From: Jaapia argillacea MUCL 33604
Lineage: Eukaryota; Basidiomycota; Agaricomycetes; Jaapiales; Jaapiaceae
Direction of reading: 5' to 3'
Assembly: GCA_000697665.1 (NCBI GenBank)
Contig: KL197735.1
Location: 417,940 to 481,939, forward strand
Length of the DNA: 64,000 nucleotides
Shown here: one piece after another, positions 1 to 64,000 of the stretch
Numbering within the stretch: the first letter of the stretch is position 1
How the letters are laid out: the number at the start of each line of letters is the position of its first letter
Program-made: the position numbers and the translations under genes
Notes under the pieces: model-generated
Databases searched by the model: none
Seen by the model: the letters and a program-made list of their open reading frames with translations, nothing else
What the model was told of the DNA's origin: nothing

Positions 1-2740
1 GAATGGTGATAGTCCTAAACGGAGAGCGAATTCTGTATATCCAATGGCAGGGGAAAATCTCAAGGTGCTGGTAGGAGCACCTTGTAGTGCAGGTCAGAGT
101 CTGACCAGTGACAACCGATGGGCTTCGAGGTTCTGGGGGGTCAGGACACAGATAGATAGATCGACTGTAGCCGACTTGTGAGGCTGCTGGCAATTGCAAG
201 AGAGGAGCATTAGGTTGGTAGTCGGCTCGTGGGGGTGACAAATCATAGTGGTGGATTAACCCTGCATCGGATATAGCTCGCGGATTCAAGGTCGGGACAA
301 CGGTGTCGGACACCCGTACCAGTGGCATGTCGTTGTTCACTATTCGATCATCTCGTGAATTGATACACGTTTGAGTCAAAATTGCTTGTTGACGGCTCAC
401 AGCCGTCAATCCAATGCGAGGGGGGGGATGACGTCGACCGCACAACACTCGAGGAGGAATGGGGGTCCTGGTAGTTTGAATGCATTGACCCGTCGTGGGT
501 AAACGTGGATATGTGCGGCTTTGCTTGTTAGCAAGCGGGGTCTCATTTCTGTGATAAATGAGCCTTGGCTAAGTCGACATGTTTCATGGTTGGAAAGTTC
601 GGGACCATTTTTCGAGTCTTCCTGGGGTGTGACAAGTGGTTGGAAGTAACGAGGATGACTTCCCGCTGGGGAGAGATCATTTTTTCTGTTTGCGATGACA
701 ATGTGCACTCGGTGAGGGAATACCAGCATATGTCAGAGCTGTTGGCAATGATAGCGAGGATGATCAACAAAGGCGTGAGCAAGGCAAAGGGAAGAGTTTC
801 CATCGACAACAGTGCTTCGTTAATAAGTTGCTTTTGTCTGATATCGGACGGTGCGACAACGATAAGCAATAAGTTGTGGATCCTCGGAGTTGTGCAACTT
901 CTCCTCTTAGCCTCGACTGGTTTGAGTGGGACCCTGTCTTTGAATGCTTGAATGGAGCACGGGCGCGTAACGGGTTGTGAGTGGAACAGAAATTAGCCAT
1001 TTCCGAGTCCTCCATAATCTTAGTAAATCGCTGACGAAAAGGTAGTATGTTGGTGAGAGTTCGTGAGAGGGGATGGCCATGTCCTAGAGCCATATCTCTC
1101 AATATCGATTGTTAGCGGCAGGAAGTGTCAGCCTAGATTCGGAGGAGATAACAATCAAAGCTGAAGTTCCATGATAAGGTCGAAAACAGAGACAGTTCGC
1201 ATGATACTGCACGTGCAAAGATGATGGCATTCGCATTGACAGTAAACGGCGAATCCGTGGATTGGCGAAAAAAGGGGGGGAGTGACTTGGCCATGTAACT
1301 TGATAGCGAAAAAGGGCAGTAAACAGATTGCCAACAAAGTTGGGAGTGTCTGTGATGGGTAAAGATAGCAACAAGCCGTAGAGTGTAGCATCATCATCCA
1401 GACTGGGAATGGTAGCGGTATGAAATAGCGTCACAGCGAAAAAGGTAACTTTGTTGTGTTGAGCATGGAGACGATATGGGATAGGAAAGGATAGGGAGAG
1501 ACTGGATTGTGGGCATGGTAAGAGTGGAGTAGTAGCAAAATAGTTACGAGAATACTCGTGGTGAAGGAGGGAGAGAGCGACTTGTTGTGAAACTAGTAGG
1601 GTACACATTTCGAGTGGACAATAGCAACAGCATTGAGAGATGTGAACATCTCTGTAGAGGGTGGAGATGGTACATGACTGATAGCGGGTAGGTAGATGGC
1701 CATCTGTGTTCTGAGAAGTAGCATATGAGATGATAGGCTGCCTGTGCAACAATCGATATCGCGCGATGCAATATGGGAGATTATGGAAGAGCTTGTGTCA
1801 CAAGTGGATACAGATGTGGGTGCAATGAGGGCGGCGAACACATCTGTGTTGAAGGTGAAGTTCATTCGGAATGTGCTTAGGACAAGCTAACGCCGAGTGG
1901 TAGCGTGCAACATGATGAGTAGCCGACAGTGTGGGAAGCATCATGCAACCCGACTGGTAGCATACGAGGTGACGAGCGCAATCCAACGGATGGCATGCGG
2001 TGAGGTAAGCAATTTGTGAGTTGATAGGTGGTGTGCAAGGTGATGCCAGTGGGGTATGTCTTGAGTATGTGTTGGTAATGGAGAGGGGAGACGTGTTGTT
2101 ACGAGAAATGGCAAGTTCTATCCTCGAGCTCGGAGAGGTTGTCATGGTGTGGTAATGGATAGGGCAGCAGGTGGGCTCATATGGGGGGGATAATGATGAT
2201 TCCGATGATCCATGGATGGCGCATATTGATGACGGAGATGGTGGCGAGACGACAGGATCTGCGTCGGAAGCAGGAACAGCAGCGGATGCTGTAGTGGCTT
2301 TATGGGCAGTGCATCGTGTAGAGGCACTGTTGATAGCCGTTGCAGCAGGATGTTTACTAGCCGGATCCGAAACGGATGTGGATGACGTTGTTGGTTACGG
2401 TGTTCGCAATGATGGGAGTGGTAGTGGGTAAGGAGCAGGTGTAGCGGCCCACGACCCCGGTGGATTCGGTGTTTCGAGCAATGAGAAATTTCCGATTTGA
2501 TGATCAGGTGTCCAGTCTTAATTTCAGTAGTATCATCATCAGAGGAAGATGGGGGCCCAGGGAGTTCACGCAGCCCTCTAGGAGGTGAAGGTATTGAACC
2601 TGTAACTTTCGAAAACTGGATGATTGGCGCCGAGGAGGAGTTGCTACTGGTTGTGTTTGCAGTAATGGGGAGGGAGGTTCTGGCGAAGGCGGCACATCAC
2701 TGGTTTGCTGCCTCAACCAATAGTTGGGGTCACGAAAGGG
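1..2740. other. No recognisable gene
   Basis: Open frames occur on both strands, the longest being 217 codons on the minus strand at 1099-1752. None carries a domain I recognise, a consistent exon-intron pattern or a sensible start context. Overlapping frames are open on the same strand, as expected for biased but non-coding sequence. Between 1.5 and 2.1 kb short motifs of the type gtagcat/catgtg recur loosely, which may be a very degenerate repeat. Confidence 0.5.
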
Positions 2741-2743
2741 TAG

Positions 2744-3130
2744 CGGTAGCGGGTATGGTAGCGGTATCGGCTATGGTAGCAGTATCAGGTATGGTAACGG
2801 TATCGGCTATGGTAGCGGTAGCAGGTATGGTAGCGGTAGAGGGTATGGTCGTGGTAGCGGGTATGGTAGCGGTAGCGGGTATGGTAGCGGTAGCGGGTAT
2901 GGTAGCGGTAGCAGGTATGGTAGCGGTAGCAGGTATGGTAGTGGTAGTATGGTAGCAGATGCGGGAATGGTAGCGGTAGTATGGTAGCAGATGCGGGAAT
3001 GGTAGCAGTTGCAGGGAAGGTAGCGGTTGCAAGGAAGGTTGTGGTTGCGGTTGCGGGGAAAGGTTGCAGTTGCGGAGAAGGTAGTGGCAACGGTGATCAT
3101 AGCAGTGACAGCAGTGATACCTGGGATGGT
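2744..3130. repeat. 18-bp minisatellite, GGTAGCGGTAGCGGGTAT type
   Basis: Imperfect tandem copies of an 18-bp unit made of 6-bp sub-units (ggtagc / ggtatg). They are cleanest at about 2744-2950 and degrade into shorter ggtagc- and ggttgc-type units towards 3130. Because 18 is a multiple of three and the unit lacks stops, several frames stay open together. They read as Gly-Ser-Tyr, Met-Val-Ala or, on the minus strand, Ala-Thr-Ile-Pro repeats. I treat it as a satellite, not a gene: no flanking exon or start supports one frame over the others. Confidence 0.8.
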
Positions 3131-4290
3131 AGGGTAGCGGGGATGGAGTGACGATGGCCGCGGTAGTGGGGGAAGTTGCCGTAAAGGGTTACCTGGGTAA
3201 GGTGGCCTCCGTAGAGGGTATGGTGGCGTACGTAGCAAGGGGTGGAGACGTCGCTTGAGTTTGCGAGAACAAGCGATGCGATAAAGGAGGAAAAGTATGA
3301 GTAATGGATTCAAAATTTTGGAGGAAGCACATATGCTGACCGGATAAGTGATAGAGTATGGGGCTGAAGGGAGCTCCGAAATTGTGGTGCTAGCTTATTG
3401 TGGTCCTGCGGCTTTGCTCGAGAGTCGCCGCGATCACTGGTGTGCGCCATACGAGGGCCCAGTGGGTTTCATGATGCCTTGGTGGTAGAGATTGATAGCA
3501 GGGTGTGCAACTGGGCGTTCTCGAGAATAAGGGTGCTGTTTTTGGCCATAGGTGACCGGGAATCGGAGACGGGTGGGTGCTGTCCGGAAAGGGGAGTCGC
3601 GCAACCGTGTCGTTTCCGCTGAACATTGTCCATTCTCGCTCTTCCCTTCCTTCAGTCATTATCTGTAACCTTTTTTAGATCAGGAGTCCCCTTGACACCG
3701 TTCGGATAGTCCAGGTGCGGCAGGGGTGATTCCTTGTGCAGAGAGGAAGCATTGCGAGATCAAACGCGACTTCAGGGCTGAAAGTTGGTGTGCGGATCGG
3801 GTCAAGGTGCATCAGAAAGATGAAGAGAAACAGAGTAGGTCTTGGATAGTGGTGCACGATGGCGGATCAGTGGTTGTTCGGTCGTGCGCGTCAATTGAGG
3901 GACCTGACTGGTGGCGAGAGAAACAGGTGGGTGTAAAGGCATTGGTGCCATAATCACCAGAATAGTACAGAAAAGAAAAGAAAGCAGCAGTGCCCAACGG
4001 GGTATGCTGCAGGCAGGCGTCGTCGCGGTACGATGAAAAGAGCATCGTGCCGCGCCTGCCGCTCGCTCAAAGACTATATTCTATTCCTTCCCTCGTGCCT
4101 CACTACGTAATAGAACCTGAATCTAATCGACGATGGGTTGGACTTCGGAGGTCGTCGCCGGCGATATCTTGGGCTTCAGTGTGCGGCAATGAAAGTAGAG
4201 GTTCGAAGTGACTCGGAATCAGGAGCAAAAATGGCAGAGGAAGGAGATAACATGGGACACAGTAATCATTATAATGCCCGACGGACTCCT
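3131..4290. other. No recognisable gene
   Basis: Only short unsupported open frames on both strands. I see no domain, RNA gene or repeat here. The right edge is where similarity to the tandem array begins. Confidence 0.5.
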
Positions 4291-4293
4291 TTA

Positions 4294-5170
4294 AAACCTC
4301 ACTGGACAATTATTATTGCTTACAGCCACCCTTGGCTCCCCTCGACTCTCGTTCGATCGAGTCAACTCAAGGACGCGAGCATGACAGAGTTGTTGATGGT
4401 CTCGGGCAGATGGGACGAGTACTTGGTGGTGGTCGGGCGTCATCATCGTATTCACGGGGAGGAAGGTTGCGAGGGGTGGAGTTCACGATCTTGACCTCCA
4501 GCGGCTAGGAAGATGTTGTTGGAGTTCGGGACTGGAATAGGGGTGAGGTGCTGGGGGCGTACGCAAGCTCGACAATGGGTCGGGCGACCTGCGGCGGAAA
4601 CATAGTAGGTTAGCACACCTCTTGAAAGAAGGAGATCGTCCCCAGTTTGTGTCACATCCAAAAAGTGCAAAGCCGCGTGCCATGGCTCCTCAAGCCCCGC
4701 AGACTAAGGTCAGGACACGTGGATGGTTATCAACATGTGCTCAACAGACGATCTGCCAGTGATCACCGTCCATGTACTGTAGAAGGGAAGGCGGACATCC
4801 ATTGGGAGCCACAATCCGTCATACCCGCCGCAGCACCTTGACCAAACACCAGCGAGTCCTCTGTCGTACAGTGATTCCACAACCCCCAGGATACACGCCA
4901 AACAGCTTGCCGCCTCAAACCCGTCTCCATAAACACTGCTATGGGACGAGACGTCCCTCAATGCCTTCAGCGACATCCTCAGCGCTAGGAAACAGATGCC
5001 AAGGCCAACAAGGGGAATAAGGCAAGCAAAAACAAAATACGTACCGAGAGAGAGAAGATGTAAGTTGTGTTCAGCGATACATTTGTTGAAATTGTCCTGA
5101 ACTAGTTCAGCACGCCCTCTCGCGTGGACATATAACGAGATCCCTGGCTTCGGGAGGGACTTCCGAACGG
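4294..5170 (-). pseudogene. DUF2415/WD40 fragment, unit 0
   Basis: Matches the 5' part of the intact WD40 gene at 21993-24740: part of exon 3 (the PNSNN...LAAGGQDREL segment, about 4500-4590), the following long intron and a remnant of exon 2 near 5050-5130. Exon 2 is interrupted by a stop soon after the CPRER motif, exon 1 is not recognisable, and exons 4 and 5 are absent. It marks the left, truncated end of the tandem array and cannot encode a WD40 protein. Confidence 0.75.
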
Positions 5171-5374
5171 TCAGTACCAAGTCAGAGTACTGTACGGTAT
5201 GGCTCCACGGCTTGTCAAAATTTGAAGAATAAACGAAACATTACAACCCATATTAGGAGTCCCGGTAAATAAAGTAACTACCGAATTGCAACATCGACCG
5301 ACTTTCGCTTCACTCTGACTGTCCAAGCCTGTCCATCTCCATCGGCTGCGTCCTACCGACCTCAAGGATGTTGC

Positions 5375-5677
5375 CAATGCCAACTCACTGCTCCAGGACG
5401 GAGAGTTACGTATCGCGGAACGAACTTCACCTGTTCTGGCATCGATTCGGTTGCCATCTAATCGAGTTGAATCGCACTTGGCACGGACGCTTTTTGCTTC
5501 TGTGCTCATTTACAATTTCGGTGAAAGATGTACTAACAGTCTAACCGGAACTTGGTTTGCGTTCACAAGGCTCTCGCGATTACCGGCCTTTGACTGGGGC
5601 GTCTGGGGAGAGTTGTAGGACATCGGCTGGCAGTCTCTTGGTCCTTATCCTCCTCTTCAACGTTCCAGAAGCCGGAA
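5375..5677 (+). promoter_or_regulatory. Conserved upstream region of DUF6533 copy 1
   Basis: The roughly 300 bases before the start codon recur before the other DUF6533 copies (10725-10995, 15360-15614 and, split by an insertion, 19220-19917). A stretch around tcacctgttctgg and a ggttgccatctaat box are shared. No TATA box is obvious. The promoter role is inferred from position and retention only. Confidence 0.4.
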
Positions 5678-7177
5678 ATGACTGACTCTAGTGACCTCGC
5701 GAAGGCCATGCTAGAGACGCAACAAGTCAATTATTGCTCGCGTACGCCTTCTTTGCGATTTGATGGCAGGGACACAGACCGATGAATCGTATCACAGTCT
5801 CATCGATTGCGTTCTTAATCTGGGATATCTGTATCACCTTTGGAGACGAAGTAAACTATATCTGGAGGTATGGTTTCTCTGCCGCCCAATCCGTCTTCGT
5901 CACCTCAAGGCTGTGACTTCGCTAGGCAGTCAAATCGATCTCCTACCAAATGGCTCTTTCTCTTCACGCGATACGTTTCGGTCGTCGGTCAGATGTGAGC
6001 ATCGCATTTTGCCCACGAATGGCCCCCTAATCGTATCTCAGGATACGTTTTTTGCGCTCACTCGGTTTTTTCTGGACACCTCCAATACCGGGATCCACAT
6101 GCCACCCATGGTTCGTTGTTCAAAGCCTGTGGACGGCCTTATTGGTCACAGCCGTCGAGTTGATATTTGGCGTAAGAGGTAAGCACTCAAGGCCGCCCTA
6201 AGTTTTATCCTTCCGTCTGACCTGCGCCGCAACAGTCTATGCCCTTTATCAGAGCAGCCGATGGATTCGGAATCTGCTGTTATTTATTTTTGCCTCCAAC
6301 TTCCTGGTCGTGATTATCACGTTTGCTGTGATGCTTCCCAAATTCCAATATAACGACAACTGCTTTCCGCTCACCAGCGCCAATTCTTTAGAATCCTTAA
6401 GAATATGGACGTGAGTTACGCACTTCCTACTCCACGTTCGTTGGTCAGATTTGTAGTCTCATCCATACAGCGTAACCCCAGTTGCAGTTCAAACTGTGTT
6501 GATGCTGCTTACCTTAATTAAAGCCATCCCCTCAATACGAAAGTCCATCCACAAAGCACCGCTGATTTTGGTTGTGGCTCGGGATGGCACTTGGGCCTAC
6601 CTCTTGATATCCGGCAAGTCATGCGGGCCTTCTGGTCATGACCGCAAAATGCTGAAATCCGAGCTAGTTTTCTTCCTGTACGACGGAATCTTCTACAATT
6701 TCCTCTCCCTGCTGCCACGGACTCTCATCCTGAGGTTTGTCGTCTCACCGATGGTAAGTCTTCACACCGAGGATTAATCCATAAATCCCTAGCTGGTTTA
6801 TGACCGTCCTCTCGTTCTCAGTGAGTTGAACTACCTCTACCCTCTCGTCTTCTCATAAGTCACCCATCCCCACGCACCTCCCCAGAGCTGTCGACTTATC
6901 CTTAACATTGCCAAACTAAGAGACCGGGAGAGTTCCGCAGATCGAGACCACGAGTATTTCCCAGAGTTCACCAGCGACCTCCGGGTTGGGCAGGAGTTGC
7001 ATGAGATGGAATCGACTGTCAATCGCGATGCAACCCCGGCCTGCCCAGGTACCCCAAGTGGAGTCCGGAGAGAGATCGAAGCGACCCCCGTGTCGCCGCA
7101 CCCAAGACAAGAGGTAAATCAAGTCCTTTCTTTCAACCTCTGTCTCAACCCTAGCATAAATATAGGAATCAGTGTAA
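5678..7177 (+). CDS. DUF6533 multi-span membrane protein, copy 1 (intact)
   Basis: Eight exons join in phase to 345 residues: 5678-5741, 5798-5867, 5926-5994, 6042-6178, 6236-6410, 6471-6753, 6886-7113 and 7166-7177. The N-terminus has the DUF6533 signature, NYCS followed by a first hydrophobic helix and GDEVNYIW. Further hydrophobic segments follow, including the RVYALY-type motif common after the fourth helix and RDGTWAY before the sixth. A short soluble tail ends in ESV. DUF6533 proteins are abundant in Agaricomycetes, are predicted to be receptor-like integral membrane proteins, and have no established function. The start is the ATG before the conserved ADSSDLAK-like segment, shared by all copies. 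The last 12-bp exon is inferred because all four copies keep an acceptor plus GAATCNGTNTAA. It is convergent with the decayed WD40 copy downstream. Confidence 0.8.
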
Positions 7178-7616
7178 TGACTGTACACCTCGGTATAGTG
7201 GTGGGTTTGAATGATAATCAACTGAGGTGTGTATCCGCTCCATCCATGCCTTTATCCGGATCATTGTTGATCTTGTTACCCATTTCATCGATGATCATTT
7301 GAAGGGATAATTATTGCTTGTTCCAAGATTGCTCCGTTAATATCATTTGCGTGGCTTGTATCACACTAGTATCGCTGCAGTTATCGTATTGGAGGCTTGT
7401 CAGACGATTGTCTTATATCGAATCATCAGACGACTCATATTTATTGGTCTGCGTGCATTAGAAATAGGAGATCCCGACGACGACCTCTGTGCTGTCTTTT
7501 CAAAGTTGTTGCATGCATCTGAAGGACTCTTCGTGCTGCAGATAATCGTGGCAATTTAGGACATTCGCGCAAAAGAAGCGCCCAGATTCTGGTATTAATG
7601 CTACAAGTCATTTCGA

Positions 7617-9720
7617 ATGAGGTAGGTGCAGGGGAGTTGGCTCTGGAGGGTTCACGAGACAAACAAATATCTGTTTCAACCCCCGTCTCTCTGATATCAA
7701 CATCGCCTTCCAACTCGTCCACTTCCATATCAACATCCCGATCCTCTTCCCTCTCCATCCCTGTTATCGTCCATCTCAACATCACCAAACTGAGCTTCAT
7801 ACGCTCTCCGACTGAGACGATCCCATGAAGGCTGGATCTCCCTCGCAGCTCCCACTCCCAAGCCATCTCTCCCCAACAAAGCCCTCACATCCTCTTCTTC
7901 TCTCCGATCACCCAAGGGGAGGATAGCGGCCGCACCTTCTTCGTCAAGATCTTCATTGACATTGAGGTATTCATCTACCCTGTTGCGATTGCCCTGATTG
8001 CAGAAGAGGGTCACCATCCCGGGCGCCATGATGGGATGATGGAGGATACTCGATGGCCTTCATTGAAGAGAACCACGCGAGGTAAGGGGGGAGGGAAGCC
8101 AGATCCCGAAGTCAGACGAGAGAGTGGGGACGTAGGTAGTGGGTATCTCGGTGGAGGTGATCTAGATCGAGGACGTATCGAGGGCGCGCGGGGGGGGGGG
8201 GGCGTAGGTACTCGGTATTCGAATAACTTCTTCAGTTTCGAATGCTCGGGCGTCGATGACACGGAGCAGTGATGTGTGCTGAGACATGATATAGATTATT
8301 AACAAACCACTATTGACAATGAATTAGGACTCCACTTACCTCAGTGAACGTCAATATCTCCTTCCCTTCTCCTTGACCCCTAAACTTCACACTTCTAAGC
8401 CTCCATCCCGAGGCGCTACCTCCAGGACCTCCTCGATTCCACTCAGATGGATCAAAAACTTCCTCATACATCCACCCACTAGCAGCCCCACTCGCCCTCC
8501 TCATCCTATCCGAATAAAATGTCCTCGTAGGTTTCGAACTCCTCACATCCCAAACCACTACCATACCATCCAGACTAGTCATGGTGAATGTCGAGCCTGA
8601 AGCTGAGAAGGACATCGAGAAAGATGCGGGTGGAGAGGGACATGAGCCATAAATGTAGTGTGTGTACATTGGAATTGGGGAGAGGAGGCGGAGGAGACTG
8701 GAAAGGCTAGTTTGGTTATAGGTTCAAAGACGAGTTTGGAGCCGCCGGAGATGTGACTTGTGGCGAGTCCCCTACTGAGAGGAGTGTTCTTCCGTCTGGT
8801 GATACTGAAGCTGGAGGGATGACATTGAGTACGACGAGGTTCAGCACGTTTGCAGGCACTTACAATGATTTACGGGCACGTCGAGTGTTAGACATCCAAC
8901 TTTGTCCAACTTTTGTCCACCACCAGCTGAAACCTGTAACAAAACATCGTAAAACCTCACTGTACAATTACCATTGCTTACAGCCACTCTTGGCTCCACT
9001 CGACTCTCGTTCGATTGAGTCAAACTCAAGGATATAAGCATGACAGAGTTGTTGATGGTCCTGGGGAGTGTGGGTTCTTCACTCCAGATCGGACGAGTGC
9101 TTGGTGGTGGGGGTGGGTCGTCATCATCGTATTCACGAGCGGGGAGGTTGCGAGGGGCGAGGAGAGAGAGGTGGAGTTCACGGTCTTGGTCTCCAGCGGC
9201 TAGGAGGATGTTGTTGGAGTTCGGGATTGGGAGAGGGGTGAGGATGCTGGGGTGTATAAAGCTTGACAATGGGTCAGGCAACCTACGGCGGAAACATAGT
9301 TGGTTACCGTACTTCCCGAGAGCAGATCGTCCCCAGTTTGCATCAATACGTGCAAAAGCTTCGTGCAAAGGCTCCCCTCAACCTCCCACAGGCTAAGGTC
9401 AAGACGCGTAGACGGTTATCGGTCTGGGTCCAACAGACGATCTGACCACCGTCCGTGTAGAAGGGGGGCCAGGCGTCTGTTTGGAGGTACACACCATACA
9501 CGCAGCACCCTGACCCAAACACCATCAGGCCCTCTGTCGCACAGTGATTCCATAAACCCCAGGATATATGCCAAGGACAGTGGGCCTTGCGTCTCCACAA
9601 ACACTTCCATACAAGGGAAATAAGGCAAGCAAAACAACACGTACTGAGAGAGAGAGAGAGAGATTCAAGTTGTGTTCAATGATACATTTGTCCTGAAAGT
9701 ACTAGTTGAATATATAACTT
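7617..9720 (-). pseudogene. DUF2415/WD40 protein, unit 1 (decayed)
   Basis: Exons 3 to 5 of the WD40 gene are recognisable (exon 3 about 9260-8860, exon 4 about 8810-8340, exon 5 from about 8280). Exon 5 has a run of 13 G at 8190-8202 that shifts the frame, then a nonsense TGA at 8011-8013 where the intact copy has CGA. A 1-bp loss near 7990 and a further frameshift near 7735 follow. About 430 bp coding for the C-terminus are deleted: the sequence jumps at about 7617 from the SPAPTS segment straight into the 3' flank. Exon 1 is missing and exon 2 is a stub. The gene is dead by several independent lesions. Confidence 0.85.
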
Positions 9721-9825
9721 CGATCGACTTGAACCTGTTGACTTGTCGAAGCTTATCTATCGGCTCCGTCTTACTACTGATTGACTGCTGACCGACCTCA
9801 TGTAAGGATGTTGCCAATGCCAACT

Positions 9826-10719
9826 ACGGTTGACGATCGTAGTCAGGTCTAATTCCGGGCTCACGACTTCGAGTTTGTCTCGTTCCAGGCCTTGGCCAGG
9901 GTCGGGATGACGTCATGGATCCACTGCCGCGTGCCATCACGGACTATCCCGCTGAGTAGTTATCGGTGCTCGCAGTGAGGGCGTCGCGTGGAGTAAACAA
10001 TAAGACTTGACACAAATATTGCCTGATTTCCTACTCTTCCTCATGGCTACCCCATAGGAGGCCCACAAAACTGGATATTTATCTGAGGGATCATCTTATC
10101 TGAGCGTCTGATGCTTTTTGATTGTCATTGATGTCGAAGTCGACGAAGGAGCAGAAGTTGATGGCGTTGATTGGCGCATAGCCACTTTGGGGTTACTGTC
10201 GTCGGGAATGCCGCGTTGATGCCGCCGCGGCTGGAGATCGCCGTGGTAAGACTGTCCCGTCAACCCGCCGACTTGAATTACACTGTCAGCAGCTGTGTGC
10301 TAGAGAGAATACTAGCCAAACACCCAGGCACATTACAAGCATAAAACACAGAAATAGATACAAAAAAAGGTGCAAAATGAGGGGGTAAGGGCATCCCCAC
10401 CCAAGGTCAGATAGAACGCGGGAATGGAAAGCCGGCATGTCCCGGGGTGCTTCGTCCTGGGTTCGAACTTGCGGGCACGAGATTGGATGGCTTCCCGTAA
10501 GGGTCTGCAGCCTCGTCATTTGCAGCAGAGCGGTCTGTGATATTTAGAAGAGGGGGGGACCCCCGTTCCGGATACCTCGCTTAGACCACAGTCAACTTCT
10601 TTATCCCTGCGCCTTTCCTTATTCGACCTCGTGTGTCAGACTGTGACTCGGTGCCAATGGTTTAGAAATCGTGGACGAGGGAAGTCATCCATTAGACCTG
10701 ACTATGCTCGTCAACCATA
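9826..10719. mobile_element. 894-bp inverted-repeat element in array unit 2
   Basis: This segment interrupts sequence shared by units 1 and 2. It is flanked by CAACT at 9821-9825 and 10720-10724, while the matching place in unit 1 (about 5380) has a single CAACT, so this is a 5-bp target duplication with a preserved empty site. The two ends are inverted repeats about 26 bp long with 24 matches, core GGTTGACGA at the left and TCGTCAACC at the right. No transposase frame is visible; the longest open frame is 77 codons. It is most simply a non-autonomous DNA transposon. The superfamily is not assignable by eye. Confidence 0.75.
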
Positions 10720-10995
10720 CAACTCAATGCTCCAGGACGGAGAGTTACGTATCGTGAAACGAACTTCACCTGTTCTGGTATCGATTCGGTTGCCATCTAA
10801 TTGAGTTGGAATCGCAGGTGGCACAGACACTTTCTTCGACAATACTCAGTTATAATTCGGGTGAAAAATCTAATAGCCGGAAGGTTTGCGTTCACAGGGC
10901 TCTCGCGATCACCTGCTGTTGACTGGGGTGAGTGTTAGGACATCGGCTGGCAGTCTCTTGGTCCTGACCCCACTTCAACATTCCGGGAGCTGGAA

Positions 10996-12479
10996 ATGGC
11001 TGACTCCAGTCATCTCGCGAAGGCCATCCTAGAGAGGCAACAAGTCAACTATTGCTCGCGTACGCCTCTCTGCAATGTGATGGCAGGGACACTGACCAAT
11101 TAATTGCATCGCAGTCTCATCACTTGCGTTCTTAATCTGGGATGTCTGCATCACATTTGGAGATGAAGTAAACTACATCTGGAGGTATGATTTCTCTGCC
11201 ATCCGATCTGCTTCGTCTTCTCCAGGTCTTGACTTCACTAGGCAGTCGAATCAATCCCCCACCAAATGGCTCTTTCTCTTCACACGATATGTTTCGGTCG
11301 TCGGTCAGATGTGAGCATCGCATTTCGCCCGCGAACGGCCCCTAAATCGTATCTCAGGATACGTTTTTTGCTCTCATTCGGTTTCTTCTGGACACCTCCA
11401 ATGCCGAGATCCATATGCCACCCATGGTTCATTGTACAAAGCCTGTGGACGGCCTTATTGATCACAGCCGTCGAACTGATATTTGGCCTAAGAGGTAAGC
11501 ACTCAAAGTCGCTATAAGTTTTATCCTGCCGTCTGACCTGCAATAGTCTACGCCGTTTATCAGAGCAGCCGATGGATTAGGAATCTGCTGTTACTTGTTT
11601 TTGCCTGCAACTTCCTGGTCGTGATTATCACGTTTGCTGTGATGCTTCCCAAATTCCAATATAACGACGACTGCTTTCCGCTCACCACCGCCAATACTTT
11701 GGAAGCCTTAAGAATATGGACGTGAGTTATGCGCCGTCTACTCCATTTTCGTGTGTCAGATTTGTAGTCTCATCCATACAGCGTAACCCCAGTTTCAGTG
11801 CAAACTATTTTGATGCTGCTTACCTTGATTAAAGCCATCCCCTCAATGCGAAAATCCATTCACAAAACACCATTGATTTTGGTTGTAGCTCGGGATGGCA
11901 CTTGGGCGTACTTTTTAATATCCGGCAAGTCATGCGGGTCATGTGGTCATGACCACAAAAAGCTAAAGTCCGAACTAGTTTTCATCCTGTATGATGGAAT
12001 CTTCTACAATTTCCTCTCCCTGCTGCCACGGACTCTCATCCTGAGGTTTGTCGTCGGTAAGTCTTCACACCCAAGACTAATTCGTAAATCCCTAGCTGGT
12101 TTATGACCGTAATCTCGTTCTCAGTGAGTTAAACTACCCCTCTACCTTCTCGTCTTCTTATAACTCGCCCTTCGCACGTACCTCCCCAGAGCTGTCGACT
12201 CATCCTTAACATTGCCAAACTAAGAGACCGGGAGAGCACCGCAGATCGAGACCACGAGTATTTTCCCGAGTTTACCAGCGACCTCCAGGTTGGGCAGGAG
12301 TTGCATGAGATGGAATCGACTGTCAATCGCGAAGGAACCTCGGCCTGCCCACGTAGCCCAAGTGGAGTTTGGAGAGATATTGAAGAGGTTTCTCCTTCGC
12401 CCCACTGAAGACAAGAGGTAAGTCAAGTCCTTTCTTTTGACCTATCCCAACCCCAGCATAAATATAGGAATCAGTATAA
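10996..12479 (+). pseudogene. DUF6533 membrane protein, copy 2 (C-terminus broken)
   Basis: The start, the NYCS/GDEV signature, the RVYALY-type motif and the RDGTWAY segment all remain, with exon borders as in copy 1. At the exon 6 donor 8 bp are missing (GTCGTC then GTAAGT near 12051-12062), so splicing there puts the next exon out of frame. In addition, the tail exon, read in its ancestral frame, carries TGA at 12406-12408. A truncated seven-helix product ending after exon 6 cannot be excluded, but the conserved cytosolic tail cannot be made. I call it a recent pseudogene. Confidence 0.65.
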
Positions 12480-13037
12480 TGGCTGTATATCTCGGTAGAG
12501 TGGTGGGTGTGAAAGGTGTGTATCCACTCCATCCATGCCTTTATCCGGATCATTGTTGATCTTGTTACCCACTGTTCATTCATGATCACTTGAAGGGATA
12601 ATTACTGCTTGTTCCAGCATTGGTCTCTTAATATCATTTGCGCGGCTTTTATCACATTATCGCTGCGGTTTCTTATTCGATGAGGGGGACTTGTCAGACA
12701 ATTAGCTGACATCGAATCATCATTCAACCACATGTATTGGTCTACATGCATCCTGAGAAATAGCACATCCCGACGACGACCTCTATACTGTCTTTTCAAG
12801 GTCGCTGCATGCACCCATTCGGGCTGTAGATATCGTGGAAAGTGAAGACATTCGCGCCAAAGACGCGCCCAGATTCTGGTATCAATGCTACAAATCATTT
12901 CGACATCAATGGTAATGGTACAAAGAGCCAACGAGACAAAATACAAAGTCAGCGATCAAATCACATGTTACAAGTCGTCCATGAGCCGAAGAAACGGAGG
13001 GGGGTATCCCATGCACAAAGATCCACGTTCCATGAGA

Positions 13038-15108
13038 TCAAATCCATTGACCCGCATTCCACCAATTTTTGCTAGCTCCCCTCACCTTCCACTCGACGAT
13101 GCCACCGGTCGAGGCAGCGTACAACCAACTCCTGGTCAGATCAAAGCAGGCGCCGGCTAGATCGACACCTTCCTCCTCATAAACGATATCAAACTCTCGA
13201 AGACTCTCGCTACGTCGTCCACTCAGGCAACTGTCCACGACTGTCGGGACAGTCAACCGATAGGTGTCCCTATCATAAGCTGTGCTCCTCGAGGGGAAGC
13301 GGATGGGTTCGGGAGCACTCCAGCTCGGTGACGATGCTGGTCGTCTTGACGTCGATGGCTGAGGGGGTATGGAAACGTGAATCGAAGTTGACGATAAGGT
13401 GGGTGCAGGGGAGTTAGCTCTGGAGGGTTCATGAGACAAACAAATATCCGTTTCAACCCCCGTCTCTCTGATATCAACATCGCCTTCCAACTCGTCCACT
13501 TCCATATCAATATCCCGATCCTCTTCCCCCTCCATCCCGGTTATAGTCCATCTCAACATCACCAAACTGAGCTTCATACGCTCTCCGACTGAGACGATCC
13601 CATGAAGGGTGGATCTTCCTCGCAGCTCTCGCTCCCAAGCCATGTCTCCCCAGCAAAGCCCTCACATCCTGTTTGTGGCTGCTATGACTGCAGAAGAGGG
13701 TCGCCATCTTGGACCCTGTGATGGGATGGATGACGGTACCTGATGGCATCCGTTGAATAGAACAACGCGAAGGAGGAAAGCCAGATCCTGAAGTTATACA
13801 AGAGGACGAAGACACTGATAGAGGGTATCTGGGTGGAGGTGATCTAGTTCGAGGATGTATCATTGGCAGGGCGCGCGTCGGTACTTGGGACTCGGATAAC
13901 TTCGTCAGTTTCGAAAGTTGAGGTATCGATGACATGGAGCAATAATGTCTGCTAGAACATAATATAAATGGTTGACGATCCACGATCAACAGCAAGCTGG
14001 AACCCCACTTACCTCGGTGAGCGTCAATACCTCCTTCCCTTCTCCCTAACCCCCAAACTTCACACTTCTCAGCCCCCATCCCTAAGGGCTACCTCCAGGA
14101 CCTCCTCGACTACACTCAGATGGATCAAATACTTTCTCATACATCCACCCACTAGCAGCCCCGCCCACCTTCCTCGTCCTATCCAATTAAAAGGTCTTCA
14201 TAGGTTTCGAACTCCTCACATCCCAAGCCACTACCATACCTTCCGGACCAGTCACCGTAAATTTCGAGCCAGAAGCCGAGAAGGCTCTTGAGAAAGATGC
14301 AGGTGGAGAAGGATCTGAGCCATAAGTATAACATGTGTACGTTGGATTTGGGGGGAGGAGGCAGAGGAGACCGGGAGGGCTAGTTTGGTTATTGGTTCAA
14401 TGTCGAGTTTGGAGCCGCGGGAGATGGTGCGAGTAGACTTGTGGCGAGTCTCCTACTGAGAGGAACATTCTTCCGCCTAGTGATGCCGAAGCTAAAGGGA
14501 TAAAACTGAGTGCGACAAGGTTTAGCACATTTACAGGCACTTACAATGATTTACAGGTAGTACGTCAAATGTAGACATCCAACCGCTCTGTCCACCCCGT
14601 AGCGAAACACCGTAAAATCTCAGTGTACATTTATTATTGCTTCCGGCCACCCTTGGCTTCACACGACTCTGGTTCGATCGAGTCAAACTCAAGGATGTGA
14701 GCATGACCGAGTTGTTGATGGTTCCAGGCAGTATGTGCTCTTCACTCCAGATCGAACGAGTGCTTAAGCGCTTGGTGGTGGTGGTCGGCCGTCATCATCG
14801 TATTCTCGGGTGGGGAGGTTGCGAGGGGCGAGTGGAGAGAGGTGGGGATCACGGTCTTGCCCGCCAGCTGCTAGGAGGATGTTGTTCGAGTTTGGGATTG
14901 GAAGAGAGGTGAGGGTGTTTGGGGTGTACGCACGTTCGACAGTGGGTTGGGCAACCTACGGCGGAAACATGGTAGGTTAGCATACCTCTTGAGAGGAAAT
15001 GCCTCATGCAAAGCCTCCCTTCAGGGCCTCAACCTTCAACCCCCCAGGTTAAGGTCAAGACGCGTAGATACAATCTAGGTCCAAAAGACGATCTGATCAC
15101 CGTCCTAT
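13038..15108 (-). pseudogene. DUF2415/WD40 protein, unit 2 (decayed)
   Basis: Carries exon 3 to 5 equivalents. The C-terminus, ending WWNAGQWI, is intact and open from about 13530. A 2-bp loss near 13535 shifts the frame, and about 105 bp are deleted at about 13675 (a jump from the ALLGRHG-coding segment into the region encoding SAVRA in the intact copy). The 5' part stops at about 15108, where the shared sequence breaks inside the long intron, so exons 1 and 2 are absent. It is not expected to give a functional WD40 protein. Confidence 0.8.
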
Positions 15109-15614
15109 CGGCTCCGTCCTTCTGACTGACCTCTATGCCAACTCACAGCCGAAACCAACAGTCAAAGCGACGGCAGTTAGTGGCGGCACATCGGCAACAG
15201 CAGCCTGTTGTGAGATTCTTCCTTGCCTTGGGTCGAGCTCTCGATGGCCCAACTGTTTTTAGCCTTATAGGCTTATAGGGGAGTCTTCTGAGCAGTGTTC
15301 CTGAGTGCAACGGAGCCACGGCGGACTACTGTACTGATATGCAACCAGCTGCAATGTTCCGAGTTACGTATCGCCAAACGAACTTCACCTGTTCTGGCAT
15401 CCATCCGGTTGCCATCTAATTGAGTTGTAATCCCAGTTAGCACGGACACTTGCTTCTACTATGCTCATTTACAATTTGGGTGAAAAATCAAGCCGGAAGG
15501 TTTGTGTTCACAAGGGTCTGGCGATCACTTGCTATTGACTGTGGTGAGTTGTAGGGCCATCGACTGGCACTGTCTCTGTTCTGACTCTCCTCTTCAATGT
15601 TCCAGGAGCTGGAA

Positions 15615-17110
15615 ATGGCTGACTCCAGTGACCTCGCGAAGGCCATCCTAGAGACGCAACAAATCAACTATTGCTCACGTACGCCTTCTCTGCAATCTGA
15701 TGGCAGGGATACTGACCAATCAATTGTATCACAGTCTCATCGATTGCGTTCTTAATCTGGGATGTCTGTATCACCTTTGGAGACGAAGTAAACTACATCT
15801 GGAGGTATGTTTCCTCCACCATACAATCCGCCTTCGTCACCTCAAGGTTGTGACTTCGTTAGGCAGTCGAATCGATCCCCCACCAAATGGCTCTTTCTCT
15901 TCACGCGATACGTTTCGGTCGTCGGTCAGATGTGAGCATCGCATTTCGCCCGCGAATAGCCTCCTGATCGTATCTCAGGATATTTTTTCTGCGCTCACTC
16001 GGTTTCTTCTGGACACCTCCAATGCCGAGATCCATATGCCACCCATGGTTCATTTTTCAAAGCCTATGGACTGGCTTATTGGTCTCAGCCGTCGAATTGA
16101 TATTTGGCATAAGAGGTAAACACTCAAGGTCGCCATAAATTATATCCTGCAGTCTGACGTGCAACAGTCTACGCCCTTTATCAGAGCAGCCGATGGATTC
16201 GAAATCTTCTGTTATTTGTTTTTGCCAGCAACTTCCTGGTCGTGATTATCACGTATGCTGCGATGCTCCCCAAATTCCAATATAACGACGACTGCTTCCC
16301 GCTCACCAACGTCAATAGTTTAGAAGCCTTAAGAATATGGACGTGAGTTACGCACCGCCCATGCCACTTTCGTTTGCCAGACTTGTGGTCTCATCCATAC
16401 AGCGTAACCCCAGTTTCAGTTCAAACCGTGTTGATGCTGCTTACCTTAATTAAAGCCATCCCCTCAATGCGAAAGTCCATCCACAAAACACCCTTGATTT
16501 TGGTTGTAGCTCGGGATGGCGCTTGGGCGTACATTTTAATATCCAGTAAGTCATCCGGGCCATGTGGTCACGGCCACAAAACGCTGAAGTCTGAACTAGT
16601 TTTCTTCCTGTACGACGGAATCTTCTACAATTTCCTCTCCCTACTACCACGGACTCTCATCCTGAGGTTTGTCATCTCACCGATGGTGAACTTCACACCC
16701 AAGATTAATTCGTAACTCCCTAGCTGGTTTATGACCGTAATCTCGTTTTCAGTTAGTTAAACTACCCCTCTACCTTCTCGTCTTCTCATAACTCACCCAT
16801 CGCCACACGCCCCTCCAGAGCTGTCGACTCATCCTTAACATTGCCAAACTCAGAGACCGGGAGAGTATCACAGATCGAGACCACGAGCACTTCCCAGAGT
16901 TTACCAGTGACCTCCAGGTCGGGCAGGAGTTGTATGAGATGGAATCAACAGCGAATCGCGATCCACCCTTGGCTTACCCAGTTACCCCAACTGGAGCTCG
17001 GAGAGATATCAAAGAGATCTCTGCCTCACCACACTCAAGACTAGAGGTCAGTCAAGTCCTTTCTTTCAACATCTGTCTCAACTCTCGCATAACTATAGGA
17101 ATCGGTATAA
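15615..17110 (+). CDS. DUF6533 multi-span membrane protein, copy 3 (intact)
   Basis: Same eight-exon plan and nearly the same length as copy 1 (about 345 residues). The start is MADSSDLAKA, the DUF6533 signature NYCS...GDEVNYIW is present, and all hydrophobic segments and the ESV ending are kept. One weak point is the exon 6 donor, which reads ATG|GTGAAC instead of GTAAGT; it is still a GT donor and in phase. The exon 7 donor reads GTCAGT. Codon-level differences from copy 1 are scattered, and I see no stops in the joined frame. The role is unknown, as for the whole family. It faces a decayed WD40 copy downstream. Confidence 0.72.
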
Positions 17111-17675
17111 TGGCTGTATACCTCGGTATAGTGGTGGGTTTGAAAGATAGTCAACTGAGGTGTGTGTCCGTTCCATCCGTGCCTTTATCCGGATCATTGT
17201 TGATTTTGTTACCCATTTCATCGATGATCACTTGAAGTGATAATTACTGCTTGTTCCAGCATTGATCCCCTAATCTCATTTGCGTGGCTTGTATCGCACT
17301 ATCGCTGCGGTTGTCGTATTCGAGACTTGTTAGAGAATTGCCTTACATCGAATCATCACACAACTCACATTTGTTGGTCCACGTGCGTTGGGGTTAGGAG
17401 ATCCCGACGACCTCCTATGCTCTCTTTTCGGGGTAGCCGCACATCTGAGGGGGGTCTTAGCTGCAGATATCGTAATAAGTGAGGATATTGGCGCAAAAGA
17501 AGCGCCCAGGTTCTGGTAATAATGGTACAAATCATTTCGACATCAAAGGTAATATTACAACGAGCCAATGAGCCAACACACGAAGTCTGCGATCGAATCA
17601 CGTATTACAAGTCGTCCATGAGCTGAAGAAACAGAGGGGGGGTATCCCATGCACAAAGATCCACGTTCCACGAGA

Positions 17676-19219
17676 TCAAATCCATTGGCCCGCATTCCAC
17701 CAATTTTTGCTGGCTCCCCTCACCTTCCACTCGACGATGCCACTGGTCGAGGCAGCGTACAACCAACTCTCAGTCAGATCAAAGCAGACACTGGCTAGAT
17801 CGACATCTTCTTCATAAACGATATCGAAATCTCGAAGACTCTCGCTACGTCGTCTACTCCGGCGACTGTCCACGACCGAAGGGACAGTCAACCGATGGTG
17901 TCCCTATCGCGAGCAGTACTCCTGATAGGCTCGGGAGCGATCCAACTGGGTGACGATGCTGGCCGCCTTGACGTCGATGGTTGAGCGGGTATGGAAACGT
18001 GAATTGAAGTTGACGATGAGGCGGGTGCAGGGGAGTTAACTCTGGAGGGTTCACGAGACAAACCACCTCCGTCTCTCTCCCATCAAGATCGCATTCCAAC
18101 TCATCCACCTCCATATCGACATCCTGATCCTGTTCCCTCTTGCCATCCCTATTATCGTCCATCTCAACATCACAAAACTGAGCGTCATACGCTCCCCAAC
18201 TGAGACTATCCCACGAAGGCTGGATCTCCCTTGCGGTTCTCGCTCTCAAACCATGCCTTCCCAGCAAAGCCCTCACATCCTCTTCTTCTCTCCGATCACC
18301 CAAAGGGGAATAACGACCACGCCTTCTTCGTCAACATCTTCATTGACATTGATGTATTCGTCTACCCTGTTTGCGGTTGCCGTGACTGCAGAAGAGGAGG
18401 AAAGCCGGATCCTGAGGTTAGACGAGGGGGTGGAGACGCGGGTAGAGGGTATCTGGGTGGAGGTGATCTAGATCGAGGACGTATTGATGGAGCAGAGCGG
18501 GCGTTGGTACTTGGGACTCGAATAACTTCTTCAGTTTCGAATGTTCGGGCGTCGACGACATGGAGCAATGATGTATGCTGGAAAATGATATACATGGTTA
18601 GCAATCTACGATCAACAATGAACTATAACCGTCCTTGGGTGAACCTCAATATTCCCTTCCCTTCTCCGTAATACCCAAATTTCGCACTGCTAAGCCCCCA
18701 TCCCGCAGTTTTCCCTCCAGGACCTCCTCAATTCTACTCAGATGATGCAAAAACTTCCTCATACATCCACCGACTAGCAGTCCACCCTCCTCGTCCTAGT
18801 CGAAACTCTCGTCCTATCCGATTAAAAGGTCTTCATAGGTTCCGAATTCTTCACATCCCAAACCACTACCATACCTTCCTGACCAGCCACGGCGAATTTC
18901 GTGCATGGAGCCGAGAAGGCTGTTGGGAAAGATGTGGGTAGAGAGGGACCCGAGCCATATGTGTAGTATGTGTACATTGCAATTGGGGGAGAGGCGGAGG
19001 AGACTGGGAAGGCTAGTTTGGATATCAGTTCAAAAACGAGTTTGGAGCCACCAGAGATGTGGTGCATGTAGACTTGTGGCGAGTCTCCCACTGAAGGGCC
19101 TTCATCCGTATAGTGATGCCGAAGCTAAACGGACAAAAATGAGTACGACAAGATTCAGCTTGTTTGCAGGCACTTAAAATGATTTACGGGTACGTCAACT
19201 TGAATGTAGACATCCAACT
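17676..19219 (-). pseudogene. DUF2415/WD40 protein, unit 3 (5' deleted)
   Basis: Exon 5 is present but frameshifted near 18060-18080, with the frame resuming at 17891; about 115 bp near 18400 that encode the FNGGHRV segment in the intact copy are also lost. Exon 4 is partly kept (about 19090-18820) and damaged. The gene ends abruptly at about 19219 inside exon 3, where sequence continues as the promoter of the next DUF6533 copy. Exons 1, 2 and most of exon 3 are therefore deleted. At the junction both partners share AACTTC, which suggests a microhomology-mediated deletion. Confidence 0.8.
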
Positions 19220-19251
19220 TCACCAGTTCTGGTATCAATTCGGTTGCCATC

Positions 19252-19700
19252 CCCGACTCCTTACGAAGTAAGGAAAGGGTCTCTGTATCCAGCAAACGAC
19301 AGGCACCTGCTACGCGTTGATGAAGGGGTGGGAGTTATGATGTCATATAGAGCAACCTCATTCTCCTCAGGACAACAAGAAGGATTTAGTTCCTTCAGAC
19401 CAGGGTGTCGTTTATTGTTAATGAGGGAAGGGTTTTGTGGGGAGCTAGTGAGGACGTCGAAGGATCCCAAATCTCCGGTGTCTCCCTTTGTGCACATCAT
19501 ACCTCGTGGCCATAACCTCGCATAAATCCCTGACTTGTTGTTGTACATCTATCGCACTTGTCGCTGTGGAATGACATTCAGCTGGCATTGCGTAATCAAA
19601 ATATTCACGTCGAAATTGATCATGCCGTGAAGACGCGATTATGGTAAACCGTTGGCAAAAGGAGTCGGGGACACTGGCGCTCGGGCGCCGCTACCGATCT
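19252..19700. mobile_element. 449-bp insertion in the promoter of DUF6533 copy 4
   Basis: The promoter sequence shared by all units (ggttgccatctaattgag) is split here. The flanks repeat ATC (19249-19251 and 19701-19703), a possible 3-bp target duplication. CCCGACTCCTT at 19252-19262 is inverted at 19659-19670, although that partner lies about 30 bp inside the right edge. There is no coding frame of note. It could be a small non-autonomous element or filler DNA captured at a break. Confidence 0.45.
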
Positions 19701-19917
19701 ATCTAATTGAGTTGGAATCGCAGTTCGCATGGACGCTTTCTTCAACTATGCTTGTTTATAATTTGGGTGAAAATTTAGTAGCCGGAAGGTTTGCGTTCGC
19801 CGTGACGTGTTTGACAAGGCTCTCGCGATCGCCTGCTGTTGACTGGGGTGAGTTGTTGAACATCGGCCGGCACCCTCTTGGTCCTGACCCTCCTGTTCAA
19901 CGTTCCCGGAGTTGGAA

Positions 19918-21420
19918 ATGGCTGACTCCAGTGACCTGGTAAAGGCCATCCTAGAGACGCAACAAGTCAACTACTGCTCACGTACGCCTTCTCTGCAATG
20001 TGATAGCAGACACACTGACCAGTCAATTGTATCTCCAGTCTCATCACTTGCGTTCTTGATCTGGGATGTCTGTATCACCTTTGGAGATGAAGTAAACTAC
20101 ATCTGGAGGTATGATTTCTCCGCCATTCCATATGGCCTTCGTCACCTCAAGGTCGCGGTATCGCTAGGCAGTCGAATCGATCCCCCACTAAATGGCTCTT
20201 TCTCTTCACGCGATACGTTTCGCTCGTCGGCCAGATGTGAGCGTCCCATTGCGCCCAAGAATGGCCTCCTAAACCTATCTCAGAATACGTTTTTTGCGCT
20301 CACTCGGTTTCTTCTTGACGCCTCCGTTACCGAGATCCACATGCCTGCCATGGTTCACTGTAACAAACCTGTGGGGGGGCTTATTGATCACAGCCGTCGA
20401 ACTGATATTTGGCATAAGAGGTAAGCACTCAAGGCCGTCATAAGTTTTATCCTGCCGTCTGACCTGCGCCACAACAGTCTACGCCCTTTATCAGAGCAGC
20501 CGATGGATTCGGAACCTGCTGTTATTTATCTTTGCAGGCAACTTCCTGTTCCTGATTATCACGCTTGCTGTGATGATTCCCAAACTCCAATATAGCGCCA
20601 ACTGCTTTCCGCTCACCAACGCCGACTCTTCAAAATTCTTAAGAATATGGACGTGAGTTACGCACTGCCTACTTCAAATTTGTTTATCAAACTTGTAGTC
20701 TCATCCATATAGCGTAATCCCGGTTTCAGTGCAAACTGTTTTGATGTTGCTTACTTTGATTAAAGCCATCCCCTCGATCCGAAGGTCCATCCGCAAAACA
20801 CCGTTGATTTTGGTTGTAGCTCGGGATGGCACTTGGGCCTACATTTTGATATCCGGCAAGTCATGCAGGTTATGTCGAAATGATCAGAGAATGCTGACGT
20901 CCGAACTAGTTTTCATCTTGTACGACGGAATCTTCTTCAACTTCCTCTCCCAACTGCCACGGTCTCTCATCCTGAGGTTTGTCGTCCCATCCACGGGGAA
21001 GTCTTCACACCCAAGATTAATTCGTAAATCCCTAGCTGGTTTATGACCGTACTCTCGTTCTCAGTGAGTTGAACTACCCCTCTACTTTCTCGTCTTCTCA
21101 TAACTCACCCACTCCCACGCACCCCCAGAGCTGTCGACTCATCCTTAACATTGCCAAACTAAGAGACCGGGAGAGCGCCGCAGATCGAGACCACAATTAT
21201 TTCCCAGAGTTCACCAGCGACCTCCAGGTTGGGCAGGAGCTGCATGAGATGGAATCGACGGCCAGTCGCGATCCACCCTTGGCCTGCCCAGATGCCCTAA
21301 CTGGAGCTCGGAGAGATATCTTCGATATTTCTGCCTCACCCCACTTAAGACTGGAGGTAAGTCAAGTCATTACTCTCAACGTCGACCTCAACCCTAGCAT
21401 AAACATAGGAATCAGTATAA
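19918..21420 (+). pseudogene. DUF6533 membrane protein, copy 4 (lost splice donor)
   Basis: Exons 1 to 6 are intact and in phase, from MADSSDLVKA through NYCS/GDEVNYIW and the helices to RDGTWAY. The exon 6 donor has changed from GGTAAGT to GGGAAGT near 20998, so exon 6 reads on to a stop at 21044-21046. The tail exon (about 21130-21357) is still open and codes SCRLILNIAKL and the acidic segment that follows, so the loss seems recent, or another donor is used. The product could be a tail-less membrane protein. The copy also has a 449-bp insertion in its upstream region. Confidence 0.6.
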
Positions 21421-21992
21421 TGACTGTATACCTCGGTATAGTGGTGGGTCTGAAAGTTGATCAACTGAGGTGTGCATCCACTCCATCCATGCCTTTATCC
21501 GGATCATTGTTGATCTTGTTACCCATTTCATCGATGATCACTCCAAGGGATAATTACTGCTTGTTCCAACATTGGTCGCTTAATGTCTAATATCATTTGC
21601 GCGGCTTGTATCACTATCGCTGCGGTTGTCGGTTGTATTCGAGACTCGTCAGACAATTGGCTTGCATCGAATCATTATACAACTCACATTTATTGTTCCA
21701 CGTGAATTAGAAATAGGAGATCCCGACGATGACCTCTATGATATCTTCTCAAGGTTGCAGCATGCTCTAACGAGGCTCTTCGGGTTGTAGATATCGTGGC
21801 AAGTTAGCTTGGCGCAAAAGAAGCGCCGGGATTCTGGTATTAATGCTACAAATCATTTCAACGTCAACAGTAATGGTACAAGTGGCCAACACTCAAAGTC
21901 AGCGATCGAATCACGTATTACAAGGTCGTCCATGCATGAGCCGAAGAAACGGAGGGGGGTATCCCAGGCACAAAGATCCACGTTCCATGAGA

Positions 21993-24740
21993 TCAAATCC
22001 ATTGGCCCGCATTCCACCAACTTTTGCTGGCTCCCCTCACCTTCCACTCGACGATGCCACTGGTCGAGGCAGCGTACAGCCAACTCCCAGTCGGATCAAA
22101 GCAGACACCGGCTAGATCGACATCTTCCTCCTCATAAACGACATCAACGTCTCGAAGACTCTCGCTGCGTCGTCTGCTCCGGCGATGGTCCACGACCGAA
22201 GGGACGGCCAACCGATAGGTGTCCCTATCACGAGCTGTGCTCCTCGAGGGGAAGCGGATAGGCTCGGGAGCACTCCATCCAGATGACGATGCTGGCCGTC
22301 TTGACGTCGATGGTTGAGCAGGTATGGAAACGTGAATTGAAGTTGACGATGAAGTGGGTGCAGGGGAATTGGCTCTGGAGGGTTCACGAGACAAACAAAT
22401 ATCCGTGTCAACCTCCGTCTCTCTCACATCAACATCGCCTTCCAACTCATCCACCTCCATATCAACATCCCGGTCCTCTTCCCTCTCACCATCCCTGTCA
22501 TCATCCATCTCAACATCACCAAACTGAGGGTCATACGCTCTCCTGCTGAGACGACCCCACGAAGGCTCGATCTCCCTCGCAGCTCTCGCTCTCAGACCAT
22601 GTCTCCCCAACAAAGCCCTCACGTCCTCTTCTTCTGTCCGATCACCCAAAGGAGGGATAACGACCACACCTTCTTCATCAACACCTTCATTGACATTGAG
22701 GTATTCGTCTACCCTGTTTGCAGTTGCCCTGACTGCAGAAGAGGGTCGCCATCTTGGACGCCATGATGGGATGGGTGACGGTACCCGATGGCCTCCGTTG
22801 AAGAGAACAACACGGGGTAGGGGAGGGGGGAAGCCAGATCCTGAAGTTAGACGAGAGGATGAAGAGGCGGGTAGAGGGTATCTGGGTGGAGGTGATCTAG
22901 ATCGAGGGCGTATCGATGGGGCGGGGCGGGCATTGGTACTTGGGACCCGTATGACTTCTTCAGTTTCGAAAGTTTTGGCGTCGATGACATGGAGTAATGA
23001 AGTATGCTGGAATATGATATACATGGTTAGCAATCCACCATCAAAAATGAACTACAACCCCACTTACCTCAGTGAACGTCAATATCTCCTTCCCTTCTCC
23101 GTGACCCCCAAACTTCACACTCCTAAGGCCCCAACCCGGAGCTTTACCTCCAGGACCTCCTCGATTCCACTCAGCTGGATCAAACACTTCCTCATACATC
23201 CACCCACTAGCAGCCCCACTCGCCCTCCTCGTCCTAATCGAAACCCTCGTCCTATCCGAATAAAATGTCTTCATAGGTTTCGAACTCCTCACATCCCAAA
23301 CCACTACCATACCTTCCTGACTAGCCACAGCGAATTTCGAGCCGGAAGCCGAGAAGGTTGTTGAGAAAGATGCGGGTGGAGAGGGGCCCGAGCCATAAGT
23401 ATAATATGTGTACATTGGAATTGGGGAGGAGGTGGAGGAAACTGGGAGGGCTAATTTGGTGATTGGTTCAAAGTTGGGTTTGGAGCCGCCGGAGATGTGG
23501 TGCATGTAGACTTGTGGTGAGTCTCCTACTGAGAGCAGTGTTCGTCCGTCTGGTGATACCGAAGCTACAGGGATAAAATGAGTATGACAAGGTTCGGCAT
23601 ATTTGCAGGCACTTACAATGATTTACGGGTACGTCGAGTGTTAGACATCCAACTTCGTCCAACCTCTGTCCACCACCAGCCGAAATCCGTAACGAAACAT
23701 CGTAAAACCTGACGGTACAATTATTGTTGCTTACAGCCACCCTTGGCTCCACTCGACTCTCGTTTGATCGAGTCAAACTCAAGGATGTGAGCATGACGGA
23801 ATTGTTGATGGTCCCGGGCAGTGAATGTTCTTCACTCCAGATCGGACGAGTGCTTGGTGGTGGCGGTCGGTCATCATCCTCGTATTCACGAGTGGGGAGG
23901 TTGCGAGGGGCGAGTAGAGAGAGGTGGAGTTCACGGTCTTGGCCTCCAGCGGCTAGGAGGATGTTGTTGGAGTTCGGGATTGGAAGAGAGGTGAGGGTGT
24001 TGGGGGTGTAAGCAAGCTCGACGATGGGCCGGGCAACCTACGGTGGAAACATGGTAGGTTAGCATGCCTCTCTAGAGAAGGATATCATCCCCAGTTAAAG
24101 GTTTGCGCCACATCCAATCGATATAAAAGCCCTCTGCAACAGCTCCGCTCAACCTCCAGGGACTAAGGCCAAGACGCGTAGATAATTATCAATCTAGGTC
24201 CAACAGACCATCTGGTCACTGTCCGCGTAGAAGGGAAGGCGGGCGCAGGTTCGAAGCCACAATACATCATACACGCAACACCTTGACCCAAACGCCATCG
24301 AATCCTTTACCGTAGAGTGATTCCACAGCCCCAGAATATCACCGAGGGCGGGGGCCTCACACAGCTCGCCTCCGCATACCCGTCTCCACAAACACTGCCG
24401 TGGGACGAGGCATCACTCCGGTGCATCCAGTGACGTCCTCAGCGCTAGTAAACGGCTGCCAAGGCCAACAAAGAATATAAGCAAAGCAACAGAATACGTA
24501 CCGAGAGAGTGTGATTCAAGTTGTGTTCAACGATACATTTGTTCTGAACGTAGTTCAACACGCCCCTCTCGCGTGGACATATTACGAGATCCCTGAGCTG
24601 TCTACATTCATCCACGTGAGTCCCAGCAACATGAGAAGTCTGCAGACAAGAATCTCAGACACGTACAAATGTGAGATTGCGACGTTTGTCGGAACAATCG
24701 TGGTAGGAGTGGCCGAGAGTAGACCAAGATCTCTCGCCAT
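21993..24740 (-). CDS. DUF2415-type WD40 protein (intact copy)
   Basis: Five exons join in phase to 701 residues: 24740-24663, 24597-24502, 24037-23617, 23564-23068 and 23006-21993. The segment LRDLVICPRERG near residue 27, LLAAGGQDREL, the NNCTVRFYDV strand, PVNHSSVSPDGRTLLSVGD, VVWDVRSSKP and FTEHTSLLHVIDA...FETEEVIRVP together match the fungal WD40 family with DUF2415. These are seven-blade-like proteins with a core of about 400 residues. Here a long acidic, disordered insert (residues about 380-640) precedes the last blade, which ends WWNAGQWI. The cellular role is not established. Exon 1 and the 464-bp intron 2 are the least certain parts. Four broken relatives lie to the left. Confidence 0.75.
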
Positions 24741-24984
24741 TACAAAAGTAGTTGGTGGGGGAGGTACGCAGGTTCGAGCCCCGGCGTGAGCGTCAATAAA
24801 TGCAGACTCTACGTGGGTGGAGTTGCGTGAGTTGTTGTCGTTCCCGCCGTCGACGGAGGCGAGGTCATGAAGAGATGAGGCAGATAGGCAAGCAAGTCGC
24901 TCAGCGCCACCCGCGTTTTCTTATGTAAGCCTCCACCGCTTTCCTCTTTCCGTCACAGCCAAAACTCCAACACAGAATCTAACG

Positions 24985-26317
24985 ATGAGCACGGACCATC
25001 CAGAGCCTACCGGGGCGATGACCACCACAGTTCAGGTTATAGCGGGCCCGAAACCGCTGAAGAAGCTGAAGCCTGCAAGGAAACAGGTCAAACCAGGACA
25101 GGTGGAGAAGAAAGAGGCACCTCAAACCGGTCAGGTTTACAATATCTGGTACAACAAATGGGCGGGAGGTGATCGTGAAGACAGCTATTCCAAGTACGTA
25201 GACCTTTACCTACTCTTTTGATCGATACCAACCTACCTTTCCAGTAAAACCAAGTCCCAGACGCGCTGCAACATCCGCAAAGACGCAGGGTTAACCCGTG
25301 CCAACACCACAGGCATGAAATATTACTGCCTTTTCTTCGCCCGAGGATGCTGTCCCTATGGTTGGGAATGCGAATACCTACACATGTTACCCGACGCCGC
25401 AGTCGTCCTCCCCGACAACTCCAAAGATTGCTTCGCCAGAGACAAGTTTGCTGACTACCGCGACGACATGGGTGGTGTGGGAAGTTTTCAAAGGCAGAAT
25501 CGGACGCTTTATATTGGGAGGATTAAGGAGACTGGGACGGGACCTGAAACAGAGGAGGTTGTGAAGAGACATTTCAAGGAATGGGGGGATATTGAGAAGA
25601 GTGCGTCGCCATTCGTTCCTCCGTTCTTCCTCCGTTCTTCCCCGTGAAACTAACACCCTCTGTGTCGAACCTCCAGTTCGAGTCTTACAATACCGCTCCG
25701 TTGCATTCGTGACATACGTCAACGAACTCTCCGCCCAATTCGCCAAAGAATCAATGGCGTGTCAATCCCTTGATAACGACGAGATCCTCAACGTCCGCTG
25801 GGCGACCGAAGACCCCAACCCCACTTCCAAAATCTCAGAACAACAACGTCTCGAAGAAATCGGACAGAAGGCTATTCAGGAACGGATGGATCCTAGGATC
25901 ATCGACGCCATACGTTCTGTTAAAGCGTTAGAGGATGGTGTAGAGTTGAATGACGGTGAAGTGTTTGAAGGCCAGGGTGAGATGGATGAAGAGGGTGATG
26001 AGGAGGATCAGAGCCGAGGAGCGAAGCGAAGAAGACTCGAAATGGAGGGAGATTCACCTGACGATGATATGGACGAGCCCCCATCATCACGTCTACGACA
26101 ACAAGACCAGCAGCAGCAGCAAACAACGCCATCCAATCCACTAGGCTTGCTTAGCGCAGATACGTTGGAATCACTGAAATACTTCGCCGAGATTCAGAAA
26201 CGGAATGGGACTGGTCGACCGTTAGCACCTCCGCCATGTGCAAAATCGGGGTCTGTGGCGCCTCCACAGCCAACTGGATTGGGATTAGCGGATTATGCTA
26301 GTGATGATGAGGACTAG
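24985..26317 (+). CDS. CWC2: Pre-mRNA-splicing factor CWC2
   Basis: Three exons (24985-25193, 25245-25600, 25677-26317) give 401 residues. The N-terminal half has the Torus region with the QVYNIWYNKWAGGD motif and a CCCH zinc finger with C98, C106, C112 and H116. An RRM follows, with RNP2 LYIGRI near 158 and RNP1-like RSVAFVTY near 195. The C-terminal third is acidic with a short Gln run, as is usual for fungal orthologues. Cwc2 belongs to the Prp19-associated (NTC-related) group, contacts U6 snRNA and helps shape the spliceosome active site in the nucleus. The ATG chosen is the only one with the conserved N-terminal lysine-rich lead. It is convergent with TMA46, with 247 bp between the stop codons. 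Confidence 0.95.
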
Positions 26318-26564
26318 TACTGTACTATATTCTGCATCCTTTGTGGGCGCTTGTAGATAGATGTCTTCGGGTTAAAAGACGAGTCCACAACAATCACGTT
26401 TGATGGAATAAGTACAAGTGGTGAGGCGACGACAGTGTATGCCATCCAAAGTCCTTGTGAAATCATGATCAAGCAAAGTACAGAGCATAATCCGACAAAA
26501 TGATACAATGCACGCCATCTCCTGCCTCCCAGGTATACCTCCGACACTATCAAAGTTGCCAGTC

Positions 26565-28107
26565 TTATTCCTCAACCTCATCCCCACCCGAGTTGCTGGA
26601 ACCACCTCCACTCCCTTCAGCCTCCCCGTCGTGCGAACCATTTTGCAGACCCCTCAGCCGTTCCTCCTCAGCCTCTGCGTCCTCCTCTTCCTTCTCCCTT
26701 CGATACTGCTCCAAATCCCAATCTTCCTCTTCATCTTCATCAGAGTCGTCGAACCATTCGGGGTTGTATTGGAACTATCCCAGGCAAGAATGATGACGGT
26801 GAATAGAAAGAGACGAGGAAAGCTTAGTGGACGCACCAAATCTCTGCCGCTCATACCGACGTTCTTCCCGGCCGAGGCAGCAGCGTCTTTGGCTTTCCTC
26901 ATAGCCTCTTCTTCGGCAGTCTTCTTGTCCATCCTCGTTCGCTTCCATTTGGCGAATGACTCGGGTGTGACTGGCGTCAAGTTCGATCCCAGTTTGTGGC
27001 GCTATTGGCACATAAGATCAAAGTCAAGAAATCCTTTATTATAGTCGGATAGGGACGTACCTCGACTTCCAAGAACTCCTCCAATGTAATCTGACTAGCC
27101 TTCGCCGCGTCCTCCTCCCTCTTCTTCTGCGACTTGAGGACGAAACCAGGTGGTAGGGCGTGTCGATATTGACAATTCTCACCGCCGTTAGGACATTCCC
27201 AGAACCAACCAAACCTAACGCGCGAGGAAAGAAGGGAAAACATTTGGTAAGGATGAAGGGAGATGGGTGGGGCATGTTACCATATGTGATACGCACTTTC
27301 CGAGCTCGATGGCTTCGATGAAGAATTTGCAGACGATCTGGAGAGCGGGGCGGCGTTCAGATTGGGCACGTATGAGAAGGGGGAGGAAGGATGAGGGGCC
27401 TTACATCTGTGGTCGTCCGAGGGTTTCCCTGCTTGGATAGAACGACAGTACGAAGCTTCTCCTCGTCCCATTTATCCATAGTATCTGCGGATCATCATCA
27501 ATTCTCCGACAAACCAACCTCATCACGAAAACCCAAAGGAAACTCACCATTCACTTTATCCTCCCTCCCATCCGAATAAATGTTCCTCTTCTCCACCTTC
27601 CTCTCCACATCCATATTATGACTAAACTTACACTTGTTCCCCTTCTCACAATTCCCCGCCTTGAAGAATACACACAACACCGTCTTAGGGTCGACACCAA
27701 AAGGTAACTTTTGGGTTTGTACGGGCTTGAAGAGAGCCGCTTCTTCCTTTTTGCGTTTCTCCTCTTCGAACTTCTCCTTCTCACGGAGGGCTTTCTCTTT
27801 CTCTTTTTCGATTTGGGCTTTGGATTTTCCAGCTATGGCTTGTTGGGCTTGGATTGTGGCCACTTGTTTCTGGACTTTGGCAGATTTGTTTTTCTGTGGA
27901 TTTGTCGTCCGGGTGGGAAGTCATATATGAGATTCCTACTATGATGGATAACGGGAGATTCGACGAACATTCTTCATGCCAAAGGTCTATGTTACTTCGT
28001 GGGTCAGCGTCATCAGGTCGATATCAGTGACGAGCGTAAATCTAATTGACCTTATCCTCCTTCGTCTTGGAAGAACTAGCCTTTGGTTGTTGTTTCTTGG
28101 GAGGCAT
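26565..28107 (-). CDS. TMA46: TMA46-like CCCH protein (DRG family-regulatory protein)
   Basis: Eight exons (28107-28051, 27986-27969, 27893-27548, 27484-27405, 27337-27297, 27214-27061, 27001-26837, 26774-26565) join in phase to 356 residues. The start [10 protein letters not shown] and the TFGMKN segment are family hallmarks. Finger 1 has C99, C107, C113 and H117. Finger 2, spanning an intron, has C170, C188, C195 and H199 around the [10 protein letters not shown] motif. The rest is a charged helix-rich stretch and a very acidic tail. Tma46 (ZC3H15/DFRP1 in animals) binds the GTPase Rbg1/DRG1 and associates with ribosomes in the cytoplasm. The 18-bp second exon is unusual but required by phase. 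Confidence 0.93.
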
Positions 28108-28526
28108 TACTAAAAAATCAAAGAATGGACAATGAAAGCTAGAAATCGAGGAGGAAACAGAGAAAGCTCAGGTCCAGCAGTCGGTGGATGAGTGATTCAG
28201 TTGAAGAACCGAGGACGGAGTTGTCCGTGGGACTTTGACTTTCGTCACTTGACTCCGACGCGCCCACTCTGCCACTGAAGACCTTGCACACATTTCCTTC
28301 GCGAAAAAAGCTAGCTGGCGAAGAATGGTACGGGGTTACGACGAAGGTAAAGAGTTTTTGGATGTATGAGCCACTAGCAATTTAAGCGTTCATTCGGATA
28401 ACAGTCGCGACGTGAGTACCTACTTCTTTCAACCTCACCGAAAACCTTACTACCCAGAGACACGAGCTGACGTAGCTGAAAATTTCTTGAGGCTTTCATG
28501 ATAAGCGCCTTACTCACAACAGCGGG
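28108..28526. other. Divergent intergenic region, TMA46 / kinase gene
   Basis: About 420 bp separate the two start codons and must hold both promoters. I see no TATA box and no repeat. If the kinase gene starts upstream of 28527, part of this could be coding. Confidence 0.4.
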
Positions 28527-31454
28527 ATGGCCGGTCCGATGCTGTGTAGCGCTGTGGCATCGCCTTGCCATAGCCTCCAAGCATCTCGATGTGTATACCT
28601 CAGAGACTTACTTCTGGCTCGCCCTCATTGTTATGTCGACTCAAATCGACTCTGCGCCTTGTGGTACTGGAATAGGGTATCTATCTCTCATGTGCCCGAG
28701 TCCTGTCTACTCAGTGAGTTTCCAAGTGCTGCTGATGCCTTCCTCAAGGATTTGACCCCTGAACGAAAGTCGCTCTCTCGTGAGCTTCTCGTTAAATTAG
28801 TTTCTTTCTATCCAACACGTGAGGATAGCGATGTCTCCAGGTGAGTTTCATTCAGTAATCTTGTTCAAATGGCCGCCCCAACCTCCTGACCATGCCTCCC
28901 ACGTCAGGATCACTCATGGACTAGTCAGCTGGCTTTCTCGCCTGACAAGCATCAAGAACGATGTGCTTGACTTACTTTGTGCGAGTGAGGAGTTTCGGGT
29001 ATATTGCTGTGATGTAGGTATTTTCTCGCCAGCTGCTCTCTATCCTCACACCTCTGCCAGTCTCTCTCGGTGATTGGTTTCGGAGATGAACCTTCTCTTC
29101 AAAACATTTTGATAAGGGATCAAAATCCCATTGCGGAACTCCTTCAGACAGTGCTGATATCCGTCACACTCGTGGAGGATGTCCTGAATCTCGATGACGA
29201 TGATGTGGCGAAATTCTTAATCATCCTGCAGCGGGTACGGCCTTTGAAAATATGACTTCAGTGTGTATTTTACCCTCTCCCCGCGCTCCTCAGGCACTGG
29301 ATAACCTTTCGGGTTCACCCGGGTCCCCCTTCAACGAGCACTCCCGTCAAACCGCATATCGAACTATCATCCGCCTCTCGCAGAGGTGTCAGAAGCTTCC
29401 GCCATCACTTTTCGTTGAAGGCACCCTTTTGACGTCTGGTTTGATAACGGGGGGAGGTTTCGCTGATATATACCAAGGCCAATACCGTGATCAAACTGTC
29501 GCAATAAAACGCATGAGGATGTTCCATGGAGGTGCGGCTGAGATAATACGGGCACGAAAGGTAAGTCTCAGATACTACCCAGGTGCCGTCGTTATCACCT
29601 TTCTGCTGCTCACACTACGGTCGAAAGGTGCTCTTCCGGGAAGCTCTAGTCTGGCAACGCTTGAAGGATCCCTGTATTCTCCCCTTCATGGGCATTGATG
29701 CAGACCTCTTCACTGGCCAATTTTGTATGATATCCCCATGGATGTCCAACGGCTGTATCTTGACCTACCTTGAGAAGAATAGATCACTAAATCTCGACAT
29801 AGAACTCGTGGTTGGTTCTGAACATTCACACTTAGGCAGTTTACTTATCCTATCGCAGCTGATTGGCATTGGTCATGGCCTCGTGTATCTCCACTCGGAG
29901 AATGTGATCCATGGTGATCTGCGTGGTGTGAGTCTTTGCTCTCCCCTTATGGACAAGAAATTCACCAGTATCCCAGGCCAACATATTGATGGATAGCCAC
30001 GGCTGTCCTTTACTCGCCGATTTTGGCTTGGCGTACTATGCGGACGCCACCAGAACTTCAACGACCGACGGTTCTGTCAGATGGATGGCACCTGAACTTC
30101 TCCTACCCGACAAGTTTGATCTGAACTTCCAGAGAACATATGCGACTGATATTTACGCTTTCGGCTGCGTTTGCTTAGAGGTAAGATCGGCGCCTCGGTG
30201 GACACTATTAGCGGGACATCGCTTAACCTACTGTGCCTCAGGTCTACACAAGGAAGCACCCATTTCCAGAAATCAAGACTGACTCCGAGTTAGTCATAAA
30301 GATCTACAATTCGAGCCTGCGACCAACTAGACCATCAATCGAGGAATCTCAGGGAGTTGAGATTGCGGACGAGTGGTGGGCCTTCATCCTCTCGTGTCTC
30401 AAGGAGGATAGTAGCGAAAGACCCCGTGAAATTCAAATGAAACACTTTTTCAGCACGCTAAACTATCAGCAGCACTTTCCCGCGGTCACTTCCAGAGGAA
30501 TCTTAGAGACAGATCATTCTACTACAAACATCCAGGATCCCCCCCTCCTCCCTTCGACTATACAACCTTTTTCAATCGACAGTGCGGAGCGCTCGCTTAA
30601 CAGCGATAGGACGGAGGGCCAGCACATAATCCAATCGACTTCTGGTCCGGTGCGAAGCAAGCCTCATACTCCACCTGCAACCTCCTCCGATCATTTCCGA
30701 ATTCCCGCTCTTCCCGAAAATATGCTTCCGCCCCTTGGAAACGCAAGCTCTCAGGGGCATCGTATCACTCCCAATGGCGAAGGAATAACCCTTGGCGACG
30801 CATGGCTCAATGCCCGTAGATCGGAATCAAGAGCCTCTTCAGTCTACTACAGCGCCATGTCGAGTTATTCCCGGTATGTTGGTCGGTTATCAGCACACTT
30901 CTCATCCCATATGTCTATCTTCTCTGTTCTTTAGGTCTCGCAGGTCCAGAAGCACCTCGGTATACTTTAGTGCTATGTCGAGTTATTCAGGGTATCTACC
31001 GACCCCTCTAAAATTCATCGTTTCCCATTGGGCTGAAGCATTTCCCAGATCACGCAGGTCAATGAGCACATCGGTGTACCTTAGTGCAACATCTGGCCCG
31101 AGAATTGGAGAAGATACTAGCCTCCTTTCAGACGAAGACCCCGATCCATCCGCCCTCTCCCTACCGGAAGTTGGAACTGTAGCTATGAGGCGTGCCTCTC
31201 TTGCTAGACGCAAATATCCAGGTAAATATGTATGTAGCCTATGTGATTCCACATTTACTCGGAAAGCCGGTTTGGAACGTAAGTCACATGCTCCGCTTCA
31301 TATTGGTTTGAAGACTCAACTTGATCTCCATCTCCTTCCAGAACATTTAATGGCGCACGAAGGGATAAAACCCTACCGGTGTGAACTCTGCAATAAAACA
31401 TTTAGCCAGCGGAGTGATTGCATTAGGCACACGAGGAACTGCCACAACCAATAA
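28527..31454 (+). CDS. TKL-like protein kinase fused to two C2H2 zinc fingers
   Basis: Eleven exons stay in phase to 781 residues: 28527-28840, 28908-29013, 29061-29234, 29294-29560, 29628-29807, 29859-29927, 29977-30180, 30242-30873, 30935-30991, 31049-31278 and 31342-31454. Residues 1-230 form a helical lead. The kinase domain has a Gly loop GGGFAD near 253, K270 in VAIK, HGDLRGAN (D367, N372), DFG at 385-387 and APE at 408-410. HGD in place of HRD is usual in Agaricomycete TKL-like kinases. After a Ser/Pro linker come three similar Ser/Tyr units (about 635-690) and two C2H2 fingers (C730, C733, H746, H750 and C758, C761, H774, H779) joined by an EGIKPY linker, then the stop. The kinase C-lobe and the first Ser/Tyr unit share one exon, which argues against two separate genes. 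A start upstream of 28527 is possible. Confidence 0.82.
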
Positions 31455-32039
31455 GATTGCCAGCCTGTGATCTGTACTTTGCATATTTCGATGAATTATT
31501 TGCTGATCTACGGGAGTTATGGATTGACGTTGAGTAGGTAAGGAGTGCTTGGGTAGATGTGCCCAAAAACCAAATCCAGGAAGTCCACATTCCTGTGTGC
31601 CCGCAGTCAACGTTATGATCAAATCAGTAGCACTGCCTGACTCTTGAAGGGGGAAGCATCGCACCAAGTACTGAGGCCCGCGCATGATGGTTGCCACTTT
31701 GGGAAACCTAACCTCGTCCGCCCAAGTATTATCTCCCGGTCTCTGTATGCATAAACTAAGAACAACTCTGATTTGTGCCTATCCCTGAGCACGTCGAATA
31801 GAATGTAATACAAAATATCCCAACTTATAACCAACTGAACACGAGGCGCCCACATCCAACTCATCGATGTAATCTGATACACCCAGCGCCAATGAATTGA
31901 TTTCCTCCCACACCCACCACCGATAGATTCGAAAGAGGGACGACCCAATCTCAGGAAGAGGTCTCTCCGCACCGACTCCATCACCAATCTACGTCTAGCG
32001 CAGTCTCCCCCGGACGAGTCTGACTTCTGGTTGGGGGAA
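31455..32039. other. No recognisable gene
   Basis: A 122-codon minus-strand frame (31619-31987) is open but matches nothing I know and shows no splice context. The stretch lies between the kinase stop and the start of similarity to the GRDP-like gene. Confidence 0.4.
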
Positions 32040-32720
32040 TTCTTACCATCGCCACCTCCAGTCCCTCCTAAACCTCTCCTTATCCAGCTTCCCGTTCCTC
32101 ATATTATCTGCATCCCTCAATCTCATTTTTTTCATCCTAACGTGTCGCTCCGTCTCACCTATTCTGGCTCCACATAAAACGGCGACGTGGTCGATTGGGT
32201 GAAAGTGGCGGTGAGGGTTGATGGATTGTTGGCGGGCAAGCAGAAATGGCCAGGTGTTGAAGGACCTACGTGAGTCAAGAGGATTTTGATGTCAATCGGG
32301 AGAGACAGGAGTCGATAGTGTCACCTAGAAGGAGACATCCGCAGGATATACGGAAAGTGATAGCGCGCCTAATAAAGGACGTGGAAAGGGTGTTCGAAGG
32401 GGAGGGTAGACAAGAAGGATGGTACCTCAATATTATGACATCTCCCAACATACCTCCGATATTTCTCTATATGCGTATATGCATAAAGTTGATCGGTATG
32501 CCAAGGCAGCGGGACAAAGAAACCTGTCGAAGAGGAGGTCATCATATCTGAGAACCCTTGCTACGCATCATGGAATTAACCAACGACGACACAACTTAGA
32601 AAGCAAAAATACAAGAGACGAACGCGTGATATCGAGCAACATCACGTTGTAAGTCGACCGTATCCTCAGCAGTATCGAGGAAACCTGCATGCTCCTTCCC
32701 GGGTCGCGCATTTCATTAAG
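32040..32720 (-). pseudogene. GRDP-like gene remnant
   Basis: Mirror-orientation similarity to the intact glycine-rich-domain gene at 55581-58296. The segments corresponding to LAWHTHQLYAYKY (about 32430-32490), the GETIGSRLSRLT region (about 32270-32320), the HPSDH...KRHIR lysine-rich segment (about 32110-32210) and the ALQHCVARYHA region (about 32610-32660) appear in order. Stops and frameshifts interrupt all of them, and the Cys-Gly tail and the 5' half are absent. Next to the decayed COQ4, it shows that the whole three-gene neighbourhood was duplicated. Confidence 0.75.
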
Positions 32721-32939
32721 TAACGAGCCTTCGCGCGTCACCTACAAATGGTTCCATTAATCGCCAAGGTCGCATAAGCTATGTTGCGAAAACCACCCGG
32801 AAGATTGCGCAGGTGTACTTCCGGAGTAGAGTTTGGGGACAAAGATACACGATACTAGCTAGCACTAAGTCCCACAGTCAGGATACAGCAGAAACACGAA
32901 TCAATCGAAAGGCTCACAAGTCAACACATCACGACGTAG

Positions 32940-33960
32940 TCTCAGTCTTCCCCTTCAAAGCCTTCTCTGACATCTTCCTCCTATTCTCAGCAGCAATATT
33001 CGCCTCACTCAACGGTTTCCTCCACTTCGTCTCCGGTGCACTCCAAACCCAGTATCCCTCTGCAGCTCTCCAAAATCCTGCTCCCACATCTTCTCCAAAG
33101 ATGCGCCGCGATCAAACTATTTGCACTTGTACCACATTTCATAGCCCAAGGAACGTATTCACAGAAACGCCTTTGACGTTTTGGCCAGTCGAGACGCAGA
33201 TGACTGAATGCAGCTGAGATGGCTGCTACTGGGAGACAGATGTTTGCGAATTCGAAGAATTTGACTGCTAGTTCGGATGAGACGTCGACGGGGAGGTTGA
33301 CGATGCAGTTGTAAAAGTCGTGACATTCGCGGAAACGTTATATCACATAGGCAAGTTCCGAGTCGTCGATGTAGTGAACCTGCAGGACGATACTCACTCA
33401 GAATACGAGCGCGGAAGGGTGGGGATTGGACATACTGGTGCTCGGTATCAGGTGTAACACCACATCCCTCCAACCAAGTCACGTACGCTCTTCCGAAAGT
33501 TCCCTCTGGGAGTTGAGCCAACGCGTTCATGTCAACTGTATCAGAGTTGATGCGTGGTCGATCTTTCAATATCTGTCTTCCCTGTGCACTGTTCAACATA
33601 TGATCGCGTAGCCGAGGTAACGCGATTCCGGCAGTCGTTTCTCCAAGGGCAGCAATCATGTCTGTTGGCGGAGGTAAGTTTGGTTTGGGGCAGGTGGAGA
33701 GGTGCGGAGGGTTTACTTACCGCCTCGACGAGGGTCGGAAAGAGACATGGCAGCAGAGCCAACAGTAAGGAAGGCATTTTCGAACCAGTTGAGAGGAATG
33801 GGACCGGGATGCGCTGGCGCTTGTGAACTTGAACTGAAGCTCCGACGTGGATTTTTGGAGGTGTGCTATTGAACTACGCACTACCATTCGCACATAGGCT
33901 TGTCTCGAGGCTCTAGCGCATGAGGAAACCAGCGACAACCTCCTCGACCAGCGGGACTTC
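32940..33960 (-). pseudogene. COQ4: COQ4 pseudogene, inverted copy A
   Basis: Mirror copy of the intact COQ4 at 53861-54870, with all three exons recognisable. The start codon is changed (TTG near 33925), exon 1 is frameshifted after the SSIAHLQ segment, and exon 3 has an in-frame TAA right after LAYV. The second histidine of the metal motif HDxxH is replaced by Asn. The middle exon, MIAALGETTAG to LPEGTFGRAYVTWLE, is still open, so decay is moderate. It is divergent from the broken 291-aa gene copy at 34370, as in the intact locus. Confidence 0.88.
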
Positions 33961-34262
33961 AAAGGGATTCAGAGGGGAGAGACGTTAACGCGGCAACTCG
34001 ACATCCCAACAAGTTGAAAATGAACAGGTCGCTCCGTCTTTGTATTCTTCAACCAACATTGAGCACGGACCTCCCTGTCTGCTCGTACAGAATTCACCCC
34101 CACAGCCAACCAGCGTGGTCATGGCAGACATTTTGAGCCATGTATAATGACCTACCTCCACCCACGGACCGCCGACTTCTGGGGGCTGCTGTGACGTCAC
34201 CGGAAATTGTTCTTCATGGTGAACACAATGCGGATGCAGCGACGAGCCCACAGATGCCTCAG

Positions 34263-34270
34263 TATATAAG
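34263..34270 (+). promoter_or_regulatory. TATA-like box of the 291-aa gene copy A
   Basis: TATATAAG lies about 105 bp before the start codon. The same box at the same distance precedes the intact inverted copy (53453-53460), so it was part of the duplicated promoter. Copy B has lost it. Confidence 0.5.
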
Positions 34271-34369
34271 GTAAGATGAACCCGCTTCTCCTCTTAACTT
34301 GAGTTTCGACTGGTATCTGACTTGACTCACCCTTTCCTCGTCTTCGTGATTGGTCTTTGACAGTCAGCT

Positions 34370-35445
34370 ATGGACACCGCAGCCACTCAAAACATTATTA
34401 TGCTCTCCCTCTCTTACCCTATCCATCGTCCCTCGTTTCCTCATTCCCCAGAGAGAGATCCAAAACGGAATACGAGGAGACGTGGCACCATATTCCCCGT
34501 CCTGTCCCCGTCCCCATCACCCATCTCGTCCGGGTCCTCATGCTCCCACGAAGACTCTTCCGAACACGACAATCCCCGCGACCAATTCAGCTCCTTCCAC
34601 TTTGGAGCTCCCAGCCGACCCGATCCCATCCTCCTCCACATCTCATCTTCATTGAGTGGCTTTGAATGTGGGGGTTATCGTGGCAAAACCCAAGAATGTG
34701 CTGTCCGGTTTCGAACACGCTGGACGCAGGAGGAACTGGAAGATGTAACCGTTGTGGGGTCGATCCCGGAGAATGATGCTTTCTCCGCGTACCTGAGTTC
34801 GTTGGTTTTGGAACGGAGTCCGCCCGATGTTGGGATGGGAGAACTCCGGCCTATTTTCAGTGTTTCCAGGGAAGCAGCGCTTGAACTGGCTGTAAGTCAC
34901 CCATTTGTGTTGATTCCCGCTTTCCGGTCATTGACGGATCCTCGCATGTTGGCGACATGAAGCTACTTTGATGATGCTCCGCGCTGGATCATGATTGTTT
35001 ATAAACGTTTGAGTTTCAACTATACTCTTCTGACCATCCGATCTCTCATGTTCCATCTTCATCTCCACCATCTGTCTGACCGATTGTGAGTCATCTCCCT
35101 CCCTGTGTCCATCACTTCTTCCTCTGGGCACCCACCGACGAGGACACCGTTGTTTAGGAACTTTTCGTGTAGGCATTGCGATAGCCGCTACGAAAGCACT
35201 GGCGAACTCCAGATGCACGTTGTAAAGAAAAGTGGTCGCCTTAGAGCCTTCGTCGACCTTCAATCATCAGTCTTCTTTCACCCCCGACCTCCCCCATCCT
35301 AGGTTCGTACCGTTGGTCTCTCCCCCCAATGGCTTGAGACTGATAGTTTCCACTTCTCGCACCCTCGCACGCCCTCTGGCCCCGTTCTATCGAGTGTTCT
35401 CGAGGATCTCGTATGTTGCCCACGCAGACGTAGAAGAGTCGTGAT
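34370..35445 (+). pseudogene. 291-aa Ser-rich zinc-knuckle gene, broken copy A
   Basis: Exon 1 is open from MDTAATQ to LELA. The next intron has lost its acceptor (ggcgacatgaag where the intact copies have ttag before CGYCATGAAG). Exon 2, read in the old frame, meets TGA soon after MMLRAG. In exon 3 one T is lost after the histidine of the C-x2-C...H-x-C knuckle, removing the last cysteine and shifting the frame. Remnants of exon 4 end at about 35445. The two other copies (45759 and 53347) are intact. Confidence 0.85.
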
Positions 35446-35955
35446 GCTTTTACAGAGGGTCACTGTCGACCGGCAGCTCCGTTTTGTCCAGACTATCCGC
35501 GACCTTTCGATGACCTTCCCATTTGCACGAATGAATGTCTCGCCATGAATCCCCCATTGTCTCCCGACCATCCTACCTTACTTTGCCCTGGCTGCTGCTG
35601 CTATGTGTTGCCGCAAGTCCAGGTTCACCGAAACTACATTCCGAACACGGACCGTTCACCGCGATGCGCCGCTTCAGTGCCACCACCCGTGAAGTCGTCA
35701 GTAAAACACACATTTTAGCACAACATCATCGAAACAGCTGTTGTTGTCTTCATTCCATCGAAAGAAGGTTCGGAGATGGATCTTTCTGCACTCATCAACG
35801 TTGGTCGTGACGAACGCTCTCTTGCACTAGTAACACCTGGTTCTTGCCTGAGCTCATTCTGCTTGGGATTGTGACGATAAGTAGTCGTACCGACCATCCA
35901 CTTTTGGTGTACACGATGGAGAGGTTTGCAGGTGGTAGATGAGATCGGTCGGTAG
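35446..35955. other. 3' flank of gene copy A; otherwise nothing seen
   Basis: The first 150 bp resemble the 3' flanks of the other 291-aa gene copies (46846-46985 and, inverted, 52120-52265). After that I see no coding signal up to the left palindrome arm. Confidence 0.45.
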
Positions 35956-36139
35956 CTTAATTGCCCGCAACTTGAACTGGATGGAAGCCATGTTTTCTGG
36001 GTGACAATTTTCATTCAAGAAACGAGTACGAGGCACACAATACAACTATTCCAACAACACCTCCCCATATTCGTACAACTCGATACGAACACCATACAAA
36101 ATTCTCCCTCCACGACAACGGGACCGCCGGCCGTTACGT

Positions 36140-36907
36140 CTACACTCCGAAAGCGTCGACTGGCTCGCCAGCCAAAGCGAAAGAAAGTGACAAGAGGTAT
36201 TCTGCGGGAGTCCAGTGAGCGTCGTGACAAGAGAGGAGTCGAGACATCCATACGGTTGGAGGACTTTCCGAGGAAGGCCAAAAGGGGTCCGGCCGAGTAG
36301 AACAAGGGGTAATCTTTGCTCTTGTTTCCAAAGACGTCTAAATCATTAGAGAGAGTGTGTGTGGTGAGTTGTAGCCCAATTAATTAGGCAACGATGAAAT
36401 GAATGGAACTCACCCGAAGTCTTGAGGTCACCAGTGGCCCTGTTGATGGATACAAACTGGAGAGAAAGGATAGCATTGACACCGTTGAAGGTGCCAGCTC
36501 TACCGGTCACGACGGTAAAAATCTCGTCGCCTGTTAAAGAACATGTGAGGACGGAGGGCGGAGGAGCAAAACAAAGACATACTGGTCAACTTGACATTGG
36601 GAGATCCATCGGGGGGTGCCTTTCCATGAACCTGAGCAACGGATGCTCCATCCTTGGTGCGGTAGGTGACTCGGATGCCCGTGACATAGTCGGAGCCGGT
36701 GAAATCAATCTGCTTGATGGGAGACTTCTTGTCGAGCTCAAAGTCGAAGGGAAATTGAGCCACTGAAGACATGTGAGGACGGTCAGGCATTACAGGGCTC
36801 AATGTATGGAGATGGAACTGACCGGTAGTCGCGTCATTGAACGAAGCGACCGTGGAGGTGGTGTCACCAACAGCGGCGGTCAAGACAACACGTTGAAGAT
36901 CAGGCAT
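36140..36907 (-). CDS. Jacalin-like lectin-type small protein, left palindrome copy
   Basis: Five exons, in phase 1 at every junction, give 175 residues starting MPDLQRVVLTAAVGD. The order of strands (PFDFELDKKSPIKQIDF, YVTGIRVTYRT, then EIFTVVTGRAGTFNGVNAI, FGNKSKDYPLFYS, LLAFLGKSS and a final PVDAFGV) resembles a jacalin-type beta-prism. In that fold the pattern is I-x-Y-I-T-x-I-x-x-x-Y, a FGxxxGxxF segment and a closing LDAIGVY. This is family inference; the sugar-binding GxxxD-type loop is not clear. There is no signal peptide, so it is probably cytosolic. It differs from the right-arm copy by scattered substitutions only, and both are intact. Confidence 0.78.
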
Positions 36908-36977
36908 TGTTGCTTTGTGTGGATGAATGAGATGAAACTGGAGCTGGAACTGAGGGGACTTGGACGAGTGAAGAGGG

Positions 36978-36985
36978 TTTATATA
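36978..36985 (-). promoter_or_regulatory. TATA box of the left lectin-like gene
   Basis: TATATAAA on the minus strand, about 70 bp before the ATG. It is mirrored exactly in the right arm at 43140-43147. Confidence 0.65.
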
Positions 36986-37690
36986 CCCATCTCGCTGGCC
37001 GTGATCTTCGAATGCAGGTGAGCGCCAGGAATAACCCAGTGGAGGGGGAGGTACACTGGGGTTCTCCTCACAGGTGATTTCGGCTCTCCATAACACCGTG
37101 AGATGCAGGCAACTGAATGCGAGCGCGAACTTGGGCTCATGAGACAATGATCGGTGCTAGGAAACGAGGGTTGTGATGCGAGTACCGAGCGAATGGAACA
37201 GCGCCGTTTGGAGCCACATGTGAGCCTCCTGCGGGAAAGTTGTAAAGTTGAAAGATGGGGGAGGGATACGTGCGATGTCACTGCCATTCCAGGGACGGTA
37301 CGGTGGCAAAGAATCCGCCTCCAAACTCGGGAGAGTTTGGGGTGGTCGTAGGCTAGACCGCGACGTAATGCAATGGCAAGACCTGAGTTGAATGCAGAGT
37401 CGATGTAATGTGAGTAACATAAAGGAGACACGATGGCGACATCTATTTCTTCTTGCCGGCAATGGTAGGGTTTCGGATTCCACATATGCGGTGCCAGCAA
37501 AATGAAACCTTACCTTGCGACAAGCCGATAGAGGTCGTGGAGAACCGAATTCATGATTGCATTGTTCGCGCAATCCTCATCAGGCTATCCCTCTTCAACA
37601 ACGATTACGGTCTTTCAAGAAATGCACCAGCCGTGAGTGGGAAAAAGCGACACCCGGGACTTTGCTGGTACCGGTGATCATATCGATAGT

Positions 37691-38102
37691 GGAGCGAAGA
37701 CAACAGGTGGCCTCCGAGTCATCCCGCGCGACCGCCGCTTTGGCTGCCATGAACCGCTCAAACTCCTGGTCAGCGCTGTTCAACATCGACATCGCCAACG
37801 CCCAAGACCACATTATCGATTCTTTTCCTACAGTACACTTTCAACTTGAACCCCGGAAAACCCTCCTCCCCTCCAACAATGGCTCTTCTCGTCCCAAAAT
37901 TTCGCCATTACTGGCTCAGGCTGTTATTTACTTCCATCATGACGTGATCCAGGAAATGGTTCTCAGGACCTCCGCGCTCTTTTCTGGCGTCGCTGTTTTG
38001 TCTCCTCCATCCGAGTCTTTTTCAAAATACACCACCTCTGCTTTCGACTCAAGTCCACCCAGTTGTGTTAGCTACTATCCAGGCTCGATTTTGACAACCT
38101 GA
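37691..38102 (+). CDS. Hypothetical conserved frame in the left palindrome arm
   Basis: An open frame of about 137 codons that matches the minus-strand frame at 41843-42304 in the other arm, both containing MNRSNSW, an IIDSF segment and SYYPGSIL or TYYPGSIL near the end. Indels between the two arms are multiples of three, which hints at protein-level selection. This copy starts with GTG after a possible cag acceptor, so the first exon or start is unclear. It has hydrophobic patches but no recognised domain. It is divergent from the lectin-like gene, about 780 bp away. Confidence 0.3.
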
Positions 38103-38909
38103 ACACCACACCGCTTCTATATCTGCCAATCTAATCTCGCCCGTATGGGTTGGCCACAAGCTCGCAAGCTGATTGGTTGTCCTTTTTGGTATGTTCTTCT
38201 CCGCTCCACACCGCACATTTCCTTTCCCCGTTCCTTCAACTTCCAACTCCCTCAGAGGATGTTTCAAGCCCACTAGTGAACAACAAATCCAGTGTTATCC
38301 TGAACTGGAACTATCGCATTTGTGACTTGAGTATCGAGGCAGACTCGCCTATCTCCCGATCTTTACACCTCAGAGCGGCGCCGAAAGGTCTGCTGGAGCA
38401 GACTCCTCCGAGTCCGCACAATGGGCTACTGGTACCGGTCACTCGCTAGGGAGCTTTTGATATTACCCCCTGCTTTTCCATCAATCAATCCCGGCTTTTA
38501 GGTTACATTCCTGTCGGCTACGAAAGATAGAACCTTGGGCTGCGGATGCCACCCCGACCGTCTGGCTTACTGTAATGCTGGATCCTCCACTTTAGAATCT
38601 CCGGATCGTCTCCGAGTGCCATCCCGGTCCGATTGAAGGCTGCGATCAAGATTCGGGGGTGAGTCACCGTTTTGTTTTCGTGAAAGCCATAATCTCTGAA
38701 GGATGAAGCTTTGTTGTTCCGGGCCTAGCTTGTTCTCGGACAGGAGAAACACCCAGCCAATTTCGTCTGCGTCAAAGCAATTATGGGTTCGGGAGAATGT
38801 TTGTTGTTGCGTGCTCGGACTAGAGAAACACCCGAGCGACTCGGTCAACGTCATCCGCCTTCCACAAGCACTGTCCTTTCCCTTTTTTCCAAGTCGTCGT
38901 CCTTGTCAC

Positions 38910-39530
38910 CTTGACCGCCGCCGTTAACCACATGCTAACTGTCTCGACGACGCCACCTCGGGTAAGTTCTTCCATCCATACCACCGATCCGTGTTTACGA
39001 TTCAACCAGTTACTCAATGCCCCTTCGAATTTGAACTCGACAAGAAGGCTCCCAGCAGATTGGTCACACCATCTACGACCATATCAAGGGCATCCGTTTC
39101 ATCTACCGTACCGCAAGCGGACACGCTGCCGCTCAGGTTCATGGAAAGGCTCTTTCCTCTATCCTTCACCCTGATGTTCTCCTGTCACGGGTTCCGAGCC
39201 TTTGAGTGTTGTCACAGTGGCTGGCAGAGCCGGCATCTACGATGACATCGAGGTTATCTTTTCGCTCCACTCTGTATCCATGTGCCAGGATGCTGGCCAG
39301 TCGATCAACATTATTGGCGAGTTCCATTCCTTTATCATTTCCCCGTAAGTTAAGGCTCTAACTCTCTGGATGCCTCAAATGCTTTAGATGGATTCGGCAA
39401 CCAGTGCAAACTGGAAGCGGCCTTCTTCTACACTGCTGCGCCGATGTTGGCTTTCCTCAGGAAATTATTAATCACACAGGGCCCTCAAATTCACATTGCT
39501 TTCAGTACGCTAAGGACACCCTGTCAGAGT
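38910..39530 (+). pseudogene. Decayed jacalin-like gene, inner copy 1
   Basis: Fragments in order match the 175-aa gene: the TTSTV-like exon 1 end with a GTAAGT donor (about 38960), the FEFELDKKAP segment (about 39020), the VHGKA segment (about 39135), an AGRAGIYDDIEV-like segment (about 39220) and the FFYTAAPMLAFL segment (about 39425-39460). Frames are broken between them. It is older than the outer copies and lies in the mirror position to 40490-41200. Confidence 0.7.
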
Positions 39531-39699
39531 CTCTTTCGTTGACCTTGTTGTTTGGTCTCTGATCACTCCGCCCGGCTTTCCGCACTTACTATGCCGGTTG
39601 AGCGAGCATTGATGAAGTGCTGAAGTGTTAGTCGAGAGTCATTTGTACGAGTTGTGCCCTTGGTTGTGTTTTAAGATGCGGAAATGTAATACTTTGCTT

Positions 39700-39990
39700 G
39701 TGATCAGTTGCCCCTTTTGGAACCCTGACCGCGCACTCAACTATGAACCATCATCGATACATCATCACGGAAACATAACGTCTTTGAATCCTTGATGTTC
39801 CAACGTAATCGTAACTTTCTAACCTGCTTCTCCCCAACCTCACGACCCAACTTCACGAAATACACTCGTATCCTACCCAAATTCCTGACAATGGTGATCC
39901 TACTCCTCGAAACGGAATTACTGTATCCATGGACACAACACCCCCAGCCACAGCCACAGTCCCACTGGCAACTACCCCTGCCATAGTCTT
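39700..39990 (-). pseudogene. Fragment of the 895-aa gene 3' end
   Basis: Resembles 47440-47730, the 3' end and 3' flank of the disordered-protein gene. Shared are a flank with ggaaccctraccrcgc, the coding block read on the minus strand as SVSTSRM-like, and the ACGCAACACCCCC-type stretch (about 39930). It is frameshifted and short. Its position at the palindrome centre suggests filler or a transposed fragment. Confidence 0.45.
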
Positions 39991-40489
39991 GAGTCAACAA
40001 CAGGCTCTTGTCTCGGGTCTTTACACTTGCGATTGCGATGACAGTTGCACCAACCATCCAGATCCAGGAGAAAATGTTGAAGGGAGAGGTACTCAGGCCA
40101 TGGTCGGTGGCAGTGCATTTGATTATCCCTCTGACTAACCAGGACAAAGTCAGAAGGATATTCTCTTCAAGTTGGACGAAAACAACAAAGTATTCCAACT
40201 CATCCGACTTGATACAAACTGCATGCAAAATATCTGTTCCGTCACATAGAGAATATCTGTAAGATAAATATACTTAGCTTCGCTTCCGGCCGTAGAGCTG
40301 TGACCCGTCCTGTATTGACGGTAGGTAGCGTACAGTAAAGCAGTATAGCAAAGTATAATATCGAAGACTGAGGGAACAAGCGGGACGCGGCATGTCCGTA
40401 AACCCAACACCAATAACAAGGACAAATATCAGCCACTCTGTCCACCCAGACCACAAGTCCCACGCCGAAACCCTCAACCAGTGAAAAGG
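39991..40489. other. Palindrome centre, nothing recognised
   Basis: No gene, RNA or repeat seen. The expected mirror axis is near 40.05 kb, but I do not see symmetric sequence directly across it. Confidence 0.4.
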
Positions 40490-41200
40490 TGGACAAGAAA
40501 CTCTGCAGGAGTCCACCGAGCATGGTGAAAAAGGAAGAAATGAGATAGACTTACCCGAGGAAGACTGCCCAAGGGAAGCCAAAACTGACGCACAACAGTG
40601 GGCAAGGGGTCTTCAGTGCCCGGGTTGCTGAATATAACCGAATCCTGAGCAAGAGTACGGCGAGTTCGAGCCTGAGTTGTCAGGAAAATCAGTGAAGGAA
40701 TGGAATGGAAGCCATCCGAGGTGGTGATGTTGCGAGTCTTCTTGCCGACACGTACAAACTGGAGTTGAAGACTAACCTCCCCATGGTGGAGGTGCTGGCT
40801 CTGCCAGCCACGAGTGTCAGAATCGTCTATGAGAGGAGAACATGTGCACGAAAAATGAGGATAGAGCAGCAATAAAAAGATGTACCGGTCAACTTGATGC
40901 AGTGGAAACTGTCGGGAGGGCCATTCCATGAGCCTGAGTGGTGGCAAAACCGCTGCTGTGCGGTAAATCACTGAGATGCCTTCGATATGGTCGTAACCAG
41001 TAAAATCGATCTGCTAGGAGCCTTCTTGTCGAGTTTAAAGTTGAAGGGGAATTGAGCCACTGGCCGAATCGTAAGCATGGGTCGGTTGCATCGAATGAAG
41101 AACTTACCCGAGGTGGCGTTTCCGAAACAATCAGCTACTGCAAAGGCAATGTCGCCAACGGTAGCGGTGAAGATGACACGTTAGATCGGGGGGAGCCATT
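40490..41200 (-). pseudogene. Decayed jacalin-like gene, inner copy 2
   Basis: Minus-strand remnants of all exons. From the 5' end: AVGDI-like exon 1 (about 41160), AQFPFNFKLDKKAP (about 41050), the YRT and HGMALP segments (about 40970-40900), TDDSDT-like exon 3 (about 40830), the PLPTVVRQFWLPLG segment (about 40600) and the MLGGLLQSFL end (about 40520). Stops and frameshifts are frequent. Together with 38910-39530 it forms the inner pair of the nested palindrome. Confidence 0.7.
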
Positions 41201-41842
41201 CGTGCTAGACACTACGACGGGCGCGGGCTTGGGAACTGGGGTGTTTGGGAAATGTGGACAGTCTTCGTCCATGTGTCGGAAGTGGTCGGAGGTGATCTGT
41301 GACCACAAAGGGTGTGTCATAGATCCAAGAAAATATTGGCAAAACACAGGGACAAGGACTTGAAAAAAAGGGTAAAGATAGTGCTTTTAGAAGTCAGATA
41401 ATGTCGACCTAGTGGCTCGGGAGTTTCTCTTATCCAAGAACAAAATAGGCAAAACACAACAAACCTTTCTCCCGAACCCATTCTGCTTTGACGAAGACGA
41501 AACAATGACATGCCCCATCAGAACCTTCAATGTGACCGGGATGGCACTAGCGAGCAATTGGTAGCAGCAGCGCATTGTGCGGACTCAGAGGAGTTTGCTC
41601 CAGCAGACCTTTCGGCGCCGCTCAGATGTGTAAAGATCGGGGAATAGTCTGCCTCGGCGCTCGAGTCACAAATGCGACAGTTCCAGTTCAGGATAACACT
41701 AGATTTGTTGTCTACTAGCGAGCTTGAAACATCTTCTTAGGGATTGGACAGTTGAAGGAATGGGGAAAGAAAATGTGCGGCGTGGAGCAGAGAAGAACAT
41801 ACCAACTTGAAAAGGACAACCAATCAGCTTGCAAGCTTATGG

Positions 41843-42304
41843 TCAACCCATACAGGTGAGGTTAGATTGGCAGAGATAGAAGCACAGTGGTGTCCAGATT
41901 GTCAAAATCGATCCTGGATAGTAGGTAACGCAACTCGGTGGACGTGAGCCGAAAGCAGAGGCGGTGCGATTTGAGAAAGACTCGGACGGGGCAGACAAAA
42001 CAGCGATGCTAGAAAGGAGCACGGAGGCCCCGAGAACCATGTCCTGGATCACGTCACAATGGAAGTCAACTTGAATAGTAACTGCCAGCGCTGGGCGATG
42101 GCGAATTTTGGGAAAAGAGGCGACATTGTTGGAGTGAAGCGGGGTTATCCACTGGAGTTCAAGCTGAAAGTGCATGACAGAAAAGGAATCGATAATGTCG
42201 TGTTGGACATCGGCGGCGACGACGATGAACAGCGCTAACCAGGAGTTTGAGCGGTTCATGGCAGCCAAAGCGGCTGTCGGTGCGCGGGATGACTCGGAGG
42301 CCAT
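41843..42304 (-). CDS. Hypothetical conserved frame in the right palindrome arm
   Basis: An open frame of 153 codons starting MASESSR, with the conserved MNRSNSW and PSCVTYYPGSIL segments shared with 37691-38102 in the left arm. A candidate acceptor (gaacag) directly precedes the ATG, so an upstream exon may exist. The segment after MNRSNSW is mildly hydrophobic. No known family. The in-frame indel pattern between arms is the only evidence for coding. Confidence 0.33.
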   Translation of the reverse strand: MASESSRAPTAALAAMNRSNSWLALFIVVAADVQHDIIDSFSVMHFQLELQWITPLHSNNVASFPKIRHRPALAVTIQVDFHCDVIQDMVLGASVLLSSIAVLSAPSESFSNRTASAFGSRPPSCVTYYPGSILTIWTPLCFYLCQSNLTCMG

Positions 42305-43139
42305 CTGTTCTTCTTCGCTCCATCTCAGGCTCGCTAACTGGAAGATTCCTTGAGCTTGTTAATAATCAACAACGACGCCCGCCGTAGTCACTGGATGACT
42401 TTGAATCTATCAATATGATCATCGGTACCAGCAAAGTTCCGGGTGTCGCTTTTTCCCACTTACGTCTGGTGCGTTTCTTGAAACTTGAAAGATTGCAATT
42501 GTTATTGAAGGGGGAGGGGGATGACCTGTTGGGGATTGCGAGCACAATCCAATCATGATGTCGGTTCTTCGCGACCTCCATCCGTTTATTGCAAGGTTTC
42601 ATTTTCATTCCGACAGCACCGCATATGTTGAATCCGCAACCTTCCATCGCTCGGCAAGAAGAAATAGTAGACGGCATCGCGTCTCCTCTATTTTTCTCAC
42701 ATCACATCGCCTTTGCATTCAACTCAGGTGTCGCTTACCTTTCTGTTGCGTTATGTGGTCTAGCCTACGACCACGCCAAACCCTCCCGAGTCCGCGGGTG
42801 GATTCTTTGCTCCTGCACCATGCCTGGAATAGCAGTGACATCGCACGCATCCCTCCACCATCCTTCTCCTTCAACTTTACAAATTTCCCGCAGTAGGCTC
42901 ACATGTGGCTCCAAGAGGCGCTGTTCCAGTCGCTCGGCAATCGTATCGGCGGAACCCTCGTTTCGTAGCACCGATCATTGTCTCATGAGCCAAAGTGCGT
43001 GCTCGCTATCAGTTGTCTGCATCTCCCGGTATTATGGAGAGCCGAAATCAACTGTGAGAGGAGCCCATGTGTACCTCCCCCTCCCCTCGGTTATTCCCAG
43101 CGCTCACCTGTCTTCGAAGATCACGGCCAGCGAGACGGG

Positions 43140-43147
43140 TATATAAA
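43140..43147 (+). promoter_or_regulatory. TATA box of the right lectin-like gene
   Basis: TATATAAA, 71 bp before the ATG at 43218, in the same context as the left-arm copy. Confidence 0.65.
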
Positions 43148-43217
43148 CCCCTTTCACTCGTCCAAATTCCCTCAGTTCCAGCTCCAGTTTCATCTCATTC
43201 ATCCACACAAAGCAACA

Positions 43218-43981
43218 ATGCCTGATCTTCAACGTGTTGTCTTGACCGCCGCTGTTGGTGACACCACCTCCACGGTCGCTTCGTTCAATGACGCAACTAC
43301 GGGTCAGTTCCATCTCCATACGCTGAACGCTGTAATGCCTGACCATCCTCGCACGTCTTCAGTGGCTCAATTTCCCTTCGACTTTGAGCTCGACAAGAAG
43401 TCTCCCATCCAGCAGATTGATTTCACTGGTTCCGACTACGTCACGGGCATCCGAGTCACCTACCGCACTAAGGAGAAAGGATCCGTTTCTCAGGTTCATG
43501 GAAAGACACCCCCCGCTGGATCTCCCAGTATCCAGTTGACCAGTATGTCTTTGTTTTGCTCCTCCGCCCTCCGTCCTCACATGTTCTTTAACAGGCGACG
43601 AGATTTTTACCGTCGTGACCGGTAGAGCCGGCACCTTCAACGGTGTCAATGCTATCCTTTCTCTCCAGTTTGTATCCATCAACAGGGTCACTGGTGACCT
43701 CAAGACTTCGGGTGAGTTCCATTCATCTCATCGTTTCCTGATAAATTGGGCTACAACTCACCACACACTCTCTAATGATTTAGCCATCTTCGGAAACAAA
43801 AGCAAAGATTTCCCCTTGTTCTACTCGGCCGGACCCCTTTTGGCCTTCCTCGGAAAGTCCTCCAACGGTATGGGTGTCTCAACTCCTCTCTTGTCACAAC
43901 GCTCAGTGGACTCCTGCAGATTTTCTCTTGTCGCTTTCTTTCGCTTTGGCTGGCGAGCCAGTCGACGCTTTCGGCGTGTAG
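43218..43981 (+). CDS. Jacalin-like lectin-type small protein, right palindrome copy
   Basis: Exons 43218-43302, 43363-43542, 43595-43711, 43784-43867 and 43920-43981 give 175 residues. All four introns fall in phase 1. It shares the same strand pattern and PVDAFGV end as the left copy. Differences include KEKGSVSQVHG where the left copy has KDGASVAQVHG, and DFLLSL where the left copy has QYLLSL. No signal peptide or membrane segment. The jacalin-like assignment is by pattern only; the alternative is an unnamed fungal beta-rich family. Strong TATA and pyrimidine-rich leader sequences suggest good expression. Confidence 0.78.
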
Positions 43982-44169
43982 ACGTAACGGCCGGCGGTCC
44001 CGTTGTCGTGGAGCGATGATTTTGTATGTTGTTTGTATCGAGTTGTACGAATATGGGGAGGTGTTGTTGGAATAGTTGTATTGTGTGCTTCGTACAGGTT
44101 TCTTGAATGAAAATTGTCTCCCAGAAAACATGGCTTCCTCTCAGTTGAAGTTGCGGACAACTAGGCGCA

Positions 44170-44400
44170 TCGCCGCCACCTGAGCTAGAGCCTCGAGACA
44201 AGCCTATGTGCAAATTGTAGCGCGCAGTCCAATACCTCACCGCCAAAATCCGTATCGGACACTCAGTTCAAGTTCACAATTCCCAGCGCACCCCGGTCAC
44301 ATTCCTCTAAATTGGTTTGAAAATATATTCCTTGCGGTCGGCTCTGCGCTCGTAGAAGCGGTGAGTAACCCTTGGTATCCTTCGAACATCAACCGACCTC
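44170..44400 (+). pseudogene. COQ4: COQ4 5' fragment
   Basis: Only the exon 1 part of COQ4 is present, in plus orientation: the RASRQAYVQ-like lead, the RTLSSSSQFPAHPGHIPLNWFEN segment split by small changes, then a broken AVGSALVEAV segment. It joins directly to unrelated sequence. It is back to back with the larger minus-strand COQ4 remnant at 44530-45325. Confidence 0.7.
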
Positions 44401-44529
44401 CACCCGACAGGTCTCGCACGAGAGTTCAGTTATCGCGTAGGGACACAATACGTATATGAGCATCGCCAAGCACTGAATGTCGATAATCGGTCAACAGCAG
44501 CGGGACAAGCCAAACGAGCAGCTCATTAC

Positions 44530-45325
44530 GACGTAGCCTCCATCTCTCCAGCCAAAGCCTTATTCACCGAAAACTCTTTGACATTTTGGCCAGTCGAGAC
44601 GCAGACGAACGAATGCAGCTGAGATGGTTGTTACCAGGAGATCGAGGTTTGCGAATTCGGTGCTAGTTCGGATGAGACGTCAACGATGCTGTGATACTTA
44701 ATAGTTGTGACATTCGCGGTCTCGTTGCGACATGTAGGCAAGTTGCGGGTCGTCGATGTAGTGAGCCTGCAGGACAATACTCATGCAAAACACGAGCTCA
44801 GAAGAGCGAGGATTGGACATACTGGTGCTCGTGTAACACCGCATCTCTCCAACCAAGTCACTTACGCTCTTCCGAAAGTGCCCTCTGGGAGTTGAGCCAA
44901 CGCATTCATGTCAACAGTATCAAAGTTGATACGTGGTCTATCCTTTAATATTTGTCTCCCCTCTGCACTGTTCAACATATGATCGCGTAGCCGAGGTAAA
45001 GCAGGCCCAGCAGTCGTTTCTCTAAGGGCAGCAATCATATCTGTCGAATGGAGGTCGGTTGACATTCGAAGGATACGAAGGGTCACTTACCTCCTCTCCG
45101 AGGGTCTGCGAGAGACATGGCAGCAGAACCAACAGCAAGGAAGGCGCTTTCGAACCATTTGAGAGGAATGTGACCAGGATAGGCTGGTGCCGTGGTTGTG
45201 AACTTGAACTGAGGGTCCGACATGGATTTTGGACGTGTGCTATTGAGCTACGCGCTGCCATTCGCACGGAGGCTTCAAGTTGTCTAGCGTGGCATGAAGA
45301 AACAAGCGACATCCTCGTCAACACT
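44530..45325 (-). pseudogene. COQ4: COQ4 pseudogene, copy B
   Basis: The start MSLVSS and the central exon MIAALRETTAG to LPEGTFGRA are open, but exon 1 is frameshifted before the LNWFEN equivalent. The third exon is internally deleted: the metal motif HDFYH is reduced to HNY, and the C-terminal 50-60 codons are missing. It is divergent from the intact 291-aa gene copy at 45759, mirroring the arrangement at 53.3-53.9 kb. Confidence 0.85.
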
Positions 45326-45758
45326 AGATTTCGACGCGGAGGAGATGGGCTGAGAGTGCAGCGACGTCAACGTCGCAACTTGACATTCCAACAACTGAAT
45401 AAAGTGAACGGGGCGCTCCGATCTTTGTCGACTTCAATCTGAGACCACAGCTTCAACCACAGACCCTTGTCTGCTTTGTACAAAGTCTCTCCAAAGGCAA
45501 TCACACATGATTCTGACTGGCGTTTCGATTCAACCATCGTGGCCGACCTCAACCGCTCATGGACCACCGGAACGAATTGACGAATCACATTTGATCCTCT
45601 TTGACCTGTGTGGGCTGCCACGAAGCCACTGGGAATTGTTCTTCAAAGCGACCACAATGCGGATGCAACGACCAGCCCACATTTGCTCTGAGTTTCGTCT
45701 CATATCTGATCCTACATCCTCCTCCTCGTCTTCGTTATCGACCCTTTGACAGTAACCT

Positions 45759-46840
45759 ATGGACACGATCGACGCAGCCACTCAAGACATGATCATGCTC
45801 TCCCTCTCTTACCCAACCCGTCGTCCCTCTTTCTCTCCATCCCCAGAGCGAGATCCAAAACGGGATACGAAGAGACACGCCACTATATTCCCTCTCCTCC
45901 CACCCTCGCCCTCCCCCATCTCATCCGGGTCCTCATACTCGGACAAAAACTCTTCAGAACACGACAACTCCCACGACCAATTCAGCTCTTTCCACTTCAG
46001 GCCACCCACCCGACCCAACTCCATCCTCCTCCCCAGTTCATCTTCATATAGTGGCTCGGGACGTACGAGGTGTAGTAGCGAGGCTCAAGAATATGCTGCT
46101 ATGTTCCGAGCGCGCTGGACGCAGGAAGAATCGGAGGGTATTGTCGTTGAGAGACCGAGTTCGGAGGGTGATACGAGCTCTGTGGATCTCAGTTCAGAGT
46201 CGGGGACTACCTCGGCGGTTAGCAAGGGAGAGCTTCGGCCTAGGTTTAGCAGCCCTAGGGAAGAAGAGCTTGAATTAGCTGTAAGTTCCTTTGTTGTTCC
46301 GTTCCTACCTAACCCTGATTGACGGTGTCTTTTTGGGTGTTTTAGCGCCATGAAGCTACTTTGATGATGCTCCGTGCTGGAAGAGGCAATCGAGAAATTG
46401 CTTGTGAACGGTTGAGCTGTAACGATATACTTCCGAATATCCGAGCTCTCATGTTCCATCTTCATATCCACAATCTCTCCGATCGACTGTGAGTCATTTC
46501 CCTCCGTCCCTCCGTCATTGATTTCCCTCGGAAGCCACTGACGAAGGTGCTCTTGTTTAGGAACTTTTCATGCAGGCAATGCGACAGCCGCTACGAAAGT
46601 ACGCGCGAACTGCAAATGCACGTTTGTAAAGAAAAGTCGTCAAGTTCCAGCCTTCGTCGACCTTCGATCATCAGTCTTCTTTCACCTCCTACATCTCCCA
46701 TCCTAGGTTCGTACTATTCATCTCTTTCCAAAATGACTTGAGACTGATCGTGTCTACTTCTCGCTCACCATTTAGCCCCGTTCCGTCGAGTCTTTTCGAG
46801 GATCTCGTGTGTTGCTGATGAGGACGTAGAAGAATTGTGA
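45759..46840 (+). CDS. 291-aa Ser-rich zinc-knuckle protein, copy B (intact)
   Basis: Four exons (45759-46280, 46346-46488, 46561-46706, 46776-46840) give 291 residues. Residues 1-174 are disordered and rich in Ser, Pro and acidic residues. A helical segment follows (RHEATLMMLRAGRGN to HNLSDRL), then a C-x2-C-x12-H-x-C knuckle (CRQC...HVC). The tail ends FSRISCVADEDVEEL. The helical segment plus finger suggests a DNA- or RNA-binding regulator, but I recognise no family. It is nearly identical in plan to the inverted copy at 52278-53347, and exon lengths are exactly the same. It has lost the TATA-like box seen in the other two copies. Confidence 0.75.
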
Positions 46841-47582
46841 TTCTTCTGTGGAGGATCGCTGTCGATCAGCATCTCGGTTTTGTTCACATCGTTTACGACC
46901 GTTGGATGACTTTCCTATCTGCATGTGTTACCATGCAGCCCCCGCTGTCTCTTCACCGCCCTGTCTCACTTTGCTCTTGGAAATCGCAGTATTTAATAAA
47001 CTTGTATCCATAGCACCTGTTGCTTTTGGTCGCACAAGGTCTGGCTGATGCTGTGTGTTTTGGCGAGTCTTAGAGTTACCCAAGCATTCTAATACCCGAA
47101 TCCTCTGCCGCGAGTCGCATCTTATGTGTCTGGTTGGCTGTTGTCATCTACAGGGCGCAGCTGCGCTCAGGTATCGATTGTACCCGGTGCTCACGGAACG
47201 TCCACTCGGAAACACCACCTTCAACCTCCACCGCACGTGGAGTCCTAATGGAGGTAAGAAACCAACGTTTCAGCAGAATATCACAGAAACCATCAAGTCA
47301 TTTCCGGTGCTCATGGACTCGGTTTTGTTTATAAAAAAAGCCTTCTGGAACGCGAGGCTATACTTATGGGAAACGACATGAATTCAAAACAACGCAATCC
47401 CAAGCAAAACGACGTTAACAGCTGGTTACCATTTTAGGAACCCTAACCACGCCAACATCAAGTCCAGAAGGAGTTCATTATATCCAACCACATAACCATA
47501 CAATACCATCATGTAAACATATCATTGACGTTCCAGCATACTCACAACTCTCTAAACATACCAAGCCATCTTCTCCCGAGGC
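46841..47582. other. 3' flank, no recognised gene
   Basis: The first 150 bp are shared with the 3' flanks of the other two copies of the 291-aa gene. A 108-codon frame (47055-47381) has no recognised domain. From about 47440 sequence similar to 39700-39990 begins. Confidence 0.4.
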
Positions 47583-50500
47583 TCACGACCCAAGTTTCCG
47601 AACTCTCCCAGCTCCAACACCCAAACTCCTGACACCCCCAACTCCAACTCCACTAGTAGGCACCGGCATCCTACTCGTCGAAACAGAATTATTCGTAGAC
47701 GCAACACCCCCAGCAACAGTCCCAGCCCTCCTCCTCCCTCCCAATCCCAAACTTCTCACCCCACCCAAACCAGAGGTAGTTTCCACCTCCCTTCTCGCAA
47801 GTTTCCTCTCGCCCAACCCGACCGCACCACCCTTTCGCTCCACCCCAACCTTTTGGTCTGCCGGCACCACACCAGCCTTCCTCTCAACACCACTCCCAAC
47901 AACCTTCCTCTCCCCAACGCCCAAAGAAACACTCCTCCCGATCACGCTAGCAGAAGGCCTCAACAACTTCGAAACAGGAACAGGCTTGATACCCTCCACC
48001 TTCGCCATGCTCCTTTCCCCAACCTTCGCCGTACTCCTCTCCCCGACCTTCACCACACTCGCCTCCCCAACCTTCGTCGTACTCCTCTCCCCAACCTTCG
48101 CTGCGCTCCCCGCCCCAACCACCGACACAGACCTACCCACACCCCTAACCCCAACCCCACTTCTTAACCCAACAGGAACAGGAGGGACAGGCGGAGGTAC
48201 AACCCCAGCACCCGGCCTCTTCACACCCACAACCCTCTTCGCCACCTCCCTCTCTCCACCTCCTAACTTAGTCGGTAAAGGCGGGACAACAGATGGCCTC
48301 CTAGTCCCAGTCGCAACAACACTACCCCTCCTCCCACTCACACTAACACTAACACTAGCTCTTCTCCCAGCTCCGTTGGTGGTGGTGGCAGTGGTGGAGG
48401 TAGAGGTACTAACAGAAGCAGCCTTGTGATGTTTCTTGACAATCTTCAATGCTGGTACAGTCGGCGCTGGAGCAGGTACTTTAGCGGGAGTCGCAAGTGG
48501 TTTGGATGGTTCGTGCCGAGGATGATCAAGTCGAGTCTCGATTCCGCCTTCGATGACTACCTCATCGTCTGGTTTCTCAGATTCAAACACAGTTCCGACA
48601 GTTCCTAAACACGCAGCACTAATCAGCCACCCCACCTCTCCAAAAACACCCCGCGCAAAAACCCACCCCCGGCACCGGTAGCGATCTTCGACAGCGGCGA
48701 AGGAGCTTTGAAGACGGTTGCCGTTCGAGGAGTCAGCTTTGTTAGGCGAGGAGCTAGGAGGAAGGGGCATAACATGTCAGTACAAGCGGGGGGAGGAAGG
48801 AAGAGGATAAGCAAGGCAGGCGGAAAACGCGAGGAAAAAAAGGAACAGAAGGCATGCAAAGGACGCAACGAAAGGCGACGAAGAAACTAGCTGATGGGAC
48901 AGGACATTAACGAAGCGGAGGGGTCAAGTAAGAAAATATAGCCCTCGATAGTAAAGAACACAGCAAACAAGCGAGTTAGAAAAACCTCGCGACGAAAACC
49001 GACAAAAAGGAACTCCTGACATGCGAAAGAAGACAATAGGAAGAGGACTCACTACCATCCTTCCCCTTTTCGCTCTTATTCTCCGGCGCTATCAGAAACT
49101 CATCAGGATCTCTCGTACCCTAAACGAAAGAAAGTACTTACTCTTCACAGTTGGCAGTTGAGCACCAAGCGACTGTTCAACGCCCACAAACTCTCCCATC
49201 TCCTCCTCCTTCATCTTCCTCTCCACCAACTCTCGCTCCCGCTCCCGCTTCTCCCTAATTTCCCTCTCAGCTTCCTTCACCAACCCCAACTCCTCAACCA
49301 ACCCCTCCAACCCCCTCTCCTCCTCCTCCAAATCAAACGAGACCTCTCCGAGACCCGCCAAGAACGAAATCTTATCATTCAATAAATCAAATGACGTCTC
49401 TGGGTTCATGTGCAAGTCGAGGGAGGATAAATCTAGTGAGGTCCTGTTTTGTGTACGGGAGTGGGAGGGGAGGGCGTTCCGTACGCGCAAGTGGGAGTTT
49501 GAGCGAGAGCTGGATTGGGAAGACGGGGGGGCCTGTAAGCCCAACTTCTCCACAATGGAAGGTGTAGCTTTTGGCGTTTGTTGGATCGTAGCGGATGAGG
49601 AAGACCTCTCTCTAGTTTTGAGCGATAGAGAAGGGCTTGGTGTTAGAGCTGAAGTTGAAGAACGTGGTCGTCTTGTGTTCTTGTTAGTCGAAACCGGAGG
49701 TGTATGCTTGGTAGCGGAAATGTGAGGCGAAGGAGTCTTCTCCTTGATCAAAGCTGGAGGAGTCTTCACCTCCTTCACCCAAACCGGCGCACAACCTTCC
49801 CTCGGTGAATCTGGTAAAGGAAAGTCACAAGGGGAGAGTGGTAACGCCACCTCCGACGGATCCGTCGAAGGACGATTCGAAACGGCCTTGAGCGAAGATA
49901 GGGAGGTGTTTAGGATCAAGTTTGAGTGTGAGGAGGGGATGAGGAACGTAGTCGATGATGAGAGATTGGAGTGTGTTATTAGGTTGGAGGACGAATGCGT
50001 GGCCAATTGGGAAGGAGTCAAGTGGGAAGTGGAGAGTGTTGTGAAATCTTGTTGGTGCGAGTCACAGTCGGATGGGGGACAAGTGATTATGATTGGGTCT
50101 TGCGGAGGGAGGGGAGGGTGATCACGTTTGTATAGACGTTTGGGAATAACGGTTTGGTCGTGAAGAGGTGTTCTCCTCGTCGATGGCGTTTGGAATGGGA
50201 CGTCGGGGTGGGGAGGAGTGGCCAAGGGCGTGACGTCCTCTCCACTCGCATGACTACACTCGTCATCGGAATGCCCACAAAACTCAACAATCTCCCCTCC
50301 TTCATCTTCCTCGTCCGACTCGGGTCCACCATAAGCGTCGGCAAGTGTAACGTCGACCAGCCTTCCTCTCGGCGTCCTGGGCGAATCGACCTTCTTGCCA
50401 ACGCCGTCGACAGAAGATTCGTAAGTGCGATTGAAAAAGGCGGACATGGTGATGAGCTTTGGTTTCTCTTCGTCTTTCCTTATCCCTCCTTCCTTCAACC

Positions 50501-50675
50501 CAGCTTCATCCCGAACGGCAGGAAGATCGTTCTCCTTTTCAGAAAGCATGGCGGGCAACGGAGGGACAGGGGGGATAGGAGAAGACGGCTTGCGACGTGG
50601 AGTGTGTGGTGCTGGGGAGTTGAGAGGGTCGAAGAGCTTGAGGACGCTCTTTCTGGGTGCGGTCGGTGCTGTCAT
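47583..50675 (-). CDS. 895-aa disordered Ser/Pro-rich protein, unknown
   Basis: Exons 50675-49142, 49109-49056, 48753-48676 and 48604-47583 join in phase to 895 residues. The start is MTAPTAPRKSVLKLFDPLNSP. Most of the protein is low-complexity Ser/Thr/Pro. A predicted coiled coil lies near residues 450-500 (acidic, Glu/Arg-rich, ending KMKEEEMGEF). Short basic Ser-rich motifs and a tandem KVGERSTAKVGERS-type repeat (about 690-730) lie in the last exon. The first intron must be only 32 nt to keep the frame, which is very short. Without it the protein would end at 49092. No family recognised; a cytoskeletal or cell-cycle scaffold would fit the composition, but this is speculation. Confidence 0.68.
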
Positions 50676-51326
50676 GGTGTTGTGGTTGTGTTGGCTCAGC
50701 GGAGGTTTGCTTTTCGAGAAGCGGTTCGATATGCACGTGAGCCACAAACAACACGTAAATAAACGAGTCACGTGTGGTGTAGGGTTGGGGTGCACTGCCA
50801 CTTCGATCATGTTCAGATCTAGAGTCTGGACGCTCTCGCTGTGTCCTCACGTTGATCCCGCCGTCGATGGCCAGGCGTCTGCTGTCGTCGGCTATCACCC
50901 GCTTCACTACACATCGTCCGCCACCTCTCTTATCAACAAGGACCATGTGTTTGGTTTGCCATATTACTACACCCTATTTAGTCTCATACCAATACCGTCA
51001 GTAACGGGTTTGAAACGAGACTAACACCCGCTGAGCATTGATGATTTCAGTAGGGAAGGAGCTCAATTCTCCTGCTGTCCACATACAGTATGTATCACTT
51101 TCGCCGCGTCGAGATGCTTTGGATCTGCTGGAGTTGGATCACCCCTGACCCTCTGAGATGCACTCAATCATGCGCCTCTCTATACCCAGTGAGTGTAATC
51201 TTTCTTTTCTTTTCCATCCAAGTATGTCAACCATCGTCCATAACACAAGGCTTCCGTAATGCTGCAGCAATGGCGAGCGGCGAGCTGTCTCCACCCATAT
51301 GCATCTCTCTCCCCCCTCTCACCATC
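50676..51326. other. Intergenic, no recognised gene
   Basis: Holds the promoter of the 895-aa gene on its left side. Short open frames occur on both strands with no recognisable product. It ends at the tRNA. Confidence 0.4.
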
Positions 51327-51430
51327 GGCCGACTGGCGAAATGGCATCGCGTCTGACTACGAACCGGAGGGGTCGAACCTTCATTGCTTACGTAATCAGG
51401 AGACTGCAGGTTCGAGCCCTGCGTCGGTCA
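51327..51430 (+). tRNA. tRNA-Arg(ACG) with a 32-nt intron
   Basis: The acceptor stem GGCCGAC pairs with GTCGGTC (one G-U), discriminator A. The D stem is GCG/CGC. The anticodon stem TCTGA/TCAGG encloses the loop CTACGAA with anticodon ACG at 51359-51361. The T arm GCAGG-TTCGAGC-CCTGC is perfect. The intron, 51363-51394, sits one base 3' of the anticodon, the canonical place for nuclear tRNA introns. A34 would be edited to inosine to read CGN codons. Confidence 0.9.
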
Positions 51431-52277
51431 CTTCTCCATCGAACCAACACTTTTGTTTTTCTGGGTATTGATATTTTGAACTTGGCTGGAGCAGATGGTC
51501 GGCAGCAGAAGATTGGACCCTGCTGGGAATTTTTTGCGTCGTCATCGTCATTTCGCCTTTCTACGACGGACCACGGTGGAGGTTCGAGGACGAGATACTC
51601 ATACATTCGTGTAGCCGGTCATCGCGGCTCGCCTTCAGGTCCAAGTGGTGCCAAACGCCATCCACACCCACTGTAGTCTCAGGCTGGCATCAATCATTCC
51701 AAGCCGTCCCTCAAATCAAAAGAAGCGCTACGTAGGAGGTGAATTTCTCCACTTGTTTTCTTCGCAAATGTAGATCTGGAGTATACGAGGGGTTTTGTCT
51801 AGGGAGAAAACACTTTTGAAAAAAAAAACAGGTTCGGTTTGTATCTCGAAGTGATTATCCTGTAACCCTCTCCCCCTTGCGCATATCTCGGAGGGTAGAA
51901 CGGAAGACGGTTCACAGAATCCCTCGGATTGACCAACGCAGAACCTGAACCGCCCTTACAGCAGATGCACGAAAACCTTACAACTCGGAACAAGCTACAA
52001 AACTCGCTTTGACTGGGATATGTTCACGAAACCACCAAAGGATCAGGTCTTCGACGACGAGACCAGACACCGAAAGCGAAAACTGGATCAGCGGATGAAA
52101 CAGGTTTACGAAATTCTACCCGAGGTTCATTAGGAAGTGCATTCAACACGACGTGATATCGAGAAATAGGACAAGATGGCAGGTATAAATTAATGCAAAT
52201 AGGAAAGTCATCGAAGATTCGTGGACAATGTGGATATGAACCAAGGTGCTGGTCGACAGCGATGCCACGGAGGAGAA
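51431..52277. other. Intergenic, no recognised gene
   Basis: A T-rich stretch follows the tRNA at about 51448-51475 (Pol III terminator-like). Short frames only. From about 52120 the sequence is the 3' flank shared by the copies of the 291-aa gene. Confidence 0.4.
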
Positions 52278-53347
52278 TCATAACTCTTCGACGTCTTCGT
52301 CAGCAACGCACGAGATCCTTGAAAAGACTCGACGGAATGGGGCTAAATGGCGAGCGAGGTGCACACACTATCAGTCTCAAGCGTTTTGGAGAGCGACGAC
52401 GATACGAACCTAGGATGGGGGATGTAGGGGGAGAAAGAAGACTGATAATCGAAGGTCGACGAAGGCTGGAACTTGGCGACTTTTCTTTGCAAACATGCAT
52501 CTGGAGTTCGCGCGTGCTTTCGTAGCGGCTGTCGCATTGCCTGCACGAAAAGTTCCTACGGAACGGCATCGTCGCCAGTGGGTTCTAAGATAAAGAAACG
52601 AGGAGGGAGATGACTCACAATCGATCAGAGAGATTGTGGATATGAAGATGGAACATGAGAGCACGGATATTCGGAAGGATATCGTTACAGCTCAGCCGCT
52701 CGCAAGCAATTTCTCGATTGCCTCTTCCAGCGCGGAGCATCATCAAAGTAGCTTCATGACGCTAGTGCACCGAAAAAACAAGATCAATCAGCGCTAGGCA
52801 CGAATGCAACCACAAAGGAGCTTACAGCTAATTCAAGCTCATCTTCCCTGGAACTACTAAACCTAGGCCTAAGCTCTCCTTTGCCAATCTCAGAGGTGGT
52901 CTCTGACCCTGAACTGAGATCCACAGAGCTCGCATCACCCTCCAAACTGGGTCGCTCAACGACCATACCTCCCAATACCTCCTGCGTCCAGCGCGCTCGA
53001 AACATAGCAGCGTATTCTTGTGCCTCACTACTACACCTCGTACGTCCCGAGCCACCATATGAAGATGAACTGGGGAGGAGGATAGAGTTGGGTTGGGAGG
53101 GTGGCCTAAAGTGGAACGAACTGAATTGGTCGTGGGGATTGTCGTGTTCGGAAGAGTCTTTGTCCGAGTATGAGGACCCAGATGAGATGGGTGAGGGCGA
53201 GGAAGGAAGGAGAGGGAATATAGTGCCGTGTCTCCTCGTATCCCGTTTTGGATCTCGCTCTGGGGAGGGAGAGAAAGAGGGTCGACGGGTTGGGTAAGAG
53301 AGGGAGAGCATGATCATTTCTTGAGTGGCTGCGTCGATCGTGTCCAT
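52278..53347 (-). CDS. 291-aa Ser-rich zinc-knuckle protein, copy C (intact)
   Basis: Exons 53347-52826, 52761-52619, 52555-52410 and 52342-52278 (522, 143, 146 and 65 nt) match copy B exactly in length. The N-terminus MDTIDAATQEM is followed by a Ser/Pro-rich disordered half, the RHEATLMMLRAGRGN helix and the CRQC...HVC knuckle. The end is VADEDVEEL. A TATA-like box sits 106 bp upstream. It is divergent from the intact COQ4 with about 510 bp between starts. As the neighbour of the only intact COQ4 and GRDP genes, this is probably the ancestral copy. Function unknown. Confidence 0.78.
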
Positions 53348-53452
53348 GGCTCACTGTCAAAGGGCCGATAACGAAGGTGAGTAGGGTAGAGTAGTAGATC
53401 AGATACGATTCGAAACTCAAGATAAGTGGAACACAAGGAGGGGTTGTGATAC

Positions 53453-53460
53453 CTTATATA
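53453..53460 (-). promoter_or_regulatory. TATA-like box of the 291-aa gene copy C
   Basis: TATATAAG on the minus strand, placed as in copy A. Confidence 0.5.
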
Positions 53461-53860
53461 CCGGAACAAATGTGGACTGGTCGTTACTTCCGCATTGTGG
53501 TCGCTTTGAAGAACAATTCCCAGTGGCTTCGCGGCAGTCCACCCAGGTCAAAGAGGCTCAAATTTGATTCGTCGATTCGTTCCGACGGTCCATAAGTGGC
53601 TGAGGTCGGCCACGATGGTTGAATAAAAACGCCAGTCAGAACCATGTGTGATTGGCTTTGGGGAGAGGTTTGTACAAAGCCAACAAGGAGGTATGTGGTT
53701 CAAGCTGTGGTTGCAGATTGAAGTCGACAAAGCGATCGGAGCGTTCCGCTCACTTTGGTTCTTTGTTGGGATGTCAAGTTGCAACGTTGACGTCTCTATT
53801 AAGCCCATCTCCTCCGCATTTCTTCGTCCCACTTCATCTCGAAATCTAGTGTTAACGAGA

Positions 53861-54870
53861 ATGTCGCTTATTTCATCATGCGCTAGAGCCTCTAGGCAAG
53901 CCCCTACGCGAATGGCAACGCGTAGTTCAATAGCACACCTCCAAAATCCACGTCGGACCCTCAGTTCAAGTTCACAAACACCAGCCTATCCCGGTCACAT
54001 TCCTCTCAACTGGTTCGAGAATGCCTTCCTTGCTTTTGGTTCTGCCGCCATGTCTCTCGCAGACCCTCGTAGAGGCGGTAAGCAACCATCCACACCTCGC
54101 TGCTTACTCCCAAAACTAACGCACTTCCGTTTCACAGATATGATTGCTGCGCTTGGAGAAACGACTGCTGGACCTGCGTTACCTCGACTACGCGATCATA
54201 TGTTGAACAGTGCAGAGGGGAGACAAATATTAAAGGATAGGCCACGTATCAACTCTGATACAGTTGACATGAACGCGTTGGCTCAACTCCCAGAGGGTAC
54301 TTTCGGAAGAGCGTACGTGACTTGGTTGGAGAGATGCGGCGTTACACCTGATACACGAGCACCAGTATGTTCAATCTCCACCCTTCCACGCTTGTATTTT
54401 GAACGAGCATCGTCCTGCAGGTTCACTACATCGACGACCCGGAACTTGCCTATGTGATGCAACGATACCGCGAATGTCACGACTTTTACCATTGCATTGT
54501 CAACCTCCCTGTCGACGTCTCATCTGAACTCGCAGTCAAATTCTTCGAATTCGCAAACCTCGGTCTCCCAGTCGCAGCCATCTCAGCTGCATTCGGTCAT
54601 CTCCGCCTCGACTGGCCAAAACGTCAAAGACTTTTCGGTGAATACGTTCCTTGGGCTATGAAGTGTGGTGCGAGTGCAAATAGTTTGATTACGGTGTATT
54701 GGGAGAAGAGGTGGGAGCAGGATTTTGGAGAGCTGCAGAGGGATATTGGCGTTTGGAGTGCGCCAGAGACGAAGTGGAGGAAACCTTTGAGTGAGGCGAA
54801 GATTGCTGCTGAGAAGAGGAGGAAGATGGCGGAGATGGCTTTGGCGGAAGGGGCAGAGGCTTCGTCGTAA
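53861..54870 (+). CDS. COQ4: Ubiquinone biosynthesis protein COQ4
   Basis: Three exons (53861-54077, 54138-54364, 54421-54870) give 297 residues, the usual length. Residues 1-40 are rich in Ser and Arg without acids, a mitochondrial targeting type. The metal-binding motif H168-D169-x2-H172-x11-E184 is complete, and the MNALAQLPEGTFGRAYVTWL and DDPELAYVMQRYRECHD blocks are typical. Coq4 sits on the matrix face of the inner mitochondrial membrane, organises the coenzyme Q biosynthetic complex and is linked to the C1 decarboxylation and hydroxylation steps. The start is the ATG before MSLISSCARAS, shared with the pseudogene copies. It is the only intact one of four COQ4-derived loci here. Confidence 0.96.
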
Positions 54871-55537
54871 TGTAACTGTGAGTTGTTGGATTGACTCGTG
54901 TCTCTGCATTTTACTGAACGTTGGGCCCTGATTCAGTGCTCAGCGATACTCGTCTGGATATTGCAGATCTTTATAGCGAATATAGAATCTTGAAGTACAC
55001 CCACGCAACCTTTCTCTGGTTATCTCATTGGGGCCGAATCTCTGAGAAAACAGCATTGTTGACAAGCGTTAGATCAGAAACCCCCTATTATCACAGGTTT
55101 TGGTCACTCTGGCCTTAGTCGGCCAAAGTACCTTGGGAACGCGAGAGGTTCTGCTTCTGAACTCCGGGACTAGTTTACGCTGAGCCTGTAAAGCGCCCTG
55201 CACGGGGTACTTTATCCTCCATCGTCAACGGGCCTGACCAGGAACTTTGACTCAGTTTCCGTAGTGTCCGCGTTGGAGGTGCTCCATTGCATATGTACAG
55301 CACCGACTCCTCACTGATATCCGGGATTGGAGTTGTGGGTCTTGACAAATTTTGATAGCCGGAGGAAGTTGTACAGCCTTTGAACCAAGAACGTACCTCA
55401 GGTTCTCAGAAGGCCTGCTTTAGGTTGCTTATCGCCTCCTGACCATGGGACAGTATCACTTGACCTGTGTTCCTGAACCCTGCTTACTTGCTGCGGTCAA
55501 ACCCAGCTCCCACTGCCGTTCCATCCCCCCAGAGTCA
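54871..55537. other. Intergenic region COQ4 / GRDP-like gene
   Basis: No gene seen. It contains the 3' end of COQ4 and the promoter of the next gene. Confidence 0.5.
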
Positions 55538-55545
55538 TATATAAA
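55538..55545 (+). promoter_or_regulatory. TATA box of the GRDP-like gene
   Basis: TATATAAA, 36 bp before the ATG at 55581, which implies a very short 5' leader. Confidence 0.6.
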
Positions 55546-55580
55546 CCCAGCCCCGAATCGTTGCTAGCCTACATCACACC

Positions 55581-58296
55581 ATGTCCGAACAATCTCCCCC
55601 CACTTACGAAGCACACGAAGTACCCCCTCCAGCCTACACTTTCCCCACCACCTTTCCAATCGGTTCAAGAAACACTCCCCATCCATTGATCAACCCCGAA
55701 CAATTGAAGTTTCATCTCACTCTCTTGCGATCATTTCATGACTTGAGGGTATCTGTCGAGGAGCGCGATTGGAGTGACGTACCACATGTGCCCACCGATA
55801 AGGGGCTGAAGTGGCCTTGGTTCTTGAATTTGGCTGTTGAGAGGTGAGTAATTCCACTCGTGCATCGCGGGGGTGGGAGAGGGTTCGCAGTTGGGTGGCA
55901 TTGATGCTGACGAGGCTAATATAGGTTCGAGAGATGGGTTCATTCCCTTAGTTCCTCAGAGGAGTCGGTTGAATCATGGGTTGAGAAACGTATGCCTCCC
56001 CTCGACGTTCTCATGGTTTGGCATGCCTACTGCTTGAATCCTGGGTATGTTTTTCTCGATGTGACAAACCACCCAGTGCTTATCAATGAGACGCCTTGCA
56101 TCTTTTATTTGGTCATTTTCATTAGATGGTACGCTGAAGACAGGATGCGAAACTCCTTCCTCAGCAAGCTCCCTAAACTTGGTAATACCATTATCGAACT
56201 GACAGTAAGTGCTCCACTTCCACCATTATTATTCGACTCCTATCTAAGGGTTATTTGGTTGTTCTTCCTTACCAAGGCGTTCGTCGGTAACCCCTCTACC
56301 TACAAACCCTCATCCACACGAGAGGCATCGTGGGTCCGCAAGATGAATACCCCATTTGATCCAATCGAATCAGCCCGTCAACTCCACACACGAAAGGTCA
56401 AGTGCCCCAAATGCGATACCAACATCGATACCCGTGCGTCATCCTCCCACAGTTATCAATCATTTAGTGAATTAACGGTTGTCCATCAGCATTCGTGAAC
56501 GCAGAAGCGACTGGCTATGCTCAACGCGGGTTTGCGATTAATTGTCCAGGATGCTCCTTCACGATCACCAAAGAGGTTTTGGGTACAGCCAAGTTTGCGA
56601 GGGACCTCTCGCGGGAGATGGGTGATGCCGAAGTCGCTAAATACAAAGATGGTGTATATCTCGCGTTCGTCCTCATCTATCCTTGTTTGGCTCCCTATAC
56701 ACAATTAACCCTACGACTTCTTCACAGTGGAACACTTTTCACCCCGACTAACATTCGCGACGCCAGCCGTGCCAAGCTAGTCAAGTCTACCATCCTCTCC
56801 CGCTCCTCTGTCTTCAAGTTATTGATTCAACAAAAGGCGAAGTTGGATGAGGAGGAGAGGGCGAAAGCTTTCGCTGAGGCGATGAAGTATTCACCCGCGT
56901 TGGCGAGGGCTATGGCTGGTAGGGGTATGAAGGGAGGCGGAGGGCGACTGTAAGTACCAATCGAGATGGAAGTGAGGTTTTGCTAATGTTGGAGTTGCAG
57001 ACTCCTCAGGATTATGAACGCATATACCGATGATAGGCCGTTCTCGGTTGAGCTCGTCGGGGCTGTACGTCTCTTTACCAATAGGTTTATCCAATGTTGG
57101 TAATTGACGCAATGATTTACAGGTCCTGCGTCAAGGTTCTTTCGTTAACAAGATGTACGACCTAGGATGGACGGATCCAGGTTTCTTTGATTCCGCTGAG
57201 GATATGGTCGCTTTGCAACATTGTGTTGCTCGATATCACGCGTTCGTCTCTCCTTTTTGATTTATACGTATCATCATTGGTTGACTTTCGTGATGGGACT
57301 AAAGGTTCTTGGATCTTATGACTTCCTCCCCATCTGGTTTCTTTGTCCCGACTTTGGATATCGACTTGGCTTGGCATACCCATCAACTCTACGCTTATAA
57401 GTATATGGAGGATTGTGGGAAGTATGTTGGAAGGTATATCGACCAGTATGTTCATCGCTTCCACCATACTCGACCCATCGTTTGACACCTCCGGTCATTC
57501 CAATTGTAGTGATGACAAGGTTGAGGAGAACCACCTCGCATTATCTTTCGACCTTACTTGCCGGGCATGGAAGGTACCGTCCATCTTATTTACCCTCCGA
57601 ACAATCTTTCACGACCTTTTTCAGGCACGCTATCAGGTCCCGTATACCCACTGCGGATGTCCTCTCCCAGGCGAAACGATCGGCTCGCGTCTCTCCCGTC
57701 TAACGACAAACATTCTCGCAAGTCACATGGGCCATACAACGCCTGGTCATCTCTGCCCACCTACCAATGACCCATCAATCCTCTCTGCCACCCATCCCAG
57801 CGACCATAACGCCGTATACGTCTCTGGAACCAAAGCCAGTGAGACCAAACGACATATTAGGACTGAGAAGATGAATAAGAGGCGATTGAGAGATGCAGAG
57901 GATGTGAAGAAGGGTAAGTTAGATGAGGAGAGGTATAGGAGGGGCCAGGCACATGACCCTGCGTTCTTGGTGGCGGTTCCGATGTACTATTATGCTTATG
58001 GTGGAATTGGAGGGATTGGAGGTTGTGTTGGAGGATGTGGTGCTGTTATGGGTGGTGGAGGGTGTGCAGCGGTGAGTAGCATCTTCCTTTCTTGGTGTCC
58101 TAATCCTTTGGGTCGATCACTCACTATTATTGGTTAGGGTGCTGGAGGATGCGCAGTTGGTGGGAGTGCATGTGGGTCTGGAGGGGGATGTGGAGGTGGT
58201 GGGTGTGGGGGTGGTGGTGGCTGTGGTGGCGGAGGTGGTTGTGGAGGTGGTGGAGGTTGTGGTGGAGGTGGAGGTTGCGGTGGAGGTGGAGGTTGA
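55581..58296 (+). CDS. GRDP-like (glycine-rich domain-containing) protein
   Basis: Twelve exons (55581-55843, 55925-56044, 56126-56204, 56277-56433, 56490-56664, 56728-56949, 57001-57064, 57123-57241, 57305-57445, 57510-57573, 57625-58071, 58138-58296) join in phase to 669 residues. Two blocks typical of the family are present, MVWHAYCLNPGWYAED near 118 and LDIDLAWHTHQLYAYKY near 417, together with a CPKC...CPGC zinc-like pair near 210 and 235. The C-terminus is a Gly-rich stretch, ending in about 50 residues of Cys-Gly repeats (CGGGG units). GRDP proteins of plants and fungi carry this double helical domain; their biochemical role is not settled. A decayed mirror copy lies at 32040-32720. 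Confidence 0.85.
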
Positions 58297-58331
58297 ATCA
58301 AACAATCAATATTTGGATGTCGTGGACATGT

Positions 58332-60333
58332 TGTAACACTTCCGTTGCTTTGGAAGAGTTTCCGTGGAACGTAGGAGATACCAGCTCGACACAGATGTAA
58401 TGTTATTTACTGAGAAGGTTGATGAGTTGAGCCAGAAAAAAAAAGTGAAAAAAAAGTGAAAAAACTTGTTGGAAACATGCTCCGGCCGCGGATGACAAAC
58501 GAAACTCGGCATTGGAGCATCTCCACACTGAGCCACCGACTAGTACTGACTTCTCGCCTTTGTTCACTGCCCCCCCGCCCCTCGACATCTCTGTCGCTTG
58601 AAAAACTCTGGCTATGCTGTTTGTGCCTCGAAGCTCTTCCATATGGCAGAGCAAAATTTGGATCCCACAACAGCAATCCGGGCTTTCTGTCGGAGTAGGA
58701 CTCCTTCCGACACCACTGCCTTTCAGCAACGAGAATTGCAGAGTAGAAAAAAATTGTGCATCTTACAATACTGTTCTCCCGAGGTTTCTCGAAAAACCTT
58801 TTCAAGTGCTCTGGAATCCGCTGCTGCCGTCCTCCAGTCGTCGACTCATTTGTGTACCATTTTACACTGACGTTCGTTTTTTTTTCAAGGCTTCGCACCA
58901 TAATTACTATGACTCAAGTCTTACCGTTCTGATGTGAGGGGATGAGAGGAAAGAAGATTCGCTGTTGCATGAAGCCTGATGTGCGTCCTGACTATTTTTC
59001 CTTCGCTTTTTCTGGGCGTCTGCCCCGACGCGTCTATTCAGACTTGGTACCGTGACTGCCCTACTGCGGTGGTGCAAGTAATTTAGTGAGTCATCTAATT
59101 CCGGTGATACTGTGATTGCGGCTGTTTACAAAGCTGTACTCGACGCTCGTCCCCCCTTGCGGCCCTCAATGCAATCCTCTGCATTGTCCAATCCAACCTC
59201 GGTCGTTCCGTTTAGAAATCCTCAAAAACATCCATTCATAACCTCTCTTTTCCACTTTTCTCCGGGCCCCACAACCTCAACTCGTACATCACCGTTGCTG
59301 AAATGATTTCTAGAGCCTCCACTCCAGACTCCGTTGATGAATTCTTCCTCGACGCAGTAGCAACCGACGCTCCCACCACTTCCCGAACCAAATCCACCAT
59401 CTGTAGTACCCAGAACCACCGCAACGACGGACCTTCGGGGCATCGAACCCCGAAGCTACCTCCTTCGCGCGCCAATTCACGAAAGCCTAGGAGATGTTCA
59501 CCCTATCACATCACCAGTCACGACGTCGCGCGGGGAGACCATCTCAACCCACGAGATGAATCCAACGGCCCGTATACACCCGATCCTTCGACACCCTGCC
59601 CTGATATCACCCCCGACACCTCTACGCATTCCGCCAGCCCAATTTCACACTCACCACTGGTTCCGCAGTCTCCCTTACCAGGGGACGAGATCCTTTCGGT
59701 AGAAAGGACCGACCCTGCATCAGACCTTCCTGCGAGATCTCACTCACCATATCGAGAGCTGAAATTCTCACTCAGCCTCACCAGTGCGGCCGAAGCAAGG
59801 CGGAAATATCCCGCCAAGTTTTCTTGTACCTATTGCGGAAGAACGTTCACAAGGAGGGACAATCTGGAAGGTATCTACTCTGTTCTGTCGTCTTGCAACA
59901 GTTGCCATGGAATTGATAGTCTTTCTCACGTATCTAGTTCATCTCCGAGCTCATAAGGGAGTGTACCCGTGGACTTGCCCCATATGCGAAGACAAGAAGT
60001 TCTTGCAAAAGAGCGACTTGACTAGACATTTGAAGAAAGTCCACAGCTATCCATCTGGTACTCAGAACACAACCTCGTCGGCCCAATGAGTCCCTATAGA
60101 ATACTTGGACTTTCTCCGACTCGGATAGTACTGCTCCAATGCATGACCTCGATCGTGCCCTTTCTTGCACCAGTATGTAGCAAATGTAGGCCGTCTTAGC
60201 TTTGGTTATAGCTGTAGTCTCCCCAGACGATCCCCTAGGTACCCTCGAATTCGCAGCTCAATCTCACAACGATCAAGTTCCGAGCAGTTTTGATGTCCGG
60301 GTCTTAGTGAGACATATCACTTGGTAATCTCGA
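58332..60333. repeat. Direct duplication block, left copy
   Basis: About 2.0 kb repeated at 61986-63952 in the same orientation, offset about 3.65 kb. It starts 36 bp after the GRDP stop and includes a roughly 970-bp upstream region with no recognised gene (58332-59302), the 239-aa zinc-finger gene and its 3' flank. Confidence 0.85.
59303..60089 (+). CDS. 239-aa two-finger C2H2 protein, left copy
   Basis: Exons 59303-59870 and 59938-60089 give 239 residues. Residues 1-165 are disordered and Ser/Pro/Thr-rich, starting MISRASTPDSVDEFF. Two fingers follow. CTYCGRTFTRRDNLEVHLRAH spans the intron, with C-x2-C-x12-H-x3-H. CPICEDKKFLQKSDLTRHLKKVH is the second, with one extra residue (x13). The end is Thr/Ser-rich. 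It is probably a nuclear DNA-binding regulator by finger type; no target is known. The intron inside the first finger, phase 1 before the histidines, is in the same place as in the finger of the kinase fusion at 31278, which suggests common descent of these finger modules. Confidence 0.82.
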
Positions 60334-61356
60334 AGACCTTATATCACTGGGAGACGGGCTTTCGTCGCTATCTCTAGAATGACGATTGGCGCTAGGGAGA
60401 TGCGGTCATATGAGTTGCTGGAGGTGGGGGTCACGCCTTCGATGGACTCGGGTGAGGGTTTGAAAATGTTTGAAAATGTTGGTCCGACTCATCCGGTGGA
60501 GAGTGCCTTGGTGTGAAGAGGAATGTCCCTTGTGATGGGGTTTCTCCTGTATCGAATCTATCGGTTGCGAAGAGGCGAAGGTCACTTCATTTGTAGGAGG
60601 ATATCGTCGAGAAATTTCTAGGAACTGGGCGCGTAGCGTTCACTTGGTCATAAGCAGTTGATTGGAGTGTTCTCTGGATACTGGCTGCGGGTAAGGGATG
60701 GCAGCATCGCATTGAGAACTTGGGGAAAGTATGTTACTTACTAGCATACTGCTGTGTGAGAGAACCTGCGAGTCGTAAAGCCCGTATTCGTTCCACGTTC
60801 CAGGACAGCCTGAGGTACAACCTGATACTTACGCCAGCCTGGACATATTATCGTGCTCCAAGGTTAGGTTTCCAAAGGGAACTTACGCCACGGTATGGAG
60901 TAAGGTTTATCGTTATTTGGTTCTCACACCACAGGGGTGACGCTATGAATAACCATCGTTTCAGTTTCGATAGTTTCCGTGACCTGCCGTAGAGGTCCCC
61001 TTCAACATCCTTGACGGGGGGGTTGGATAAGTACTGGATACTGTACGCGAAGCTATCGGTCCATGATATGGTCACGGTCCGGCCGTAGGTGCATCCCGTC
61101 GAAGCCACGAGTTCATCTACGTTCCACATAACTTAACAGGGAGCCTTCTCTGCCAGTGAACTTGCTTATTGAACAAAGTCCGAAGGGGTCATGCTTGAAC
61201 TTCAGGAATTTCGCAGTCGCGCTCATCCTAGCGTCCATTACACCCGAAATGGGATGTACGGCGTTCATGGAATCACAGACCAGCCAATCGCATAAACCAT
61301 TTTCCACTACGATGGTATCCATTAACCCTGCGCCCTTCGCGCTTCAGCGCCTCGTC
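60334..61356. other. No recognised gene
   Basis: Only unsupported short frames. A direct repeat of tttgaaaatg occurs near 60459-60480. The region lies between the left duplication block and the 3' end of the oxidase remnant. Confidence 0.4.
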
Positions 61357-61941
61357 CTATGCATTGATAACACCGTGGAAATCTTTGTCCGATTCCGACC
61401 CCACAGATTGCGGGTTTGAAAAGACGTGCTTTGGGTCATACTTGGACTTGATTTGGAGAAGTCGAGGGTAATTCGCACCCCAGTATTGTGTCGGCCATTT
61501 GCTCTTCGGAATCAGCGGGCTGAAAGCGATGTCAAGTCAGGACATGTGACGGCCCGGAGATAGACGTGGGAGGACGTACTCGACGTATCCAGGATATACA
61601 CCAAACTCCTCCTTCGGTATAGCATGGGAGATGGATTCCACCATCCCATTCACGAACTCGAGAACATCGTCTGGGAAGGGCCGCCGGGGAAGCGTGGCTA
61701 GAGCATAGATACACACATTGTAATAAGGTCCAGATGAATTGATGAGCACGCGAGTGAGGAAGTAGAGAGGAAGGAGTACAGACCAGAGCGTCGCGGTGTG
61801 CGTAGGCTGTTGCGTCACTGGCAAAATCGTTGATGCGGCCTGCTTCGAGGTCGGCTGTAAGGAGATAGTCGACTTGAAGCTTGAATGTCGCCTTCTTACT
61901 TGGCGGAAGCAATTCGTTCAGGGTGAAGTGGGCCGTGGGAA
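61357..61941 (-). pseudogene. BBE-type FAD-linked oxidase, 3' fragment
   Basis: Minus-strand C-terminal exons of a berberine-bridge-enzyme-like oxidase. The segments are LNELLPPSKKATFKLQVDY and INDFASDATAYAHRDAL (exon from 61941), FPDDVLEFVNGMVESISHAIP (about 61680) and the family-typical [29 protein letters not shown]. The stop is at 61357-61359. Splice sites in these exons look usable and I see no stop inside the exons. The FAD-binding N-terminal half is absent: the next exon upstream would lie in the duplicated zinc-finger block that begins at 61986. The gene is therefore truncated, unless its 5' half lies beyond 63952. Confidence 0.78.
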
Positions 61942-61985
61942 CTAATCTTCAACGTGAACTCTTGAACTCGCCCGAGGCTATACCG

Positions 61986-63952
61986 TGTGTAACACTTCCG
62001 TTGTTTTTGTAAGAGTTTTTGTGGAATAGGACATACCAGCTCGACACAGAGGTAATTGAGAAGGTTGATGAGTTGAGCCAGAAAAAAAAAGTGAAAAAAC
62101 TTGTTGGAAACATGCTCTGACCGCGGATAACAAATAGAACTCGGCATTGGAGCATCTCCACAACTTCTCGCCTTTGGCCCTTTGTTCACTGCTCCCCCGC
62201 CCCTCGACATCTCTGTCGCTTGAAGGACTCTGGCTATGCTGTTCGTGCCTCTGAGCTCCCCCGTATGGCGGGGCAAAATTTGTATCCCACAACAGCAATC
62301 GGGGCTTTCTGTCGGAGCAGGACTCCTTCCGACACTGCCGCATTTCAGCCTTGCAGAGCAGAAAAAATTCATTTACAATGCCATCGTGCAATACTAGTCT
62401 CGCGAAGTCTCTCGAAAAATCCATACAATTGCTCTGGAATCTGCTTCTGCTGTCCTCCAGTCGTCAGGCCCTGCGTGTGCCGTTTACACTGACTTTTTTT
62501 TTTAGGCTTCGCGCCATAATTACTATGACTCAAGTCTTACCCTTCTGATGCGTGGGGATGAGAGGAAAGAAGAATTACTATTTTACAAAGCCTGTTGTGC
62601 GTCCTAGCCATTTTTCTCTTCGCTTTTGCTGGGCGTCTGCCCCGACGCGTGTTCCTACTCAGTATGTTCAGAACTCGGTACCGTGACTGACATGCTGCGA
62701 TGGCCCAAATAATCTAGCGATTCATCATTCCCAATTGTAGCGATTGCGGTGTTACCAATCAAACAAGGCTGTACATCCCATCCATGCAGTCGTTAATGCA
62801 ATCCTCTGACTTGTCAAACCCGGACCCAGTGTTGAAGCTCAGTCGTTCCATCTCGAAATCTTCCCACAAACATACCTCTATAATCTCTCTTTTCCATTTT
62901 TCTCCTGGCCCCACAACTTCAGGCGGTACACCGAGATGTTTTCCAGAGCCTCCACTCCAGACTCCGTTGATGAATTCTTCCTCGACGCAGTCGCAACCGA
63001 CGCTCCCACCACTTCTAGAACCAAATCCACCATCTGTAGTACCCAGCACCATCGAAACGACGGACCCTCGGGACATCGAGCCCAAAAGCTACCTTCTTCC
63101 TGCGCCAATTCACGAAAGGCTGGGAGATGTTCACCGCATCACATCACCGGTCACGACGCCGCGCGGGGAGACCATCTCAACCCACGAGATGAATCCAACG
63201 GCCCGTATACACCCGATCCTTCGACACCCTGCCCTGATATCACCCCCGACTCCTCGACGCATTCCGCCAGCCCAGTCCCACACTCGCCACTGGTTCCGCA
63301 GTCTTCCTTACCAGGGGATGAGATCCTTTCGGTAGAAAGGACCGACCCTGCATCAGACCTTCCTGCGAGATCTCACTCACCATATCGAGAGCTGAAATGC
63401 TCACGCAGCCTCATCAGTGCGGCCGAAGCAAGGCGGAAAAACCCCGCCAATTTCTCTTGTACCTATTGCGGAAGGACGTTCACAAGGAGGGATAATCTGG
63501 AAGGTATCTATTCTGTTCTGTCGTCTTGCAACAGTTGCCATGGAATTGATGGTCTCTTTCTTACGTTTCTAGTTCATCTCCGAGCTCATAAGGGGGTGTA
63601 CCCGTGGACTTGCAACATATGTGAAGACAAGAAGTTCTTGCAAAAGAGCGACTTGACTAGACATTTGAAGAAAGTTCACAGCTTTCCATGTGGTACTCAG
63701 AACCCAACCTCGTCGACCCAATGAGTCCCTATAATTCCTTAATAATACTCAGGCCTCAATCGTGGCCTTTCTTCTACTATTATGTAGCAAATGTAAACCG
63801 TCTTAGCTTTTGGTTATAGCTGTGATCTCCCCAGATGATCTTTTAGATACCTTCAAATTCGCTGCTTTGTATCCCAATCTCACAACAATGAAATTCCGAA
63901 CAGTTTCGATGTCGGAGTCTTGGCGAGACATGTCACTTCAGCTATTCTCGAA
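61986..63952. repeat. Direct duplication block, right copy
   Basis: Same block as 58332-60333. Small indels occur in the upstream part and few in the gene. Its left edge is within 45 bp of the truncated oxidase exon. The upstream part (61986-62935) holds no recognised gene. Confidence 0.85.
62936..63724 (+). CDS. 239-aa two-finger C2H2 protein, right copy
   Basis: Exons 62936-63503 and 63573-63724 (568 and 152 nt) have exactly the lengths of the left copy and give 239 residues starting MFSRASTPDSVDEFF. Both fingers are complete; the second reads CNICEDKKFLQKSDLTRHLKKVH. Substitutions are scattered (for example KNPANFSC where the left copy has KYPAKFSC) with no frame changes, so both copies look functional. 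The following 275 bp to the window end are shared 3' flank and a short unrelated stretch. Confidence 0.82.
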   Translation: MFSRASTPDSVDEFFLDAVATDAPTTSRTKSTICSTQHHRNDGPSGHRAQKLPSSCANSRKAGRCSPHHITGHDAARGDHLNPRDESNGPYTPDPSTPCPDITPDSSTHSASPVPHSPLVPQSSLPGDEILSVERTDPASDLPARSHSPYRELKCSRSLISAAEARRKNPANFSCTYCGRTFTRRDNLEGIYSVLSSCNSCHGIDGLFLTFLVHLRAHKGVYPWTCNICEDKKFLQKSDLTRHLKKVHSFPCGTQNPTSSTQ

Positions 63953-64000
63953 GTGTCAGCAACAAACAACAACCAGGGATGTGACTGGCAGCAGCGCTGG

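Follow-up and report, generated by a model that had tools for sequence, protein, structure and literature searches.

A putative single gene for a TKL-like kinase with C-terminal C2H2 zinc fingers in Jaapia argillacea, and related kinase loci in the same genome

Introduction

Kinases of eukaryotes normally reach genes via separate transcription factors. The Arabidopsis protein WRKY19, which may serve as a point of comparison here, is also named MEKK4. According to the sections of the source used, it contains a WRKY and a MAPKKK domain and is a chimera of narrow distribution (PMC4350883). Like the product of the gene described below, it is a protein kinase that also contains a DNA-binding domain with zinc coordination; its domains are WRKY, NB-ARC, and a C-terminal MAPKKK, whereas in the present gene the TKL-like kinase comes first and the C2H2 fingers last. 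Fungal_trans was found in a fungal kinase and is named as one of the domains that occur a single time across 30 kinomes (PMC2838846). Here, too, a predicted protein contains a kinase together with a transcription-factor domain of fungi; it differs from the present gene in that the domain is another one, the case is single, and no family is described in that section. As far as these excerpts go, AtWRKY19 and the Fungal_trans kinase can be regarded as precedents for the fusion of a kinase with a DNA-binding domain.

With respect to the kinase itself, Laccaria has been described to contain many TKLs (PMC2838846), and TK-related kinases (FslK) are expanded in Agaricomycetes (PMC3937382). In the parts of both papers drawn on here, these groups resemble the present gene in having a TKL- or TK-like kinase domain and a large lineage-specific expansion; the main texts of the two papers do not contain the word "zinc" (0 occurrences), and further domains may be listed in figures or supplements. 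A combination of kinase and C2H2 fingers was not among the cases found in the consulted part of a review on bifunctional kinases (PMC9138534). No fungal kinase-C2H2 family was present among the matches listed by title or abstract start in the open-licence literature, and the view taken in the original prediction, that no standard family has a kinase followed by C2H2 fingers, agrees with the matches listed there.

The gene is located in a stretch of 64,000 nucleotides of J. argillacea MUCL 33604 (C27:417940-481939), which was analysed as a whole and is called the window here. The genome searched comprises 43.7 Mb in 95 contigs.

Gene model and domains of the window gene

The window gene consists of 11 exons with a total of 2346 nt, i.e., 781 codons (781 amino acids) plus a stop codon (Table 1). 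Exon borders were placed by hand from the DNA and then tested for an open spliced frame. The spliced frame was open throughout, with 0 internal stops, and all introns (47-67 nt) have GT-AG ends, which agrees with the earlier claim that the eleven exons stay in phase from the kinase to the fingers. The junctions 30873/30935, 30991/31049, and 31278/31342, which had been proposed for examination with transcript reads, fit the hand-set borders at the level of the sequence. The model is least certain at its start codon and at the 3' ends of exons 2 and 5: for exon 2 an alternative end is open, and for exon 5 the donor is GTGGTT, the border in the model of a related copy on contig C12 lying one codon further on.

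Table 1 Features of the window gene (positions are those of the window; C12 is the contig with the related kinase copy)
Feature	Position	Strand	Remarks
Whole gene	28527..31454	+	N-terminal region, TKL-like kinase, linker with three repeats, two C2H2 fingers; Pfam, introns, spliced frame
N-terminal region, exons 1-3 and first part of exon 4	28527..29440	+	start codon uncertain
Protein kinase domain, residues 249-501	29444..30430	+	K270, E292, D367, D385, and APE 408-410 intact; Pfam
Ser/Thr/Pro-rich linker, exon 8	30431..30811	+	open frame; also present in the C12 copy, which has an in-frame gap of 189 nt
Repeat 1, end of exon 8	30812..30871	+	C12 DNA homology stops within, at 30858
Intron 8	30874..30934	+	if retained, its last three bases form a stop codon
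Repeat 2, exon 9	30935..30991	+	sequence comparison and shuffles
Repeat 3, start of exon 10	31050..31097	+	sequence comparison and shuffles
Basic pre-finger block (..RRASLARRKYPGKYV)	31161..31232	+	resembles the block of stand-alone C2H2 genes
C2H2 finger 1 (CSLC..H...H)	31233..31358	+	interrupted by intron 31279-31341 at 46 nt from the start of the first Cys codon
C2H2 finger 2 (CELC..H....H)	31380..31445	+	Pfam, ligands

A Pfam search at E values of up to 1 yielded nothing for the N-terminal region. It is in this region, at 28599, that the DNA homology with the C12 copy begins. The kinases of a cluster on contig C27 align to the window protein from residue 149 or 160 onward, and among 116 genome matches only those of the window gene itself and of the C12 copy start before residue 149.

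Pfam analysis of the spliced protein yielded Pkinase at 8.6e-32 (residues 251-500) and PK_Tyr_Ser-Thr at 1.6e-31. The TKL-like kinase with intact K, HGD...N, DFG, and APE residues that had been foreseen was indeed found: K270, E292, HGDLRGAN (with D367 and the N), DFG (385), and APE (408) are all present. The catalytic loop has HGD in place of HRD, and we take it to resemble that of the TKL or TK-related kinases of Agaricomycetes. Among the best 60 of 731 solved chains, the best-scoring one was TNNI3K (9.1e-22), with B-Raf, RIPK1, and some tyrosine kinases below it; EGFR, BMX, and TAO3 are also present, and the assignment to the TKL group is tentative. Judged by its sequence, the kinase looks active.

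At the C-terminus, the pattern C-x2-C-x12-H-x3/4-H occurs twice, all eight zinc ligands are present, and the two fingers are connected by the TGEKP-like linker HEGIKPY. Pfam zf-C2H2 was found in two stretches at 1.1e-6 and 29.2 bits (cut-off 25.2), in line with the assertion that both fingers are complete; finger 2 by itself obtained 21.5 bits for zf-C2H2, which is under this cut-off, and passed that of zf-met. Binding of the protein to DNA, and with it the proposed role as a one-step regulator, would be suggested by the intact zinc ligands and the TGEKP-like linker. Without further help, a pair of C2H2 fingers binds only weakly to DNA. Following the general recognition code, finger 2 would presumably favour a GCA-like triplet.

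Linker and repeats

Exon 8 is open for 149 codons from the end of the kinase through repeat 1; 16 out of 2000 dinucleotide shuffles were likewise open. Repeat 1 closes this exon, so that the first of the three repeats sits, as stated before, in the exon that ends the kinase. At the DNA level, copies 1 and 2 are 75 % identical over 51 nt and copies 2 and 3 are 80 % identical over 41 nt. The exon scores of both pairs go far beyond those of shuffled sequences (equalled by 0 of 1000), while no likeness beyond chance was seen between the two introns that separate the repeats, for which 890 of 1000 shuffles scored as well. The three repeats together contain 22 Ser, 6 Tyr, and 9 Arg in 56 residues and would be likely sites of phosphorylation in cis. 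It may be speculated that retention of intron 8 leads to a kinase-only form of the protein. In-frame Met codons are present in exons 8 and 9, and a finger-only product may be made via an internal start.

Kinase loci with C2H2-type tails on the same contig

The 3' flanks of 20 kinase loci were read, i.e., those of the window gene, the C12 copy, 16 loci, L048, and L064. These are mostly the best matches in the genome and not a random sample, and their tails were judged by eye from open frames of at least 35 amino acids. C2H2-type fingers or remnants were seen in 8 of the 20 (the window gene, L043, L044, L046, L047, L048, L054, and L064) and a Zn2Cys6 motif in one (C12), while the remaining 11 flanks had neither finger type in such frames. 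The seven C2H2-tailed loci other than the window gene form a cluster on the window's own contig, C27, and their tails are whole or decayed. With seven further kinase copies carrying finger tails, the window gene is therefore to be seen as belonging to a small gene family and not as a reading error. Neither this recurrence nor the different tail of the C12 copy was part of the original prediction.

In six loci of this cluster (L043, L044, L046, L047, L048, and L064), the C-lobe of the kinase and finger 1, or a remnant of it, are located in one uninterrupted exon that is open for 162-385 codons. It is because of this shared exon that the window gene is read here as one gene, as had been proposed originally. 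The linkers of the six loci have 0 stops in the coding frame and 3-19 in each other forward frame. The number of dinucleotide shuffles that stayed open, out of 2000, was 0 for L043, 4 for L044, 22 for L046, 1 for L047, 3 for L048, and 264 for L064, and the open linkers are not independent cases because the loci are related.

A kinase without stop or frameshift was obtained in spliced alignments with window residues 141-512 for L043, L044, L046, L047, L048, L054, and the C12 copy; such alignments may place introns freely, and a spurious intron beyond the kinase end was seen in two of them (L046 and L047). L064 has two canonical fingers, but its kinase contains one stop and one frameshift. L054 comprises a whole kinase, then part of the C-lobe for a second time, and finally the finger tail. 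The set of eight ligands of the two fingers is complete in the window gene, L043, and L064; L046 also has eight, with an altered spacing in finger 1. In L044, L048, and L054, finger 1 is lost or short of at least one ligand, and L047 has a broken finger 2. The SD..R positions of the recognition helix of finger 2 are kept in 6 of the 8 tails. Alignment of the fingers at low intron cost gave spurious many-intron results for L046, L047, and L054 and spurious small exons for L044 and L048; the border of finger 1 in L048 differs between this alignment and the reading by eye, the latter of which was used. The window gene is among the few copies in which the kinase and both fingers are whole. As the fingers have decayed in several copies, DNA binding is not preserved across the kinase-C2H2 family.

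Ka/Ks values of 0.25-0.34 were calculated for the kinase in the three cluster pairs tested (L043, L044, and L048). For the linker they were 0.30-1.04 over 15 pairs, several of which have saturated Ks. Purifying selection on the kinases tested is indicated by the sequences, and constraint on the linkers of the cluster loci is weak. Combined with the finger decay, the Ka/Ks values lead to the picture of a constrained kinase, a weakly constrained linker, and unevenly constrained fingers.

Kinase and C2H2 matches at most 3 kb apart on one strand were seen, by eye and among the matches listed, on C27 only. This check drew on part of a set of 163 matches, on 116 matches, and on 150 matches from 150 of 180 candidates scored, and it was not exhaustive because the last of these scans missed the tails of L044, L046, and L047.

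At C27:186.1-187.4 kb, a further kinase of the family (L038) is followed by Cys-rich open frames, none of which reached a Pfam cut-off. A PARP-like domain in this tail (C27:187k) was considered and rejected: three fragments were without a Pfam PARP match, and 0 of 11 PARP matches fell on C27. The tail may represent a further domain type.

A kinase copy with a Zn2Cys6 end

A second copy of the window kinase, with about 90 % DNA identity, is present on contig C12 (L012/L059, C12:391.6-394.4 kb). Window positions 28599-30546 match it with 89.6 % identity over 1948 nt and positions 30727-30858 with 87.1 % over 132 nt, the homology ending inside repeat 1. The kinase proteins are 87 % identical. A Ka/Ks of 0.60 was obtained for the two copies, with no stop in the 509 codons from 28740 on; the N-terminus of the C12 protein is uncertain because gaps early in exon 1 shift the frame.

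After repeat 1, the C12 frame continues into a piece of a transcription-factor gene, followed by GCFTCRIRRK, one intron, and the remainder of a Zn2Cys6 cluster, and Pfam finds Zn_clus in this tail above its cut-off (1.3e-5). A near copy of the transcription-factor gene without a kinase (L061) is located 23 kb away, at about C12:370.4-370.5 kb. It shares 83 % and 87 % protein identity (two matches) with the C12 fusion tail and 94.0 % DNA identity over 1376 nt. The C12 locus is visibly rearranged, and an internal piece of the transcription-factor gene is repeated at the junction. From the near copy and the open frame, it can therefore be concluded that a recent rearrangement gave a closely related kinase another DNA-binding end. 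The C12 product, known here solely as an open frame, may be a chance junction.

Stand-alone C2H2 genes and the origin of the tails

Many stand-alone two-finger C2H2 genes were found in the genome, namely in a cluster on C21, on C10 and C3, at C27:178k, and in the window near 59.9 and 63.5 kb. By eye, no kinase was seen in the open frames upstream of their fingers. They have the two-finger module, the RRK block, and the intron 46 nt into finger 1 in common with the window gene. This intron splits finger 1 at 46 nt after the start of the first Cys codon in 7 of 7 stand-alone genes found by scan and likewise in the window gene and L064; the offset is 49 in L043, which has an extra Cys in front, and 43 in L046, in which the finger is shorter. 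The tail of the window protein is 41 % identical to a stand-alone protein on C10 (C10:785k) over 114 aligned positions, comprising the fingers and the pre-finger block, 45 % identical over 71 to the product of the stand-alone gene near 59.9 kb in the window, and 31 % identical over 62 to the tail of L048.

In a finger tree of 13 sequences, from which L047 and L054 were left out, the fingers of the window kinase group with the two stand-alone genes of the window (split support 81). One clade of all kinase-linked fingers was weakly rejected (AU p 0.040, KH and SH 0.066). One clade of C2H2-tailed kinases was not rejected by the kinase trees, the AU p being 0.30 for a first tree made from rough rows, of which 19 of 27 were used and that of L044 was poor over an intron, and 0.48 for a tree of 19 rows from spliced models, without L053 and L001-L008. 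The fingers of the window gene would derive from the local, expanded family of stand-alone C2H2 genes with a common intron in finger 1. Judged from these sequences, DNA-binding domains became attached to kinases of the family on at least two and perhaps on three occasions.

A large run of two-finger C2H2 genes is located at C21:409-574 kb, and those that were modelled have an intron inside finger 1. The two stand-alone genes of the window (59216-60050 and 62810-63721, + strand) have nearly identical finger pairs and are probably recent duplicates.

Proposed function and alternative explanations

We regard it as rather probable that the window contains one gene for a TKL-like kinase with a C-terminal C2H2 pair, the product of which is a DNA- or nucleus-tethered member of a small kinase-zinc-finger family. 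By means of the fingers and the adjoining RRK block (RRKYPGK), the kinase would be directed to the nucleus or to DNA, and the targets of its phosphorylation might be the Ser/Tyr/Arg-rich repeats of the same protein (in cis) or proteins located at this DNA. One polypeptide would in this way both receive the signal and be targeted to DNA, and the protein would most likely act as a nuclear or DNA-tethered kinase.

The fusion could also be real with fingers that no longer bind DNA and that serve in protein contact, zinc-dependent folding, or localisation, or are a decaying relic. Decay in 4 of the 7 C27 cluster loci (L044, L047, L048, and L054), the altered spacing in L046, the presence of just two tandem fingers, and the linker Ka/Ks of 1.04 in one pair would all agree with such a loss, but the window gene, L043, and L064 keep eight ligands and the SD..R positions of finger 2 survive in most tails; we see this as a serious possibility that is nevertheless on the unlikely side. 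Two adjoining genes, of which the first, for the kinase, would end in exon 8 and the second, a short one for the C2H2 fingers, would start in the linker, with an accidental phase or rare read-through, would account for the point (30858) at which the C12 kinase copy parts from the window and would fit the numerous stand-alone genes of the finger family and the possible kinase-only isoform by intron 8 retention. This is improbable in view of the single open exon that at six other loci contains the end of the kinase together with finger 1 or what remains of it, the fact that all stretches between the window kinase and its fingers are either open exon or short GT-AG intron, and the repeats, which cross the supposed boundary.

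By analogy with plant R protein-WRKY chimeras, as presented in the part of the source used (PMC4350883), the tail might be a bait or readout module in a fast-evolving recognition system in which kinase copies sample transcription-factor tails. Close kinase copies do carry different tails, C2H2 in the window and Zn2Cys6 on C12, and the copies are clustered, duplicated, and partly decayed; Pfam, however, found no recognition domain in the N-terminal region, two tail types only were seen, and the junction on C12 may have arisen by accident in recent times, so that this explanation is considered improbable. An assembly artefact or chance chimera, as the visible rearrangement of the C12 locus might suggest, is barely conceivable for a gene that lies inside a 482-kb contig and has a kinase-finger order that recurs at other loci.

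Starting from the preferred reading of one gene with a kinase and fingers, a wider idea, which we put forward tentatively and think unlikely, is that the kinase C-terminus is a socket for DNA-binding domains. Separate joinings of C2H2 (C27 cluster and window) and Zn2Cys6 (C12) domains would then have produced DNA-tethered, self-phosphorylating kinases that replace a whole signalling cascade by one protein.

Independently of this wider idea, a duplicated family with kinase and DNA-binding module in one polypeptide would be a natural one-protein route from signal to gene. In the C12 copy, the DNA-binding end was swapped recently, as judged by a DNA divergence of about 10 %, and the origin of such fusions can therefore be tested directly within one genome.

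Neighbouring genes

The kinase gene is flanked by two genes on the - strand: a CCCH zinc-finger gene upstream (window 27498-27920) and a Coq4-like gene downstream (window 33159-33716; Pfam 2.2e-29).
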